Of a stretch of 64,000 bases of DNA, positions 1 to 64,000 are shown piece after piece. Origin of the DNA: Azoarcus sp. CIB (lineage in GTDB: Bacteria; Pseudomonadota; Gammaproteobacteria; Burkholderiales; Rhodocyclaceae); contig NZ_CP011072.1 of assembly GCF_001190925.1 (NCBI RefSeq), positions 2,976,001 through 3,040,000 of the forward strand, written 5' to 3'. Under the pieces are notes generated by a model. The model was given only the letters and a program-made list of their open reading frames with translations. It was not told the DNA's origin and ran no database searches. The position numbers were made by a program, and so were the translations under genes. How positions within the stretch are numbered: the stretch's first letter is position 1; each line of letters starts with the position of its first letter.

Positions 1-174
1 AGCGGCGCAGCCTTCCGTCCCGCGCTCGCATCACCCCCCGCGATTGCGGGCTTCCTGTCGCCCCCACTGGCGACAGGCGCTGCCGGTGAGACCCGGGCCC
101 CCGCACAAGGGGCAAGGACCAGCACCGCAGGCGGATCGCTCGAGGGTGCACTCCAGGACGAACAGATCATGTGC
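1..174 (-). other. window edge downstream of ABC exporter, unassigned
   Basis: No gene is firmly supported. On the minus strand an ATG at 170 opens a frame that stays open to the window edge, but its translation is low-complexity (Ala, Pro, Ser, Gly). The frame continuing past the exporter's stop codon reads a more protein-like Cys-rich stretch (CPLCGG and nearby Cys) before stopping near position 30, but it has no start codon. Sequence beyond the edge would settle which is real. Confidence 0.2.
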
Positions 175-1917
175 TCACCCCGCCGCATTGGCTTCACGCT
201 GGAACAGGCGCCGCGTTCGGCTCACCCGGCCCATCAGCTCTTCCGGCGTGCCGGACTCGAGCAATCGTCCGGCCTCGACGTACCAGACGAGGTCAGCCTG
301 GATCATCCGCGCATAGCTGTGCGTCACCATCAGCGCGGTCCCGCCGAAACTGTCGAGAATCCGCCCGAGACCGCGTGCCGCAGCCGGATCGAGGTTTGCG
401 TCGGCCTCGTCGAGCAGCAGAACGGACGGATTTCCGAGCAGCGCCCGCGCCCAGGCGATGCGTTGACGCTGTCCGTATGACAGATTCACCCCCGCATCCG
501 CGACGCGCGTGCGCGCGCCGTCCGGCATGGCCGCCAGCAGTTCGTCGATGCCGCACAGACCGGCCACGCGGGCGACTTCGGCATCCGGCGCGTCGGGCCA
601 GCGATAGCGCAGATTGCGCTCGATCGAACCGCGCAGCAGCGGCAGGTCGGGCATCACGACGCCGAACGCGTGGCGCAGTTCGGACAACCGATAGTGCCCG
701 ATCGGTGCCCCGGCGATGCGAACCTCCCCGCTGTCCGGTTCGAGCAGGCGGGCCGCCATGCCGAGCAGGGTCGACTTGCCCGCCCCGCTCGGTCCGACGA
801 TCGCGACCATGGCCCCCGCGGGGGCGCGCGCGCTGAAGTTTCGCAATGCGGTCCCGCTCGACACGTCGCAGAACTCGATATCGACCGCCCCGCCGCACGC
901 CGCAAGCGGCCCCGCAGAGGCATTGCCATTGTCCTGCAGCGATGTCGCGAACCGCGGCGCTGCAAGGAAGGCGGCGAGCTTCTCCGTCGACACGCGCGCC
1001 GAGCGCCAGTAGCCCAGGGCCTGGCCGAAGTCGCGGAACGCCGGCGAGATCAGGCCGACTGCAGTCATCGCGCCCACGACCTGCGAAGCCTTCAGCTCAC
1101 CCGTCGCCACCTCGATCGCACCCGCGAGGAGCACCCCAGCGGTCGCGAAGGACGAGCTGAATTCCGCAGCGGATTTCAGCAGGGCCATGCCACGCGTCTG
1201 CGCGACCATGGCGTCGGCGAGACCCGCCCCCTGCCGCTCGATCAGGGCGCGCTCGCGTGCGACCTGATCGAACACCTGCACCACGGCGATACCGCCGATC
1301 TTGTCATTCACGTTCGCAGCGAGGCGTGCCTGCCGCCGCCGCGCCTCCCGCACGGCGGGATCGACCCGTGCGCTGAGAACGGCCAGCGTGACCGCCGCGC
1401 CGATGAAGCCCGCGCTCGCGGCGAAGGCCATGACGCCATTGACCAGGGCCAGCACGGACAAGGCCACGCTTGCGCTCAGCACGCCGACCGCAATTTTCGG
1501 CAAACCAAGGCTGATCCAGCGCCGGATTCCTTTTACATCGCCCACGAAACGCAGGATCGTAGCGCCGCGGCTGCGCGCCTGCATTCGCCGCGGCGACTGC
1601 CCGGCCATGCTGTCGTACAGCGCGAGCCGCAGTTCCGAAGCGTAATCCTGCCCCAGACGCTCGGCCTGCACCCGCTCCAGCACGCGCAGGGCGGCGAGCA
1701 CTGCCCCCGCGCCCAACAGCCCGCCAATCAGCGCGAGCGCCAGCCCCGAGCCCCCCGTGCGCTGATCGATCACCACTTCGAAGAAACGATGCGTCAACCA
1801 GGCGCAGGCCAGCGCCGCGACGGCCTGTGCGATGCCGTTGAGGCCCAGCCCCGCTAGCATCGCGCGCCGCGCCCCGGCCCACATGCGCGGCACGGCCGAC
1901 GCTGCGCCCGGCATCAC
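175..1917 (-). CDS. ABC transporter, fused membrane and ATPase domains
   Basis: A 580-residue half-transporter expected to act as a homodimer in the inner membrane. The N-terminal ~300 residues carry hydrophobic segments of an exporter-type membrane domain. The C-terminal ATPase has Walker A GPSGAGKST, a variant signature LSYGQ in place of LSGGQ, Walker B LLLDEAD and a switch His (VTHSY). The ATG overlaps the last bases of the upstream P-loop NTPase gene (1914), so the two are translationally coupled. The substrate cannot be told from sequence. The pairing with a GTPase-like partner suggests a dedicated export or modification function, but this is inference. Confidence 0.85.
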   Translation of the reverse strand: MMPGAASAVPRMWAGARRAMLAGLGLNGIAQAVAALACAWLTHRFFEVVIDQRTGGSGLALALIGGLLGAGAVLAALRVLERVQAERLGQDYASELRLALYDSMAGQSPRRMQARSRGATILRFVGDVKGIRRWISLGLPKIAVGVLSASVALSVLALVNGVMAFAASAGFIGAAVTLAVLSARVDPAVREARRRQARLAANVNDKIGGIAVVQVFDQVARERALIERQGAGLADAMVAQTRGMALLKSAAEFSSSFATAGVLLAGAIEVATGELKASQVVGAMTAVGLISPAFRDFGQALGYWRSARVSTEKLAAFLAAPRFATSLQDNGNASAGPLAACGGAVDIEFCDVSSGTALRNFSARAPAGAMVAIVGPSGAGKSTLLGMAARLLEPDSGEVRIAGAPIGHYRLSELRHAFGVVMPDLPLLRGSIERNLRYRWPDAPDAEVARVAGLCGIDELLAAMPDGARTRVADAGVNLSYGQRQRIAWARALLGNPSVLLLDEADANLDPAAARGLGRILDSFGGTALMVTHSYARMIQADLVWYVEAGRLLESGTPEELMGRVSRTRRLFQREANAAG

Positions 1918-2987
1918 ATGGCTCCCACTGCGAGGCTTTCCGCAGCCCGAAACCCCATGAAGTCGAGGATGCCGGGGCTGCGCAGCGCATCGAGATCGAG
2001 CACTTCGAGCCCGGTCGCATGCGCGGCCTCGCGCATCGCCAGCGGCGAAGCCGTCAGCAGGCCGCTCGCTGCGACCACGGGCAAGCCCATCGCGCGCAAG
2101 GATTGCACGCCACCGGCCGAACCCATTGCATCGCCGGCCGCAAAGACCACCGCGTCGACCGCCCGTGCAAACGCCTGAGACTTCAGCAACTGCGCCGTCT
2201 CGCGCTGGTACAGGCCGTCCGCGACTTCGAACACCACCACGTCGACGCCGCTGGCATACAGCACATCCAGCAGCGTGCCCATCACCCGTTCCACCTCGCG
2301 CGGCTCGGCGAGGTAGGTGGACGGCAGCCCGACATCGGTGAAGTCCAGCACCCTCTGCGCGCCCGCATCGACCATCATCCAGACGTCGCAGCCGGCCCCC
2401 GTGCCCGTCACCTTCGCCGCCCCGACGCGCAGCCCGGCACTGGCAAAACCGCGGATCAGGTTCGATGCCGTCTCGGTCTTGCCGGCGTTCATCGAGGTGC
2501 CCACCACGGCGACCGTGAAGGCCCGGCGACCGTCGGTGCGTGGCGCATCCAGGGCGAAGTCGGCGAGATTGAGCGGCCGGCCGCTGCGGTCGCCCAGCAG
2601 CCCCAGCGGTTGCACCACCGTCGCACCGCGCATCTTGTCGTGACGCGTGATCACGCGCGCCGCCACGCCGCCACCGGCGACCATGTGGCAGGGGCCGAGG
2701 TCGGACGGCACCTCGGCCTCGAACTGGTCGGGCGCGTAACGGTTGCCATAGGCCAGGACGATCTCGTCGCCCTCGTACAGACGCGCCCGCCGTCCGCAGG
2801 CGAGTTCCAGATGGCGGTGCTGCCCGAGCTTGTCGACACGCGCGAGGATCAGGTCGCCGACGCGCGGGACACGCGCGCCGCCGAGCAGCGTCACGAAGGC
2901 TGACGTCGGGACGCGGCGGGTCGCGTACGGCGTCTTCAGTCCGGCGACACGGTTGGCATTGAGGACGGTGACGTTGGGGGTATTCAT
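1914..2987 (-). CDS. P-loop NTPase of unknown function, coupled to ABC exporter
   Basis: A 357-residue soluble protein with two parts. The N-terminal ~150 residues are a beta-rich module of unknown type. From about residue 155 there is a nucleotide-binding domain with P-loop GTSMNAGKT (163-171), which resembles the SIMIBI fold seen in DUF1611 and MobB/BioD-like enzymes. A conserved-looking KVTGTGAGCD segment follows. I do not recognise a named family. Its stop overlaps the start of the ABC exporter, so they are one operon. The ATG at 2987 has a purine-rich stretch (ggaggccgaac) just upstream. Possible roles are an energy-coupled cofactor or amidoligase step or a metallochaperone; none is proven. 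Confidence 0.7.
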   Translation of the reverse strand: MNTPNVTVLNANRVAGLKTPYATRRVPTSAFVTLLGGARVPRVGDLILARVDKLGQHRHLELACGRRARLYEGDEIVLAYGNRYAPDQFEAEVPSDLGPCHMVAGGGVAARVITRHDKMRGATVVQPLGLLGDRSGRPLNLADFALDAPRTDGRRAFTVAVVGTSMNAGKTETASNLIRGFASAGLRVGAAKVTGTGAGCDVWMMVDAGAQRVLDFTDVGLPSTYLAEPREVERVMGTLLDVLYASGVDVVVFEVADGLYQRETAQLLKSQAFARAVDAVVFAAGDAMGSAGGVQSLRAMGLPVVAASGLLTASPLAMREAAHATGLEVLDLDALRSPGILDFMGFRAAESLAVGAM

Positions 2988-3140
2988 GTTCGGCCTCCGG
3001 GGCGGTTGGCTGCTTATCCCCGGACTCGAGTGCCGGGTTCGCTACTCCCTATGCACGCGCCGTGCCACCGATGGAAAAATTTCCCGCCCTCAATGACCGC
3101 GCCCCTTCGCCGCCGATACGGCCATTTCGCGGCCTAGAGG

Positions 3141-3164
3141 GATATGCCCCACATGGGGCATATC
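3141..3164. promoter_or_regulatory. perfect inverted repeat, candidate operator
   Basis: Ten-base arms GATATGCCCC and GGGGCATATC flank the four-base centre ACAT. The element lies about 155 bases upstream of the start of the minus-strand NTPase/exporter operon and downstream of the methyltransferase unit. There is no T-tract, which argues for an operator rather than a terminator. Confidence 0.45.
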
Positions 3165-3210
3165 GCCCACTTCTTGCGGCAAGTTCGGGGGATGCTACCC
3201 ACGCATTAGC

Positions 3211-3786
3211 TCACTCCGATGCAGGCGGCAGCGCGACCGCATCTGCCGCCCGCCTGACCGCGCACACGCGCTGCACGACCGCCGCTTTCGGCCGCTCCAC
3301 GACCCCCTGTTCGAACGCCAGCACCGTGAAACCCGTTCCCAGGCATCCGAGCAGCTCGCCCGGCCGCAGCAGGAACTCGGGACTCGCGGGGCGTCCGAAG
3401 CGTTCGTTTCCCAGCATGAAAGTCTCGTAGATCAGCACGCCCCCCGGCGCCACGCAGGCAAGCAGATCGGCGAAGCGCGGACGGAACAGATAGTTCGTGA
3501 CGACCACCGCGTCGAAGACCTCATCGACCAGCGGCCACGGGCCATCCTCGAGATCCTCGCAGCGCGACTCGATGCGCGGCACCCCCTCCAGCGTTGCGAG
3601 GGCCTCGGCGTTGCGGTCCACGGCCACGACGCGAAAGCCACGCGCGGCAAAGAGGCGCGCATGGCGTCCGCCGCCGCAGGCGTAATCGAGCACCGTGCCG
3701 CCCGGCGCCACCAGCGGCATAAAGCGCCGCACCCACGCCGACGTCTCCGTCGGCTGTGGGTGGCCGAGCGCGATCGCCTCGCTCAT
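3211..3786 (-). CDS. class I SAM-dependent methyltransferase
   Basis: A 191-residue protein with the SAM-binding motif I VLDYACGGGRHA near residue 33 and the acidic motif II VVAVDRN about 20 residues on, followed by an SRCEDLEDG segment typical of the TehB/UbiE-like fold. No substrate domain is visible, so the acceptor is unknown. The ATG at 3786 overlaps the stop of the upstream aldehyde dehydrogenase by four bases (ATGA), so the pair is co-transcribed. Similar small methyltransferases often follow dehydrogenase genes without known biochemical link. Confidence 0.8.
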   Translation of the reverse strand: MSEAIALGHPQPTETSAWVRRFMPLVAPGGTVLDYACGGGRHARLFAARGFRVVAVDRNAEALATLEGVPRIESRCEDLEDGPWPLVDEVFDAVVVTNYLFRPRFADLLACVAPGGVLIYETFMLGNERFGRPASPEFLLRPGELLGCLGTGFTVLAFEQGVVERPKAAVVQRVCAVRRAADAVALPPASE

Positions 3787-5246
3787 CGATCGATGCCCGC
3801 CACGCAGATCGACTTGATCTCGAGATACTCCTCGATCCCGTACACCGAACCCTCGCGCCCGAGGCCGGATTGCTTGATGCCGCCGAAGGGCGACACCTCG
3901 TTCGACATCAGCCCGGTATTGACGCCGACCATGCCGTATTCGAGCTCCTCCGAGACGCGGAAGATGCGCCCGACGTCGCGCGAGTAGAAATACGCCGCCA
4001 GGCCGTACTCCGTGTCGTTGGCCATACGGATCGCATCCTCCTCGGTATCGAAGCGGAACAGCGGCGCCACGGGGCCGAAGGTTTCCTCGCGCGCGACGCG
4101 CATCGCCGGCGTCACGTCGGCCAGCACCGTGGGCTCGAAGAAGGACCCGCCCAGCGCATGGCGCCGGCCCCCCGTCATCACGCGTGCGCCCTTCCCCACC
4201 GCATCCGCGATGTGACGCTCGACCTTGGCGACGGCCGCCTCGTCGATCAGCGGCCCGACATTCACCCCGTCCGCGGTTCCCGGGCCGACCCGCAGCGCCT
4301 TCACCGCCTCGGCGAGGCGCTCGGCGAAGCGGTCGTAGATGCCCGACTGGATCAGCAGGCGGTTGGCGCACACGCAGGTCTGGCCGGCGTTGCGGTACTT
4401 CGACCCCATCGCGCCCTCCACCGCGGCATCCAGGTCCGCGTCATCGAAGACGATGAAGGGCGCGTTGCCGCCGAGCTCCAGCGACAGCTTCTTCAGCGTC
4501 GGCGCGCACTGCCCCATCAGCAAGCGGCCCACCTCGGTCGAACCCGTGAAGGACAGCTTGCGCACGACGGGGCTCGAAGTGAGCTCGCCGCCGATCGCCA
4601 CCGGATCGCCGGTGACGACGTTGAACACCCCCTTCGGGAAACCGGCCTTCTCGGCCAGCGCCATCAGCGCCAGCGCCGTCAGCGGCGTCTGTTCCGCGGG
4701 CTTCACGATCACCGTGCAGCCGGCGGCGAACGCCGGGGCGACCTTGCGCGTGATCATCGCCGCGGGGAAATTCCACGGCGTGATCGCCGCGCACACCCCC
4801 ACCGGCTGGCGGATCACCAGCAGGCGGCGGTCCTGGCCCACGGTCGGGATCACGTCGCCCATGGTGCGCTTCGCCTCCTCGGCGAACCACTCGGCAAAGG
4901 ACGCCGCATACGTCACCTCGCCCTTCGCCTCCGCCAGCGGCTTGCCCTGCTCCGCGGTCATGATCGCGGCAAGTTCGTCGGCCGCGTCCACAATCAACGC
5001 GAACCACCGTCGCAGCAGCGCCGCGCGCTCCTTCGCCAGCGTGCGTCGCCACGCAGGCAGCGCCGCGTTCGCCGCGGCGATGGCGCGCGCCGTCTCGGCC
5101 GCGCCCATGTCGGGAACGTGCGCAATCGTTTCACCGGTGGCCGGATTGCGAACGGCGAAGGTCGCGCCCGAATCGGCATCCGACCAGCAGCCATCTATGT
5201 ATGCCTGACGGCGGAAATTGGGGTAGTCGGCGATATCTTTCATCAT
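3783..5246 (-). CDS. gabD: NAD(P)-dependent succinate-semialdehyde dehydrogenase family
   Basis: A 487-residue aldehyde dehydrogenase. It shows the cofactor-site segment TPWNFPAAM, the catalytic Glu motif LELGGNAPFIVF and the nucleophile Cys in NAGQTCVCANR. The extra Cys two residues after the nucleophile is typical of bacterial GabD. The C-terminal PFGGIKQSGLGREG is also family-typical. The best match by motif is oxidation of succinate semialdehyde to succinate; glutarate semialdehyde is an alternative. Tandem ATG codons at 5246 and 5243 are both possible starts; the frame is open further upstream but that extension is Arg-rich and unlike the family. The gene is divergent from the acyl-CoA synthetase. 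Confidence 0.85.
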   Translation of the reverse strand: MMKDIADYPNFRRQAYIDGCWSDADSGATFAVRNPATGETIAHVPDMGAAETARAIAAANAALPAWRRTLAKERAALLRRWFALIVDAADELAAIMTAEQGKPLAEAKGEVTYAASFAEWFAEEAKRTMGDVIPTVGQDRRLLVIRQPVGVCAAITPWNFPAAMITRKVAPAFAAGCTVIVKPAEQTPLTALALMALAEKAGFPKGVFNVVTGDPVAIGGELTSSPVVRKLSFTGSTEVGRLLMGQCAPTLKKLSLELGGNAPFIVFDDADLDAAVEGAMGSKYRNAGQTCVCANRLLIQSGIYDRFAERLAEAVKALRVGPGTADGVNVGPLIDEAAVAKVERHIADAVGKGARVMTGGRRHALGGSFFEPTVLADVTPAMRVAREETFGPVAPLFRFDTEEDAIRMANDTEYGLAAYFYSRDVGRIFRVSEELEYGMVGVNTGLMSNEVSPFGGIKQSGLGREGSVYGIEEYLEIKSICVAGIDR

Positions 5247-5541
5247 GGAAAAGTGTGTCCGTGTAACCCGAAAAGCCCTGAGGAACGTTGATTCTAGTCG
5301 CGCCGCCGCGTGTGCGCACGGACGGCGCCTCGCCGCACGCCGCCTGCGATCGGCCGGCCCTGCGGTTCGTACTGATCCGATATCGTTAGCGTTTATGTCA
5401 CAATAAGATTTGTGCACTGCGGTAAACTTGAGTTTCACGTACGGTGAACCAGACTGCATCACCACGGACACGATTCACACGGCATGACCGGCGACGTGCC
5501 ACAACACGCCGACGGCCACTGGCGAACCTGGATCCAGGCAA
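5247..5541. other. divergent intergenic region
   Basis: The 295 bases between the dehydrogenase (minus) and the acyl-CoA synthetase (plus) must hold both promoters. The centre (about 5380-5420) is AT-richer than the surroundings. I see no clear repeat, operator or small gene. Confidence 0.4.
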
Positions 5542-8241
5542 ATGACAATGAAAGAAAAGCACTACCTCAGCCCGCTGCTCGAACCGAAATCGGTCGGGGT
5601 CATCGGTGCCAGCGAGCGCGAAAATTCTATCGGCCACGTGGTCGTGCGCAACATGCTCGACGCCGGCTTCCGCGGGCGCCTGTTCGCGGTCAACCCCAGG
5701 CACGAATCCGTGCTCGGCGTGCCGTGCCACAAGTCCGTCGAAGACGTGCCGCACCGCCTCGACCTGGCCGTCATCGCCGTGCCGGCGGAGAAGGTCCTCA
5801 CCGTAGTCGAAAGCTGCGGCCGCGCCGGGGTCAAGGCGATCATCATCCTGTCCGCCGGCTTTTCGGAAAGCGGCCCGCGCGGCGCCACCCTCGAGCGCCA
5901 CGTCGTCGAGGCCGCACGCCGCTACCGCATCCGCCTGCTGGGCCCCAACTGCCTCGGCATCATGCGTCCCGAGCTCGGCCTGAACGCGACCTTCGCGCAT
6001 GTCAGCGCACTGAAGGGCACGATCGGCCTGATCTCGCAGTCCGGCGCGCTCGTCACCTCCATCCTCGACTGGGCCAAGCCGAACAACATCGGCTTCTCCA
6101 CCGTCGTCTCGCTCGGCTCCTCGAGCGACATCGACTTCGGCGAAATCCTGGAATTCATGATCTCGGACCCGCGCACCGAGAGCATCATCATGTACGTCGA
6201 AGGCATCCGTGACGCACGCCGCTTCATGAGTGCGCTGCGTGGCGCCGCGCGGGTCAAGCCCGTGCTGCTGATCAAGGTCGGCCGCCATCCGCAGGGCGCC
6301 CGCGCGATCCGCTCGCACTCCGGCTCGATGAGCGGCGACGACACTGTGTTCGACGCCGCCCTGCGCCGCGCCGGCGTGATCCGCCTGTACAACATGGGCC
6401 AGCTCTTCGCCGCCGCCAACGCACTGTTCTCGCACTTCCGCCCACGCGGCAACCGCCTCGCGATCATCACCAACGGCGGCGGACCGGGCGTCATGGCGGT
6501 CGACCGTGCTGCCGACCTCGGAATCCCGCTCTCGGAGTTCTCCGACGGGACGATGGAAAAGCTCAACACGATCCTGCCCCACGGCTGGTCGCGCGCCAAT
6601 CCCATCGACATGCTCGGCGATGCCGATGTGGATCGCTACACGAAGACGCTGCAGGCCGTCCTGGAAGGCCCGAACGTCGACGGCGTGCTCGTCATGCTCA
6701 CGCCCCAGGCGATCACCGACCCCACTGCGGTCGCCGAGGCCATCGTCGAAATCGAAAAGACGGCGGACAAGCCGGTCGTCACCTGCTGGATGGGCGACGA
6801 CCTCGTGCGCGACGGCCGCAAGGTCTTCGAAGCCGCAGGAATTCCCACCTTCCGCACGCCCGAACCGGCCGTAGAACTCTTCAGCCACCTGTCCGCGTAC
6901 TACCGCAACCAGAAGCTGTTGATGCAGACACCGGCCTCGCTGTCGCATCTGAAGCCGCCGAGCATCGAAAGTGCCCGCCTCGTCATCGAGACCGCGCTGG
7001 CCGAGCGCCGCAAGGTGCTCAACGAGATGGAATCCAAGGCGCTGCTCGCGGCCTTCCGCATCCCCATCGCGCAGACCGTCGTGGCCCGCTCCGCGACCGA
7101 GGCAATGGTGCTGGCCGAAGAGATCGGCCTGCCCGTCGTCATGAAGATCGACTCGCCGTCGATCATCCACAAGGCCGACTCGGGCGGCGTGCGCCTGAAT
7201 CTCGGCAGCCTTGCCGCGGTACGCACCGCCTACCAGGAAATCCTCGAGGACGTCCGCCGCAACAAGCCCGACGCCGCCATCAACGGCGTCGCCATCGAGC
7301 CGATGATCATGAAGCGCAACGGCCGCGAACTGGTCGTCGGCGTGCGCCGCGACCCCGTCTTCGGACCGGTGATCACCTTCGGCGAAGGCGGCAACCGCGT
7401 CGAAGCCAACAAGGATCTCGCAGTCGCGCTGCCGCCGCTGAACAACTACCTCGTGCACGACCTCATCAAGTCGTCGCGGGTTGCCAGCCTGCTGGGCGAA
7501 TTCCGCACCATGCCGCCCGTTGACATGGAGGCGCTGGAATTCGTGCTGCTACGCGTGTCGGAAATGGTCTGCGAACTGCCGTGGATCACGACGCTGGAGA
7601 TCAACCCCCTCATCGTCGACGAACACGGCGCCGTCGCCGTCGACGCGCGCGTCACGGTCGAGAACATCTCGCCGTCGGTGGACCGCTATGCCCATATGGC
7701 GATCCACCCCTACCCCTCGCAGCTCACCAGCACCTGGACGCAGCCCGACGGCACCGTCGTCACGATCCGCCCGATCAAGCCCGAAGACGCCGAGCTCGAA
7801 GTCGAGTTCGTGCGCAAGCTCTCGTCGGAGTCCAAGTACTACCGCTTCATGAACACGATGCGCGAACTGCCGCCCGCGATGGTCGCGCGCCTGACGCAGA
7901 TCGACTACGACCGCGAAATGGCCTTCCTCGCGACGATTCCGGGCGAAGGCGATGTGACCGAGGTCGAGGTCGGCGTGTGCCGCTATGCAGTCAATCCCGA
8001 CGGCGAATCCTGCGAGTTCGCGGTCGTCGTCGCGGACGACTGGCAGCACCGCGGCCTCGCGCGCAAGCTCATGGGCGTGCTCATCGAGACCGCGCGCAAC
8101 AAGGGCCTGCTGTACATGAACGGCGTATTCCTGGCCAACAACGAGCGCATGCTCAAGTTCGTGCAGGGCCTTGGCTTCGTGCTTTCGAGCGACCCCGAGG
8201 ACAGCACCGTCAAGCTCGGCGTGCTCGCGCTGCAGGACTGA
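5542..8241 (+). CDS. ADP-forming acyl-CoA synthetase fused to GNAT acetyltransferase (Pat-like)
   Basis: An 899-residue fusion. Domains in order: a CoA-binding Rossmann domain (about 8-130, GVIGASERENSIG); a succinyl-CoA-ligase-like region (about 150-290, containing SHSGSMSGDD); a further ligase domain (about 300-450); an ATP-grasp domain (about 490-710, with VVMKIDSPSIIHK and GVRRDPVFGP); and a GNAT domain (about 740-890, with the acetyl-CoA loop WQHRGLARKLM). This architecture matches the protein lysine acetyltransferase Pat/YfiQ, which modifies acetyl-CoA synthetase in enteric bacteria. The alternative is a working ADP-forming acyl-CoA synthetase. The first of two close ATGs (5542, 5548) is chosen. 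Confidence 0.85.
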   Translation: MTMKEKHYLSPLLEPKSVGVIGASERENSIGHVVVRNMLDAGFRGRLFAVNPRHESVLGVPCHKSVEDVPHRLDLAVIAVPAEKVLTVVESCGRAGVKAIIILSAGFSESGPRGATLERHVVEAARRYRIRLLGPNCLGIMRPELGLNATFAHVSALKGTIGLISQSGALVTSILDWAKPNNIGFSTVVSLGSSSDIDFGEILEFMISDPRTESIIMYVEGIRDARRFMSALRGAARVKPVLLIKVGRHPQGARAIRSHSGSMSGDDTVFDAALRRAGVIRLYNMGQLFAAANALFSHFRPRGNRLAIITNGGGPGVMAVDRAADLGIPLSEFSDGTMEKLNTILPHGWSRANPIDMLGDADVDRYTKTLQAVLEGPNVDGVLVMLTPQAITDPTAVAEAIVEIEKTADKPVVTCWMGDDLVRDGRKVFEAAGIPTFRTPEPAVELFSHLSAYYRNQKLLMQTPASLSHLKPPSIESARLVIETALAERRKVLNEMESKALLAAFRIPIAQTVVARSATEAMVLAEEIGLPVVMKIDSPSIIHKADSGGVRLNLGSLAAVRTAYQEILEDVRRNKPDAAINGVAIEPMIMKRNGRELVVGVRRDPVFGPVITFGEGGNRVEANKDLAVALPPLNNYLVHDLIKSSRVASLLGEFRTMPPVDMEALEFVLLRVSEMVCELPWITTLEINPLIVDEHGAVAVDARVTVENISPSVDRYAHMAIHPYPSQLTSTWTQPDGTVVTIRPIKPEDAELEVEFVRKLSSESKYYRFMNTMRELPPAMVARLTQIDYDREMAFLATIPGEGDVTEVEVGVCRYAVNPDGESCEFAVVVADDWQHRGLARKLMGVLIETARNKGLLYMNGVFLANNERMLKFVQGLGFVLSSDPEDSTVKLGVLALQD

Positions 8242-8250
8242 ACGCCAGCA

Positions 8251-9099
8251 ATGCCAGCCACCATCGAAACCATCGACTTCCACGGCCAGCCGGCGCTCGC
8301 GCTCGCCACCCAGGCGGGCTCCCGCGCCGTCGTGTCGCTGTTCGGCGCCCAGATCCTGTCGTGGATCCCTGCCGGCAGCGAGGAACGCCTCTATCTCAGC
8401 CCCGCCGCCGTCTATGACGGCAGCACGGCAATCCGCGGCGGCATCCCTGTGTGCTTTCCGCAGTTCGCAGGACTCGGCAAGCTCCCGAAGCACGGCATCG
8501 TGCGCACCCGCCCTTGGGTCGTCAACGAGCAACGCACCGGTGACGACTACGCACTCGTCACGCTGCGCTTCACCGAGACCGACGAGACCTGGGCGATCTG
8601 GCCGCAGAACTTCGTCGCCGAACTGACCGTGGTCGTCGACGGCGAGCGCCTCGACGTTGAATTCGAAGTCGAGAACACCGGCCACGCCCCCTTCGCCTTC
8701 ACCGCGGCACTGCACACCTACCTGCGCGTGCGCGAAGTCGAGAACGCACGCCTCGAAGGCCTCTACGGCCACGACTACCGCGACTCCGCCGACCAAGACC
8801 GCGTCAAGCGCGACTCCGGCGACGTCCTCGTGGTCGAGGACGAGACCGACCGCATCTATCACGACGTGAAGCGCCCGCTGCTGCTGCGCGACGGCGGCCG
8901 CAGCTTGGGCATCAACGCAGACGGTTTCCCCGACGTCGTCGTGTGGAACCCCTGGGAAGAGCGCTGCACCGCGCTCGCCGACATCCCCGCCAACGGCTTC
9001 CGCCACATGCTGTGCGTCGAGGCCGCCGCCGCGCGCCGGCGCATCGAGCTCGACGCCGGCGAAAGCTGGGTCGGACGCCAGAGCCTGATCGCGCTCTGA
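8251..9099 (+). CDS. D-hexose-6-phosphate mutarotase
   Basis: A 282-residue aldose-1-epimerase-fold protein of the YeaD family, which interconverts alpha and beta anomers of glucose 6-phosphate. The region [13 protein letters not shown]-like (here [12 protein letters not shown]) followed by [10 protein letters not shown] is the family hallmark and holds a catalytic His. A second His lies in AALHTYLRV, and a Glu near ETDRIYHD-type sequence completes the site. It begins nine bases after the acyl-CoA synthetase stop, so it is probably read from the same transcript. Confidence 0.85.
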
Positions 9100-9212
9100 C
9101 GCGATACTCCCTGCAACCGGGCGGCGCTTGCACAGGCAAGCCCGCCTGTTGCACCATCGCCCCCCTCTCTCCCGACAAACGGCGCTGCCCGCGCACGCGC
9201 CCGCCAGAATCC

Positions 9213-11549
<2,337 letters not shown>

Positions 11550-11568
11550 GCGCCGCCCCAACGACAGC

Positions 11569-11943
11569 ATGACGATGAACACGACGATCTACGGCATCAA
11601 GAACTGCGATACGATGAAGAAGGCCTTTGCCTGGCTCGACGCACAGGGCATCGCCTACACTTTCCACGATTACCGCAAATCCGGCATCTCCCCCGATACG
11701 CTCGCACGCTGGTGCGACCGACTCGGCTGGGAGACCCTGGTCAACACGCGCGGCACCACCTGGCGCAAACTCGATCCCGCGCAGCAGACCATCGCCTGTG
11801 CCGCAGACGCCATCGCACTGATGGCCGCGCACACCAGCGTCATCCGCCGGCCGGTAATCGAGACCGCATCGGGCGACACCATCGCCGGATTCGACCCCGA
11901 ACGCCTCGTGGCGCTATTCGCCCGGGAAGGAGCCCAACCATGA
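11569..11943 (+). CDS. ArsC/Spx-family thioredoxin-fold protein (YffB-like)
   Basis: A 124-residue protein starting with the fold signature [14 protein letters not shown]. The single active-site-like Cys sits in NCDT, as in YffB, rather than the CX2C of Spx. The later RGTTWRKLD and VIRRPVIE segments are conserved in this family, the Arg and Pro shaping the reductase site. The YffB subgroup has been proposed to be a glutathione-dependent thiol reductase; arsenate reduction is unlikely because only one Cys of the ArsC set is seen. The stop overlaps the start of hsp33 by four bases, which ties it to a redox-chaperone gene. Confidence 0.8.
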
Positions 11944-12824
11944 AGGACCACAAGAGCTACGTGCGCCGATTCCTGCTCGAAGACCTCGACATCCGCGGCG
12001 CGGTCGTGCGCCTCGACGACGTCTGGCAGGCGCTGCAGAAGGGCCGCGACTACCCGCGCAACGTCGGCACCCTGCTCGGCGAGATGAGCGCCGTGTCCGC
12101 GCTGATCTCCGCCAACCTCAAGCAGGCGGGCCGGCTCACCTTCCAGGTGCAGGGCCACGGCCCGGTGCGCCTGCTCGTCATCGACTGCAACGAGGCCCTG
12201 AACCTGCGCGGCTTCGCAGCCTTCGACGACCACGTTCCCGAAGGCGACCGCCTGTCGGAACTGGTCGGCGACGGCATCCTGCAGCTCACGCTGGACGTCG
12301 AGGGCATGGACCAGCCTTACCAGAGCCTCGTCCCGCTCGAAGGCAACAGCATCGCCGCGGTGTTCGAGCATTACCTGCAGCAGTCCGAACAGCAGCCGGC
12401 CGGCCTGTGGCTCGCGTGCAGCAAGGACGCCGCCGCCGCACTGTTCCTGCAGAAGCTGCCCGGCGCGGATGCGCGCGACGAGGACGGGTGGTCGCGCGCG
12501 CACCAGTTCGCTCAGACCGTCACGCGCGAGGAACTCCTCGCGCTCGACCCCGAGACCCTGCTCGGCCGTCTGTTCGCCGAGGAAACGGTGCGTCTGTACG
12601 ACGCGCGCCCTGTGATCCACGATTTTCCGCCCGACCGCGACAAGATCATCGCGATGCTGCGCGCACTCGGCGAAAGCGAAGTCCGCAGCATCTACGCCGA
12701 ACACGGCGAACTGATCGTGCGCGACGACCTTTCGAACCACGAATACCGCTTCCAGCCCGACGAAATCGACGAATTCTTCGAGTCCGGACCCGGCAGCATC
12801 GAGTCGCCCCCGACCCTGCACTGA
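11940..12824 (+). CDS. hslO: Hsp33-family chaperonin lacking the zinc/redox cysteines
   Basis: A 294-residue Hsp33 homologue. The N-terminal substrate-binding fold is intact ([17 protein letters not shown] near residue 11 and [18 protein letters not shown]). Family members normally carry CXC and CXXC zinc ligands in the C-terminal redox switch. Here the aligned positions are Phe229/Pro231 ([11 protein letters not shown]) and Asp262/Ser265 ([12 protein letters not shown]), so all four cysteines are gone. The only cysteines are in the N-terminal domain. The protein therefore cannot use the known oxidation switch. It is translationally coupled to the ArsC-like gene (ATGA overlap). It may be a constitutively active or differently triggered holdase. 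Confidence 0.88.
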
Positions 12825-12832
12825 ACCGCCCT

Positions 12833-12878
12833 GCAAGGCGCTGACGGTGCATGACAGCATGCACCGCGAGAGCCTTGC
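12833..12878 (+). terminator. long hairpin between hslO and minC
   Basis: Outer arms GCAAGGC/GCCTTGC and inner arms CGGTGCATG/CATGCACCG are separated by a five-base internal bulge on each side and capped by ACAG. There is no T-tract, so it may be a weak terminator, a processing signal or a regulatory structure ahead of minC (start 12931). Confidence 0.5.
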
Positions 12879-12930
12879 CCGATTCCCCTGTCGTCAGTAG
12901 ACTTTAAAGCTTTTCGGCCTCTCCGCACCC

Positions 12931-13710
12931 ATGTCCGCACCCAACGCCGCCCGTTCGATCGAGTTCCGCAACGCGACGCTCGGTGCCACCATCGCGGTCC
13001 TGCGCGAAACCGAACCGGCACGGCTTGCCGACGCCCTGCACCTGATGCTCGGCGGCATGCCCGACTTCTTCAACGGCGAAGCGGCCGTGCTGGATTTCTC
13101 CGGCGTGAGCTCGCATCCCGAACGCATCGACTGGGTCGGCCTCGCGAGCCTGTTCCGCCGCTACCGGCTGCAACCCGTCGGCGTGCGCAACCTGCCCGAG
13201 GCTCTCGCCACGTCGGCGCGTCAGGCAGGCCTGGCGATCCTGGATGGCGCCGAACTGCGTGAGCGCCAGGGCACCGCCGCCCCCGCCCCGCAGGCGCGCC
13301 CGGAATCTGCTCCGGCCGCACAGCCCGCACCGCCCCCAGCGGCGGCACCGGCACCCGGCGGGAACACGCTCTACATCGACCGCCCGCTGCGCTCCGGCCA
13401 GCAGGTGTATGCCCGCGGCGGCGACCTCGTACTCCTCGCCGGGGTGAGCAACGGCTCCGAAGTCATCGCCGACGGCAGCATCCACTGCTACGGCCCGCTG
13501 CGCGGCCGCGCACTGGCCGGCGCCCACGGAAACACCGAGGCCCGCATCGTGACGACCAATTTCGGTCCCGAGCTGGTGTCCATCGCGGGCATCTACCGCA
13601 CCTTCGAACAGGGCATTCCCGCCTCCGTCGCCGGCCGGCCGGCTCTCGTGCGACTTACGGCCGGCGGCGCCGAACAGAAACTAGACATCGAATCGCTGCA
13701 ACTCGGCTGA
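12931..13710 (+). CDS. minC: septum site-determining protein MinC
   Basis: A 259-residue FtsZ-assembly inhibitor. The N-terminal domain (about 1-105) carries the MinC_N pattern including VLDFSGV. A Pro/Ala-rich linker (about 115-145) follows. The C-terminal beta-helix domain holds the conserved LRSGQQVYARGGDLVLL and GNTEARI segments that bind MinD and FtsZ. The linker is longer than in E. coli MinC. It is the first gene of the minCDE set, with minD 31 bases downstream. Confidence 0.93.
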   Translation: MSAPNAARSIEFRNATLGATIAVLRETEPARLADALHLMLGGMPDFFNGEAAVLDFSGVSSHPERIDWVGLASLFRRYRLQPVGVRNLPEALATSARQAGLAILDGAELRERQGTAAPAPQARPESAPAAQPAPPPAAAPAPGGNTLYIDRPLRSGQQVYARGGDLVLLAGVSNGSEVIADGSIHCYGPLRGRALAGAHGNTEARIVTTNFGPELVSIAGIYRTFEQGIPASVAGRPALVRLTAGGAEQKLDIESLQLG

Positions 13711-13741
13711 GCGCAGTGCACACTTTCAGGAAGGACATACC

Positions 13742-14557
13742 GTGACTCGTGTCGTCGTCGTAACTTCGGGCAAGGGTGGCGTGGGCAAGACCACCACCAG
13801 CGCCGCCTTTTCCTCCGGCCTGGCCCTGCGGGGCTTCAAGACGGCCGTCATCGACTTCGACGTCGGCCTGCGCAACCTCGACCTGATCATGGGCTGCGAG
13901 CGCCGCGTCGTGTATGACCTCATCAACGTCATCAACGGCGACGCCAAGCTCAACCAGGCACTCATCAAGGACAGGCACTGCGACAACCTCTTCGTGCTGC
14001 CCGCATCGCAGACGCGCGACAAGGATGCGCTGACCGAGGAAGGCGTCGAGAAGGTCATCCACGACCTCGAGCACATGGGTTTCGACTACATCGTGTGCGA
14101 CTCCCCCGCCGGCATCGAACGCGGCGCGGTGCTCGCGCTGACCTTCGCCGACGAGGCGATCGTCACGACCAACCCGGAAGTCTCGTCGGTGCGCGACTCC
14201 GACCGCATCCTCGGCATCCTGCAGTCCAAATCCCGTCGCGCCGCGGAAGGCAAGGAGCCGGTCAAGGAACACCTGCTCGTCACCCGTTACTCGCCCAAGC
14301 GCGTGGACGACGGCGAGATGCTGTCGTACAAGGACGTGCAGGAACTGCTGCGCGTGCCGCTGATCGGCGTGATCCCCGAGTCCGAATCCGTGCTCCAGGC
14401 CTCGAACCAGGGCACGCCCGCCATCCACCTGAAGGGCTCCGACGTTTCGGAAGCCTATACCGACGTGGTCGCGCGCTTCCTCGGCGAGACCCGCGAACTG
14501 CGCTACGTGAATTACGAAAAGCCGGGTCTCATCAAGCGCCTGTTCGGAGGCAAGTAA
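13742..14557 (+). CDS. minD: septum site-determining ATPase MinD
   Basis: A 271-residue deviant-Walker ATPase. The P-loop KGGVGKTT spans residues 11-18, and the membrane-targeting amphipathic helix is visible at the C terminus ([12 protein letters not shown]). It recruits MinC to the membrane and drives pole-to-pole oscillation with MinE. The start is GTG at 13742, preceded by aaggaca. minE starts one base after its stop. Confidence 0.95.
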
Positions 14558-14558
14558 G

Positions 14559-14819
14559 ATGTCCTTCCTTGCCCGCCTCTTCGGCGAGAAGAAGAAGACT
14601 GCGGAAATCGCCAAGAACCGCCTGTCGCTGCTGATCGCGCACGAGCGCAGCGGCGACACGGCCAAGGTCGATTTCCTGCCCGCACTGCAGCGCGAGCTGA
14701 TCGAGGTGATCTCGAAGTACGTCGCCGTCAATCCGGACGACATCAAGGTCCATCTCGACAAGCAGGACAACTACGAGGTCCTCGAAGTCAACATCGTCCT
14801 GCCCGAACAGGCACGCTGA
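14559..14819 (+). CDS. minE: cell division topological specificity factor MinE
   Basis: An 86-residue MinE, close to the usual length. The N-terminal membrane-binding segment [19 protein letters not shown] and the MinD-contact helix ([11 protein letters not shown]) are present. The C-terminal topological domain includes [19 protein letters not shown]. It stimulates MinD ATPase and places the division site at mid-cell. Last gene of minCDE. Confidence 0.95.
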
Positions 14820-14847
14820 CTCCACGCGCGGCAGACGCCGCACGCAA

Positions 14848-14869
14848 CCGGGCGCGCGACGGCGCCCGG
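14848..14869. terminator. GC-rich hairpin between convergent minE and chemoreceptor gene
   Basis: Arms CCGGGCGC and GCGCCCGG flank a six-base loop in the 62-base gap between two convergent genes. No T-run follows on either strand, so it is a possible bidirectional, non-canonical terminator. Confidence 0.5.
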
Positions 14870-14881
14870 CGGTTCTCCCGC

Positions 14882-16681
14882 TTATCGTCCCGCGATCAGC
14901 GCCTCGGCCGTCAGGCCGACGCGCACGTTGCCCCAGTGGCGCCCGCCGACCATCACCGGCATCGCCAGATCGCACAGGATTTCGCCCGTATCGCGGCGGA
15001 ACGTCTGCAGCAGCAACGGCTCCGTATTGCGCGCCCCACGGATCTCGGCGGGGCTGTCGAACTTGCGGCAGGTACGGTTGCCCGCGAGATCGGTGTCCCG
15101 GCTGCCCGTCAACGGCTTCGAATACTTGAGGTTGTGCGCGGAGAGGTAACCATCGGTGTTCACCGCCACCGCATAGACGCAACCGGGAATCGAGCCCAGA
15201 CAATCCTCCAGCAACTTCTGGCAGCGACGGCCATACTCCTCGCCCCACGACACCTTGAACTTCGGCGGAAAAGTGTCCGGGATCGGCTGGTAGCGCCGGT
15301 CGAACACATCCACACTGCCGTCCCGCATCTCTTCCATCTGGACCTGGATACGGTCGCGGAAGCTGCGCACCTGATCGACCGCGTGATCGAACTCGCCGGC
15401 GCCGGTCTTGAAGCGCGACACCAGCTCCTGCACCGACTCGGTCGCGCGCGCGAGCTTCACCGCGCAGTCCTCCGATTCTTCCATGTGCGTCGCCACCGTG
15501 CCGGAAAGGTCGTGGATCGCCGTGACGTTCTCATGCACCTGGGCGTTCGTCGCCGACAACTCTTCCATCGCGGTCGCGATCTGCAGCAGCTGCTCGCCGG
15601 TCACCTCGAACTCGCCGACCATGTGCCGGAAATGCGTTGCCGAGCGTGTCACCACCTCGCGCGCCTGCAACACATCGGTATTGATGACCTCGTTTTCGGC
15701 ACGCGTGGTCACCACCCGGCCGATCATGCCGTCGATGTTCCCGGTAATCTCCACCGCGGCCGTGTTGACCCGCTCCGCAAGCTTGCGCACCTCGTCGGCA
15801 ACGACGGCGAAGCCCCGCCCGGCTTCCCCCGCGCGCGCCGCCTCGATCGCGGCATTGAGGGCCAGCAGATTGGTCTGATCGGCGATCTCGCGAATCAGCG
15901 AGGCGATTTTCTTGACGCTTTCCGAGCGCACCGAAAGATCGTCGACGGTCGCGTTGAAGTGGAGCACCTTCTCGCTCACATCGTTGATCTTGCTGGCGAT
16001 TTCGTGCATTTCACCGAGCGAGTTGCGCGCGATCTCGAGATTTTTGGTCGTCGATGCCGAAATCTGCTGGGTGCTCGCCGACACGCTGTCGATTGCGGAG
16101 GTCGACTCGGTACTCGCGCTGAAAACGACTTCGGTCAGCTGCCCCTGCCGGCGGGCGTCCCGCGCCGACTCTTCGACGCACGACCGCACGATCACCGAAT
16201 CGCGCGCTATGTTCACGCTCATCGTGCGCACGTCACCGATGATCTGCCGCATCTTGTCGGCGAAATGGTTGTACCCGACCGCAAGGTCGCGCAGTTCGTC
16301 GTGCGTGACGAGCGGCAGGTTGCGCGAGAAATCGCCCTCGCCGCGCGCGATTTCGTTGAAGATATCCGTAATAAGGCGTACCGGCCGCACGATCAGGTGG
16401 CGCAGATAGAGGATCTGTCCGACGCAGACGATCAGCGCGATGCCGGTCAGCCCGAGCATCAGGTACCAGCCTGCATCGAGGGTTGCCATCGCCTGCCCGA
16501 GCAATTCGGGCGAAACCCCTCCGGTATCGAGAAGCGTCCGGATATTCGCCTGCTGGCTGCGGTAAATCCCCAGGTAAACAAGATTGATCACGCACAGCAG
16601 CAGGAAACTGCACAGCTTCTTCGTGAGCGAGTTCCAGAAGGTTTTCTCTATGGACTCGTAGAGACTCTCGGGCGAGCTCAT
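14882..16681 (-). CDS. methyl-accepting chemotaxis protein with C-terminal sensory domain
   Basis: A 599-residue chemoreceptor. Two membrane helices (about 21-40 and 73-95) enclose only ~30 periplasmic residues, too few for a classic ligand domain. A HAMP domain follows ([21 protein letters not shown]). The signalling tip is recognisable from [22 protein letters not shown]-type sequence (about 265-290). After the signalling coiled coil there is a ~130-residue C-terminal domain ([14 protein letters not shown] and [16 protein letters not shown]) that looks PAS/Cache-like. Sensing is therefore probably cytoplasmic. The ligand is unknown. Confidence 0.88.
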
Positions 16682-16889
16682 GGGGGACTCTCCGGCTTAT
16701 TTTTGTCCAAACATGACAGCCTCTATCGGCCGCAAAAGCGGACACTTTAGGCCAAATGCAAAACCGATGCACCGCGCCGGTGCATTACGCACGATAGCCG
16801 GGGCAAGCGTCCCACGCCGTCCGAATTTGCCCGGCATCCCGCGGCATGCCACAATTGCCTTTTTACGCCGCAACCAGCCGATTCGATTC

Positions 16890-18398
16890 ATGAGCGACCA
16901 GAACAGCAACCCCGCCACCGCGCCCGACGAGAACCACATCATCGCCGAGCGGCGTGAAAAACTGGCTGCCTGGCGCGCCACCGGCCGCGCCTTCCCGAAC
17001 GACTTCTCGCGCGAAAACACCGCCGGCAAGCTCGACGAGCTATACGGCGACAAGGAAGCCGAGGCCCTGGACGCCAAACCCGTCGAAGTGCGGGTCGCCG
17101 GCCGCGTGATGCTCAAGCGCGTCATGGGCAAGGCCAGCTTCATCACGATCCAGGACCTGTCCGGCCGCATCCAGCTCTACGTCACGCGCGATGCCGTCGG
17201 CGAAGAGGTCTATGCCGACTTCAAGCACTGGGACATCGGCGACATCATCGGTGGGGTCGGTACCGTATTCAAGACGCGCACCGGCGAACTGTCGGTGAAG
17301 GTGTCGGAAGTGCGCCTGCTCACCAAGAGCCTGCGCCCCCTGCCCGACAAGTTCCACGGCCTCACCGACGTCGAGCAGAAGTACCGCCAGCGCCACGTCG
17401 ACCTGATCATGAACGAGCAGACGCGCTTCACCTTCGTCGCGCGCAGCCGCATGGTGCAGTCGATCCGCAACTACATGGTCAATCACGGCTTCCTCGAAGT
17501 TGAAACGCCGATGATGCACCCCATCCCCGGTGGCGCGGCGGCCAAGCCCTTCACCACCCACCACAACGCGCTGGACATGGAATTGTTCCTGCGCATCGCG
17601 CCCGAGCTCTATCTCAAGCGCCTGGTGGTCGGCGGCTTCGAGAAGGTGTTCGAGGTCAACCGCAACTTCCGCAACGAAGGCCTGAGCCCGCGCCACAACC
17701 CCGAATTCACGATGATGGAGTTCTATGAGGCGTATGCGGACTACCGCAGCCTGATGAACTTCACCGAAGGCCTGCTGCGCCAGGCCGCGCGCGAGGCGCT
17801 CGGCACCGAGGTGTTCGTGTATCAGGGCCGCGAACTCGATCTCTCCAAGCCCTTCGCGCGCCTGACCATCGTCGAGGCGATCCGCAAGTACCACCCGGGC
17901 TACACCGTCGAGCAGCTCAACGACGGCGAATGGATGCGCAACAAGCTCAAGGAGCTCAAGGCCGAGCCGCGTGCCGGTGCCGGCCTCGGCACGCTGCAGC
18001 TGATGCTGTTCGAAGAGACCACCGAGGCCGAACTGTGGGAGCCGACCTTCATCATCGACTACCCGGCCGAAGTGTCCCCGCTCGCGCGCCGCAATGACGC
18101 GAACCCCGAGATCACCGAACGCTTCGAGCTCTTCATCGTCGGCCGCGAGATCGCCAACGGCTTCTCCGAGCTGAACGACCCCGAAGACCAGGCGGCGCGC
18201 TTCCTCGATCAGGTCAAGGCGAAGGAAGCCGGCGACGAGGAGGCGATGTTCTTCGACGCCGACTACATCCGCGCGCTCGAATACGGCCTGCCCCCGACCG
18301 GCGGCTGCGGCATCGGCATCGACCGCCTCGTCATGCTGCTCACCGACAGCCCCAGCATCCGCGACGTGATCCTCTTCCCGCAGATGCGGATGGAGTGA
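16890..18398 (+). CDS. lysS: lysyl-tRNA synthetase, class II
   Basis: A 502-residue LysRS. The N-terminal OB-fold anticodon-binding domain spans about 60-150. Class II motif 2 is in [20 protein letters not shown] and motif 3 in [19 protein letters not shown]. The ATG at 16890 matches the length of the family; the open frame upstream is not conserved-looking. A strong terminator follows. It charges tRNA-Lys in the cytoplasm. Confidence 0.95.
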
Positions 18399-18434
18399 AA
18401 TCCAACGCAGGGGCACGCAGACGCCCGGCACCGG

Positions 18435-18467
18435 AAACCCGCAAGGCAGGACGGCTTGCGGGTTTTT
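18435..18467 (+). terminator. Rho-independent terminator after lysS
   Basis: Eleven-base arms AAACCCGCAAG and CTTGCGGGTTT with a nine-base loop, followed by further T residues. It lies 37 bases after the lysS stop. Confidence 0.85.
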
Positions 18468-18518
18468 CATTTTGTCTGGGGGCAGCGCTACGCATGCCGC
18501 CCCGGAGCTTGCCCTGAA

Positions 18519-18534
18519 GTATCCACATGGATAC
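18519..18534. promoter_or_regulatory. palindromic operator of the toxin-antitoxin operon
   Basis: GTATCC and GGATAC arms around ACAT end ten bases before the toxin start codon, overlapping the expected promoter/leader. This is the usual place for antitoxin autoregulation. Confidence 0.6.
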
Positions 18535-18543
18535 AATTGACGC

Positions 18544-18834
18544 ATGTACCTGATCCGCCAGACCGAGACCTTCGTCGAATGGCTGCGCAATCTGCGCGAC
18601 ACGCGCGCCAAGGCACGCATCGCCGCCCGACTGCGCATGGCCGGCGAAGGCAACCTGGGTGACAACAAGAGTGTCAGCAACGGCGTCTCCGAGATGCGGA
18701 TCGACGTGGGACCAGGCTACCGGCTCTACTACACCCGGCGGGGCGACGTCGTCATCGTGCTCTTGGTCGGTGGCGACAAGTCTTCGCAGGCACGCGACAT
18801 CGAGCGAGCCCGAAGGATGGCGCAGGAGGTATGA
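18544..18834 (+). CDS. RelE/HigB-superfamily toxin
   Basis: A 96-residue protein of the phage-Gp49-like HigB branch. It opens with ETFVEWLRNLRDTRAKARI and has the middle strand GVSEMRIDVGPGYRLYYTRR, which carries the basic and tyrosine residues typical of ribosome-dependent mRNA interferases. It ends with a VVILLVGGDKSSQ-like segment (here VVIVLLVGGDKSSQ) seen throughout this family. The toxin gene precedes the antitoxin gene, the HigBA order, with a four-base overlap. It is inferred to cleave mRNA on the ribosome when the antitoxin is lost. Confidence 0.85.
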   Translation: MYLIRQTETFVEWLRNLRDTRAKARIAARLRMAGEGNLGDNKSVSNGVSEMRIDVGPGYRLYYTRRGDVVIVLLVGGDKSSQARDIERARRMAQEV

Positions 18835-19142
18835 ACATGACCGAACGACTGATCGACTTCGACGCGGCCGACTACCTCGACAGTGACGAGGCCATCGCGG
18901 AGTACCTGACTGCGATCCTCGAACAGGACGATGGCGATCTGACCCTGAAGGCGCTGGGGGATATCGCCAAGGCGCGCGGCATGGCGGAGATTTCCCGCGC
19001 AACCGGCCTCGGGCGCGAAAGTCTCTACAAAGCCTTCCGGCCCGGCGCCCATCCTCGCTTCGACACAGTGATGAAGGTGATGAAGGCTCTTGGCGTGAAG
19101 ATGACCGCCGTTCCGGTCGAACATGGGTCGCAGCCCGGTTGA
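18831..19142 (+). CDS. HigA-like antitoxin with helix-turn-helix
   Basis: A 103-residue DNA-binding antitoxin. The helix-turn-helix lies about residues 52-75 (GMAEISRATGLGRESLYKAF), with FDTVMKVMKALGVKM after it, a signature of the addiction-module antidote family. A ggaggt ribosome site sits inside the toxin gene end. It should neutralise the toxin and bind the palindrome at 18519. Confidence 0.85.
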   Translation: MNMTERLIDFDAADYLDSDEAIAEYLTAILEQDDGDLTLKALGDIAKARGMAEISRATGLGRESLYKAFRPGAHPRFDTVMKVMKALGVKMTAVPVEHGSQPG

Positions 19143-19208
19143 GCCGCGCCAGGCGTCCCTGAAGAAGCGCGCATCGCGTCATTCGCCCGCCCCTTCACGC
19201 CACCTCCG

Positions 19209-21116
19209 ATGCCCATCGACCCTGCCCGCCTGAACTTCACCGAGGACGGCACGCCCTGCTCAATCGCCTTCGGCGACGTGTATCACTCGCGTGGCGGCGG
19301 GCTCGAACAGGCGCGGCATGTGTTCATCGGCGGCAACGGCCTGCCGGAACGCTGGCGGGGGCGCGAGCGCTTCACGATCGCCGAGACCGGCTTCGGCCTC
19401 GGGCTCAACTTCCTTGCGACCTGGGCGGCGTGGCGTGAGGACGAGCGGCGCTGCGACCGTCTGCACTTCGTGTCGGTCGAGCGCCATCCCTTCCGCGCCG
19501 AGGATCTCGCCGCACTGCATGCCCACTGGCCCGAACTCGCGCCGCTCGCGACGGAGCTGCAGGCACACTGGCCGGTGCTCACGCCGGGTATCCATCGCCT
19601 GCATCTCGACGGCGGCCGCGTCATCCTGACGCTGCTGTTCGGAGATGCGCTGGAACTGATTCCCGAACTGCAATGCTGCGCCGACGCCTTCTACCTCGAT
19701 GGCTTCCCGCCTGCGACGAACCCGGAACTGTGGTCGGCCGAACTGCTCCGCGAGCTGTCGCGCCTGGCCGCACCGGGCGCGACCCTCGCGACCTGGTCGG
19801 TGACGGGCGAGGTGCGGCGCACCCTGGGCGAACTCGGCTTCCGCTGCGAGAGGGATAACGGCATCGGCGGCAAGCGCGCGATGCTGCGCGCACAGTTCGG
19901 CAACGCCAGCCACGCCGCCGCAGCCGACTCGTCCCGCCATGCGCTCGTGATCGGGGCCGGGCTCGCCGGTAGCAGCATCGCAAACCGCCTCGCCGAGCGC
20001 GGCTGGACGGTCGATGTCGTGGACGCGGCCGCGGAGCCCGCACAAGGCGCATCGGGCAACCTCAGCGGCGTGCTGCGCCCGCTACCCAGCCTCGATGACA
20101 ACCGCCTCGCCCGCATCACCCGCGCCGGCGCCCTGTATGGCCTGCGCCATCTGCAACGCCTGAGCGCCCTCGGCCTGCCCGTGCGCTGGGACGCGTGCGG
20201 GGTGCTGCATCTGGCGCGCGACCCGATGCACGAGGAAAAGCAGCGGCGCGTCGTCGAGGCACAACGGGCACCGGAGGACTACCTGAGATTCGTCGAGCGC
20301 GACGAAGCGTCGCGCATCGCCGGCTGGCCGCTGCCGCTGGGCGGATGGTGGTTTTCCGGCGGCGGCTGGGTCAATCCGCCCAGCCTGTGCAGGGCGAACC
20401 TGGCCGCTTTTCCGGAAGCGATCCGGTGCCACTTCGGCCGCGGGGTCGCCGCGCTGGAATCGGGATCCGGGGGCTGGCGCGCCCTCGACGCGAACGGCGA
20501 CGTGATCGCCGCGGCGCCCGTGGCAATACTCGCGAATGGCGTCGGCATCCGGCAGTTCCCGCAGGCCGCCGCCCTGCCCGTGCGCAGCGCACGCGGCCAG
20601 GTGAGCCATCTCCCCGCGCAGGCGGACAGTGCGCCGCGCGTGGTCGTGTGCCGCCTCGGCTACGTCAGCCCGGCCATCGACGGTGTGCGCTGCGCAGGCG
20701 CGACCTTTTCGGTGGACGACGAGGATCCGTCGCTGCGCGTGACCGATCACCGCGAGAATCTCGCCAAGCTCGACTTCATCCTGCCGGGCTTCGCCGCCGG
20801 TTTCGATCCGACGCGGCTCGACGGACGGGTGGGCTTCCGCCCCGCGTCGCCGGACCGGTTGCCGATGGTCGGCGCCGTTCCGTCGGTACGCCAAGCCGAT
20901 CGTGCGAGCCCGCTCGCGTCCATTCCGCGCCACCCCGGCCTCTACGCGGTCGAAGGCTTCGGTGCGCGCGGACTCGTCTGGGCAGCGCTTGCCGCCGAAC
21001 TGCTCGCGAGCGAACTGGCGGGCGATCCCCTGCCGCTTGAGCGTTCGCTGGTCGAGGCACTCGATCCGGCACGCTACCTGATCCGCCCACCTCGCCGCGC
21101 GATGTCGGACGAATAA
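19209..21116 (+). CDS. mnmC: bifunctional tRNA wobble-uridine enzyme MnmC
   Basis: A 635-residue two-domain enzyme. The N-terminal methyltransferase (about 1-235) has the SAM site ETGFGLGLNFLATW. The C-terminal FAD oxidoreductase starts at about 240 with the dinucleotide motif VIGAGLAGSSIANRLAERG and includes GASGNLSGVLRPLPS. It converts cmnm5s2U34 to nm5s2U34 (FAD domain) and then mnm5s2U34 (SAM domain) in tRNAs for Lys, Glu and Gln. The domain order and length match E. coli MnmC. Confidence 0.92.
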   Translation: MPIDPARLNFTEDGTPCSIAFGDVYHSRGGGLEQARHVFIGGNGLPERWRGRERFTIAETGFGLGLNFLATWAAWREDERRCDRLHFVSVERHPFRAEDLAALHAHWPELAPLATELQAHWPVLTPGIHRLHLDGGRVILTLLFGDALELIPELQCCADAFYLDGFPPATNPELWSAELLRELSRLAAPGATLATWSVTGEVRRTLGELGFRCERDNGIGGKRAMLRAQFGNASHAAAADSSRHALVIGAGLAGSSIANRLAERGWTVDVVDAAAEPAQGASGNLSGVLRPLPSLDDNRLARITRAGALYGLRHLQRLSALGLPVRWDACGVLHLARDPMHEEKQRRVVEAQRAPEDYLRFVERDEASRIAGWPLPLGGWWFSGGGWVNPPSLCRANLAAFPEAIRCHFGRGVAALESGSGGWRALDANGDVIAAAPVAILANGVGIRQFPQAAALPVRSARGQVSHLPAQADSAPRVVVCRLGYVSPAIDGVRCAGATFSVDDEDPSLRVTDHRENLAKLDFILPGFAAGFDPTRLDGRVGFRPASPDRLPMVGAVPSVRQADRASPLASIPRHPGLYAVEGFGARGLVWAALAAELLASELAGDPLPLERSLVEALDPARYLIRPPRRAMSDE

Positions 21117-21591
21117 GGCACGATCCGCACGAAACTTTACGTTACATACTGGTACAGGGTTCCGGGTATAGGTCCGCAATACTCCCACCGGTATGATCGA
21201 CCGCTTCGAAATCTGGCGTAGACGCCGTTTTCGACCATGCCGTCAGAATGACAACAGAACGTGCCCCGCACGCAAGACGGTCCGTGGCGCACAGGCGCAG
21301 TTTGTTCCCGATGTTGAAGACCATACGGTTGGGCCCGGACTGCCGACCGCAAGCGTGTCACGCCCGTATCTTCCGGCTGCGACGAACGAATCGGCAGGAG
21401 ACCCGATCGAGTGCTTTGGACGAATGCAATTCTTATAAACATTCCCGACCGGCAAACTAGAATGATAATCATCCCCCCGGATTTCGCACCGCCCGGAGGC
21501 GCGCACGCGAATGTCTCCGCGCGCGCGGATCGGAGCGTGGTGCCGTGCGTCTTTGTGTCCCCTGCGTCGATTTCCTCGCAGTGAGGTTGTA
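21117..21591. promoter_or_regulatory. intergenic region with candidate Fur box
   Basis: No convincing gene in these 475 bases. At 21458-21476 the sequence TAGAATGATAATCATCCCC matches 14 of 19 positions of the classic Fur box, including the contiguous core AATGATAATCAT. A TATAAA hexamer lies at 21434-21439 just upstream. Both sit 115-160 bases before the sensor kinase start. The rest holds no clear repeat. Confidence 0.45.
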
Positions 21592-23142
21592 ATGCCCCGG
21601 GAGATTCCGGACCCGCCCAATGCCGAAGAGGTTCTGCGCGCAAGCGAGGCTCGCCTGCACGAAGCACAGGCCGTCGGACGCATGGGCGATTGGGAGCTGG
21701 ATCGTGACACCGGCGCGATGAGCTGGTCGCCGCAACTGTTCCGCCTGTTCGAGCGCTCCAGTGCGCAGGGCACGCCCGACCTCAACGAGGCACTGGGCTA
21801 TTACTCGCTGGAATCGGTGGAGCACACCCGCGCCGCGTTCTGGGAGGCCATCGACACTGGCACGCGGTGCGAACTCGAGCAATCCGTACTCCTGCCTTCG
21901 GGCGCCCAGCGCTTCCACGCGACGACAATCGTCCCCGTCAAGAACCACCTCGGCCACGTCTGCAAGCTCTACGGCACGACGCAGGACATCACCGAGCGCA
22001 AGCTCGCGGAACAGGAACTGCGGCGCAAGACCTTCGAGATCGAAGACCTCTATCAGAACGCGCCCTGCGGCTACTACTCGCTCGACGCGGACGGAATGAT
22101 CATCCGCGTCAACGACACCCTGCTGCGCTGGCTGGGCTATGGACGTGAAGAGATCGTGGGGAACATGCGGGCCTTCGAACTGTTCAGCCCGGCGAGCCGG
22201 GCGCTGTTCGGGCAGGTGTTCCGCACGTTCAAGAGGACCGGCGTCCTGCGCAACATGGATATCGAGCTGCTGCGCAAGAATGACTCGTCGATGCCGGTGC
22301 TGCTCAGTTCGACGGCCATCCTGGACGCGCAAGGCCGTTTCGTCGCGAGCCGGACGGTGCTTTCCGACAACTCCGACCGCAAACGGCTGGAACTCGAGCG
22401 TGCCGCCCATGCGACGCGACTCGCCGAGCTCTCGCGCCACATGGTGGACGTGCAGGAGAACGAGCGCCGCAAGTTCGCCGCGGAACTGCACGACCACACC
22501 AGCCCGAATCTGGCGGCACTGCAGCTCACGCTCGCGAACCTGGCGCGCGCACTGCCCGCGCCCGTCCTCACCGAACTCGAACCGCTGCTCGACGACGCGC
22601 AGGCCCTGCTGCTCGACACCACCACGGGCATCCGCGACGTTTGCACCAACCTTCGGCCGGCGACGCTGGACTACGCAGGCCTGATTCCGGCCGTGCAGGA
22701 CTACGCGCAGCAGTTCGGCTTGCGCACGGGCATCGCCGTGCACTTAGATACCACCCACTTCACCATGCAACTGCCTTCCAACGTCCAGTCGCTGCTCTTC
22801 CGCATCACCCAGGAGGCACTTACGAACTGCGCGAAGCACGCGCGCGCACAAAACGTCCGCATTCATCTCGAGAATTGCGACAGCCGCCTGCTGATGGCGG
22901 TCGCCGACGACGGCATCGGCTTCGATCCCCACCAGCTCGGCGAGTCCGGCACGGCGCCGGGACTGGGTCTGATCACGATGAAGGAACGCGCAGAGTTCGC
23001 CGGCGGAAGATTCGCGCTGAAATCCGACCCGCAGCGGGGCACCGAGATCCGGGTCAGCTTCGATCTCCAGGCAGGCGAGTTCCGCAAGCAGCCGCGCGGG
23101 GCGAGAATTTCTGCCAATCACGCAAGCGCGGGGTCGGCATGA
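21592..23142 (+). CDS. PAS-PAS sensor histidine kinase, NarX/HisKA_3 type
   Basis: A 516-residue soluble kinase. Two PAS domains (about 20-145 and 150-270) are joined by PAC-like endings (YGTTQDITERKLAEQEL). The HisKA_3 dimerisation domain carries the phospho-acceptor His in RRKFAAELHDHTSPNL. The ATPase domain has FRITQEALTNCAKHA (N box) and VADDGIGFDP (G1). No membrane helix is visible, so it senses a cytoplasmic signal. The ATG at 21592 has gtgaggt upstream. The stop overlaps the response regulator start (ATGA), giving a two-component pair. Confidence 0.88.
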   Translation: MPREIPDPPNAEEVLRASEARLHEAQAVGRMGDWELDRDTGAMSWSPQLFRLFERSSAQGTPDLNEALGYYSLESVEHTRAAFWEAIDTGTRCELEQSVLLPSGAQRFHATTIVPVKNHLGHVCKLYGTTQDITERKLAEQELRRKTFEIEDLYQNAPCGYYSLDADGMIIRVNDTLLRWLGYGREEIVGNMRAFELFSPASRALFGQVFRTFKRTGVLRNMDIELLRKNDSSMPVLLSSTAILDAQGRFVASRTVLSDNSDRKRLELERAAHATRLAELSRHMVDVQENERRKFAAELHDHTSPNLAALQLTLANLARALPAPVLTELEPLLDDAQALLLDTTTGIRDVCTNLRPATLDYAGLIPAVQDYAQQFGLRTGIAVHLDTTHFTMQLPSNVQSLLFRITQEALTNCAKHARAQNVRIHLENCDSRLLMAVADDGIGFDPHQLGESGTAPGLGLITMKERAEFAGGRFALKSDPQRGTEIRVSFDLQAGEFRKQPRGARISANHASAGSA

Positions 23143-23795
23143 ACAACGCAAAAGTGCATATCGCCCTGGCGGACGATCACCGCATGTTCTTGCATGCGCT
23201 GCGGGCGCTGCTGGAGAAGGAGCCCGGAATCGAGGTCGTCGGCGTCGCGGGCACCGGCGACGAACTGCTGGCCCTCGTCGCCGACAAGCCGGTCGACATT
23301 GCGTGCGTGGACATCGGCATGCCCGCGATGAACGGGATCGAGACGACCAGGCGCCTGCTGACCCTGCGTCCGAACATCAAGGTCATCGGGGTGTCGGCCT
23401 TCTCGGATCGGCAGTTCGTGCTCGATCTGCTCAACGCCGGCGCACGCGGTTACGTCACCAAGGCCGAGGCAGGCGAGGAGCTGTTGCGGGCGATCCACAC
23501 CGTGCAGCTCGGCAAGACCTATCTCTGCCCCGACGTCGCCGCGACGGTCACGAACGCGCTGCTGGACAACACGCCGCGCGACACCTCGGTGCCGCGCATC
23601 ACCGCGCGCGAACGCCAGGTGCTGCAGCTGATCGCAGAGGGACACACCTCGGGACGTATCGCCGACCGCCTGCATCTCGCGGCGTCGACGGTCGAGGTGC
23701 ACCGCCGCAACATCATGCGCAAACTCGACCTGCATAGCGTGGCCGAACTCACCAAGTATGCCATTCGCAACGGCCTCACTACGATATCGGGATAG
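23139..23795 (+). CDS. NarL/LuxR-type response regulator
   Basis: A 218-residue regulator. The receiver domain has the acidic pair ADDHR, phospho-acceptor Asp in ACVDIGMPAMNG, and the conserved Lys in YVTKAEAGEE. The C-terminal LuxR helix-turn-helix reads TARERQVLQLIAEGHTSGRI and later TVEVHRRNIMRKLDLHS. It is coupled to the upstream kinase. The target is unknown; the adjacent phasin gene is one candidate by position only. Confidence 0.9.
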   Translation: MNNAKVHIALADDHRMFLHALRALLEKEPGIEVVGVAGTGDELLALVADKPVDIACVDIGMPAMNGIETTRRLLTLRPNIKVIGVSAFSDRQFVLDLLNAGARGYVTKAEAGEELLRAIHTVQLGKTYLCPDVAATVTNALLDNTPRDTSVPRITARERQVLQLIAEGHTSGRIADRLHLAASTVEVHRRNIMRKLDLHSVAELTKYAIRNGLTTISG

Positions 23796-23961
23796 TGCCT
23801 GCAGCGGCGAAAATACCTGCAACCGGGTATCCAAAACACGCAGTTCGATGTATGTCACGGGCGGTGCCCGCAACGTAGCATTCAGCTTCCGCAATGCTTG
23901 GCGCCCAGACGACGGAGATCGAAAAGCGCCCACGATCACAAACAGCCGAGGAGCGCTTGAC

Positions 23962-24519
23962 GTGAACAACTATGTATCCAACCAGAAACTGGCGAAAGCC
24001 GCGAGCGGCAACATCGAAGCCTTCCAGTCCCTCGCCGACACCATCCTGAACGCGACGGAACGCCTGCTGGCGCTCAACATCGACGCCGCACGCAATGCCT
24101 GCGCATACGCGTCCGTGACGGCCGCTCCGCTGGTCGAGGGCGATCTGCGCGAGCAGTTCTCGTCCCGCCTCGCTACCCAGAACAAGTCGATGGAACAGGC
24201 GGCCGACTACTTCCGCAACGTGAGCGAGCTGTTCATCCAGACCCAGGGCGAGATCGCTGCCTTCGGCACCCGCCAGTTCGATGAAGCCGCGCACGGCCTG
24301 GGCGAGTTCGTGGAGCACTTCGCGCACACCGCGCCCGCCGGTACCAGCGATTTCGTCAATGCGGTCAAGACCGCGATGAGCAACGCCAGCGCCGCCTACG
24401 AGAGCTTCGTGAAGACCACCCGCGACGTGACCGAGACCAATCTGGCCGCCGCCAGCAACGCGCTGCAGCCCATCCTGACGGCGCAGGCGAGCAACACGAA
24501 GGGCCGCAAGGCTGCATGA
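23962..24519 (+). CDS. phasin family protein
   Basis: A 185-residue, Cys-poor, amphipathic-helical protein of the Phasin_2 type (ATERLLALNIDAARN, EQAADYFRNVSELF). Phasins coat polyhydroxyalkanoate granules and control their size. The start is GTG at 23962 with a gaggag ribosome site eight bases before it; upstream sequence in frame has no phasin features. A strong terminator follows, so it is the end of a unit or monocistronic. Confidence 0.8.
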   Translation: MNNYVSNQKLAKAASGNIEAFQSLADTILNATERLLALNIDAARNACAYASVTAAPLVEGDLREQFSSRLATQNKSMEQAADYFRNVSELFIQTQGEIAAFGTRQFDEAAHGLGEFVEHFAHTAPAGTSDFVNAVKTAMSNASAAYESFVKTTRDVTETNLAAASNALQPILTAQASNTKGRKAA

Positions 24520-24563
24520 CCCTGCGCAGGCGCCCCGGTGCGCCTGCAGCGGAATCGACACCA

Positions 24564-24585
24564 GGGGGCCGCCGGCCCCCTTTTT
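24564..24585 (+). terminator. Rho-independent terminator after phasin gene
   Basis: Seven-base arms GGGGGCC and GGCCCCC with a three-base loop, directly followed by five T residues, 45 bases after the phasin stop. Confidence 0.85.
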
Positions 24586-24609
24586 CATGGGTGGCGTCCG
24601 CCCGCGCCC

Positions 24610-25191
24610 TCAGCCCCGGGACGAACCGCGCGCCCCTTCGAGCTTCAGCAGCTCGATGCGGAAGGTCGGCTCGTACGGCGGGACGTTGCATTCGACGACG
24701 TCCGGGGGAGCGACCTGCAGGCGGATCCCCACGACATCCGCGTGAATCGGCAGGCGCGTGACGCAGCGGTCCGCGAGCGTGACGACAATGATCCGCTGCG
24801 GCTGTTTCTGCGCCAGCCACGCCACCGCGCGCAGCATCGAATTGCCGGTGTACAGCACGTCATCGACGACGACGACGGTGTAGCCCTTCAGTTCCAGCGC
24901 GCGCTGTGCCTCGTTCTCGTCCAGACGGGTTTCGGGGTGCAGCAGCGTCAGGTCGTCTTCGTAACGCTTGATCCTGAGATCCAGACGCAGCGGCGCCGGC
25001 ATGCCGTGATGACGCTGCAGGGCTGCGACGAGCCGGTCCGCGAGGGGGGCACCACGACGCAGGATGCCGACGACCGCGACGGGATCGGCGCGGTCCAGGC
25101 GCGTGGCGAGCCCTTGCGCCATTTCCGCGAGAACCAGTTCAAGCTGGGTCTCGTCGTACAGGCAGGTCCGCAATCCACGTGGGCGTTCCAT
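24610..25191 (-). CDS. pyrR: PyrR-like uracil phosphoribosyltransferase/regulator
   Basis: A 193-residue type I phosphoribosyltransferase. The PRPP loop is VVVVDDVLYTGNSMLRAV, and VAVVGILRRGAPLADRL is the conserved N-terminal binding segment of PyrR. In Gram-positives PyrR controls pyr operons by RNA binding; in proteobacteria the role is less clear and uracil salvage is possible. The ATG at 25191 gives a start matching the family (an upstream in-frame ATG would add 14 residues). No pyr genes are nearby in this window. Confidence 0.8.
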   Translation of the reverse strand: MERPRGLRTCLYDETQLELVLAEMAQGLATRLDRADPVAVVGILRRGAPLADRLVAALQRHHGMPAPLRLDLRIKRYEDDLTLLHPETRLDENEAQRALELKGYTVVVVDDVLYTGNSMLRAVAWLAQKQPQRIIVVTLADRCVTRLPIHADVVGIRLQVAPPDVVECNVPPYEPTFRIELLKLEGARGSSRG

Positions 25192-25364
25192 GGGCGTCTC
25201 CGGGCAGGCCCGCGTATGCCGCAGGCGGTGCAAGTACTATAACGCCGCTCGCACGGTGCTGCGCACCGTCATCGCCGCGTGCCGAAAGCTCGACCTTTTT
25301 GCTTGACGTCCAACGGTTTTACTTCCATTCTGCAAGCATTCCGTGACACTTCCGCAGGATCCGC

Positions 25365-26600
25365 ATGAAGACCCTCGACAGCAGGACGGCGCTGGCGCTT
25401 CTCGCCGGCTGCCTCGCCTCGGCCCAGGTCGGCAAGGTGCCTCCCGCACTCGCCGAAATCAGGGATCAGCTCGGAGTGGGCCTCGTTCACGCGGGCTGGA
25501 TCGCAACGGCGATCAATGCCGCAGCCGCTACGCTTGGCGTGCTCGTCGGGCTGGCGCTCGCGCGCATCGGGGCGCAGCGCGGACTTCTGGCGGGGCTGCT
25601 GCTCCTGGGGCTGGGCTCGGCGCTCGGCGCAGCGGCCGCCGACGGCCTGGCGCTGATCGCCGCGCGGGCGTGCGAAGGCGCCGGCTTCGTGCTGCTTGTC
25701 GTCGCGGCCCCTTCGCTGCTGGCCACCGCGGCGGCCGACAACCCTGCGCGGCGGAGGCGGCTGCTGACGCTGTGGAGCTGCTACATGCCGGCCGGGATGG
25801 GGCTGATGATGGCGGTCGCGCCGTACATCCTCGAACACCACGGCTGGCGCGGCCTGTGGTCGGCGAATGCGCTGGCGATCGCAGCGTGCCTGCTGGTCGC
25901 GCTGTCCGTCCTCCGCGGGGGGGAACGGGCAAGCGGCCCGCGTCCGGTACCTGTGGCGATGTTCACGCGCGCGCGCCTCGCTCAGCCGGCGCCCTGGCTG
26001 ATGGGGGTGTGTTTCGGCTGCTATGCGGCAATCTGGTTCATGATCGCGACTTGGCTGCCCTCGTTCGCCGTCGAGCACATGGGCTACACGCGGGACGGCG
26101 CGACCTGGCTCACGGCCCTTGCCGTGGGCGGCAACATCCTCGGCAACCTGACGACCGATTTCTGGCTGGCGCGGGGCGCTCCGCGGTGGGCGCTGCTCGC
26201 CGGCGTCATGATCATGATGGGCGCATTCGGCTGGTTCGTGTTCACGTCCGGCTACGATCCCGTGTTGCGCTCGGTGGCGGCGGTGTTCGTCTGCAGCGCC
26301 GGGGGGGTGCTGCCGGCCGCAACGATGGGGGGGATTCCGCTGGTCGCGCGTACCCCGGCCGACATCGCGATCGCCAACGGCATCCTGATGCAGTGCGCGA
26401 ACGTCGGCACCTTCGTGGGGGTTCCGGCCATCGCGGCGCTGGCGACCGCGCTCGGCGGCTGGGACGGCGGCCGCTGGCTGATCCCCGTGCTCGCAGCCAT
26501 CGGCGTGCTGGCGGCGTGGGCGTTTCGCAGGGTCGAGCTGCGCCCTGCGGCGGATGCGGTCAGGGAGTCGCCGACGGGAATGCTGGCCGAGCAGCGCTGA
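25365..26600 (+). CDS. MFS transporter
   Basis: A 411-residue membrane protein with about twelve hydrophobic segments and a central loop near residue 185-205. GWIATAINAAAATLGVLVGLALARIGAQRG has the TM2-TM3 loop pattern of major facilitator proteins. It resembles the CynX/NimT cyanate/nitroimidazole branch only loosely. The substrate is unknown. It converges on the flavin-reductase-like gene that precedes the phenol island. Confidence 0.8.
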   Translation: MKTLDSRTALALLAGCLASAQVGKVPPALAEIRDQLGVGLVHAGWIATAINAAAATLGVLVGLALARIGAQRGLLAGLLLLGLGSALGAAAADGLALIAARACEGAGFVLLVVAAPSLLATAAADNPARRRRLLTLWSCYMPAGMGLMMAVAPYILEHHGWRGLWSANALAIAACLLVALSVLRGGERASGPRPVPVAMFTRARLAQPAPWLMGVCFGCYAAIWFMIATWLPSFAVEHMGYTRDGATWLTALAVGGNILGNLTTDFWLARGAPRWALLAGVMIMMGAFGWFVFTSGYDPVLRSVAAVFVCSAGGVLPAATMGGIPLVARTPADIAIANGILMQCANVGTFVGVPAIAALATALGGWDGGRWLIPVLAAIGVLAAWAFRRVELRPAADAVRESPTGMLAEQR

Positions 26601-26609
26601 GGGCCGACA

Positions 26610-27077
26610 CTACGCCGGATCTCGGCAATCGACGGCTTCGCGGCATCCGAAGCCGGCCGAATTGTCGATGAAGTACAGGCTATCGGGCTCGAAACGGTAC
26701 CAACGCACCTTGGCCAGCGCCTTCGCGATGAAGGCGGGCGCCTGGGCGATCTTGCCGACCACCGGATACTTGTCGCCGTAGAGCGCGCGCGCGCGCGTTT
26801 CCTCGGCGCCGCTGATTTCAAGCGCCCGCCCTTCGGCTTGGATGCCCTTGATCTCGGGCCAGTCCGCACAGTCTTCCTGGATGGTGATCGCGATGCGGCC
26901 GTCGTGGGCGATGTTGCGGCTGTGGCGCGTGGTCGGCGCGGAAAGGAAATACAGCCGGAAGCCGTCGTGCACATAGAACACGGTCGCGGCCCAGACGCCC
27001 TCCTCGCCATGCGAGGCGATGGTCATCGAATGGTGCGCCTTCAGGTAGTCGAGCACCTTTTCGCGCAATGCGCTCAT
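26610..27077 (-). CDS. pyridoxamine 5'-phosphate oxidase-like FMN-binding protein
   Basis: A 155-residue split-barrel protein. GEEGVWAATVFYVHDGFRLYFLS is the characteristic first half of the PNPOx-like fold that binds FMN; NIAHDGRIAITIQED and a C-terminal WYRFEPDSLYFIDNS follow. The start at 27077 overlaps the end of the phenol-regulator gene region by three bases, so it is co-transcribed with the regulator. The substrate is unknown. A flavin-linked role close to a prenyl-FMN-dependent pathway is suggestive but unproven. Confidence 0.75.
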   Translation of the reverse strand: MSALREKVLDYLKAHHSMTIASHGEEGVWAATVFYVHDGFRLYFLSAPTTRHSRNIAHDGRIAITIQEDCADWPEIKGIQAEGRALEISGAEETRARALYGDKYPVVGKIAQAPAFIAKALAKVRWYRFEPDSLYFIDNSAGFGCREAVDCRDPA

Positions 27078-27078
27078 C

Positions 27079-28809
<1,731 letters not shown>

Positions 28810-28881
28810 TGCCTGGTCCTCATGGGTTGTCTCCTCCTCGATCGCTCGTTCTACGCGTCGTCCCCCCGTGATGTATTGACT

Positions 28882-28897
28882 CAAATCAAACGATTTG
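28882..28897. promoter_or_regulatory. inverted repeat upstream of phenol regulator gene
   Basis: CAAATC and GATTTG arms around AAAC, 73 bases upstream of the regulator start. It lies on the regulator side of the activator sites and may serve autoregulation. Confidence 0.4.
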
Positions 28898-28942
28898 AAG
28901 TCGTGCTTTTTGTTTGCAATCCGAGACACCCGGGAGGCACTT

Positions 28943-28998
28943 CACCAAATGATCAATGAGCCCCGAAACACCCGCCGAAAGCTCATCAAATGATCAAG
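28943..28998. promoter_or_regulatory. two upstream activator sites for the sigma-54 regulator
   Basis: On the minus strand the sequence reads TTGATCATTTGGTGA (ending near 28943) and TTGATCATTTGATGAG (28982-28997), 41 bases apart, about four helical turns. They resemble the TTGATCAATTGATCAA type of site reported for XylR/DmpR. They lie 170-225 bases upstream of the -24 element, the usual distance for enhancer binding. Confidence 0.75.
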
Positions 28999-29168
28999 TG
29001 CGGACCTTGCACACGGCGCCCGATCCCTCACCCGGCAAGGGATTTAACGGCCCCGGAAAGATTTTTTTCCGCAGTTGCGTCATGTGCCCGGCGGCTTGCA
29101 GCGCACCCGATGCGCCTCGGTGATCACCTGGATGGCATGCGTTCTTACTGCACCGCGACATGAGCTGC

Positions 29169-29184
29169 TGGCACAGCGGTTGCG
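29169..29184 (+). promoter_or_regulatory. sigma-54 (-24/-12) promoter of the phenol operon
   Basis: TGGCAC-N5-TTGC with exactly ten bases between the GG and GC doublets. It lies 74 bases before the first pps gene, on the plus strand. Confidence 0.88.
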
Positions 29185-29257
29185 ATGGCTGTCCGGCAAC
29201 CGGCCGCGAAACGGGTCCGGCGAAACCCAAAAACTAGACAAGCACGAGGGGACACAC

Positions 29258-31093
29258 ATGAAGTTTCCTGTTCCGCACGATGTGAAGGGCAAGACGATCC
29301 CGGGGACCGAAGGCTGGGAGCGGATGTACCCGTACCAGTACCAGTTCGTCACCGACGATCCGCAGCGCAACCAGTACGAGAAGGAGACGTTCTGGTTCTA
29401 CGACGGCCTGCATTACCCGGAGCCGCTCTACCCCTTCGACACGATCTGGGACGAGGCCTGGTACCTCGCGCTGTCGCAGTTCAACAACCGCATCTTCCAG
29501 GTGCCGCCGGTGCGCGGTGTCGACCACCGGATCATCAACGGCTACGTCTATATCTCGCCGGTGCCGGTGAAGGATCCCGAGGAGATCGGCAAGCGCGTGC
29601 CCAACTTCATGGAGCGCGCCGGCTACTACTACAAGAACTGGGACGAGCTGGAAGCGAAGTGGAAGGTGAAGATGGAGGCCACGATCGCCGAGCTCGAGGC
29701 GCTGCAGATCCCGCGCCTGCCGGAGATCGAGGATCTGCGCGTGGTGACGGACGGCGTCGGCGAATCGACTGCCTATCACCTGATCAAGAACTACGACGAC
29801 CTGATCAACCTCGGCATCAAGTGCTGGCAGTACCACTTCGAGTTCCTGAACCTGGGCTATGCGGCCTACGTGTTCTTCATGGACTTCACGCAGAAGCTGT
29901 TCCCGAGCATTCCGTTGCAGCGCGTCACGCAGATGATCTCGGGCATCGACGTGATCATGTACAAGTCCGACGACGAGCTGAAGGAACTGGCGAAGAAGGC
30001 CGTCGCGCTGGAAGTCGATGACATCGTGACCGGCCATCGCGAATGGACGGACGTGAAGGCGGCGCTGCAGGGCCGCCGCCACGGCGACGAGTGGCTGGCG
30101 GCGTTCGAGAAGGCACGTTATCCGTGGTTCAACATCTCGTCCGGCACCGGCTGGTTCCACACCGACCGTAGCTGGAACGACAACCTCAACATCCCGCTCG
30201 ACGGCATCCAGACCTACATCTCGAAGCTGCGCACGGGCGTGACGATCGACCGGCCGATGGAGGCCGTGCGCGCCGAGCGCGACCGCGTCACCGCCGAGTA
30301 CCGCGACCTGATCGACAACGATGAGGATCGCAAGCAGTTCGACGAGCTGCTGGGCTGCGCCCGCACGGTGTTCCCCTACGTGGAGAACCACCTGTTCTAC
30401 GTGGAGCATTGGTTCCACTCGGTGTTCTGGAACAAGATGCGCGACGTCGCGGCCGTCCTGCAGGAGCATGGCCTCATCGCCGAGATCGAGGACGTGTGGT
30501 ACCTGCGCCGCGACGAGATCAAGCAGGCGCTGTGGGACATCGTCACGGCCTGGGCAACGGGCGTGACCCCGCGCGGCACGGCAACGTGGCCAGCGGAGAT
30601 CGAATGGCGCAAGGGCGTGATGCAGAAGTTCCGCGAGTGGGCGCCGCCGCCGGCGATCGGCATCGCGCCTGAAGTGATCCAGGAGCCCTTCACGATCGTG
30701 CTGTGGGGCGTGACCAACAGCTCCCTCTCCGCCTGGGCCTCGGTGCAGGACGTGGCGGATCCCGACACCATCACCGAGATGAAGGGCTTCCCCGCCAGCG
30801 CGGGCATCGTCGAGGGCAAGGCGCGGGTGTGCCGCAGCGCGGAGGAGATCCGCGACCTGCAGGAAGGTGAAATCCTCGTCGCCCCGACCACCTCCCCGTC
30901 CTGGGCGCCCGCCTTCGCCAAGATCAAGGCCTGCATCACCGACGTCGGCGGCGTCATGAGCCACGCGGCGATCGTATGCCGCGAGTACGGCATGCCGGCG
31001 GTCGTCGGCACGGGCCATTCCACACGGGTGATCAAGACCGGCATGACGCTGCGCGTCGATGGCTCGACCGGCCTCGTGACCATCGTCCAGTGA
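29258..31093 (+). CDS. ppsA: phenylphosphate synthase subunit 1 (phospho-His carrier)
   Basis: A 611-residue subunit resembling the central part of PEP synthase. The swivelling phospho-His domain is at the C terminus: TDVGGVMSHAAIVCREYG, and by count the His is residue 569, the position reported as phosphorylated in the Thauera aromatica enzyme. The large N-terminal part (YWFxDxLHYPEP-like region) binds phenol and transfers the phosphoryl group, yielding phenylphosphate. It needs subunit 2 for ATP. The ribosome site gagggg lies upstream of the ATG at 29258. First gene of the sigma-54 operon. Confidence 0.94.
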   Translation: MKFPVPHDVKGKTIPGTEGWERMYPYQYQFVTDDPQRNQYEKETFWFYDGLHYPEPLYPFDTIWDEAWYLALSQFNNRIFQVPPVRGVDHRIINGYVYISPVPVKDPEEIGKRVPNFMERAGYYYKNWDELEAKWKVKMEATIAELEALQIPRLPEIEDLRVVTDGVGESTAYHLIKNYDDLINLGIKCWQYHFEFLNLGYAAYVFFMDFTQKLFPSIPLQRVTQMISGIDVIMYKSDDELKELAKKAVALEVDDIVTGHREWTDVKAALQGRRHGDEWLAAFEKARYPWFNISSGTGWFHTDRSWNDNLNIPLDGIQTYISKLRTGVTIDRPMEAVRAERDRVTAEYRDLIDNDEDRKQFDELLGCARTVFPYVENHLFYVEHWFHSVFWNKMRDVAAVLQEHGLIAEIEDVWYLRRDEIKQALWDIVTAWATGVTPRGTATWPAEIEWRKGVMQKFREWAPPPAIGIAPEVIQEPFTIVLWGVTNSSLSAWASVQDVADPDTITEMKGFPASAGIVEGKARVCRSAEEIRDLQEGEILVAPTTSPSWAPAFAKIKACITDVGGVMSHAAIVCREYGMPAVVGTGHSTRVIKTGMTLRVDGSTGLVTIVQ

Positions 31094-31106
31094 AGGGGTA
31101 TCCAGC

Positions 31107-32234
31107 ATGGGAAGCGCTCTGATGGTCGAAGACGTGCAGCTTGCCCCCGGCATCGACAGCCGGGCGCCCAAGGTGTGCTTCTTCGAGGAATGCAACAAGG
31201 ATTCGGTGCCGCTCGTCGGGGGCAAGTGCTCCTCGCTCGGGGAGCTGATCAACGCCGGGGTGCGGGTGCCGCCCGGCTTCGCCCTGACCACCGCCGGTTA
31301 CGGGCAATTCATGCGCGACGCCGGTATCCAGGACGAGGTGAACGGGCTGCTGCAGGGGCTCGACCACGACGACATGGACAAGCTGGAGACCGCTTCCCGC
31401 ACGATTCGCGAAATGATCGAGTCGCGGCCGATCTCGATCGAGCTGGAGGACCTGATCGCGGAGGCCTACCGCAAGCTGTCGGTGCGCTGCTACCTGCCGG
31501 CTGTGCCGGTGGCGGTGCGCTCCAGCGCCACGGCCGAGGATCTGCCGGGCGCGAGCTTCGCCGGCCAGCAGGACACCTACCTGTGGATCCGCGGCATCGA
31601 CGACGTGATGCATTACGTGCGCCGCTGCATCTCCAGCCTATACACCGCACGCGCCATCGCCTACCGCATCCGCATGGGCTTCCCGCACGAGCAGGTGGCG
31701 ATCAGCGTGGGTGTGCAGAAGATGGCGAACGCCTACACCGCGGGGGTGATGTTCACGCTGCACCCCTCCACCGGCGACCGCTCGGTGATCGTGATCGACT
31801 CGAACTTCGGCTTCGGCGAATCGGTGGTGTCGGGCGAGGTGACGCCGGACAACTTCGTGGTCAACAAAGTCACGCTGGACATCATCGACCGGACGATCTC
31901 GACCAAGACGGTCTGCTACACGGCCGACCTCAAGCTGCAGCGCTCGGTTGCGATGGAGGTGCCGGTCGAGCGCCAGAACATCCAGTCGATCCTCGACGAC
32001 GAGATCACCGAGCTCGCGTGGATGGCCAAGAAGATCGAGAAGCACTACGGCCGTCCGATGGACATCGAGTGGGCGATCGACAAGAACCTGCCGGCCGGCG
32101 GCAACGTTTTCATCCTGCAAGCCCGGCCAGAGACCATCTGGAGCAACAGGCAGAAGGCGCCGGCGACGACCGGGGCGACTTCGGCGATGGATTACATCGT
32201 CTCGAACCTGCTCGTCGGCAAGCGCCTGGCCTGA
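31107..32234 (+). CDS. ppsB: phenylphosphate synthase subunit 2 (ATP-binding)
   Basis: A 375-residue protein resembling the N-terminal ATP-grasp part of PEP synthase: VGGKCSSLGEL at the start, VRSSATAEDLPGASFAGQQD, and the end motif FILQARPETIWS. It transfers the beta-phosphoryl of ATP to His569 of subunit 1, releasing AMP and phosphate. Thirteen bases separate it from ppsA. An ATG at 31107 and another in-frame ATG at 31122 are possible starts. Confidence 0.93.
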   Translation: MGSALMVEDVQLAPGIDSRAPKVCFFEECNKDSVPLVGGKCSSLGELINAGVRVPPGFALTTAGYGQFMRDAGIQDEVNGLLQGLDHDDMDKLETASRTIREMIESRPISIELEDLIAEAYRKLSVRCYLPAVPVAVRSSATAEDLPGASFAGQQDTYLWIRGIDDVMHYVRRCISSLYTARAIAYRIRMGFPHEQVAISVGVQKMANAYTAGVMFTLHPSTGDRSVIVIDSNFGFGESVVSGEVTPDNFVVNKVTLDIIDRTISTKTVCYTADLKLQRSVAMEVPVERQNIQSILDDEITELAWMAKKIEKHYGRPMDIEWAIDKNLPAGGNVFILQARPETIWSNRQKAPATTGATSAMDYIVSNLLVGKRLA

Positions 32235-32247
32235 GGAGGACACAACC

Positions 32248-32916
32248 GTGATCGTACGCAACTGGATGCAAGCCAACCCCGCGGTGCTCGGCAGCAACAC
32301 GCTGCTGTCGGAAGCGAAGCGGATCCTCTCGGAAACCAACCTGCATGCGCTGCCGGTCGTCGATGACGGGCGCCTGCGCGGACTGATCACCCGCGCCGGC
32401 TGCCTGCGCGCCGCCCACGCCGCGATCCGCAGCCAGAGTCCGGACGAGCTGAACTACTTCTCCAACCACGTGAAGGTGAAGGACGTCATGGTGCGCAACC
32501 CCGCCACCATCGATGCCAACGACACGATGGAGCGCTGCCTGCAGGTCGGTCAGCAAGCGGGCGTCGGCCAGCTGCCCGTACTGGACGACGGGCATGTGGT
32601 GGGGATGATCTCGGCGATCGAGATGTTCTCGCTCGCGGCGCACTTCCTCGGCGCCTGGGAGCGGCGCAGCGGCGTGACGCTCGCGCCGACACGCATCGGC
32701 CCCGGGACGATCGGCCGCATCGCCGACATCGTCGAGGGCACCGGCGCCGAGGTACATGCGATCTACCCGATCAGCCTCGGGCCGAAGGGCGTCGCGAGCG
32801 GCGACCAGGAGCGCAAGGTCATCGTCCGCTTCCACCACGCCGATACCGCCGATGTCGTGCAGGCGCTCGCCGCCGCCGGCTACGAAGTCATCGAGTCGGT
32901 GCAGGCGACGCACTGA
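32248..32916 (+). CDS. ppsC: phenylphosphate synthase stimulatory subunit 3 (CBS domains)
   Basis: A 222-residue protein with two CBS domains (about 5-60 and 75-130; LHALPVVDDGRLRGLITRAG and VGQLPVLDDGHVVGMIS), followed by an ACT-like C-terminal domain (about 145-220). The Thauera protein 3 stimulates the synthase several-fold; nucleotide sensing by the CBS pair is a reasonable but unproven mechanism. The start is GTG at 32248 with a perfect gaggagg ribosome site. Confidence 0.9.
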   Translation: MIVRNWMQANPAVLGSNTLLSEAKRILSETNLHALPVVDDGRLRGLITRAGCLRAAHAAIRSQSPDELNYFSNHVKVKDVMVRNPATIDANDTMERCLQVGQQAGVGQLPVLDDGHVVGMISAIEMFSLAAHFLGAWERRSGVTLAPTRIGPGTIGRIADIVEGTGAEVHAIYPISLGPKGVASGDQERKVIVRFHHADTADVVQALAAAGYEVIESVQATH

Positions 32917-32962
32917 TTCCCGTCACTTTCAAATCCCGCTTTCCCGCCAAGGAGTCATCCGA

Positions 32963-34384
32963 ATGGACCTGAGATATTTCATCAACCAGTGCGCCGAAGC
33001 CAAGGAACTGAAGCGCGTCACGACCGAGGTCGACTGGAATCTGGAGCTGTCGCATGTCTCCAAGCTCACCGAAGAGAAGAAAGGCCCGGCGCTGCTGTTC
33101 GAGAGCGTCAAGGGCTATGACACGCCGGTGTTCACGGGCGCCTTCGCGACGACCAAGCGCCTCGCGATCATGCTCGGCCTGCCGCACGACCTGACGCTGT
33201 GCCAGTCGGCGCAGCAGTGGATGAAGAAGACGATCACGTCCGAGGGCCTGATCAAGGCGAAGGAAGTGAAGGACGGGCCGGTGCTGGAAAACGTGCTGAC
33301 CGGCAACAAGGTCGATCTGAGCATGTTCCCGGTGCCGAAATTCTTCCCGCTCGACGGCGGGCGCTACATCGGAACGATGGTGTCGCTGGTGCTGAAGGAC
33401 CCCGAGACGGGCGAGGTCAACCTCGGCACCTACCGCATGCAGATGCTCGACGACAAGCGCTGCGGCGTGCAGATCCTGCCCGGCAAGCGCGGGGAGCGGA
33501 TCATGAAGAAGTACGCCAAGATGGGCAAGAAGATGCCCGCGGCGGCGATCATCGGTTGCGACCCGCTGATCTTCATGGCCGGCACGCTGATGCACAAGGG
33601 CGCCAGCGACTTCGACATCACCGGCACGGTGCGCGGCCAGCAGGCCGAGTTCCTGATGGCGCCGCTGACCGGTCTGCCGGTGCCGGCGGGCGCGGAGATC
33701 GTGCTCGAAGGCGAGATCGACCCGAACAACTTCCTGCCGGAAGGCCCGTTCGCCGAATACACCGGCTACTACACCGACGAGCTGCACAAGCCGATCCCGA
33801 AGCCGGTGCTGGAAGTGCAGCAGATCCTGCATCGCAACAACCCCATCCTGTGGGCGACCGGCCAGGGCCGGCCGGTGACCGACGTGCATATGCTGCTCGC
33901 CTTCACGCGTACGGCCACCCTCTGGACCGAGCTCGAGCAGATGCGCATCCCGGGCGTGCAGTCGGTGTGCGTGCTGCCGGAGTCGGCGGGACGCTTCTGG
34001 ACGGTGGTGTCGCTGAAGCAGGCCTATCCCGGACATTCCAGGCAGGTCGCGGACGCGGTGCTCGGGACGAACACCGGCAACTACGGCATGAAGGGCGTCA
34101 TCACGGTGGACGAGGACATCCAGGCGGACGACCTGCAGCGCGTGTTCTGGGCGCTGTCGTGCCGCTACGACCCGATGCGCGGCACCGAGCTCATCAAGCG
34201 CGGACGCTCCACGCCGCTGGATCCGGCGCTGGACCCGGACTCCAACAAGCTCATGACCTCCCGCATCCTGATGGACGCCTGCATTCCATACGAATGGAAG
34301 CAGAAGCCGGTCGAGGCGCGCATGGACGAGGAGACGCTCGCGAAGATCAAGGCGCGCTGGCACGAGTACGGGATCGGGGTGTGA
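32963..34384 (+). CDS. ppcB: phenylphosphate carboxylase beta subunit (UbiD-like)
   Basis: A 473-residue UbiD-family protein. The UbiD landmarks are visible: NLGTYRMQ (substrate/prFMN-site Arg) and EGPFAEYTGYY (catalytic Glu region). With PpcA and PpcC it forms the core that exchanges CO2 with 4-hydroxybenzoate. Assignment as beta rests on gene position and size (~53 kDa) compared with Thauera. The ribosome site aaggag is at 32949. A 171-base gap holding a repeat element separates it from ppcD. Confidence 0.88.
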   Translation: MDLRYFINQCAEAKELKRVTTEVDWNLELSHVSKLTEEKKGPALLFESVKGYDTPVFTGAFATTKRLAIMLGLPHDLTLCQSAQQWMKKTITSEGLIKAKEVKDGPVLENVLTGNKVDLSMFPVPKFFPLDGGRYIGTMVSLVLKDPETGEVNLGTYRMQMLDDKRCGVQILPGKRGERIMKKYAKMGKKMPAAAIIGCDPLIFMAGTLMHKGASDFDITGTVRGQQAEFLMAPLTGLPVPAGAEIVLEGEIDPNNFLPEGPFAEYTGYYTDELHKPIPKPVLEVQQILHRNNPILWATGQGRPVTDVHMLLAFTRTATLWTELEQMRIPGVQSVCVLPESAGRFWTVVSLKQAYPGHSRQVADAVLGTNTGNYGMKGVITVDEDIQADDLQRVFWALSCRYDPMRGTELIKRGRSTPLDPALDPDSNKLMTSRILMDACIPYEWKQKPVEARMDEETLAKIKARWHEYGIGV

Positions 34385-34410
34385 GCGCTGCTCGGCCCGG
34401 ATTAGCAGGT

Positions 34411-34516
34411 CCCTTCCCCTTCAAGGGGGAAGGACAGGATGGGGATGGGTCTCGGGCGGGCGTGCCTGCTCGATGGAAACCCATCCCCACCCCAGCCCTC
34501 CCCTTGAAGGGGAGGG
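34411..34516. repeat. composite palindromic repeat, copy 1 (within ppc operon)
   Basis: Two ~39-base arms in inverted orientation (34411-34450 and 34478-34516). Each arm contains its own small palindrome (CCCCTTCAAGGGG or CCCCTTGAAGGGG) next to GGGGATGGGT or its complement. It sits between ppcB and ppcD and could form a large stem-loop in the operon mRNA. Related copies are at 39934-40030 and 48844-48950. Confidence 0.85.
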
Positions 34517-34555
34517 AGCGTCCGTGCAGCACTCAACTAAAGAGGGAACGGAGAC

Positions 34556-35065
34556 ATGGAAAAGGCCAAGAACATCAAGCTGGTGATCCTCGACGTCGAC
34601 GGCGTCATGACCGATGGCCGCATCGTCATCAATGACGAGGGCGTCGAGTCGCGCAACTTCGACATCAAGGACGGCATGGGCGTGATCGTGCTGCAGCTGT
34701 GCGGCATCGAGGTCGCGATCATCACGTCGAAGAAGTCCGGCGCGGTACGGCACCGCGCCGAGGAGCTGAAGATCAAGCGGTTTTACGAAGGCATCAAGAA
34801 GAAGACCGAGCCCTACGCGCTGATGCTCGAGGAGATGAACATCTCCGACGCCGAGGTCTGCTACGTGGGCGATGACCTCGTCGATCTGTCGATGATGAAG
34901 CGCGTCGGCCTGCCGATCGCGGTGGGCGACGCGGTGGGCGACGTGAAGGAGGCGGCGGCTTACGTGACGACCGCACGAGGCGGATACGGCGCCGTGCGCG
35001 AGGTCGCGGAGCTGATCCTGAAGGCGCAGGGCAAGTGGGACGCGATGCTCTCGAAGATCCATTGA
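34556..35065 (+). CDS. ppcD: phenylphosphate carboxylase delta subunit (HAD phosphatase)
   Basis: A 169-residue HAD-family protein of the KdsC/CMP-sialate phosphatase type. HAD motif I is LVILDVDGVMTDG, motif II includes IITSKKSG, and motif IV is VCYVGDDLVDLSMM. In Thauera the 18-kDa delta subunit is needed to use phenylphosphate, releasing phenolate at the active core. It follows the repeat element and starts after aaagagggaacggagac. The size and family match the described subunit. Confidence 0.92.
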   Translation: MEKAKNIKLVILDVDGVMTDGRIVINDEGVESRNFDIKDGMGVIVLQLCGIEVAIITSKKSGAVRHRAEELKIKRFYEGIKKKTEPYALMLEEMNISDAEVCYVGDDLVDLSMMKRVGLPIAVGDAVGDVKEAAAYVTTARGGYGAVREVAELILKAQGKWDAMLSKIH

Positions 35066-35094
35066 TTTACGACATTCACAGCGAGGAGACAGAC

Positions 35095-36555
35095 ATGGGA
35101 AAAATCTCAGCACCGCGAAGCAACCGCGAATTCATCGAGGCGTGCGTCAAGTCCGGCGACGCCGTCCGCATCAAGCAGGAAGTGGATTGGGACAACGAGG
35201 CCGGCGCGATCGTGCGCCGCGTGTGCGAGCTCGGCGAAGCCGCGCCCTTCATGGAGAGCATCAAGGATTACCCGGGCTTCAGCTACTTCGGCGCGCCCTT
35301 GTCGACCTACCGCCGCATGGCGATCGCGCTCGGCATGGACCCCGCATCGACGCTGCCGCAGATCGGCGCGGAATACCTCAAACGCACCAACAGCGAGCCG
35401 ATTGCCCCGGTCGTCATCGACAAGCGGGACGCGCCCTGCAAGGAGAACATCCTGCTCGGCGACGACGTGGACCTGTGCAAGCTGCCGGTACCCCTGGTGC
35501 ATGACGGCGACGGCGGGCGTTACGTCGGCACCTGGCATGGCGTGATCACGAAGCACCCGGTGCGCGGCGACGTGAACTGGGGCATGTACCGCCAGATGAT
35601 GTGGGACGGCCGCACGATGTCGGGCGCCGTGTTCCCGTTCTCGGACCTCGGCAAGACGCTGACCGACTACTACCTGCCGCGTGGCGAGGGCTGCCCCTTC
35701 GCGACCGCGATCGGCCTGTCGCCTCTGGCCGCGATGGCCGCGTGCGCGCCCTCCCCGATCCCCGAACCGGAACTCACCGGCATGCTGGCGGGCGAGGCTG
35801 TGCGCCTGGTGAAGTGCGAGACCAACGACCTCGAAGTGCCGGCCGATGCCGAGATCATCATCGAGGGCATGATCCTGCCCGACTACAAGGTCGAGGAAGG
35901 ACCGTTCGGCGAATACACGGGTTATCGCACCAGCCCGCGCGACTTCCGCGTCACCTTCCGCGTCGATGCGATCACCTATCGCAACAACGCGACCATGACG
36001 ATCTCGAACATGGGTGTGCCGCAGGACGAGGGGCAATTGCTGCGCTCGTTCTCGCTGGGCCTGGAGCTCGAGAAATTGCTGAAGAGCCAGGGCATCCCGG
36101 TGACCGGGGTCTACATGCACCCGCGTTCGACGCACCACATGATGATCGTCGGCGTGAAGCCGACTTACGCCGGCATCGCGATGCAGATCGCGCAGCTCGC
36201 GTTCGGCTCCAAGCTCGGACCGTGGTTCCACATGGTGATGGTGGTCGACGACCAGACCGACATTTTCAACTGGGACGAGGTCTATCACGCGTTCTGCACG
36301 CGCTGCAATCCGGAGCGTGGCATCCACGTGTTCAAGAACACGACCGGCACCGCCCTCTATCCGCACGCAACCCCGCACGATCGCAAGTACTCGATCGGCT
36401 CGCAGGTGCTGTTCGACTGCCTGTGGCCGGTCGATTGGGACAAGACCAACGACGTCCCGACGCTCGTCAGCTTCAAGAACGTCTATCCCAAGGACATCCA
36501 GGAGCGGGTCACCAACAACTGGGCCGATTACGGCTTCCGCGGCGCAAAGAAATAA
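35095..36555 (+). CDS. ppcA: phenylphosphate carboxylase alpha subunit (UbiD-like)
   Basis: A 486-residue UbiD-family protein (~54 kDa). Landmarks are NWGMYRQMMW and EGPFGEYTGYRT, the latter with the two Glu of the UbiD site. It is a partner of PpcB and PpcC in para-carboxylation of phenolate to 4-hydroxybenzoate. The ATG at 35095, preceded by gaggagac, is preferred over an in-frame ATG 60 bases upstream that lies inside ppcD. Confidence 0.9.
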   Translation: MGKISAPRSNREFIEACVKSGDAVRIKQEVDWDNEAGAIVRRVCELGEAAPFMESIKDYPGFSYFGAPLSTYRRMAIALGMDPASTLPQIGAEYLKRTNSEPIAPVVIDKRDAPCKENILLGDDVDLCKLPVPLVHDGDGGRYVGTWHGVITKHPVRGDVNWGMYRQMMWDGRTMSGAVFPFSDLGKTLTDYYLPRGEGCPFATAIGLSPLAAMAACAPSPIPEPELTGMLAGEAVRLVKCETNDLEVPADAEIIIEGMILPDYKVEEGPFGEYTGYRTSPRDFRVTFRVDAITYRNNATMTISNMGVPQDEGQLLRSFSLGLELEKLLKSQGIPVTGVYMHPRSTHHMMIVGVKPTYAGIAMQIAQLAFGSKLGPWFHMVMVVDDQTDIFNWDEVYHAFCTRCNPERGIHVFKNTTGTALYPHATPHDRKYSIGSQVLFDCLWPVDWDKTNDVPTLVSFKNVYPKDIQERVTNNWADYGFRGAKK

Positions 36556-36567
36556 GGAGAGGCGGTC

Positions 36568-36825
36568 ATGGCAAACAAGTGGGAAGTGTTCGTGATGGAC
36601 CTCGCGGAACTGGCCGAGGGCAAGGAGCTGGAGCTGACGATCCGCACGCTCAACGACGGGCTGCACAAGTACACCTACCAGCGCGCGAAGGTGGAGGTGT
36701 CGAGCAAGCTCGACCAGTTCGCCGACAGCCTGCAGGTGCGGCTGGGGCGCGGTCAGCTGAGTGACCGCAAGTTCTCGATTCGGGTGATCGAGCGCGTCGA
36801 GCGCATGCCGGCACGGTATCTGTAA
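36568..36825 (+). CDS. ppcC: phenylphosphate carboxylase gamma subunit
   Basis: An 85-residue protein (~10 kDa). It has no wider family that I recognise; size and position right after ppcA match the gamma subunit of Thauera. It is rich in charged residues (AELAEGKELELTIRTLND), consistent with a small structural subunit. Thirteen bases separate it from ppcA and the ribosome site is aaggagagg. Confidence 0.88.
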   Translation: MANKWEVFVMDLAELAEGKELELTIRTLNDGLHKYTYQRAKVEVSSKLDQFADSLQVRLGRGQLSDRKFSIRVIERVERMPARYL

Positions 36826-36893
36826 GCGCTCCGACCCGGGCGGGTCACGCACCCGCCCGGCCCGATTCAATCACCGAACGGAACAGCAAAACG

Positions 36894-38240
36894 ATGGCCT
36901 ACCCCGACCTGCGCAGCTTCTTGGCCGACCTCGGCGACGACCTGCTGCACGTGCGCGAGGAGTTCGACCCGAAGTTCGAGATCGCGGCCGTGCTGCGCAG
37001 CCTGCCCGCCGACGCGCCCGCGGCGCTGTTCGAGAACGTGCGCGGCTATCCGGGTGCGCGCGTCGCGGGCAACCTGTTCGGCGGACGCCGCCGTGTCGCC
37101 CGCGCTTTCGGCACCACTGAAGAACGCCTCGCGCAGACCTGGCTCGACAACAAGCAGCGCGCGATCGCGCCGGTGGCGGCGAAATCCGCACCGGTGCAGG
37201 AAATCGTGCATCGCGCGCCGGACGAACTGCTACCGCTGCTGCCGATCCTGACGCACCACGAGAAGGACGGCGCACCCTTCATCACGACCGGCGTCGTGCT
37301 GTGCACCGACCCGGCGACGGGACGACGCGGCATGGGCATCCACCGTATGATGATCAAGGGCGGAAACCGCCTCGGTATCCTGCTCGCGAACCCGCCGCTG
37401 TCGCAGTTCCACGCGAATGCCGAAGCGAAGGGCGAAGCGCTCGACGTCGCGATCGCGCTGGGGCTGGAGCCTGCGACACTGCTGGCGTCCGTCGTGCGCA
37501 GCGGCCCGCTGGGGCCGGACAAGATGGCGGTCGCGGGTGGACTGCGCGGCGATCCGGTGGAGCTCGTGCGCGCGCTGACCGTGAATGTCGAAGTCCCGGC
37601 GCGCGCCGAGATCGTCATCGAAGGCCGCATCCTGCCCGGAGTGCGTGAGCCTGAAGGCCCCTTCGGCGAGAACACCGGCTACTACTTCTCCAACGTCAGC
37701 CCGGTGGTCGAAGTCACGGCCGTCACGCACCGCGACAACTTCATCTATCCCGGCCTGTGCCCGTGGTCCGGCGACGTCGACACCCTGCTCTCCCTCGCGG
37801 CCGGCACCGAGCTGCTGGGCCAGCTGCAGACCATGGTCGCGGGCGTCGTCGATCTTGATCTCACCGGCGGCACCGCGGGCTTCTCGGCCGCGATCGCCGT
37901 GAAGGGTTGCCCGCGCCACGAAGTGCGGCGCCTGATCATGCTCGCGTTGAACCTCGACAAGCGCCTGAAGACCGTGACCGTCGTCGATGACGACGTGAAC
38001 ATCCGCGACCCGCGCGAGCTCGCGTGGGCGATGGCGACGCGCTACCTGCCCGAACGCGACACCGTGATCATCGGCGGCGCCGAAGGCTATGTCATCGACC
38101 CCTCCTCCGCCGGCACCAACGCCGGCTCCAAGGCCGGCTTCGTCGCCACGCGCGGCGCCGGCCCCGAATTCGACCGGATCACCCTGCCCGCCGCCGCGCT
38201 CGCGAAGGCCCAGGCCCTCCTCGCAACGCTGCGCAATTGA
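36894..38240 (+). CDS. third UbiD-family decarboxylase-like protein
   Basis: A 448-residue UbiD homologue, distinct from PpcA and PpcB. It carries GMGIHRMMIKGGNRLG and EGPFGENTGYYF, close to the canonical UbiD pattern, so it should bind prenylated FMN. It corresponds to the extra ubiD-like gene downstream of the ppc genes in Thauera. It may decarboxylate another aromatic acid or substitute in the carboxylase; no data in the sequence decides this. It is followed 14 bases later by ubiX. Confidence 0.85.
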   Translation: MAYPDLRSFLADLGDDLLHVREEFDPKFEIAAVLRSLPADAPAALFENVRGYPGARVAGNLFGGRRRVARAFGTTEERLAQTWLDNKQRAIAPVAAKSAPVQEIVHRAPDELLPLLPILTHHEKDGAPFITTGVVLCTDPATGRRGMGIHRMMIKGGNRLGILLANPPLSQFHANAEAKGEALDVAIALGLEPATLLASVVRSGPLGPDKMAVAGGLRGDPVELVRALTVNVEVPARAEIVIEGRILPGVREPEGPFGENTGYYFSNVSPVVEVTAVTHRDNFIYPGLCPWSGDVDTLLSLAAGTELLGQLQTMVAGVVDLDLTGGTAGFSAAIAVKGCPRHEVRRLIMLALNLDKRLKTVTVVDDDVNIRDPRELAWAMATRYLPERDTVIIGGAEGYVIDPSSAGTNAGSKAGFVATRGAGPEFDRITLPAAALAKAQALLATLRN

Positions 38241-38254
38241 TGGAGACACGCCCC

Positions 38255-38857
38255 ATGAGAATCGTCGTCGGCATTTCCGGAGCAAGCGGTGCGATCTACG
38301 GCATCCGCATCCTCGAAGCCCTCAAGCACATCGGCGTCGAGACCGACCTCGTGATGTCGGATTCGGCCAAGCGCACGATCGTCTACGAGACGGATTACTC
38401 GATCAACGACGTCAAGCGCCTCGCCTCCTGCGTACATGACAACAACGACGTCGGTGCGTCGATCGCGAGCGGCTCGTTCAAGCACGCGGGCATGATCATC
38501 GCGCCCTGCTCGATCAAGACGCTCTCGGCCGTTGCGAACTGCTTCAATACGAACCTGCTGATCCGTGCCGCCGATGTCACGCTCAAGGAGCGCCGCAAGC
38601 TCGTGCTGATGCTGCGCGAGACGCCGCTGCACCTCGGCCACCTGCGCCTGATGTCGCAGGTCACCGAGACCGGCGCGGTGCTGGTGCCGCCGCTGCCGGC
38701 CTTCTACCACCGGCCCAAGACCATCGACGACATCATCAACCAGTCCGTGACCAAGGTGCTGGACCAGTTCGACCTCGACGTGGATCTCTTCGGGCGCTGG
38801 ACCGGTAACGAGGAGCGCGAGCACGCGAAGTCGCAGCAGGGGCAGCCGGCATGCTGA
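38255..38857 (+). CDS. ubiX: UbiX flavin prenyltransferase
   Basis: A 200-residue flavoprotein. The FMN/prenyl-phosphate segment VGISGASGAIYGIRILEAL opens the protein, and the UbiX signatures GSFKHAGMIIAPCSIKTLSAVAN and LRETPLHLGHLRLM follow. It makes prenylated FMN from FMN and dimethylallyl phosphate, the cofactor of UbiD enzymes, so it serves PpcA/PpcB and the third UbiD. The ATG at 38255 has ggag at a good distance; an in-frame ATG at 38240 overlaps the previous stop and would add five residues. Confidence 0.92.
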   Translation: MRIVVGISGASGAIYGIRILEALKHIGVETDLVMSDSAKRTIVYETDYSINDVKRLASCVHDNNDVGASIASGSFKHAGMIIAPCSIKTLSAVANCFNTNLLIRAADVTLKERRKLVLMLRETPLHLGHLRLMSQVTETGAVLVPPLPAFYHRPKTIDDIINQSVTKVLDQFDLDVDLFGRWTGNEEREHAKSQQGQPAC

Positions 38858-39288
38858 GCACCGCCACCCGCCTCGAGCTTGAAGGCGAAGTCGCGCCGGG
38901 GCTCGGCGAAGGCACACGCTTCACGGCGATCGACTGGGTGATCGCGGAATTCCGCCGCAAGCTCGGCTTCATCCCCTGGCCCGGCACCTTCAACCTGCGC
39001 ATGCGCGGTGACGCCTGGGAATGGGCACGCGCGCGCCTGCGCGCCGCCGCGGGCATCGCGATCACGCCACGGGACGGTTTCTGCGCGGCGAAATGCTTCG
39101 GCGTGCACATTGCCGGCCAACTCACCGGCGCCGTCGTGTTCCCCGAGATGCCCGACTACCCCGACGACAAGTTCGAGATCGTCGCGCCGCTGCCGATCCG
39201 CGAGACGCTCGGGCTGCAGGACGGCGACCTCGTGAACCTGCGCCTCGACCTTGCATTTTCCGCCCGCGACGACGCGGCGGCCGCCTGA
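38851..39288 (+). CDS. CTP-dependent riboflavin kinase-like protein (DUF120/RibK)
   Basis: A 145-residue protein with the pattern of archaeal RibK: LEGEVAPGLGEGTRF at the start, LGFIPWPGTFNLRM, then FGVHIAGQLTGAVVFP, YPDDKFEIVAPLPIRE and LGLQDGDLVNL. The archaeal enzyme phosphorylates riboflavin with CTP to FMN. The start overlaps the ubiX stop, so it is tightly coupled to the enzyme that consumes FMN. The inferred job is local FMN supply for prenyl-FMN synthesis, or flavin binding without kinase activity. It corresponds to an unassigned open frame of the Thauera phenol cluster. Confidence 0.75.
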   Translation: MLSTATRLELEGEVAPGLGEGTRFTAIDWVIAEFRRKLGFIPWPGTFNLRMRGDAWEWARARLRAAAGIAITPRDGFCAAKCFGVHIAGQLTGAVVFPEMPDYPDDKFEIVAPLPIRETLGLQDGDLVNLRLDLAFSARDDAAAA

Positions 39289-39308
39289 CCACTTCAAGGA
39301 GCGCCATC

Positions 39309-39857
39309 ATGGCCCCGAAGTTCTGCCCGCAATGCAGCACGCCGCTGGTCCTCGCGAAGATCCACAACCGCGAGCGCGAAACCTGTCCGGCCTGCGGCGA
39401 GACCTTCTTCCACAAGCCCGCGCCGGTCGTGCTGGCGGTGATCGAGCACGCCGACAAGCTCGTACTGATCCGCCGCAATCTCGACCCGCTCGGCGGCTAC
39501 TGGGCGCCCCCCGGAGGCTACGTCGAACAGGGCGAATCGCTCGAGGAGGCGGTCGTGCGCGAGGCGCGCGAGGAGACCGGACTGGAAGTCGCCGTCGATG
39601 GGCTGATCGGCGTGTATTCGCAGGCCGGCGTGCGCGCGGTGATTCTCGCGTACCGAGCGCACTCGCTCGCGGGCGAACCGGTCGCGGGCGACGATGCCGG
39701 CGAGATCGCCCTCATCGCGCCCGGCCAACTGCCGCTGCAGACGGCGCCCGAAGGCGCACCGCTGATCGACCGCTGGTTCTACGACGTCATCCAGGAAGTC
39801 ACCGCACCATGGAAATGGGGGCGCCGGACGAGCGCCAGAACGATGATGAGGAGATAA
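39309..39857 (+). CDS. nudix hydrolase with zinc ribbon
   Basis: A 182-residue protein. An N-terminal CPQC/CPAC zinc ribbon (residues 6-30) precedes a nudix box GGYVEQGESLEEAVVREAREETG. It corresponds to the MutT-like open frame at the end of the Thauera phenol cluster. The substrate is unknown; cleaning damaged nucleotides or an NDP-linked flavin by-product are possibilities. It begins 20 bases after the RibK-like gene, with an aaggagc ribosome site. Confidence 0.85.
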   Translation: MAPKFCPQCSTPLVLAKIHNRERETCPACGETFFHKPAPVVLAVIEHADKLVLIRRNLDPLGGYWAPPGGYVEQGESLEEAVVREAREETGLEVAVDGLIGVYSQAGVRAVILAYRAHSLAGEPVAGDDAGEIALIAPGQLPLQTAPEGAPLIDRWFYDVIQEVTAPWKWGRRTSARTMMRR

Positions 39858-40176
39858 CGATGATCGCACCGACACCCCGCCCGTCAGGCTGAGCGCGTAT
39901 TAGCCGGCACGCGGTCATGAGTCCGGGCCTTTGCTCCCTCCCCTTCAAGGGGAGGGCTGGGGTGGGGATGGGTTAAGCCGGCCCGGCAGAAACCCATCCC
40001 CCTCCTGACCTCCCCCTTGAAGGGGGAGGAACCGGGGCCCGAACAGACGACATCCACTGAATGCCGGATTCATTCGCCGACAACTCCGCAGCATCCGCCC
40101 GTACGGCAATGCCCGCTCCCGAACCCGGACGGCATCGGCGCGGGACGGTTCGTCCAAAATTTCGAGGAAGCCAGTC
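39858..40176. other. intergenic gap before CoA ligase, holds repeat copy 2
   Basis: A well-placed gaggag ribosome site precedes a ten-codon frame at 39860-39892 whose reality I cannot judge. The rest is occupied by the composite palindromic repeat (39934-40030) and a leader of ~145 bases before the PaaK-like gene. Confidence 0.5.
39934..40030. repeat. composite palindromic repeat, copy 2
   Basis: Inverted arms 39934-39974 and 39990-40030, each with an internal CCCCTTCAAGGGG-like palindrome and a GGGGATGGGTT or AACCCATCCCC block. It is closely similar to copy 1 and lies between the nudix gene and the CoA ligase gene. Confidence 0.85.
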
Positions 40177-41475
40177 ATGTCGTATTTCGATCAGACCACC
40201 GAAACCCTCCCGCGCAAACAGCTCGCCGCCCTGCAACTGGAGAAACTGCAGGCGATGATGACCGAGCTGTGGGGCAAGAACCGCTTCTACAGCAGCAAAT
40301 GGAAGGCCGCCGGCGTCGAGCCACGCGACATCCGCTCGCTCGACGACCTCGCGCGCCTGCCGCTGACGACAAAATCCGAGCTGATGGAGGACCAGGCGGC
40401 GAACGGCCCCTTCGGCACCAACCTGACCTACCCGGTCGAGCACTACACCCGCCTGCACCAGACCTCGGGCACGACGGGCGTGCCGTTGAAAGTGCTCGAC
40501 ACCCAGGATTCGTGGGACTGGTGGGCGAAGTGCTGGGCGCACGTGTTGGCGGGCTCAGGGGTCGATGCGAGCGACCGCGTTTTCCTCGCGTTCGCCTTCG
40601 GCCCCTTCATCGGTTTCTGGGCGGCACTCGAAGGCGCACGCAAGCTCGGCGCAGTGATGATCCCCGGCGGCGGCCGCGATTCGCTGCAGCGCCTGGAACT
40701 GATGCGCGAAACCGGCGCGACGGTGCTGTGCTGTACGCCGACCTATGCGCTGCGGCTGGCGGAAGTGGCACGTGAACACGGCTTCGACATGAGCTCGCTG
40801 AAAATGAAGTCGACGGTGCATGCCGGCGAGCCGGGCGCGAACATCCCGTCGACCAAGGAGCGCATCGAATCCTCGTGGTCGGCGAAGTGCTTCGACCACG
40901 CGGGCGCATCGGAAATCGGCGCGCATTCCTTCGAATGCGAGAAGCAGCCGGGCGGCACGCACCTGATCGAGTCGGAATTCATCGCCGAGGTCATCGACCC
41001 CAAGACCGGCGAAGCGGTGAAGCCGGGCGAGCGCGGTGAGCTCGTGATCACCAACCTCGGCCGCTGGGGCTTCCCGCTGATCCGCTATCGCACCGGCGAC
41101 CTCGTCGAGGTGAACCTCGACCCGTGTTCCTGCGGGCGGACGTTCATGCGCTTCCAGGGCGGCATCCTCGGCCGCGCCGACGACATGGTCACGGTGCGCG
41201 GCGTGAACGTGTTCCCGGCGGGCGTGGAAAACATCATCCGCAAGTTCGTCGAAGTGGACGAGTTCCGCATCACCGTCAGCAAGGTGAAGCACATGGACGA
41301 GATGGACATCGAGGTCGAGCTGTGCGAAGGCGCCGATCCCGCGGTCGTGCATTCGATCGCCGAACGCCTCGACTCGATGCTCGCGTTCCGTCCGCGCGTG
41401 CATAACGTCGGCCGCAACATCCTGCCGCGCTTCGACATGAAGGCGAAGCGCTTCCACGTGAACCGCGCGGCCTGA
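40177..41475 (+). CDS. PaaK-type aryl-CoA ligase, candidate 4-hydroxybenzoate-CoA ligase
   Basis: A 432-residue AMP-forming ligase of the phenylacetate-CoA ligase branch. The ATP loop is HQTSGTTGVPLKV. HAGASEIGAHSFECE and LIRYRTGDLVEV are the next adenylate-forming motifs, and GRADDMVTVRGVNVFP marks the C-terminal hinge. The predicted mass of about 48 kDa is like that reported for the 4-hydroxybenzoate-CoA ligase of Thauera. Its place right after the carboxylase genes makes 4-hydroxybenzoate the likely substrate, though phenylacetate-like acids remain possible. Confidence 0.8.
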   Translation: MSYFDQTTETLPRKQLAALQLEKLQAMMTELWGKNRFYSSKWKAAGVEPRDIRSLDDLARLPLTTKSELMEDQAANGPFGTNLTYPVEHYTRLHQTSGTTGVPLKVLDTQDSWDWWAKCWAHVLAGSGVDASDRVFLAFAFGPFIGFWAALEGARKLGAVMIPGGGRDSLQRLELMRETGATVLCCTPTYALRLAEVAREHGFDMSSLKMKSTVHAGEPGANIPSTKERIESSWSAKCFDHAGASEIGAHSFECEKQPGGTHLIESEFIAEVIDPKTGEAVKPGERGELVITNLGRWGFPLIRYRTGDLVEVNLDPCSCGRTFMRFQGGILGRADDMVTVRGVNVFPAGVENIIRKFVEVDEFRITVSKVKHMDEMDIEVELCEGADPAVVHSIAERLDSMLAFRPRVHNVGRNILPRFDMKAKRFHVNRAA

Positions 41476-41581
41476 GCCCGCTTCCGCAGCGAGTACCGGC
41501 AATGGCCCGGCCGAGGCCAGGGGCGGCAACGCCCCGATTCGGCCAACGACGGCATCGCAAACAAGAAATCAAGGAGGAGGC

Positions 41582-42511
41582 ATGAGACTCAAGCAAGTCG
41601 GCGTCGCGCTGGCCCTGTCGGGGCTGCTCATCGGCAATGCACTCGCGAAGGAAGGGGGCGACCAGTATCCGCATGGAAGCGAGAACTGGGTGGCGGGCGC
41701 ACTACCGCCACCTGGAAACTATTTCCTCAACTACTTCGGCTACTACCACGCCGACAGCCTGCGCGACGGCGACGGCGACAAGGTGCCCGGGACCGGTGTC
41801 AGCGCCTGGTTCGACGCGATGCGCGTCGTCAAGGTCACGAACACGAAGATCCTCGGCGGAGACTGGGCGGTACAGGCCATCCTGCCCGTCGTGCAGCAGA
41901 AGCTGACTCTCGGCGACAGCAAGACCGTCACCGGGATCGGCGACATGCTGTTCTCGCCGCTCGTGATCGGCTGGCATGCCGGCAACCTGCACTGGGTCTT
42001 CGCCCTCGATTTCTTCGCCCCGACGGGCGAATACAAGTCGGGGCAGCCGCTCAAGAGCATCGGCACCAACTACTGGAGCGTGGAGCCCGTCCTCGCGGTG
42101 ACCTGGATCTCGGATGCCGGCTGGGAGCTGTCGGGCAAGTTCATGTACAACATGAAGTTGAAGAACAAGGACTTCCGCCCTGCCCCCGGCGCGCCGAAAA
42201 TGGATTACGAGTCGGGCGACGAGTTTCGCGTCGATTACCTCGCGGGCAAACGCTTCGGTCCGTGGGGTGTGGGCCTGTCCGGCTACTACCTGAAGCAGAC
42301 GACCAACGACAAACTCGACGGCGAAACGCTGTCGTCGGCGCTCGGGCCGTGGTCGTCGGGGCGCAAGGGCGCGGTGTTCGCGATCGGGCCCAGCGTCAGC
42401 TACACGACCAAGGGCGGCACGATGTTCATCGGCCAGTGGCAGCACGAAACCGAGGCCGAGAACCGCTTCCAGGGCGACAAGGCGTGGTTCCGGCTGATCA
42501 TGCCGTTCTGA
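41582..42511 (+). CDS. outer-membrane channel, phenol-degradation (MetA_deg) family
   Basis: A 309-residue exported beta-barrel-like protein. The signal peptide covers residues 1-22 (LSGLLIGNALAKEGG, cleavage after ALA). Alternating strands and a C-terminal Phe are typical of outer-membrane proteins. PPPGNYFLNYFGYYHAD is a hallmark of the family found in phenol meta-pathway clusters. It probably lets hydrophobic aromatics cross the outer membrane. An aaggaggagg ribosome site precedes the ATG. It is probably the last gene of the phenol island. Confidence 0.82.
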   Translation: MRLKQVGVALALSGLLIGNALAKEGGDQYPHGSENWVAGALPPPGNYFLNYFGYYHADSLRDGDGDKVPGTGVSAWFDAMRVVKVTNTKILGGDWAVQAILPVVQQKLTLGDSKTVTGIGDMLFSPLVIGWHAGNLHWVFALDFFAPTGEYKSGQPLKSIGTNYWSVEPVLAVTWISDAGWELSGKFMYNMKLKNKDFRPAPGAPKMDYESGDEFRVDYLAGKRFGPWGVGLSGYYLKQTTNDKLDGETLSSALGPWSSGRKGAVFAIGPSVSYTTKGGTMFIGQWQHETEAENRFQGDKAWFRLIMPF

Positions 42512-42539
42512 CAGGCGCGTGACGCGCCGCCGCCCGGAC

Positions 42540-44147
42540 TTACGGGAGGCGGCGTGCCGCGGAGAACTGCTGCTCGAAGTCGTCCAACGGCACCGGGCGG
42601 CTGAAGAAATAGCCCTGGAAGTTGCTACAGCCGTGCACCGCGAGGAAGTTGCGCTGTTCAGCGGTCTCGACGCCTTCGGCGATCACCTCCAGGCCCAGGC
42701 TCTGGCCGAGCGCGATGATGGTGCGGACGATGGCGGCGTCGTTGGCGTTCTCGGTCACGTCGCGCACGAAGGACTGGTCGATCTTGAGCTGGTCGAGCGG
42801 CAGCCGCCGCAGGCAGGACAGCGACGAGAAGCCGGTGCCGAAGTCGTCGAGCGAGAACTGGATGCCCGTCGCCTTGAGCGTCGCCATCTTGTCGACGACC
42901 TGGTCGATGTTCTCGACGACCATGCTCTCGGTCAGCTCGAGCTTGAGGTTCGCGGGGTCCGCCCCCGTCGCCCTGACGACATCGAGCACTTCGTGGACGA
43001 AGTCGTCCTGCCGGAACTGCCGCGCGCTGACATTCACGGACAGCCTGAGGTGGCGCGTGGCCACGTCGGACTCCCACACCTTGAGCTGCCGGCACGCCGT
43101 TTCCAGCACCCAGCGGCCGATCGGCAGGATCATCCCCGATTCTTCCGCGAGCGGGATGAACTCGCACGGCGGGATCATCCCGCGCTCGGGGTGCAGCCAG
43201 CGGATCAGCACCTCGGCCCCCTGGATCGAGCCGGCACAATCCACCTGCATCTGGTAGTAGAGCCGCAACTGGTCGGGCAGCGCCTTGCTCAGCCAGCCTT
43301 CCAGGCGCACGCGTTCCTCCAGCGCCGCCTGCATCGCGGCATCGAAGAAATGGATGCCGCCACGCCCGCGGCTGCGCGCCTCGAACATCGACGCATCGGC
43401 CTGCTTGAGCAACTCGTCCACGGTGCCTTCCGCGCCCGAGAACATGCTGATGCCGATGCTGACCGAACACTGGATCTCCTGACCGTCGACATCGAGCGGC
43501 TGCCTGATCACCGCCTGGATGCGCTCGGCGATCTCGCGCGCGGCGATCGCTGCGGCATCCTTTTCCGGGCTCAGGCCGTTGGCGACCACGACGAACTCGT
43601 CGCTGCCGACGCGCGCGACGGTGTCCTCGCGGTGAACGCTGGCGGCAACCCGACGCGCGATCTCGACCAGCAGGCGGTCGCCGACCTCGTGGCCGCGCGT
43701 GTCGTTGAGCGCCCGGAAACCGTCCAGGTCGATGAACAGCACCGCGCCGCGCGTCTCGCTGCGGCGCCCGGCCAGCAGCGATTGTCCGAGGCGGTCGAAC
43801 AGCAGGCGGCGATTCGGCAGGCTGGTGAGCGAATCGTAGAAGGACAGGTTATGCACCTGTTCCTCGGCGTGTCGGCGTTCCGTCTCCGACGCGAGCTCGC
43901 GCCGCAGACTCTGGTCCAGCCTGCCGACCAGGCGAATCAACAGGCCGTACAGCAACACGGCCGTGATCGCGACGAAGAACCAGCCCTTGCCCTGGCTGAC
44001 CTTCACGATGAGGTCGGGGTCGCGGAAGAGGAAACCCACCGCTTCGTCGGAAAGCAGGATCCACAGCGAAGCGAACACCGCATACGCCAGGACGACCCTG
44101 AGTACGCCTGCCTTCGCATCGAGCGTGCTGTCCTGTTCTCCCATCAA
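42540..44147 (-). CDS. membrane GGDEF-EAL protein (c-di-GMP turnover)
   Basis: A 535-residue protein. Two N-terminal membrane helices (about 14-40 and 50-70) precede a GGDEF domain (about 95-255) and an EAL domain (about 275-525). The cyclase motif is GSDEF rather than GGDEF, so cyclase activity is doubtful. The EAL domain is intact by its other motifs (GAEVLIRW, LELTES, DDFGTGFSSL, IAEGVET), with Val in place of Ala in EAL. It is likely a phosphodiesterase. Tandem ATGs lie at 44147 and 44144. Confidence 0.85.
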   Translation of the reverse strand: MMGEQDSTLDAKAGVLRVVLAYAVFASLWILLSDEAVGFLFRDPDLIVKVSQGKGWFFVAITAVLLYGLLIRLVGRLDQSLRRELASETERRHAEEQVHNLSFYDSLTSLPNRRLLFDRLGQSLLAGRRSETRGAVLFIDLDGFRALNDTRGHEVGDRLLVEIARRVAASVHREDTVARVGSDEFVVVANGLSPEKDAAAIAAREIAERIQAVIRQPLDVDGQEIQCSVSIGISMFSGAEGTVDELLKQADASMFEARSRGRGGIHFFDAAMQAALEERVRLEGWLSKALPDQLRLYYQMQVDCAGSIQGAEVLIRWLHPERGMIPPCEFIPLAEESGMILPIGRWVLETACRQLKVWESDVATRHLRLSVNVSARQFRQDDFVHEVLDVVRATGADPANLKLELTESMVVENIDQVVDKMATLKATGIQFSLDDFGTGFSSLSCLRRLPLDQLKIDQSFVRDVTENANDAAIVRTIIALGQSLGLEVIAEGVETAEQRNFLAVHGCSNFQGYFFSRPVPLDDFEQQFSAARRLP

Positions 44148-44280
44148 CGAACTTCCCCAAAACGGCTGGCCGCCGCGACATCGCAGCAGCCGGAATGAGT
44201 CCTATTAAATCGCGAAACGGCCATATGCCGACAGGAAAAAATTCCCGCCGGGCATCAAGCGCGCGGCCGTCAAGGTTGGC

Positions 44281-44499
44281 TCAGAACGGCAGGCGACGCT
44301 TCGGAGGCTGGGCCGGCTTCTTCGCGGCCTCGGGTTTCACGGCCTTCACGGGTTTGCGCGGGAGGTTCATTTCCTCGCGCGCGAAACGGACCTTGCCTTC
44401 GAGCACGCAGCCACGCATGCCGGGCTCGCACACCGCGCCCTGTACGCGCTGACACACGCCATCGATGTCGTGTGGACAACTCCATGCGCCGCTGCTCAT
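44281..44499 (-). CDS. small Cys-rich protein of unknown function
   Basis: A 72-residue protein beginning MSSGAWSCPHDIDGVCQRV, with five cysteines in its first ~40 residues (CPHDIDGVC, GAVC, MRGCV), and ending in a basic Lys/Pro tail (PPKRRLPF). The Cys spacing suggests metal or Fe-S binding. I do not recognise the family. The ATG at 44499 has gggag at a good distance; an in-frame ATG at 44562 has none. It is divergent from nudC. Confidence 0.6.
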   Translation of the reverse strand: MSSGAWSCPHDIDGVCQRVQGAVCEPGMRGCVLEGKVRFAREEMNLPRKPVKAVKPEAAKKPAQPPKRRLPF

Positions 44500-44653
44500 G
44501 TCGAAACGCTCCCGCTCGTCGCTCAAAAGCCAACCATAACGCAGCACGGACAGCTCCCCCATGAGGAAGGTCAATTCAGCCGATATGTTGCGCGGGCGCG
44601 GTGTGCCGCGCATCATGACTGCAACATCCATCCGACCGACGGTGTGCCCCCCC

Positions 44654-45490
44654 ATGTTCATTCCCGGACACGTCTCCCCTGATCCGCTCGGCGACGACGA
44701 CCTGTGTTTCGTATTCCGCAAGAACGCCCTGCTCGTGCACAACCGGGAGGGCGATACCCGGGTGCCTGCGCGCGGCGAGCCGGGCGGGCTGCATCCGTCG
44801 AGCCGGCAGCACTATATCGGACGCATCGGGGACCGGCACTGCTACGCCGCGGACGCCGGACCGGATGCGCCCGCTCCGGAGGGAATGGAGTGGCATGATC
44901 TGCGCTCCCTGTTCAGCCGGCTCGACGAAACCTCATTCGGGGTGGCGGGACGCGCCGTGCAGATCGTGCAGTGGGATCTGACGCATCGCTACTGCGGCCG
45001 CTGCGGCACGGCAACGGAGCCGCACCCGAGCGAGCGTTCGCGGGTGTGCCCCGGCTGCGGCATGGTCCACTACCCGCGCCTGGCCCCGGCGGTGATGGCG
45101 CTGGTGCGGCGCGGCGACGAACTGCTGCTCGCACGCTCCCCGCACTTTCCCGAAGGCATGTTCAGCGCGCTGGCCGGGTTCGTCGAGCCGGGCGAATCGC
45201 TGGAGCAGACGCTGGCGCGCGAAGTACGCGAGGAGGTCGGGATCGAGATCACCAACGTCCGTTATTTCGGCAGCCAACCCTGGCCTTTTCCGAATTCGCT
45301 GATGATCGGCTTCGTCGCTGACTACGCCGGCGGCAGGATCGTCCTGCAGCCCGAGGAGATCGAGGCCGCAGACTGGTTCACGATCGACCGCCTGCCGCGC
45401 CTGCCGCACCGCATCAGCATCGCGCGGCGACTGATCGACGCAGCGGTGCGCGAAATCGAAGCGAGCCGAGCAGCCAGCTGCCGATCGTGA
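44654..45490 (+). CDS. nudC: NADH pyrophosphatase NudC
   Basis: A 278-residue nudix enzyme. A four-Cys zinc ribbon (YCGRCGTATEP and VCPGCG) precedes the nudix box GFVEPGESLEQTLAREVREE. The NudC-specific SQPWPFPNSLM follows. It hydrolyses NADH and can remove NAD caps from RNA. The ATG at 44654 suits the family length (E. coli 257); an in-frame ATG at 44615 is possible. Confidence 0.9.
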   Translation: MFIPGHVSPDPLGDDDLCFVFRKNALLVHNREGDTRVPARGEPGGLHPSSRQHYIGRIGDRHCYAADAGPDAPAPEGMEWHDLRSLFSRLDETSFGVAGRAVQIVQWDLTHRYCGRCGTATEPHPSERSRVCPGCGMVHYPRLAPAVMALVRRGDELLLARSPHFPEGMFSALAGFVEPGESLEQTLAREVREEVGIEITNVRYFGSQPWPFPNSLMIGFVADYAGGRIVLQPEEIEAADWFTIDRLPRLPHRISIARRLIDAAVREIEASRAASCRS

Positions 45491-45611
45491 CACTCTATGG
45501 AATTCATTTTTTAATTCAATTGGAGCTATCGCACACCGATCGTTAGAGTGACACCCATCGAGCGAGACAAACCGCTCGGTCCTCTTACCCACTACGACAC
45601 AGGAGTGCGAC

Positions 45612-46175
45612 ATGTCCCGGATCAACCAGCAGATCAAGTCCTTCAAGGCCACCGCCTTCCACAACGGCAAGTTCGTTCCGGTCAGTGACGAGACGCTGAA
45701 AGGCCAGTGGTCGGTGGTGTTCTTCTACCCGGCCGACTTCACCTTCGTGTGCCCGACCGAGCTCGGCGACCTCGCCGACAACTACGCCGAGTTCCAGAAG
45801 ATGGGCGTCGAGATCTACGCCGTGTCGACCGACACCCACTTCACCCACAAGGCGTGGCACGACAGCTCGGAGACGATCGGCAAGATCCGCTACCCGATGG
45901 TCGGCGACCCCACCGGCACGATCTCGCGCAACTTCGACGTGATGATCGAATCGGAAGGCCTGGCCGACCGCGGCACCTTCGTGATCGACCCTGACGGCAA
46001 GATCCAGATCGTCGAGATCACCGCCGGCGGCATCGGCCGCGACGCGTCAGAGCTGCTGCGCAAGGTCAAGGCCGCGCAATACGTCGCCAGCCACCCGGGC
46101 GAAGTGTGCCCGGCGAAGTGGAAGGAAGGCGACGCGACGCTGGCTCCCTCGCTGGACCTCGTCGGCAAGATCTGA
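45612..46175 (+). CDS. ahpC: alkyl hydroperoxide reductase subunit C (peroxiredoxin)
   Basis: A 187-residue typical 2-Cys peroxiredoxin. The peroxidatic Cys is in [12 protein letters not shown] (residue 47) and the resolving Cys in GEVCPAKW (residue 166). It reduces hydrogen and organic peroxides in the cytoplasm using AhpF. The 121-base leader is AT-richer; I could not assign an OxyR site with confidence. The ribosome site is aggag. Confidence 0.95.
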
Positions 46176-46190
46176 GCCGGCACATAACGC

Positions 46191-46290
46191 GCAGGGCGGG
46201 AGAAGCGCAGCGCATCCCGCCAATCCAAGCGCAGGCACCCGCCCGACGGCCGCATGGCGGGATACGCCTGGGGCTCCTCCCGCCCTACGC
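46191..46290. repeat. GGCGGGA/TCCCGCC repeat pair between ahpC and ahpF
   Basis: Copy a (46191-46221) is the reverse complement of the ~31-base unit; copy b (46256-46290) is a diverged direct copy. Each unit can fold as a hairpin with GGCGGGA/TCCCGCC arms, ending in CCTACGC in the direct orientation. Further copies are at 47924-47956 and 51041-51071. Confidence 0.75.
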
Positions 46291-46340
46291 CCTCGCCGGC
46301 CCTATGCCCCCGCCCCCTGCATTTCACGGACGACCCCGCC

Positions 46341-47897
46341 ATGCTCGACGCGAACATCAAGAAGCAGTTGAAGACCTACCTCGAACGCCTCACCCAGCCG
46401 ATCGAAATCGTCGCCTCGCTGGACGACGGCGACAAGTCGCGCGAGATGCAGGCCCTGCTCGGCGACATCGCCGAACAGTCGAATCTGATCACCATCGTCG
46501 AACGCCGCGACGACACCGAACGCAAGCCCTCCTTCGCGATCAACCGCAAGGGTGAGGACACCGGCGTGCGCTTCGCCGGCCTGCCGATGGGCCACGAATT
46601 CACGTCGCTGATCCTCGCGCTGCTGCAGGTCGGCGGCCACCCGCCCAAGGTCGAGCAGGAGGTGATCGAGCAGATCCGCGCGATCGAAGGCAGCTACGAG
46701 TTCGAGACCTTCATCTCGCTCTCCTGCCACAACTGCCCGGATGTCGCGCAGGCGCTCAACCTGCTGTCGGTGATCAACCCCAACATCCGCCACACGATGA
46801 TCGACGGCGCGCTGTTCCAGGCCGAGGTCGACGCCCGTCAGGTGATGGCGGTGCCGACCGTGTTCCTCAACGGCCAGCACTTCGGCCAGGGCCGCATGGA
46901 ACTTGCCGAGATCGTGGCGAAGATCGACACCGGCGCCCAGGCTCGTGCGGCCGGGAAGATCGCCGCGAAAGACGAATTCGACGTGCTCGTCGTCGGCGGC
47001 GGGCCGGCCGGCGCCGCGGCGGCGATCTACGCCGCACGCAAGGGCATCCGCACCGGCGTCGTCGCCGAACGCTTCGGCGGCCAGGTGATGGACACCCTCG
47101 CGATCGAGAATTTCATCTCGGTGACGGCCACCGAAGGCCCGAAGCTCGCGATGGCGCTCGAGGAGCACGTCAAGGAATACGACGTCGACATCATGAACCT
47201 GCAGCGCGCAGCGGCGGTGATCCCGCAGGAGCGCGGCTTCGAGGTGAAGCTCGAGAACGGCGCGTCGCTCAAGGCCCGTTCGGTGATCCTCGCGACCGGC
47301 GCGCGCTGGCGCGAAATGAACGTGCCGGGCGAGAAGGAATTCCGCGGCAAGGGCGTGGCCTACTGCCCGCACTGCGACGGCCCGCTGTTCAAGGGCAAGC
47401 GCGTCGCGGTGATCGGCGGCGGCAACTCGGGTGTCGAAGCGGCGATCGACCTCGCCGGGATCGTCTCGCACCTCACGCTGCTCGAATTCGCCGACACGCT
47501 GCGCGCCGACGCGGTGCTGCAGAAGAAGCTCGCGAGCCTGCCCAACGTCACGGTCATCACCAACGCGCAGACCACCGAAGTGACGGGCGAAGCGAAAGTG
47601 AACGGACTGGTCTACAAGGATCGCGTGTCGGGCGAAACGCAGCGCATCGCGCTTGAAGGCATCTTCGTGCAGATCGGCCTGCTGCCGAACACGGACTTCG
47701 TGAAGGACACGGTCGAGCGCACGAGATTCGGCGAGATCGTCGTCGATGCGCGCGGCCAGACTTCGGTGCCGGGCCTGTTCGCGGCCGGCGACTGCACGAC
47801 GGTTCCCTTCAAGCAGATCGTCATCGCGATGGGCGACGGCGCGAAAGCCTCGCTGGCGGCCTTCGATCACCTGATCAGGGAGTCCGTGCCGGCCTGA
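46341..47897 (+). CDS. ahpF: alkyl hydroperoxide reductase subunit F
   Basis: A 518-residue flavoprotein disulfide reductase, close to the E. coli length. The N-terminal tandem thioredoxin folds include SCHNCPDV (CXXC). FAD binding is at [19 protein letters not shown], the second CXXC in [10 protein letters not shown], and NAD(P)H binding at [15 protein letters not shown]. It passes electrons from NADH to AhpC. It follows ahpC after a repeat-bearing gap of 165 bases, likely in one transcript. Confidence 0.95.
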
Positions 47898-47923
47898 CGT
47901 TCAGGGCGATTGCCGGGCCTTCT

Positions 47924-47956
47924 GGCGGGATGCGCTGCGCTTCTCCCGCCCTACGC
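47924..47956. repeat. GGCGGGA/TCCCGCC repeat, copy c
   Basis: One 33-base unit in the 144-base gap between convergent ahpF and the hypothetical gene. Arms GGCGGGA and TCCCGCC surround a GATGCGCTGCGCTTC-like loop. It could also act as a terminator hairpin. Confidence 0.75.
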
Positions 47957-48041
47957 TTGCTGCAGAAGAAACTCCCGGCGCGACAGATGACCGTGCGCGC
48001 CGGGAGTGCGGGTGACGCAGAACTGCATCACCCGCGAAAAC

Positions 48042-48629
48042 TCACGCGGCTGCGCGGCGATCCGGGAAGTTGATGACCGCGTCGGACTGACGGCGTTCGG
48101 CGTACAACGAGTCCTCCAGCCCGGCACGGCCAGAGGTGCCAGAATCGGCGGAATACTCGACCGGCACCTTGCCCGCCACCGCCGCGAGGTTGCCCTGCGC
48201 CGCGGCCAGCAGTTCGTAGCAGGACGCGGCCAGTGCCTCGATCCTGCGCGAGTTCTGGGCATGCAGCGGGGAGAACGCATCGTCGGACGACGCGGCGGGA
48301 TCGGCCTCCTGCCGCAATGCCAGCTCGGAGATCGCAATGTTCGCGGCCTCGTTCTGGATCTGGTAGAGCCGTTCGCGCAGCGCCACGAGGGCGGTGTTCA
48401 TGCGCGCGATCGTGCGCATTGTCGGCAGGCGCCGCGGCGCGCCCTCCCCGGCGCTGTCCGTCCATTGCGCAAGTCCGTCATCGACGGTCGCACGTGCGAG
48501 CTGCCACGCCACTTCGGCATTCAGGCGCTGATCCCACGCGATCTCGTTCGCCTCGCCCTGCCCGACGGGCGGGATGAACTCGTTCTCCAGATTGGGTGCG
48601 GAGAGTCGTTCGTTCGGTGTCATGCTCAT
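48042..48629 (-). CDS. hypothetical helical protein, possibly phasin-like
   Basis: A 195-residue Ala/Glu/Arg-rich protein of predicted all-helical character, without membrane segments or a signal peptide. It has one Cys. Segments such as SRRIEALAASCYELLAAAQGN recall phasins, but similarity is too weak to name it. The ATG at 48629 follows a strong ggaggaga ribosome site. It stands alone between ahpF and the radical SAM gene and has an AT-rich upstream region. Confidence 0.6.
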   Translation of the reverse strand: MSMTPNERLSAPNLENEFIPPVGQGEANEIAWDQRLNAEVAWQLARATVDDGLAQWTDSAGEGAPRRLPTMRTIARMNTALVALRERLYQIQNEAANIAISELALRQEADPAASSDDAFSPLHAQNSRRIEALAASCYELLAAAQGNLAAVAGKVPVEYSADSGTSGRAGLEDSLYAERRQSDAVINFPDRRAAA

Positions 48630-48991
48630 TGCTGTCTCCTCCATTGAATCCTGTCCGGCTGCGGTCTGATGCCGATTTACCGGTCGATGTTAAAGCCCCG
48701 ATTTTGCAAAATTATTATCGAAATCAAAGATATCTCCGATACCTCCCTTCGGGTAGCGGCACTACCCGCTTTCGGGCCGGTCGATGAATCCGTATTTTCT
48801 TTTGAGTCCATTGCGCAGCGAAGGTTCGCAGTGCGTTACTGCGGAAACCCATCCCCCTCCTGACCGGTAGTCTCGTCTTCGCCTCGCCGCTCCACAGGCG
48901 GCGAGCAGTGCTCGCCGAAACCCCTGCTCCGCCCCCCTTGAAGGGAGAGGAATACGGTGCCCCAGCAGACTTCACATATCTGATTGCCGCC
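48630..48991. other. intergenic region with AT-rich promoter and repeat copy 3
   Basis: The side near the hypothetical gene (about 48680-48735) is clearly AT-rich (GATTTTGCAAAATTATTATC) and probably holds its promoter. The other half holds the degenerate composite repeat. No gene seen. Confidence 0.5.
48844..48950. repeat. composite palindromic repeat, copy 3, degenerate
   Basis: GAAACCCATCCCCCTCCTGACC (48844-48865) and CCCCCCTTGAAGGGAGAGG (48932-48950) match the right arm of copies 1 and 2. They are split by ~66 bases of unrelated sequence with its own small hairpin (GGCGGCGAG region). Confidence 0.65.
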
Positions 48992-50899
48992 TTAATAGCG
49001 CAAGGCCCGCTCGATGAAGTTGCGCTGCACGCGGGGGCGCGGCACCCGGTCGGAGAACCAGCTGCGCACGTCCTGGTCCAGCCCGATGCCGTGCATGTAG
49101 TTGTAGAGCGCCTTGTTCAGCGCCACGCCCAGTTGGTCGTGATCGACGCCGGTCGGGTCGATGAAGCGCACGTCGTTCTTCGCGAAGGTCACGGGCGGCA
49201 GCGGGACGAGCTTCACGCCGTATTCGTCCGGGTTCTGGCCGACCGGCGAATGCACCGTGCACGCGAAACGGTGGAAGAAGCCGGACTGGATGCAGCCGGA
49301 TTCGAACAGCTGGCGCACGTATTCGAGGGCGTCGACGGTGTCCTGCACGGTCTGGGTGGGGAAGCCGTACATCAGGTAGGCGTGCACGAGGATGCCGGCT
49401 TCGGTGAAGGCGTTGGTGACGCGTGCGACCTGGTCCACCGACACGCCCTTCTTCATGAGCTGCAGCAGGCGATCCGACGCCACCTCCAGCCCGCCCGACA
49501 CGGCGATGCAGCCGCTCTCGGCGAGCAGGCGGCACAGGTCCGGGGTGAAGGATTTTTCGAAGCGGATGTTGCCCCACCACGAGATCGCCACGCCGCGGTC
49601 CAGGAGCTCCTGCGCGAGCGCCTTCAGCGCCTTGGGCGGTGCGGCCTCGTCGACGAAATGGAAGCCGGTCTGGCCCGTCTCCGCGATGATCGCCTCGATG
49701 CGGTCGACCAGCGTCTTCGCGCTCGCGCCGTCGTAGCGCGAGATGTAGTCGAGGCTGACGTCGCAGAAGCTGCACTTCTTCCAATAGCAGCCGTGCGCGA
49801 CGGTGAGCTTGTTCCAGCGTCCGTCCGACCACAGGCGGTGCATCGGGTTGAGCATGTCGAGCACCGACAGGTAGCGGTCGAGCGGCAGGCCGTCCCAGGT
49901 CGGGGTGCCGACTTCGGCGAAGGCGATGTCAGCCTCGCCGAGGTTCGCGTAGCGCACTTCGCCCGAGTCGGCGTCGCGGAAGAAGGTGCGCACGAGGCGC
50001 GAACGCCCGCGGCCGCCCTGCAGGTGGTCGAGCAGCGCGAGGATCGGGCGCTCGCCGTCGTCGAGCGTGACGTAATCGAAATAGTCGAAGACGCGCGGCT
50101 CCGTGAGTTCGCGCAGCTCGGTGTTGACGAAGCCGCCGCCCAGCACCGTGACGATCTTCGGGTCGCGCGCCTTGATCGCCTGCGCGATGCGGAAGGCGCC
50201 GTACACCGCGCCGGGAAAGGGCACCGACAGCAGCACGACCTGCGGGGCATGGCGGGCGATCGCATCGAGCGCGAGTTCGCGCAGCGTCTCGTCGACGAGG
50301 TTGAGCGGCTCGGCCAGCGCCAACGCGAGCGGCTCGAAACTCGCTTGGCTCTGGGCCAAGGATTCGGCGTAGCGCACGAACTCGAATCGCGGATCGACCG
50401 CCTCGCGCAGCACGTCGGCGACGTCGTTGAGGTACAGCGTCGCGAGGTGGCGGGCGCGGTCTTCCAGCCCCAGCGCGCCGAAGGCCCACGCGAGCGGGTC
50501 GCCGCCTTCCGGGTCGATATAGACGTCCAGCGATTCGAAGCGCGAGCCTTCGGGCAGGAAGTTGCGCCCGCAGATGCGGTTCGCGAGGGTCGGGTCGCGG
50601 CCCTGCAGGAAGGCGATGGCCGGGCCGATCGTGATGCGGTAGCGCTCGAACTGCGCGAGGAAGGCCCTCACGCGCGGGCTGCGCTGGCGCTCGGGCGTCG
50701 CCTCGATGCGGTCGCGGATCGCGCTGAGTCCGTCGCGCGACAAAAGGCGCAGCACGAGCGCGAGCGCGAGATCCTCCTGCACCGCATCGACGCTGCGCGA
50801 ACGCAGGAAGCCGGTGAGGTAGGCCGTCGAAGGGTACGGGGTGTTGAGTTGCGTCATCGGCGGGATCACCGACAGGACGCGCAGGGAAGTTTCGGACAT
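48992..50899 (-). CDS. B12-binding-like radical SAM protein with CX4CX2C cluster motif
   Basis: A 635-residue protein. The N-terminal ~330 residues contain a cobalamin-binding-like Rossmann part (VVLLSVPFPGAVYGAFRIAQ and VTVLGGGFVNTELRE). The radical SAM core follows (about 370-560). The cluster motif is HGCYWKKCSFCD, which is CX4CX2C, one residue longer than the usual CX3CX2C; the DNA confirms the spacing. Other core parts are ISWWGNIRFEKSF and LMYGFPTQT. The reaction is unknown. The ATG at 50899 is preferred to an in-frame ATG 45 bases upstream. Confidence 0.8.
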   Translation of the reverse strand: MSETSLRVLSVIPPMTQLNTPYPSTAYLTGFLRSRSVDAVQEDLALALVLRLLSRDGLSAIRDRIEATPERQRSPRVRAFLAQFERYRITIGPAIAFLQGRDPTLANRICGRNFLPEGSRFESLDVYIDPEGGDPLAWAFGALGLEDRARHLATLYLNDVADVLREAVDPRFEFVRYAESLAQSQASFEPLALALAEPLNLVDETLRELALDAIARHAPQVVLLSVPFPGAVYGAFRIAQAIKARDPKIVTVLGGGFVNTELRELTEPRVFDYFDYVTLDDGERPILALLDHLQGGRGRSRLVRTFFRDADSGEVRYANLGEADIAFAEVGTPTWDGLPLDRYLSVLDMLNPMHRLWSDGRWNKLTVAHGCYWKKCSFCDVSLDYISRYDGASAKTLVDRIEAIIAETGQTGFHFVDEAAPPKALKALAQELLDRGVAISWWGNIRFEKSFTPDLCRLLAESGCIAVSGGLEVASDRLLQLMKKGVSVDQVARVTNAFTEAGILVHAYLMYGFPTQTVQDTVDALEYVRQLFESGCIQSGFFHRFACTVHSPVGQNPDEYGVKLVPLPPVTFAKNDVRFIDPTGVDHDQLGVALNKALYNYMHGIGLDQDVRSWFSDRVPRPRVQRNFIERALRY

Positions 50900-51040
50900 G
50901 AGGGGCGGCACGAGGCCGTGTTGTGCGGACTGTAGCAGCCGCATTCTAGGGCCAATGGGGGGAGCGCGGGCGCTGCCGGGGCAATTGCGCGACTTGCCGC
51001 AAGGCGGATGAGCAACAAGCTTGGCGGTAAATCTGCATGC

Positions 51041-51071
51041 GGCGGAAGGCGCTTCGCTTTTCCGCCCTACG
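51041..51071. repeat. GGCGGGA/TCCCGCC-type repeat, copy d, diverged
   Basis: GGCGGAAGGCGCTTCGCTTTTCCGCCCTACG is a diverged unit of the second repeat family. It lies between the radical SAM gene and the end of the GGDEF-EAL gene. Confidence 0.6.
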
Positions 51072-51095
51072 GCTCTGGGGTGCGAACGGCGAAAG

Positions 51096-53876
51096 CTAAT
51101 GCAGCGTTCCTGCCATTGACGGCAGCACGCAGCCCCCGTCGCGGATCATCCCGGCGAACTCGGCGGCGGGAATCGCACGGCTGCACAGGAAGCCCTGCAT
51201 CTCGTCGCAGCGGTGGCGGCGCAGGAAGTCGAGCTGCGCCACGGTCTCGACGCCTTCGGCGACGACGGTCTGGTTGAGGCTGTGGGCGAGCGAGATAACC
51301 ATGCGGGCGATCGCGGCGTCCTCCGAAGACGTCGTGAGGTCGGCGACGAAGGACTGGTCGATCTTGACGCTGTCGATGAGGAAGCGCTTGAGGTAGTTCA
51401 GGCTGGAATAGCCAGTGCCGAAGTCGTCGAGCGAGACCAGCACGCCGATGTCCTTGAGCGTGCGCAGGATCACGATGGTGCGCTCCGGGTTGCTCATCAC
51501 GCCGCTCTCGGTGACTTCGAGGTGCAGGCTCCGCGCGGGCACCCCGGACGAACGCAAGGCCTCGCCCAGCACGCCGACGAGATCCTCCTGCTGGAACTGC
51601 CGCGCCGAGACATTGACCGCGACGCTGACACCCGTGAGCCCTTCCTCGCGCCAGGCCTTCAGCTGGCGGCACGCGGTGTTGATGACCCATTCGCCGATCG
51701 GCACGATGAGACCCGTTTCCTCGGCCAGCGGGATGAAATCGGCCGGCGACACCATGCCCAGCACCGGATGGCGCCAGCGGATCAGCGCCTCGGCGCCGAC
51801 CACGCGCCCGTTGGTGAGCTCGACCTTGGGCTGGTAGTGCAGTTCCAGCTCGCCCTGGTCGAGCGCCCGGCGCAGGCCGTTTTCGAGTTCCAGGCGTTCG
51901 AGCATGCGTGCGTTCATCTCGGGCGCGTAGAAGCGGAAGTCGTTGCGCCCCTGCTCCTTCGCGCGGTACATCGCGACGTCGGCATTCTTCACCAGCAGGG
52001 CCGCCGATTCGCCGTCGCGCGGAAACAGCGCGACGCCCAGGCTGCCGGTGACGACGATCTCGTGGCCCGACAGCTTCATCGGCGCCGACACGCGCTGCAG
52101 CACCTTGGCCGCGAGCGAGGCGGCATCGCTTTCGGCCCACAGCTCGGACATGACGATCATGAACTCGTCGCCGCCGAGGCGCGCCACGGTGTCGCCCTGG
52201 CGCACGCAGGCCGCGAGGCGCCGCGCCACCTCGCAGATCAGTTCGTCGCCGACGGCATGGCCGAGGCTGTCGTTGATCAGCTTGAAGCGGTCGAGGTCGA
52301 GCAGCATCACGGCCACCGCGCCGGCGTTGCGCTGCGCGCGGATCATCGACTGCTGCAGGCGGTCGTTGAGCAGGTTGCGGTTGGCGAGTCCGGTCAGGGC
52401 GTCGTGGTTGGCCTGCTGTTCGAGCTCCGCCTCATAGCGCTTGCGGTCGGTGAGGTCGTTGAAGATCGAGATGAAGTGCGACACGCGCCCGCTCGGGTCG
52501 TGCATCGACGCGAGCGAGATCTCGTTCCAGAACAGCGAACCGTCCTTGCGGTAGCAGCGCAGCGTGACCCGGGCATCGCGCCCGCGGCGCACCGCCTCGC
52601 GCAGACGCTCGATGTCGGGCTGGTCCCAGTCGTCGCCGACCAGCAGGCGCGTGTTGCGCCCGATGATCTCCTCGGGCGCATAGCCGGTCATCAGCGTGAA
52701 GGCGGGGTTCACGTACAGCACCGGGTTATCGGCCTCGCGGTCGGCCGCGCTGATCACGATGGCGTTGATGCTCTCGTCGATGGCACGGTTGCGCAGGCGC
52801 AGCGTCTCCTCGGTGCGCTGCTGCACGACGCGCGCGCGCAGCGTGTGGATGCCGTAGGCGATGTCGTCCGCCAGCTCGCCGAGCAGCTCGAGCTCGTCCC
52901 CATCGAAGGCTTCCTTCTCGCGCGTGACGATGCACAGCACGCCGAAAGTCTCATGCTCGAATACGAGGGGCAGCACCGCGGCCGCCTGGAAGCCGCGTCC
53001 GAGTGCCGCCTCGCGCCAGCGCACAAGGCGCGGGTCCGACGCGATGTCGTGCACGACCTGCGGTGCGCGCGTGCGCACCGCCTCGCCCACCGGGCCGTTG
53101 CCACAAGCGTTGTCGCCCCACGAAAAGCGGAAGGATTTCAGCAGGCTGGCCCCCTCGCCCGCGGCGGCGACCGTCTCCACGGTGCAGTCGGCGTCGTGCC
53201 ACGCCAGGCTCACCCACGCGATGCCGTAGTTCCCGAGCTCGATGAGGAAGCGGCACATGTCCGCGAGCAGCCGCCGCTCGTCGGTGGCGCGCACCAGCGT
53301 GCGGTTGCACTCGGCCATCACGTTGCGCGCGCGCAGCACACGCCGCAGCTGCGCCTCGGCGAGCTTGCGGGTCTCGACCTCGCCCGCGAGATCCGCGGCG
53401 CGGCGTTCGAGCTCCTCGGCCTTGGCGGCGAGCTTGTCGGTGAGCACGCGCAAATGCTCGCGCTCGAATTCGGCATCGCTCGCGGGCGGCAGTTCCTTCA
53501 CCGCCTGGCGGAGCGTGTCGTCGATGGCGCGCACGATGTCATCGGGGTTGCAGGGCTTCACGAGGATGCGCGACACGCCGAGGATGCCGGCGAGGTTGCG
53601 CACTTCGCGCTCGTGGTAATTGGCCGTATAGAAGACCACCGGCGTATCGGCGATCGCCGGATCCGCACGCAGCCGGCGCACGAACTCGTAACCGTCCACG
53701 TTGGGCATGAGGATGTCGCAGATGACCAGCTGCGGACGCTGCGCCCGCACGATGGCGAGCCCTTCGGCGCCGTCGCCCGCCTCCAGCGCCTCGTGCCCCT
53801 CGTAGCCAGCCAGGGCCACGATGAGTTCGCGATTCGCGGCATGGTCGTCTATGACAAGAATCTTCGCCATCGGCAC
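51096..53876 (-). CDS. receiver-GAF-PAS-GGDEF-EAL c-di-GMP protein
   Basis: A 926-residue cytoplasmic regulator. Domains: receiver (about 1-125; phospho-acceptor Asp in LVICDILMPNVDG), a coiled-coil linker, GAF (about 190-345), PAS (about 365-480), GGDEF (about 490-645; intact LGGDEF) and EAL (about 660-910; intact GAEALIRW, with DDFGTGYSSLNYLK). It can in principle make and degrade c-di-GMP; the receiver should control the balance. It is the last gene of an operon with a kinase and a stand-alone receiver. Starts at 53876 or 53870. Confidence 0.9.
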   Translation of the reverse strand: MPMAKILVIDDHAANRELIVALAGYEGHEALEAGDGAEGLAIVRAQRPQLVICDILMPNVDGYEFVRRLRADPAIADTPVVFYTANYHEREVRNLAGILGVSRILVKPCNPDDIVRAIDDTLRQAVKELPPASDAEFEREHLRVLTDKLAAKAEELERRAADLAGEVETRKLAEAQLRRVLRARNVMAECNRTLVRATDERRLLADMCRFLIELGNYGIAWVSLAWHDADCTVETVAAAGEGASLLKSFRFSWGDNACGNGPVGEAVRTRAPQVVHDIASDPRLVRWREAALGRGFQAAAVLPLVFEHETFGVLCIVTREKEAFDGDELELLGELADDIAYGIHTLRARVVQQRTEETLRLRNRAIDESINAIVISAADREADNPVLYVNPAFTLMTGYAPEEIIGRNTRLLVGDDWDQPDIERLREAVRRGRDARVTLRCYRKDGSLFWNEISLASMHDPSGRVSHFISIFNDLTDRKRYEAELEQQANHDALTGLANRNLLNDRLQQSMIRAQRNAGAVAVMLLDLDRFKLINDSLGHAVGDELICEVARRLAACVRQGDTVARLGGDEFMIVMSELWAESDAASLAAKVLQRVSAPMKLSGHEIVVTGSLGVALFPRDGESAALLVKNADVAMYRAKEQGRNDFRFYAPEMNARMLERLELENGLRRALDQGELELHYQPKVELTNGRVVGAEALIRWRHPVLGMVSPADFIPLAEETGLIVPIGEWVINTACRQLKAWREEGLTGVSVAVNVSARQFQQEDLVGVLGEALRSSGVPARSLHLEVTESGVMSNPERTIVILRTLKDIGVLVSLDDFGTGYSSLNYLKRFLIDSVKIDQSFVADLTTSSEDAAIARMVISLAHSLNQTVVAEGVETVAQLDFLRRHRCDEMQGFLCSRAIPAAEFAGMIRDGGCVLPSMAGTLH

Positions 53877-53882
53877 GCATCC

Positions 53883-54293
53883 TCACGGGTCGGCGGGCGG
53901 ACCGGCCTTGCGCCGTCCGGCCTTCAGGTAGGCTTCGACCTCGCTGACGAAGGTCTCTGGAACGATGGGCTTGGAGATGTAGCCGTCGAAGCCCGCGAGC
54001 ATCACCCGAGTCTGGTCGCCCGACATCGAGAACGCTGTGACCGCGATCACGGGGACGTCGTTCAGCGCGACGTCCATGCGGATGTGTCGAAGCATTTCGA
54101 AGCCGTCCATCACCGGCATGCGCAGGTCGCTGACGATGAGGTCGGGAGGCGGCTCCTTGCGGGCGAGTTCCAGCCCCTGCCGGCCGTCCTCGGCGATCAG
54201 CACGATGTGCCCGGCCGCTTCGAGCAGGTAGCTGACGAGTTCGAGGTTCGCCGGGTTGTCCTCGACGAGGAGAATGCGCGCCGTCACGGTCAT
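53883..54293 (-). CDS. stand-alone response regulator receiver protein
   Basis: A 136-residue CheY-like protein. The acidic pair is in LLVEDNPANLEL, the phospho-acceptor Asp in LIVSDLRMPVMDG, and the conserved Lys in GYISKPIVPE. No output domain. It overlaps the kinase gene by four bases and is six bases from the GGDEF-EAL gene, so it probably relays phosphoryl groups between them or acts as a sink. Confidence 0.9.
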   Translation of the reverse strand: MTVTARILLVEDNPANLELVSYLLEAAGHIVLIAEDGRQGLELARKEPPPDLIVSDLRMPVMDGFEMLRHIRMDVALNDVPVIAVTAFSMSGDQTRVMLAGFDGYISKPIVPETFVSEVEAYLKAGRRKAGPPADP

Positions 54294-55777
54294 CCCTCCG
54301 GCAACACGAGCGCGAAGGTGCTGCCGACCCCCGGCACGCTCTCGACGGTGATCCGGCCGCCCATCTGCCCGGCGAGCTTCTGGCTCAGGTGCAGCCCGAG
54401 GCCGGTTCCCTCGGCAAACTTGCCGCTGCGCGGCGTGATGCGCGCGAACGGGGCGAACAGGCGCTGCAGGTCCTCCTCGCCGATGCCCACGCCGGTGTCG
54501 CGGACGCTGACCTCGACCAGCGCACGCTCACCCTCCATGCGCCGCGCGAGCCGGATCGTGACGCCTCCGCGCTCGGTGAACTTGATCGCGTTCTGCACCA
54601 GGTTGATGAGGATCTGACTGAAGGCGCGCCGGTCGGTCGCCAGCTGCAAGGGCTCGACGACGACCTCGATCGCGAACGCCAGTCCCTTCCCTTCCGCCCC
54701 CGGGCGCAGCGTCGCCGCCACGTCCTCCACGACCGCCCGGCAATCCAGGGGTTCGACCACCAGCTCGACCTTGCCGGCCTCGATCTTCGCGATGTCGAGC
54801 AGATCGTTGATGAGCTCGAGCAGATGCTGGCCGCCGGACTGGACGCGGCGCAGCTGCCTTTCCTGCACCTCGGTCAGAGGCCCCGGCAGCTTCATCAGCA
54901 GCGTTCCGGTGAAGCCGATGATCGCGTTGAGCGGCGTGCGCAGTTCGTGGCTCATGCTCGCGAGGAAGCGGTCCTTCGCGGCGTTGGCCTTTGCGAGCTC
55001 GACGTTCTTCTCGTGCAGCGCACGCTCGATGCGCTTGCGTTCAGTGATGTCGCGGATCGCACTGGTCACCAGCGTGCCCTCCCCCGTCTCCAGCGGACTG
55101 AGTCCGATCTCGACCGGAAACTCGCTGCCGTCCTGTCGCAGGCCGTACAGCTCCAGCCCCATGCCCATCGCCCGCGTGCGCAGTTGACCGAAGTAGGCCG
55201 AACGATGCGCGACATGCCCGCCGCGCAGGCGCTCGGGCAGCAGCACTTCCACCGGCAGGCCGCGCAGGCGCCCCGCCGCGTAGCCGAATAGGGCCTCGGC
55301 CTGGCTGTTCGCGAACACGATGCGCCCCGACGCGTTGATCAGCACGATGCCGTCGGGCATCGACTCCAGCAGCTTGCTGTAACGGGCGTCGACGAGTTTC
55401 GCGTCGCGCATCACCTTGAGTTGCGTGACGTCCTTCTCACACACGATCAGGTACTGCGGCCGTCCCTGGCTGTCGCGTACCGTCTTCGCGCTGATCGAGA
55501 CGAAGACCAGTGAACCGTCCTTGCAGCGCCGCAGCGATTCGATCGCGGCGAAGCCCGTTTCCAGCGCCTCGCACCGCATGCCGCGCTCCTCGTCCGCGCG
55601 GTCGGCGGGCACGATGAGGTCGAGCAGGTCCCGCCCCACGACCTCGTTCGCCGCGTAACCGAAGATGGCTTCGGCGCTCCTGCTCCAGTGCAGGACGATC
55701 CCCTCCGGCGATTGCACCACGAATGCATCGGGCGCCTCGTCCAGCAGGAGACCGCAAACGTCCATCGCCATGAGCAC
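54290..55777 (-). CDS. PAS-PAS hybrid-type sensor histidine kinase
   Basis: A 495-residue soluble kinase. Two PAS domains (about 5-130 and 135-255), each with the VLHWSRSAEAIFGYAANE- or RIVFANSQAEALFGYAAG-type pattern. The HisKA domain has the phospho-acceptor His in FLASMSHELRTPLNAIIGFTG. The ATPase domain has the N box LINLVQNAIKFTE and G boxes (VRDTGVGIGEEDL, GTGLGLHLSQ). It heads the three-gene signalling operon. Its signal is cytoplasmic and unknown. ATGs at 55777 and 55771 are both possible. Confidence 0.88.
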   Translation of the reverse strand: MLMAMDVCGLLLDEAPDAFVVQSPEGIVLHWSRSAEAIFGYAANEVVGRDLLDLIVPADRADEERGMRCEALETGFAAIESLRRCKDGSLVFVSISAKTVRDSQGRPQYLIVCEKDVTQLKVMRDAKLVDARYSKLLESMPDGIVLINASGRIVFANSQAEALFGYAAGRLRGLPVEVLLPERLRGGHVAHRSAYFGQLRTRAMGMGLELYGLRQDGSEFPVEIGLSPLETGEGTLVTSAIRDITERKRIERALHEKNVELAKANAAKDRFLASMSHELRTPLNAIIGFTGTLLMKLPGPLTEVQERQLRRVQSGGQHLLELINDLLDIAKIEAGKVELVVEPLDCRAVVEDVAATLRPGAEGKGLAFAIEVVVEPLQLATDRRAFSQILINLVQNAIKFTERGGVTIRLARRMEGERALVEVSVRDTGVGIGEEDLQRLFAPFARITPRSGKFAEGTGLGLHLSQKLAGQMGGRITVESVPGVGSTFALVLPEG

Positions 55778-55937
55778 TCCCCCGGTTCGCGAACTCGGCG
55801 CGGATTCGGGGAGATCGCTCCGTATTGCGGAGATGAATCCCCGTCCATGACGTATCTATAGCAAATCGACGCCCCGTATCCAACCGTTTTTGTCGGGTAA
55901 TAGCCCTTGCAAAAGCATGGTTTTCAAGCACATACAT

Positions 55938-57398
55938 TCATCGCCGCACCCCGCGAAGATCGCCGTCGGCCAGCGTCCGCAGCACCCGCCGATAGCAGGA
56001 AGCGGCCTCAGGATTGCCGATCGCATAAACCGAGCACAGGATTTCCCGCAGCGCGCGGGACACGAAATCGCGCTCGAGACGGTCCGGCTCGCGGCGCATT
56101 CCGAAGGGTTTGAACAGCAGGTGCAGACGTTCGGGTGCCCCGCCCGGCGACGCCTCGCCCACCGCGGGCGGGCGGTAGTCGCACGGCACGTCGATGAAAC
56201 CGATGTGCCGGAACACCGCCACCGCTTCCGCTCCGCATTCGATGAACCATCCCTCGGCGGACGTCCCGTCCTGCCTCATGCGCGCCTCGATGCGTGCGAC
56301 CGCCCGGCGCAGCAGGCCGCGCCCGCGCAGGGTTCCGGCAAGGACGAGATAGCCGCCGAAACCGGCCGTCGGCAGCGTGAAGAAACTCGCCATGCCCTCG
56401 GCCGGGGCGTCCGTTGCCGTGCGCAACAGCCACAGGTGATAGTGCGCCGCGCCGCTGTCGCCGAGCGCGAAGGCCGCGGCAAAATCCTGCTGCGCGGCGA
56501 CGCGGCCGGGGACGGGAATCGCCGCGCGGGCGATCGCGGCCGCCGTCGCGATGCCGTCCGGCGGCCGATCCGGCGACGACACGACTTCGACCACCAATCC
56601 GTCGGTCGGGTCCTGGCCTGCGTAGCGACCCAGCGGAACCAGCGCGACGCGCGGATGCGACGCGAGCGCGTCGGACATCGCGAGGAAATCGCGGTCCGCC
56701 GCGGGGTCCTCGATGCGCATCGCCCAGCGCAGATACTCCGCGACGACGAGTTCGACCCAGTGCGAACGGAAGCCCGACTGCGGCACACGCCCGAACGGAC
56801 GCATGATCAGCAGCAGGCCGTCGACCGGCTGCTGTCCCGCCGACAGCGCGGGCTGGACGTAGGGGAATTCGAGCACGCCGAAGCCCCAGCGGCCCCAGAT
56901 CGCCGCGCGCCGGAAGGGGTCCATGTTGTCGGGCGTCGCGGGACGGCGGAAGGGATCGTTCATCTCGGCGACCACGGCGGCCAGGCGCGCGTCGTGCCGC
57001 CGGGCGTCCCGGCGCAGCAGGCGGATCGCCTCGTCCAGCAGTGCGCGGCCGATGCCGGAAGCGCGGCGGTCCGAAGCGACGAACAGGAATTCGATCACGC
57101 CCGCACGCGGCATGGCGAGATAGTCGAACACGACACCCCCGACCGCTTCGCCGTCGAGTTCGGCGACGACGATGTGGTAGTTGTTGCTCCCGTACCAACC
57201 CTGCGCCTTCAGCAGCAGATAGCGCCGCATGTTGTCGAGCGATTCGCGCTCGTCGGGGTCGGGGAACTCTGCGACGTAGCGCTCGCGGTAGAAGCGCTCC
57301 AGCGCCGCCAGCCCGGCCCGCGAGGCGTCGATTTCGCGGAAGCGCACGCTGGGCACCCGGGAGCTTGCGGCGACGCGCTGACCTCCACCTTCGGCCAT
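55938..57398 (-). CDS. tandem GNAT-domain acetyltransferase-like protein
   Basis: A 486-residue protein with two GNAT-like halves. The first (about 20-190) has a clear acetyl-CoA loop RRASGIGRALL after the strand GVIEFLFVAS. The second (about 285-430) is weaker, with LAGTLRGRGLLRRAV and VFRHIGFIDVP. The acceptor is unknown. The start at 57398 is one base past the stop of the TIR gene, so the two are co-transcribed. A role in modifying peptides or proteins encoded across the divergent promoter is possible but unproven. Confidence 0.75.
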   Translation of the reverse strand: MAEGGGQRVAASSRVPSVRFREIDASRAGLAALERFYRERYVAEFPDPDERESLDNMRRYLLLKAQGWYGSNNYHIVVAELDGEAVGGVVFDYLAMPRAGVIEFLFVASDRRASGIGRALLDEAIRLLRRDARRHDARLAAVVAEMNDPFRRPATPDNMDPFRRAAIWGRWGFGVLEFPYVQPALSAGQQPVDGLLLIMRPFGRVPQSGFRSHWVELVVAEYLRWAMRIEDPAADRDFLAMSDALASHPRVALVPLGRYAGQDPTDGLVVEVVSSPDRPPDGIATAAAIARAAIPVPGRVAAQQDFAAAFALGDSGAAHYHLWLLRTATDAPAEGMASFFTLPTAGFGGYLVLAGTLRGRGLLRRAVARIEARMRQDGTSAEGWFIECGAEAVAVFRHIGFIDVPCDYRPPAVGEASPGGAPERLHLLFKPFGMRREPDRLERDFVSRALREILCSVYAIGNPEAASCYRRVLRTLADGDLRGVRR

Positions 57399-57399
57399 G

Positions 57400-59598
57400 T
57401 CAGCGCTTGGTTTTCTGCCGCTGCAGCTGGTCGACGTAGGCGAAGTAATCGGCGACCAGTTCCGGCAGGTGGCAGGACGAGAAGTAGCCTGCGAGCCCCC
57501 AGGGCCGCAGCGCCGGGTTGTCCGCACTCCCCGGCACGATCACCGCGGCGGCGAATTCGCGATCGGGCTCGGCTTCGAGGCGCTTGCACAGCAGATCGGG
57601 TAGCGGCTCGGCCGACGGGTAGCGGATCGCACAGTCACAGCCGGAGTAGTCCGAACTGCACACGAGGTGGAAGCGGATGCCGCTGGCGACATCATCGGCG
57701 TCGAAGAATTCGGCCCGTCGCTCCCACACCTGGCGCAGCAGCTGCAAGCTGTTCTCGACGACCGCGCGGCGCTGGAAGCGCAGGGCTGCGGGATCGGAGA
57801 CGTTCGCATGCACGAACACCGGCAGCAGATCCTCCCACAGGCGTGCGTCGCCGACGCGCACCCGCTGGCTCGCGTTCTCGGGCCACGGCGGATAACACTT
57901 GCGACGCAGCAGGCGCGGCCCGACGTCGGGGTCGGACGGATCGGGCTTGCCGACCGCGACGAGGTACATCATCCACAGGTAGGCGGAAAAGTAGACGCGC
58001 GTCTCGTCGACCTCGCGATCGACCTGTTCCAGTTGCAGCACGAGTCCGTCCGAATGATGCGCGTGGCCGGGTCCCTCGCCACACCACAGACTGGCCTGTG
58101 CGGCGGCCATCGGATACTTGCGCGGCTGCAACTCCTCCTCGCTGTCGTCACGGTCCAGCTCGTCGATCAGGTCGCGCGGCGCGTCGTCGGCCGGGAAATC
58201 GAGGCCCTTGTCCCCTTCCTCGCCTAGGAAATGCGGCCCCCAGCGCAGGCGTCCGGTCAGCTGCACGAGTTTCGCGCTACGGCCGGCGGCAGCGAGATCG
58301 GCGACCAACGGCCCCAGCTTGCGCGGTTCGCCGCTCTCGTCCTCGTCGATCTCGATCAGCGGCAGCGAATTGTTCTCGTCGCCATAGCCATACTGATACG
58401 CGAACTTGCCCTGCCACTGCGCGCATCGGCAGATCGGGATGCTCGGCCCCCACACCAGCCAGCAGTTCCATTGCGAGGCCTGCAGGCTCTCGAAGGCGCC
58501 GGAGCGTACCGCGGCCTTGGGTATCGAGTGCTGATACGCGTTGAGCACCGGCCGCCAGTCGTCCTCGAAATGCGACAGCAGCCCGGCGACGAGGAACTGC
58601 GGCGCGACGAAGCCGAGGTTGACGCGGATGCGACACAGGGTCGCGAGCTGGTCCGGGGGTGGCGCATTGCGCGCGACGCGTTCGATGGTGTCGAAGTACG
58701 TCTCCCACAAGGCCTCGCGTTCGCGCGCCAACATGAAGAACAGCGAATTCACCTCGACCACGCTGCCGCTGAAGTCGCCGTTTCGCGCACCGCGCTTCAA
58801 CTCGCCGGCGAGCCGGCGCGCGGTATCGCTGACCTCGAGTCCGTCGAGCGTTTCCTGCAATGCCCGCGCGGAGGTCGGCGCCTCGGAGCGCAGCAACTGG
58901 TACTCGATGAAGAGCCGCAGCGCACTGAACAGCGGCTCGCCCGAAAGATCGCAGAACGTCCCCAGCCGCTCGACGACCTGGCCGGCGAACTCCTCTCGCG
59001 CCTCGCTGCGCATCTCCTGCAGCAAGGTCGCCGCGAGCAGCGCGGCGGCGGCCTTCGCATGCATCTCGTCATCGTCGGCGGCCGACGGCCCCGCATGCGC
59101 ATTCCGTCCCGCAGCGGCATCCCCGAGAAGTCCGGCAATCTCGACCATCAGGTTGCTGAGGTGGCGATTCACGGTCGTCGACGTTTCCTTGCCGAATTCG
59201 GCGAGCGCCTTGATCTTCTTCGTTTTCTCGTTCCGCACCTTGGGCCGAATATCCGTGTCCTTCAGCCAGCCTATCGCCTCCCATGCGCAGGGAATGATCT
59301 GAACGGGAATCACGCGCAAGCCCTTTTCGGAGCGCGCCAGCAGCTTTGGCAGTTCGGTCTTGCGAATGAAGTTCGAACTGAGGAAGGACGGGCTGATGAG
59401 GAGGATGGCGAGGTCCGCACTGGCCAGTGCAGCCTCGATCTCAGGCAGCCACTTGTCACCGGCACGGATGCGGTTGCGGTCGAGCCAGACATCCATCTCG
59501 ATCGGGTCATGGAGGCCCTGCAGATGTTTCACGACGACGTCGCACCAGCTGTCGTCCTCGCGGCTGTAGCTGACGAACACGTGCGTAGTCTGGCTCAT
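57400..59598 (-). CDS. TIR-domain protein with large unknown C-terminal region
   Basis: A 732-residue soluble protein. The TIR domain spans about 5-150: HVFVSYSREDDSW (box 1), WLPEIEAALASADLAILLISPSF and SSNFIRKTELPKL, where Glu82 lies at the position of the catalytic Glu of TIR NADases. Residues ~160-732 match nothing I can name; there is a Glu/Asp-rich patch near 500. It is upstream of, and coupled to, the GNAT gene. It is divergent from the peptide cluster, 322 bases apart. It could be a defence effector or a signalling NADase. The start at 59598 is chosen because the TIR fold begins there. Confidence 0.82.
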   Translation of the reverse strand: MSQTTHVFVSYSREDDSWCDVVVKHLQGLHDPIEMDVWLDRNRIRAGDKWLPEIEAALASADLAILLISPSFLSSNFIRKTELPKLLARSEKGLRVIPVQIIPCAWEAIGWLKDTDIRPKVRNEKTKKIKALAEFGKETSTTVNRHLSNLMVEIAGLLGDAAAGRNAHAGPSAADDDEMHAKAAAALLAATLLQEMRSEAREEFAGQVVERLGTFCDLSGEPLFSALRLFIEYQLLRSEAPTSARALQETLDGLEVSDTARRLAGELKRGARNGDFSGSVVEVNSLFFMLAREREALWETYFDTIERVARNAPPPDQLATLCRIRVNLGFVAPQFLVAGLLSHFEDDWRPVLNAYQHSIPKAAVRSGAFESLQASQWNCWLVWGPSIPICRCAQWQGKFAYQYGYGDENNSLPLIEIDEDESGEPRKLGPLVADLAAAGRSAKLVQLTGRLRWGPHFLGEEGDKGLDFPADDAPRDLIDELDRDDSEEELQPRKYPMAAAQASLWCGEGPGHAHHSDGLVLQLEQVDREVDETRVYFSAYLWMMYLVAVGKPDPSDPDVGPRLLRRKCYPPWPENASQRVRVGDARLWEDLLPVFVHANVSDPAALRFQRRAVVENSLQLLRQVWERRAEFFDADDVASGIRFHLVCSSDYSGCDCAIRYPSAEPLPDLLCKRLEAEPDREFAAAVIVPGSADNPALRPWGLAGYFSSCHLPELVADYFAYVDQLQRQKTKR

Positions 59599-59779
59599 CG
59601 CCCCCCCCCACCCCGTTACGGTCACCTATTGATCACGATAGACCAAGCGCGCAGCGCTGCCGATCCGCATGGGTGTTGCCCACGGACAGACAGGGATGCC
59701 GCAATGTGTTCGGCGTTACCCGTCAGTTACCCGCGGCACGTTGCAGTTGCACGACCAGACTTCTTGGTAAAACGCATAT

Positions 59780-59791
59780 AACACTAGTGTT
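59780..59791. promoter_or_regulatory. perfect palindrome, candidate activator site
   Basis: AACACTAGTGTT is a perfect 12-base palindrome, 40 bases upstream of the -24 element of the peptide operon. It is a candidate enhancer site for the sigma-54 activator encoded at 62038-63339. Confidence 0.5.
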
Positions 59792-59831
59792 TTCAATGGC
59801 TTGCAAAACAACTCGGGCACTGCCGGATTTC

Positions 59832-59847
59832 TGGCACGCCCCCTGCA
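59832..59847 (+). promoter_or_regulatory. sigma-54 (-24/-12) promoter of the peptide operon
   Basis: TGGCAC-N5-CTGCA with exactly ten bases between the GG and GC doublets. It lies 73 bases before the first leader-peptide gene and is correctly oriented. Confidence 0.85.
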
Positions 59848-59920
59848 ATAGGAGTTTCGAGCGCGCGGAAGTGCTCGAAAGAAATCACAGACCCAAGACT
59901 GAAACCCAAGGAGAGCCATC

Positions 59921-60214
59921 ATGAAAACCCTGACCATCAACGACCTGCCGATGACCGAAGAACTGGGCCGCGAGGCAATGAGCGAAGTGCGCGGCGGCAT
60001 GCACGCGATGTACTACACGCCCTTCTACTGGGGGGGCTACGTCGATGCCTCCACGACGAACGAGTCGTTCAGCGCCCTGCAGCAGATCAATCAGGGACAA
60101 AGTGTGGCGACCAACGTCGGCAACAACGTCGCCGTGCTGGCCGGGATCGCGTCCCCGTCAGTGCCGGTCACCGCGACGCAGAACGCCAACATCAACAACC
60201 ACGTCCACTTCTGA
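59921..60214 (+). CDS. double-glycine leader peptide precursor 1
   Basis: A 97-residue precursor. The leader is exactly 26 residues (start MKTLTINDLP, end EVRGG), followed by a 71-residue core. The core opens with aromatic residues (MHAMYYTPFYWGGY) and continues Asn/Val/Ala/Gln-rich to NNHVHF, with no Cys. The leader shares Ile6, Asp8-Leu9, Leu15 and Gly25-Gly26 with the three following peptides. Cleavage after GG by the peptidase part of an ABC exporter is expected by family logic. The aaggagag ribosome site is strong. First gene after the sigma-54 promoter. Confidence 0.85.
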   Translation: MKTLTINDLPMTEELGREAMSEVRGGMHAMYYTPFYWGGYVDASTTNESFSALQQINQGQSVATNVGNNVAVLAGIASPSVPVTATQNANINNHVHF

Positions 60215-60229
60215 ACGCAACCGAATCAT

Positions 60230-60251
60230 GTGGAGGCCCCCGGGCCTCCAC
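60230..60251 (+). other. hairpin between peptide genes 1 and 2
   Basis: Ten-base arms GTGGAGGCCC and GGGCCTCCAC with a two-base loop, 16 bases after the first peptide stop. There is no T-tract, so it may be a processing or partial-termination site that sets the ratio of the peptides. Confidence 0.65.
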
Positions 60252-60280
60252 CGATCCAACCCAATACGAGGAGCACTACC

Positions 60281-60547
60281 ATGTCGTCGATCATGATTCG
60301 CGATCTGGCCCTGAGCAAGGAACTCGACAGCGGCGAAATGTCAGCCGTTCGCGGAGGCGCGCTGGGGCCCGTCGCACACCTTCCCTTCGCAAACGTGAAC
60401 GTCAATGTCGGCATCAATCAGACGATCGCACAATTCCAGAATATCCAGGTCAATGCCCTCAACAACGTGGGCGTGATCGGGGCCGATTTCGGCTTCGAAC
60501 TGGACCTGAATGCGGCGCAGATCGCAAACCCGGTCATCGCAATCTAG
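60281..60547 (+). CDS. double-glycine leader peptide precursor 2
   Basis: An 88-residue precursor with the same 26-residue leader type (MSSIMIRDLA to SAVRGG). The 62-residue core is unusually rich in Asn, Val, Ile, Gln and Ala (NVNVNVGINQTIAQFQNIQV) with no Cys, Lys or Arg, and ends in VIAI. Such composition suggests beta-strand assembly or membrane insertion rather than a lanthipeptide. The ATG at 60281 follows acgaggagc; an in-frame ATG at 60230 lies in the hairpin and is unlikely. Confidence 0.85.
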   Translation: MSSIMIRDLALSKELDSGEMSAVRGGALGPVAHLPFANVNVNVGINQTIAQFQNIQVNALNNVGVIGADFGFELDLNAAQIANPVIAI

Positions 60548-60553
60548 GGCAAC

Positions 60554-60570
60554 GGAGGCCCGCGGCCTCC
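60554..60570 (+). other. hairpin after peptide gene 2
   Basis: Arms GGAGGCC and GGCCTCC with a three-base loop, seven bases after the stop. The arm sequence is the same GGAGGCC core as in the hairpin at 60230. Confidence 0.65.
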
Positions 60571-60653
60571 TTGTCGATCAGAGGGTCGAATCGCGTGACC
60601 TATACTGAACCATCGTCGATCGCCACCCCAAGCACTTACCGTCAGGAAAAACC

Positions 60654-60857
60654 ATGGCCACCATCGTTATCAAGGACTTGCCGGAAAACATGGACCTCGA
60701 TCGCGAAGCGATGCAGGCAATCACCGGAGGCGCGCGTCTGCGCGCCAGTCCGGCTGCCTCGGTCCGCGCCCCCCGCTTTCCCGAGCTGTCGCGTAACGCC
60801 GGAGCCGGGAGGTCCGAGACGCGGCGGCGTCCCGCGATGAGCACGCTGTTCAAATAA
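60654..60857 (+). CDS. double-glycine leader peptide precursor 3 (Arg-rich core)
   Basis: A 67-residue precursor. The 26-residue leader (MATIVIKDLP to QAITGG) matches its neighbours in length and key residues. The 41-residue core is cationic: about eleven Arg and one Lys, with Ala, Pro and Ser (ARLRASPAASVRAPRF near the start), quite unlike cores 1, 2 and 4. A cationic antimicrobial-like or partner peptide is possible. The ribosome site is caggaaa, weaker than for the others. Confidence 0.78.
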   Translation: MATIVIKDLPENMDLDREAMQAITGGARLRASPAASVRAPRFPELSRNAGAGRSETRRRPAMSTLFK

Positions 60858-60911
60858 CGCCTGCACACCGAAGCCGACCGCCCTGATCGACATCGAATCC
60901 GGAGAAATATC

Positions 60912-61196
60912 ATGTCCGCCATCGCCATCCACGACCTCAGCATGAATCGCGATCTGGATCGCGCCGCCCTGGCGTCCATCAAGGGCGGCGGCGCGCCGTG
61001 GGTCTACGGCTGGATCCGCCCCTTTGTGTCGTCCCAGCCCAGCTTCGGCCGGTCGGTGAACTACTACCAGATCAGCAACACGTTCGTCGCCGACCAGATG
61101 GTCAATCAGTTCCAGGTCATCGACATCACGAACACGGCCGCCAACTCGACGATCAGCGTCGGCGTGGGCGCAGACGGCAACGCGCTGAAGCAGTAG
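60912..61196 (+). CDS. double-glycine leader peptide precursor 4
   Basis: A 94-residue precursor. The leader (MSAIAIHDLS to ASIKGG, 26 residues) keeps the pattern with Leu in place of Met20. The 68-residue core starts with aromatic residues (GAPWVYGWIRPF), like core 1, and goes on with Asn/Val/Gln/Thr-rich sequence to GNALKQ. No Cys. The ribosome site is ccggagaa. The PP2C gene starts 28 bases later. Confidence 0.83.
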   Translation: MSAIAIHDLSMNRDLDRAALASIKGGGAPWVYGWIRPFVSSQPSFGRSVNYYQISNTFVADQMVNQFQVIDITNTAANSTISVGVGADGNALKQ

Positions 61197-61224
61197 CGGC
61201 CGGGCCCCATTCGGGGAGACAAGC

Positions 61225-61992
61225 TTGACCGGCCCAACTCCGATTCGCTGGACCTCCGCCGCACGCTGCCACGTCGGGCTGGTGCGGGAGGTCAATGAGG
61301 ACTCCTTTCTCGACCGCCCCGAGCGCGCGCTCTGGGCGGTCGCAGACGGCATGGGCGGGCACGACGCGGGCGACCTCGCGAGCGGCATGGTGGTCGCCAC
61401 GCTGGACGGTCTGCCCGCCTTCTCGAGCCTGACGAACCTCGTCGACGCGGCACGCGAGCGGCTGCAGGACGTCAACCGCCGGCTTCGCGCGGAGGCGCTG
61501 ATGCGCGATGTCTCGATCATCGGCAGCACGGTCGTCGCCCTGCTCGCGTGCGAACGCTACGGCGCCTACCTGTGGGCGGGCGACAGCCGGATCTACCTGT
61601 ATCGCAAAGGCAGGCTCACCCTGCTCAGCCGCGACCACAGCACACTCGAGGAACTCCGGGCGCGCGGCTTTCCGGTTGGCAACGATGCGCTGCAACCCGG
61701 TCACAACCTGATCACGCGCGCGGTGGGTGCCGTCGACGTCCTCGAACTCGATCAGGGCGCGGTCGTGGTCGGCGACGGCGACATCTTCCTGCTGTGCAGC
61801 GACGGACTGAGCAATCTGGTGAGCGAGGACGACATCCGCGACAACCTTGCCACGGGCGACTGCCGCCAGGCGGCCGACGCGCTGGTCGACCTCGCCCTGA
61901 AAGGCGGCGGGCACGACAATATCACCGCCGTCGTCGTCCGTGCCGAAGACCCCGACTGCTCGGACATGACCGTGCTGAATCCGGCGCTGTAA
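61225..61992 (+). CDS. PP2C-type serine/threonine phosphatase
   Basis: A 255-residue PPM phosphatase of the Stp1/PppA type. The metal-binding motifs are visible: VREVNEDSF, VADGMGGHDAGD, WAGDSRIYLYR, CSDGLSNLV and GGHDNITAVVV. The start codon is TTG at 61225 behind a ggggag ribosome site. It follows the fourth peptide gene in the same orientation and is probably in the same transcript. It implies that a Ser/Thr phosphorylation step controls the locus; no kinase is visible in the window. Confidence 0.9.
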   Translation: MTGPTPIRWTSAARCHVGLVREVNEDSFLDRPERALWAVADGMGGHDAGDLASGMVVATLDGLPAFSSLTNLVDAARERLQDVNRRLRAEALMRDVSIIGSTVVALLACERYGAYLWAGDSRIYLYRKGRLTLLSRDHSTLEELRARGFPVGNDALQPGHNLITRAVGAVDVLELDQGAVVVGDGDIFLLCSDGLSNLVSEDDIRDNLATGDCRQAADALVDLALKGGGHDNITAVVVRAEDPDCSDMTVLNPAL

Positions 61993-62037
61993 CGGGGCTA
62001 CGCCGCGCGCCCGCTCAGTTGCCCCTCAAGTGGCCCC

Positions 62038-63339
62038 TCAGTTGCCCCCCTCGCCGCGCGAGGAATTCCCTTTGCGGAAGTCCTTCGAGTGGATGCCGTG
62101 CTTCTTCAACAGCGTCTGCAGGTGCGACCGGTTCATGTCGCAGCGGCGGGCCAGTTCGGCCACCGTTCCGCCCACCTGCTCCAGCCCGCGTTCCAGGAAC
62201 TGCTTCTCGGCTTCGTCGCTCGCGACCCGCTTGGCGTCGCTGAGCGAGATCGCTTCCGCCGCGGCGGCCACGCCGGCCACGGGGGCAGTCGCCGCTGGCG
62301 ACACCGCGGGCGCGGGCCGGATGTCGGGCGGCAGGTGTTCGAGATCGGCCGTTTCGCCGGCGAGACAGGACAGGCGATAGATCAGATTGCGCAGCTCGCG
62401 GATGTTGCCGGGATAGCGGTAGCGCAGCAGGAAGTCGCGCAAGCGCGACGACATCTTGATCGGCCGGCGCTTGAGCGCTTCCGCCGCCTCATCGCCGAAG
62501 AAGGCGAACAGCAGCGGGATCTCGTCCCGGCGCTCGCGCAGCGGCGGCAGGGTCAGGTGGATGACGCTGAGGCGATAGAACAGGTCCTCGCGGAAGGTCC
62601 CCTCCTCGCTCAGGCGCCGCAGGTTGCGGTTGGTCGCGGCGACGATGCGCGCGTCCACCGCGATCGGCTCGTCGGAACCGACGCGCTGGATCTCGTGCGA
62701 TTCCAGCACCCGCAACAGCTTCACCTGCCCGGGCAACGGCAGTTCGCCGATCTCGTCGAGGAAGATGGTGCCGGTGTGGGCGCTCTCGAACTTGCCCTTG
62801 CGGTCGCTGACGGCGCCCGTGAATGCGCCCTTGCGGTGGCCGAAGAGTTCGGATTCCAGCAGGTTTTCCGGAATTGCGCCGCAGTTCACCGAGATGTAGG
62901 GCTTGTCCGGGCGCGAACCGTTGGCGTGGATGACCTTCGCCATCAACTCCTTGCCGGTGCCGCTCTCACCGTCGATCAGCACGGGCAGGTCGGTCGGCGC
63001 GGCCTTCTCGGCGATCTCCAGGGCTTCGAGGAGCTGCGGATTGTCGCCGAACGCGCCTTCGAATACGAAGCTGCGATCGAGCAAGGCGCGCCGCCGCGCA
63101 CCGGGCGCCAGATCCGCGGGCGCAGCCTCGGTCGCCGCCGCCTGCACGAAGCGTTCCTTGTGCGACAGCTGCATGACCTCGTCGCGCAGCGTGTTCGCCT
63201 GGCGCAGCAGTTTCTCGATCTCGGGCCGCGCAAGGGTCGACGCCCAGCGCAGCGTCGAGCGCAGGATCTCGATCTTCTCCAGCAGTCCCGCGTAGGAGAT
63301 CGCCGAACTGCCGCGCGAACCGGGGGCCAGGATCTTCAT
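62038..63339 (-). CDS. sigma-54-dependent activator of the peptide locus
   Basis: A 433-residue enhancer-binding protein without a receiver domain. The N-terminal ~95 residues are a short helical region of unknown signal. The AAA+ domain has Walker A GESGTGKE, GAFTGA in HRKGAFTGAVSDR and Walker B GTIFLDEIGELP. The Fis-type helix-turn-helix is VAELARRCDMNRSHLQTLLK. Its start overlaps the exporter stop (ATGA), so regulator and exporter are co-transcribed. It converges on the PP2C gene. The obvious target is the -24/-12 promoter at 59832. Confidence 0.88.
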   Translation of the reverse strand: MKILAPGSRGSSAISYAGLLEKIEILRSTLRWASTLARPEIEKLLRQANTLRDEVMQLSHKERFVQAAATEAAPADLAPGARRRALLDRSFVFEGAFGDNPQLLEALEIAEKAAPTDLPVLIDGESGTGKELMAKVIHANGSRPDKPYISVNCGAIPENLLESELFGHRKGAFTGAVSDRKGKFESAHTGTIFLDEIGELPLPGQVKLLRVLESHEIQRVGSDEPIAVDARIVAATNRNLRRLSEEGTFREDLFYRLSVIHLTLPPLRERRDEIPLLFAFFGDEAAEALKRRPIKMSSRLRDFLLRYRYPGNIRELRNLIYRLSCLAGETADLEHLPPDIRPAPAVSPAATAPVAGVAAAAEAISLSDAKRVASDEAEKQFLERGLEQVGGTVAELARRCDMNRSHLQTLLKKHGIHSKDFRKGNSSRGEGGN

Positions 63340-64000
63340 GCCGCCGCCAGCTGTTTCTGCACCAGTTGGTAATACATGCCCTGGCGCGCGACAAGCTCGT
63401 CGTGCCGCCCCTGCTCGACGATTGCCCCTTCGTACAGCACCAGGATCTTGTCGGCGCGCATGATCGTCGACAGCCGGTGCGCGATGATCACCGCGGTGCG
63501 CCCCTTGAGGATCTCCTGCATGTTGCCGATGATGTTGCTTTCCGACTGGGTATCCAGGGCGGACGTCGCCTCGTCGAACACCAGCAGGCGGGGATCGTGG
63601 TACAGCGCGCGGGCGATGCACAGGCGCTGGATCTGCCCGCCCGAGAGCCCCATCCCGCGCTCGCCGACGATCTGCTCGTAGCCCAGCGGCAGCTTGCGGA
63701 TGAAGGCATGCGCATCGGCCATCTTCGCCACTTCCTCGATGCGCCGGCGGTCCGGGGTCTCGTCACCGCTGGCGATGTTCTCGGCAATGGTCCCCGAGAA
63801 CAGCAGGTTGCTCTGCATCACGTAGCCGACCTGGGCGCGGTAGTACTCCTTGTCGATCACGCTCATGTCGTAGCCGTCGACCACGATGCGCCCGTCCGAC
63901 GGCGGGTAGAAACCGACCAGCAGCTTCGCCAGGGTCGTCTTGCCCGAGCCGCTGCGGCCGACGATGGCGATCAGTTCGCCCGGCTTGATGTCGAAGCTGA
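63336..64000 (-). CDS. ABC exporter ATPase domain, cut by window edge
   Basis: The C-terminal ~221 residues of an ABC exporter; the 5' part lies beyond 64000. Walker A GRSGSGKTT is visible close to the edge, followed by Q loop YVMQSNLLFSG, signature MGLSGGQIQR, Walker B LLVFDEATSALD and IIAHRLST. The sequence is of the type I secretion/bacteriocin exporter kind (HlyB/LagD-like). With GG-leader peptides nearby, an N-terminal C39 peptidase domain is expected but cannot be seen here. Confidence 0.85.
   Translation of the reverse strand, partial: SFDIKPGELIAIVGRSGSGKTTLAKLLVGFYPPSDGRIVVDGYDMSVIDKEYYRAQVGYVMQSNLLFSGTIAENIASGDETPDRRRIEEVAKMADAHAFIRKLPLGYEQIVGERGMGLSGGQIQRLCIARALYHDPRLLVFDEATSALDTQSESNIIGNMQEILKGRTAVIIAHRLSTIMRADKILVLYEGAIVEQGRHDELVARQGMYYQLVQKQLAAA

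Follow-up and report, generated by a model that had tools for sequence, protein, structure and literature searches.

A predicted sigma-54-controlled type I export locus for families of small double-glycine proteins in Azoarcus sp. CIB and other Burkholderiales

The genome of Azoarcus sp. CIB carries a locus, of a kind present in numerous soil bacteria, that almost certainly combines dedicated export of small double-glycine proteins with control by sigma-54. On balance, we favour the view that the proteins exported by this dedicated type I system assemble outside the cell, and an extracellular structural role of the exported cores is likewise the somewhat better guess. An amyloid-type fibre is a tentative interpretation, and a slightly more tentative one is a functional fibre new in kind, present across the Burkholderiales, with Q/N-rich subunits, one-step C39 export, a kinase-phosphatase-FHA gate and its own sigma-54 activator. 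The products look more like surface or biofilm building blocks than like antibiotics. That C39 type I systems export small double-glycine proteins is known; the substrate families are new and the double control is unusual. No description of the locus was found in the PMC literature, a scope outside of which preprints and most subscription papers lie.

Precursor genes and organization of the locus

The window, that is the whole stretch of DNA analysed, comprises 64,000 nucleotides (bases 2976001-3040000 of the 5.26 Mb one-contig genome), and the locus extends beyond its end. Table 1 gives an overview of the features within the window.

Table 1 Features of the double-glycine protein locus within the window (positions count from the first base of the window)
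Feature	Position	Strand	Remarks
Putative upstream activator site 1	59674..59692	+	degenerate TGTTGG-N7-CCAACA, 1 + 2 mismatches, by eye
Putative upstream activator site 2	59707..59725	+	degenerate dyad, 1 + 2 mismatches, by eye
Sigma-54 (-24/-12) promoter TGGCACGCCCCCTGCA	59832..59847	+	89 bp upstream of precursor 1
Precursor 1, type A	59921..60214	+	leader 59921-59998 (26 residues), Q/N-rich core of 71 residues
Precursor 2, type B	60281..60547	+	leader 26 residues, core 62 residues
Precursor 3, type C	60654..60857	+	leader 26 residues, basic core of 41 residues
Precursor 4, type D	60912..61196	+	leader 26 residues, core 68 residues (GAPWVYGWIRPF...)
PP2C-type Ser/Thr phosphatase	61225..61992	+	PP2C_2 E 3.5e-11
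Sigma-54 activator	62038..63339	-	AAA+ domain (Sigma54_activat E 1.9e-69), Fis-type HTH
C39-ABC exporter, C-terminal part	63336..64000	-	1023 aa in full, remainder past the window edge

A preliminary description of this DNA had reported four tandem genes whose leaders are all exactly 26 residues long and close with Gly-Gly. These genes, all on the plus strand, are real and were correctly placed, and their core lengths (71, 62, 41 and 68 residues) and the absence of Cys from all four cores were confirmed; in the wider precursor set described below, Cys is present in 16 of 99 type A cores. Alignment of the four leaders agrees with the reported invariance of Ile6, Asp8, Leu9 and Leu15 and shows M1, G25 and G26 to be invariant as well. 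A profile built from the four leaders matched the 5.26 Mb genome at eight places (E <= 1e-3): the four window precursors themselves (E 8e-16 to 7e-14), three further genes at the opposite end of the locus (E 3e-15 to 7e-14) and one orphan (E 2.2e-4). Thus, the locus holds seven precursors and not the set of four originally described.

The locus is built from two convergent runs, each of which opens with type A precursors behind a sigma-54 promoter. The plus-strand run contains precursors A, B, C and D and ends with the PP2C phosphatase gene. On the minus strand, three A precursors are followed by genes for an FHA-GAF-HD-GYP protein, a TolC-like protein, a protein with two FHA domains, HlyD, a parvulin without a signal peptide (by eye), the C39-ABC exporter and, at the end of this exporter run, the sigma-54 activator, in which a domain scan revealed no receiver domain. 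Past the three A precursors lie genes for a Ser/Thr kinase (plus strand) and an FGE-like protein (minus strand). The exporter comprises two cNMP-binding domains, a Peptidase_C39 domain (E 5.4e-40) and the ABC parts. The earlier statement that no known maturase is encoded nearby holds for RiPP maturases, none of which was recognised among the locus proteins scanned. It does not hold for the leader peptidase, which is part of the exporter and had been missed because it forms the N-terminal half of the ABC protein, only the end of which lies inside the window.

A TIR-domain protein (window 57400-59625, minus strand; TIR_2 E 5.8e-15) is encoded divergently from precursor 1 and is weakly similar to Thoeris and FxsC proteins (NCBIfam). 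It was considered as a part of the system and dropped, as the gene occurs in three of nine sister loci of the genus and in one of the best 80 of 207 loci described below. Long response-regulator and sensor-kinase-like frames occupy window 51096-55777 (minus strand); they measure 926, 136 and 495 aa, and the 926-aa frame has GGDEF/EAL-like stretches by eye.

Distribution of the locus

The gene order PP2C, activator, ABC, parvulin, HlyD, FHA, TolC, HD-GYP, kinase is conserved in all nine sister loci of the genus. Precursors are found at the PP2C end in nine of nine and at the HD-GYP end in four, with a 33-aa fragment in a fifth. Two shortened precursors of 33 and 60 aa in sister loci (L044:17283, minus strand, and L048:1622, plus strand) are remnants or frameshifted copies.

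The leader profile and a parvulin profile picked the same 10 of 17 genomes of the genus and the same 3 of 349 genomes of the order (own genome included). In a class sample of 369 genomes, own included (leader E <= 1e-4, parvulin E <= 1e-20), G000, G526 and G559 gave both leader matches and strong parvulin matches (E 1e-107 or better); the leader matches of G559 and G526 lie on contigs other than that of the exporter. A weak leader match without parvulin in G568 is an exception to strict co-occurrence. Weak parvulin matches (E 1e-23 to 3e-26) were obtained in G496, G595, G608 and G691, in which relatives of the sigma-54 activator, HlyD and the full-length C39-ABC protein lie together (22-48% identity). 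Distant class-level genomes (L176, L177, L178 and L179) have genes for a sigma-54 activator, parvulin, HlyD and C39-ABC together, and no precursor was recognised on the contigs of the more distant exporters L174-L179. L176-L179 may represent a wider family of such exporters.

A wider collection contained 207 parvulin relatives among 250 pattern matches, and the best 80 of these 207 were kept. They stem from Aromatoleum, Cupriavidus, Burkholderia, Paraburkholderia, Trinickia, Noviherbaspirillum, Herbaspirillum, Massilia, Duganella, Pandoraea and Ralstonia, among others. Some of the best 80 of 207 loci are truncated, either by the end of a contig or by the limit of the flank. Among these 80, the numbers with each gene were as follows: parvulin 80, C39-ABC 79, activator 76, FHA 69, HlyD 69, TolC 68, PP2C 67, precursors 67, FGE-like 59, kinase 38, HD-GYP 4 and TIR 1. 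Seven of the 13 loci without a precursor match have full flanks. With four occurrences among the best 80 of 207 loci, the HD-GYP gene is apparently a feature of Aromatoleum.

Promoters and upstream dyads

Sister loci have the promoter element of Table 1 at the same distance from the precursor. The pattern TGGCAYRN4YTGCD occurs 89 times in the best 80 of 207 loci, and 82 of these sites precede the start of a same-strand precursor by 55-104 bp. A near-identical promoter pattern has two matches in the window (59832 and 29169), a number reached by 3 of 100 shuffles. The second sigma-54-like site (window 29169-29183, plus strand, TGGCACAGCGGTTGC) compares with 0.30 matches expected by chance.

TGTTGG (either strand) is present in 57 of 73 non-redundant promoter-upstream regions versus 6.5 expected. 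When one mismatch was allowed per half, the dyad TGTTGG-N7-CCAACA was found in 43 of the 73 regions, while any other spacer from 0 to 19 gave at most 3; several regions contain two dyads about 33 bp apart. The window dyads were placed by eye so that their distance matches that of the dyad elsewhere, site 2 being 125 bp before the -24 element. The locus thereby has a -24/-12 promoter, putative upstream activator sites and an activator gene, as expected for a sigma-54 regulon.

Core families

The iterated leader profile gave 265 matches in 81 of 94 loci (the best 80 of 207 and 14 earlier ones). After removal of 37 precursors with a score under 18 or from seven duplicate loci, 228 were typed by simple rules and by eye as A (101), D (67), C (24), B (19) and A2 (11), leaving 6 unclassed. 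Their leaders have 26 residues in 209 cases, 27 in 14 and 28 in 5, and end in GG (205) or GA (23). Mean pairwise identities of leader and core are 0.65 and 0.35 for A, 0.61 and 0.45 for B, and 0.74 and 0.29 for C. For these types the core is less conserved, as in the proposed pattern of a conserved leader plus a variable core; type D departs from it, with 0.52 for the leader and 0.56 for the core (45 sequences). Most of the 228 precursors fall into conserved types. The idea of hypervariable cores was dropped.

The four cores had also been described as unrelated in appearance, which applies to type C only. Core profiles were built from 56 of 75 non-redundant A cores, 17 of 17 B, 24 of 24 D and 17 of 23 C cores and compared with 100 column shuffles, none of which reached the score of A-B (28.2, shuffle maximum 14.5), A-D (22.2, maximum 15.8) or B-D (25.6, maximum 23.8, reversed profile 17.9). 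The type C profile showed no similarity to A, B or D under the same control. Common descent of the A, B and D cores is likely according to these profiles, and short of proof because B-D exceeds its shuffle maximum by little and richness in N and Q is common to the profiles.

A Q...Q.[QN] stretch is present in 74 of 101 A, 19 of 19 B and 60 of 67 D cores and in none of the 11 A2 and 24 C cores (shuffle means 3.9, 1.4, 3.3, 1.1 and 0.1, respectively, a contrast that the shuffles flatter because the cores are related in sequence). N and Q make up 20-24% of the A, B and D cores and charged residues 6-11%, compared to 6% and 25% in other proteins of the locus. Beta-like alternation exceeds that of shuffles in A, B and D and not in A2 or C. 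Within Aromatoleum, core dN/dS (4 to 7 sequences each) was 0.22 for B, 0.22 for D and 0.23 and 0.31 for two sets of A; leader values were 0.35-0.51, except for C (0.04). By these ratios, the A, B and D cores are under purifying selection.

Pfam and NCBIfam scans of the precursors gave nothing above cut-off, and the 97 cores scanned had no convincing match to curli or other Pfam families. Spacing of the Q/N-X10-Q/N kind is enriched in B and D and not in A. A place among curli/Fap is not supported: there was no Pfam curlin match and the spacing is not general. AlphaFold2 yielded no confident monomer for the A core (pLDDT 50.5, pTM 0.13) or the D core (pLDDT 52.5, pTM 0.18).

Comparison with known systems and proposed function

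The precursors have the GG (or GA) leader of C39 type I substrates next to an encoded C39-ABC exporter, and the C39-ABC, HlyD and sigma-54 neighbour genes strongly support the earlier suggestion that they are secreted double-glycine proteins. Class II microcins and Cdz proteins likewise combine a GG leader with C39-ABC, HlyD and TolC; unlike them, the present locus has conserved core families and no immunity gene next to a precursor. The domain order cNMP-binding, C39, ABC is shared with HetC-type exporters, which probably differ in substrates and locus.

By gene arrangement, the locus resembles that of Synechococcus elongatus, where EbfG1-4 are described as four tandem small GG-motif proteins and PteB as the C39 ABC exporter needed for their secretion (PMC4997328, PMC9981879). 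Both loci have tandem small GG proteins, several related subunits and a C39 ABC exporter. According to the same accounts, EbfG proteins serve biofilm and EbfG1-3 form amyloid; the control by sigma-54, kinase, phosphatase and FHA proteins would distinguish the present locus from EbfG/PteB as described there (PMC4997328, PMC9981879). Control by threonine phosphorylation through PpkA-PppA-Fha is described for type VI secretion (PMC10482370). Here, too, a membrane kinase, a PP2C phosphatase and an FHA protein are encoded beside a secretion machine, in this case a C39 exporter of type I. Fap and curli, as described in PMC6173800, have small Q/N-rich major and minor subunits with Q/N-X10-Q/N spacing, and Fap includes the C39-like protein FapD. 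The present subunits are also small and Q/N-rich, but their export is of type I with a GG leader, Pfam curlin does not match and type A lacks the spacing.

We propose that the sigma-54 activator would bind the upstream TGTTGG-N7-CCAACA dyads and thereby co-activate precursors and exporter. The C39 domain of the ABC protein would cleave the leader after GG, and the ABC, HlyD and TolC-like proteins would carry the core out in one step, while the parvulin probably holds the cores export-competent. By analogy to PpkA, PppA and Fha in type VI secretion, the exporter is probably gated by phosphorylation through the kinase, the phosphatase and the FHA proteins. Outside the cell, the A, B and D cores, rich in Q/N and weakly charged, may co-assemble to a surface or matrix structure, perhaps fibrous, with A as the abundant subunit, B and D as minor or nucleating subunits and C as a basic accessory peptide. 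Extracellular assembly is suggested by the composition, the beta-like alternation of A, B and D, the several related subunits of which one is expanded, and the Synechococcus precedent. Composition and alternation would also fit amyloid fibres. Points against the proposal are that AlphaFold2 lends it no structural support, that Pfam curlin and the general Q/N-X10-Q/N spacing were not found, that the B-D similarity is slight, that 13 of the best 80 of 207 loci lack a precursor match, that G568 has a weak leader match and no parvulin, and that type C is basic and faster-changing.

Small double-glycine proteins are habitually filed as bacteriocins. As a large and coherent proteobacterial locus with conserved substrate families, one exporter and two control layers, the present one is a candidate counterexample. 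If its products build a matrix or fibre, it represents a way of making extracellular assemblies by type I secretion and, if the gating is true as well, a tractable system for possible phosphorylation gating of a type I exporter.

Alternative functions of the products

The main rival, which we regard as unlikely, is that the cores act jointly on competitors as multi-component class II bacteriocins, microcins or Cdz-like contact-dependent killing proteins. The GG leader with a C39 exporter, as in class II microcins, and the several peptides per locus are in line with killing. Intergenic gaps, read by hand, are about 110 bp or less except for the 352-bp divergent promoter region, so that the locus has no gene-sized unassigned room for an immunity gene adjoining the precursors; a missing immunity gene is nevertheless compatible with killing, as immunity may be encoded at a distance. 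With a mean net charge of +5.6, type C is basic, and its core changes faster than the other types (dN/dS 0.56), and for these reasons killing stays the main rival. Against it stand the A, B and D cores, which are Q/N-rich with few charges and conserved across genera under apparent purifying selection. The filing under bacteriocins, microcins or RiPPs in the preliminary description is unsupported: the core families are conserved from genus to genus, an immunity gene would find no gene-sized gap, and no known RiPP maturase was recognised among the locus genes, although these include one for an FGE-like protein.

It is improbable that the products serve as secreted signals which the producing cell perceives through its own kinase. 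Elsewhere, several GG peptides do act as signals, and the kinase gene, whose product has a likely extracytoplasmic C-terminal part, adjoins precursors; however, cores that are 60-70 residues long and present as several paralogues suit structural subunits better, and no receptor family was recognised. Least probable is a RiPP system in which the cores are exported after modification of their residues by the FGE-like or the parvulin-like protein: an FGE-sulfatase-domain protein in 59 of the best 80 of 207 loci, with PvdO as its best NCBIfam relative (152, far below the cut-off of 500), a parvulin with a distant likeness to TIGR04500 ('putative peptide maturation system protein'; 78 bits against a cut-off of 180) and aromatic residues conserved in D cores point to it, but FGE-like domains accompany kinases elsewhere, the locus proteins scanned include no known RiPP maturase, and the cores are long and without conserved Cys.

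Orphan leader genes

Homologues without exporter neighbours had been named beforehand as evidence against secretion. In the main, the opposite was observed, as the exporter adjoins precursors in all nine sister loci and in 67 of the best 80 of 207; leaders apart from an exporter do exist, namely as a weak match in G568 (without parvulin) and as orphans, which occur in 8 of the 10 locus-bearing genomes of the genus and in 0 of the 7 others. In the window genome, the orphan is a protein of 73 aa that shares the GG leader but differs in its core (RGGIWDYSNRLG..., L012:9433-9654, minus strand). It also occurs in L049, L050, L052, L053, L054 and L055, only in locus-bearing genomes of the genus, in varying neighbourhoods; no constant partner was seen among the seven neighbourhoods read. 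This distribution fits orphans that are exporter substrates served in trans. A 1992-aa frame with GGxGxD-like repeats (RTX-like by eye; L012:3252-9230, plus strand) is convergent with the orphan of the window genome and does not adjoin it in the other genomes read. A second orphan of 63 aa with a GG leader (RGGSIYVDGQYW..., L051:5017, plus strand) was found in one genome.
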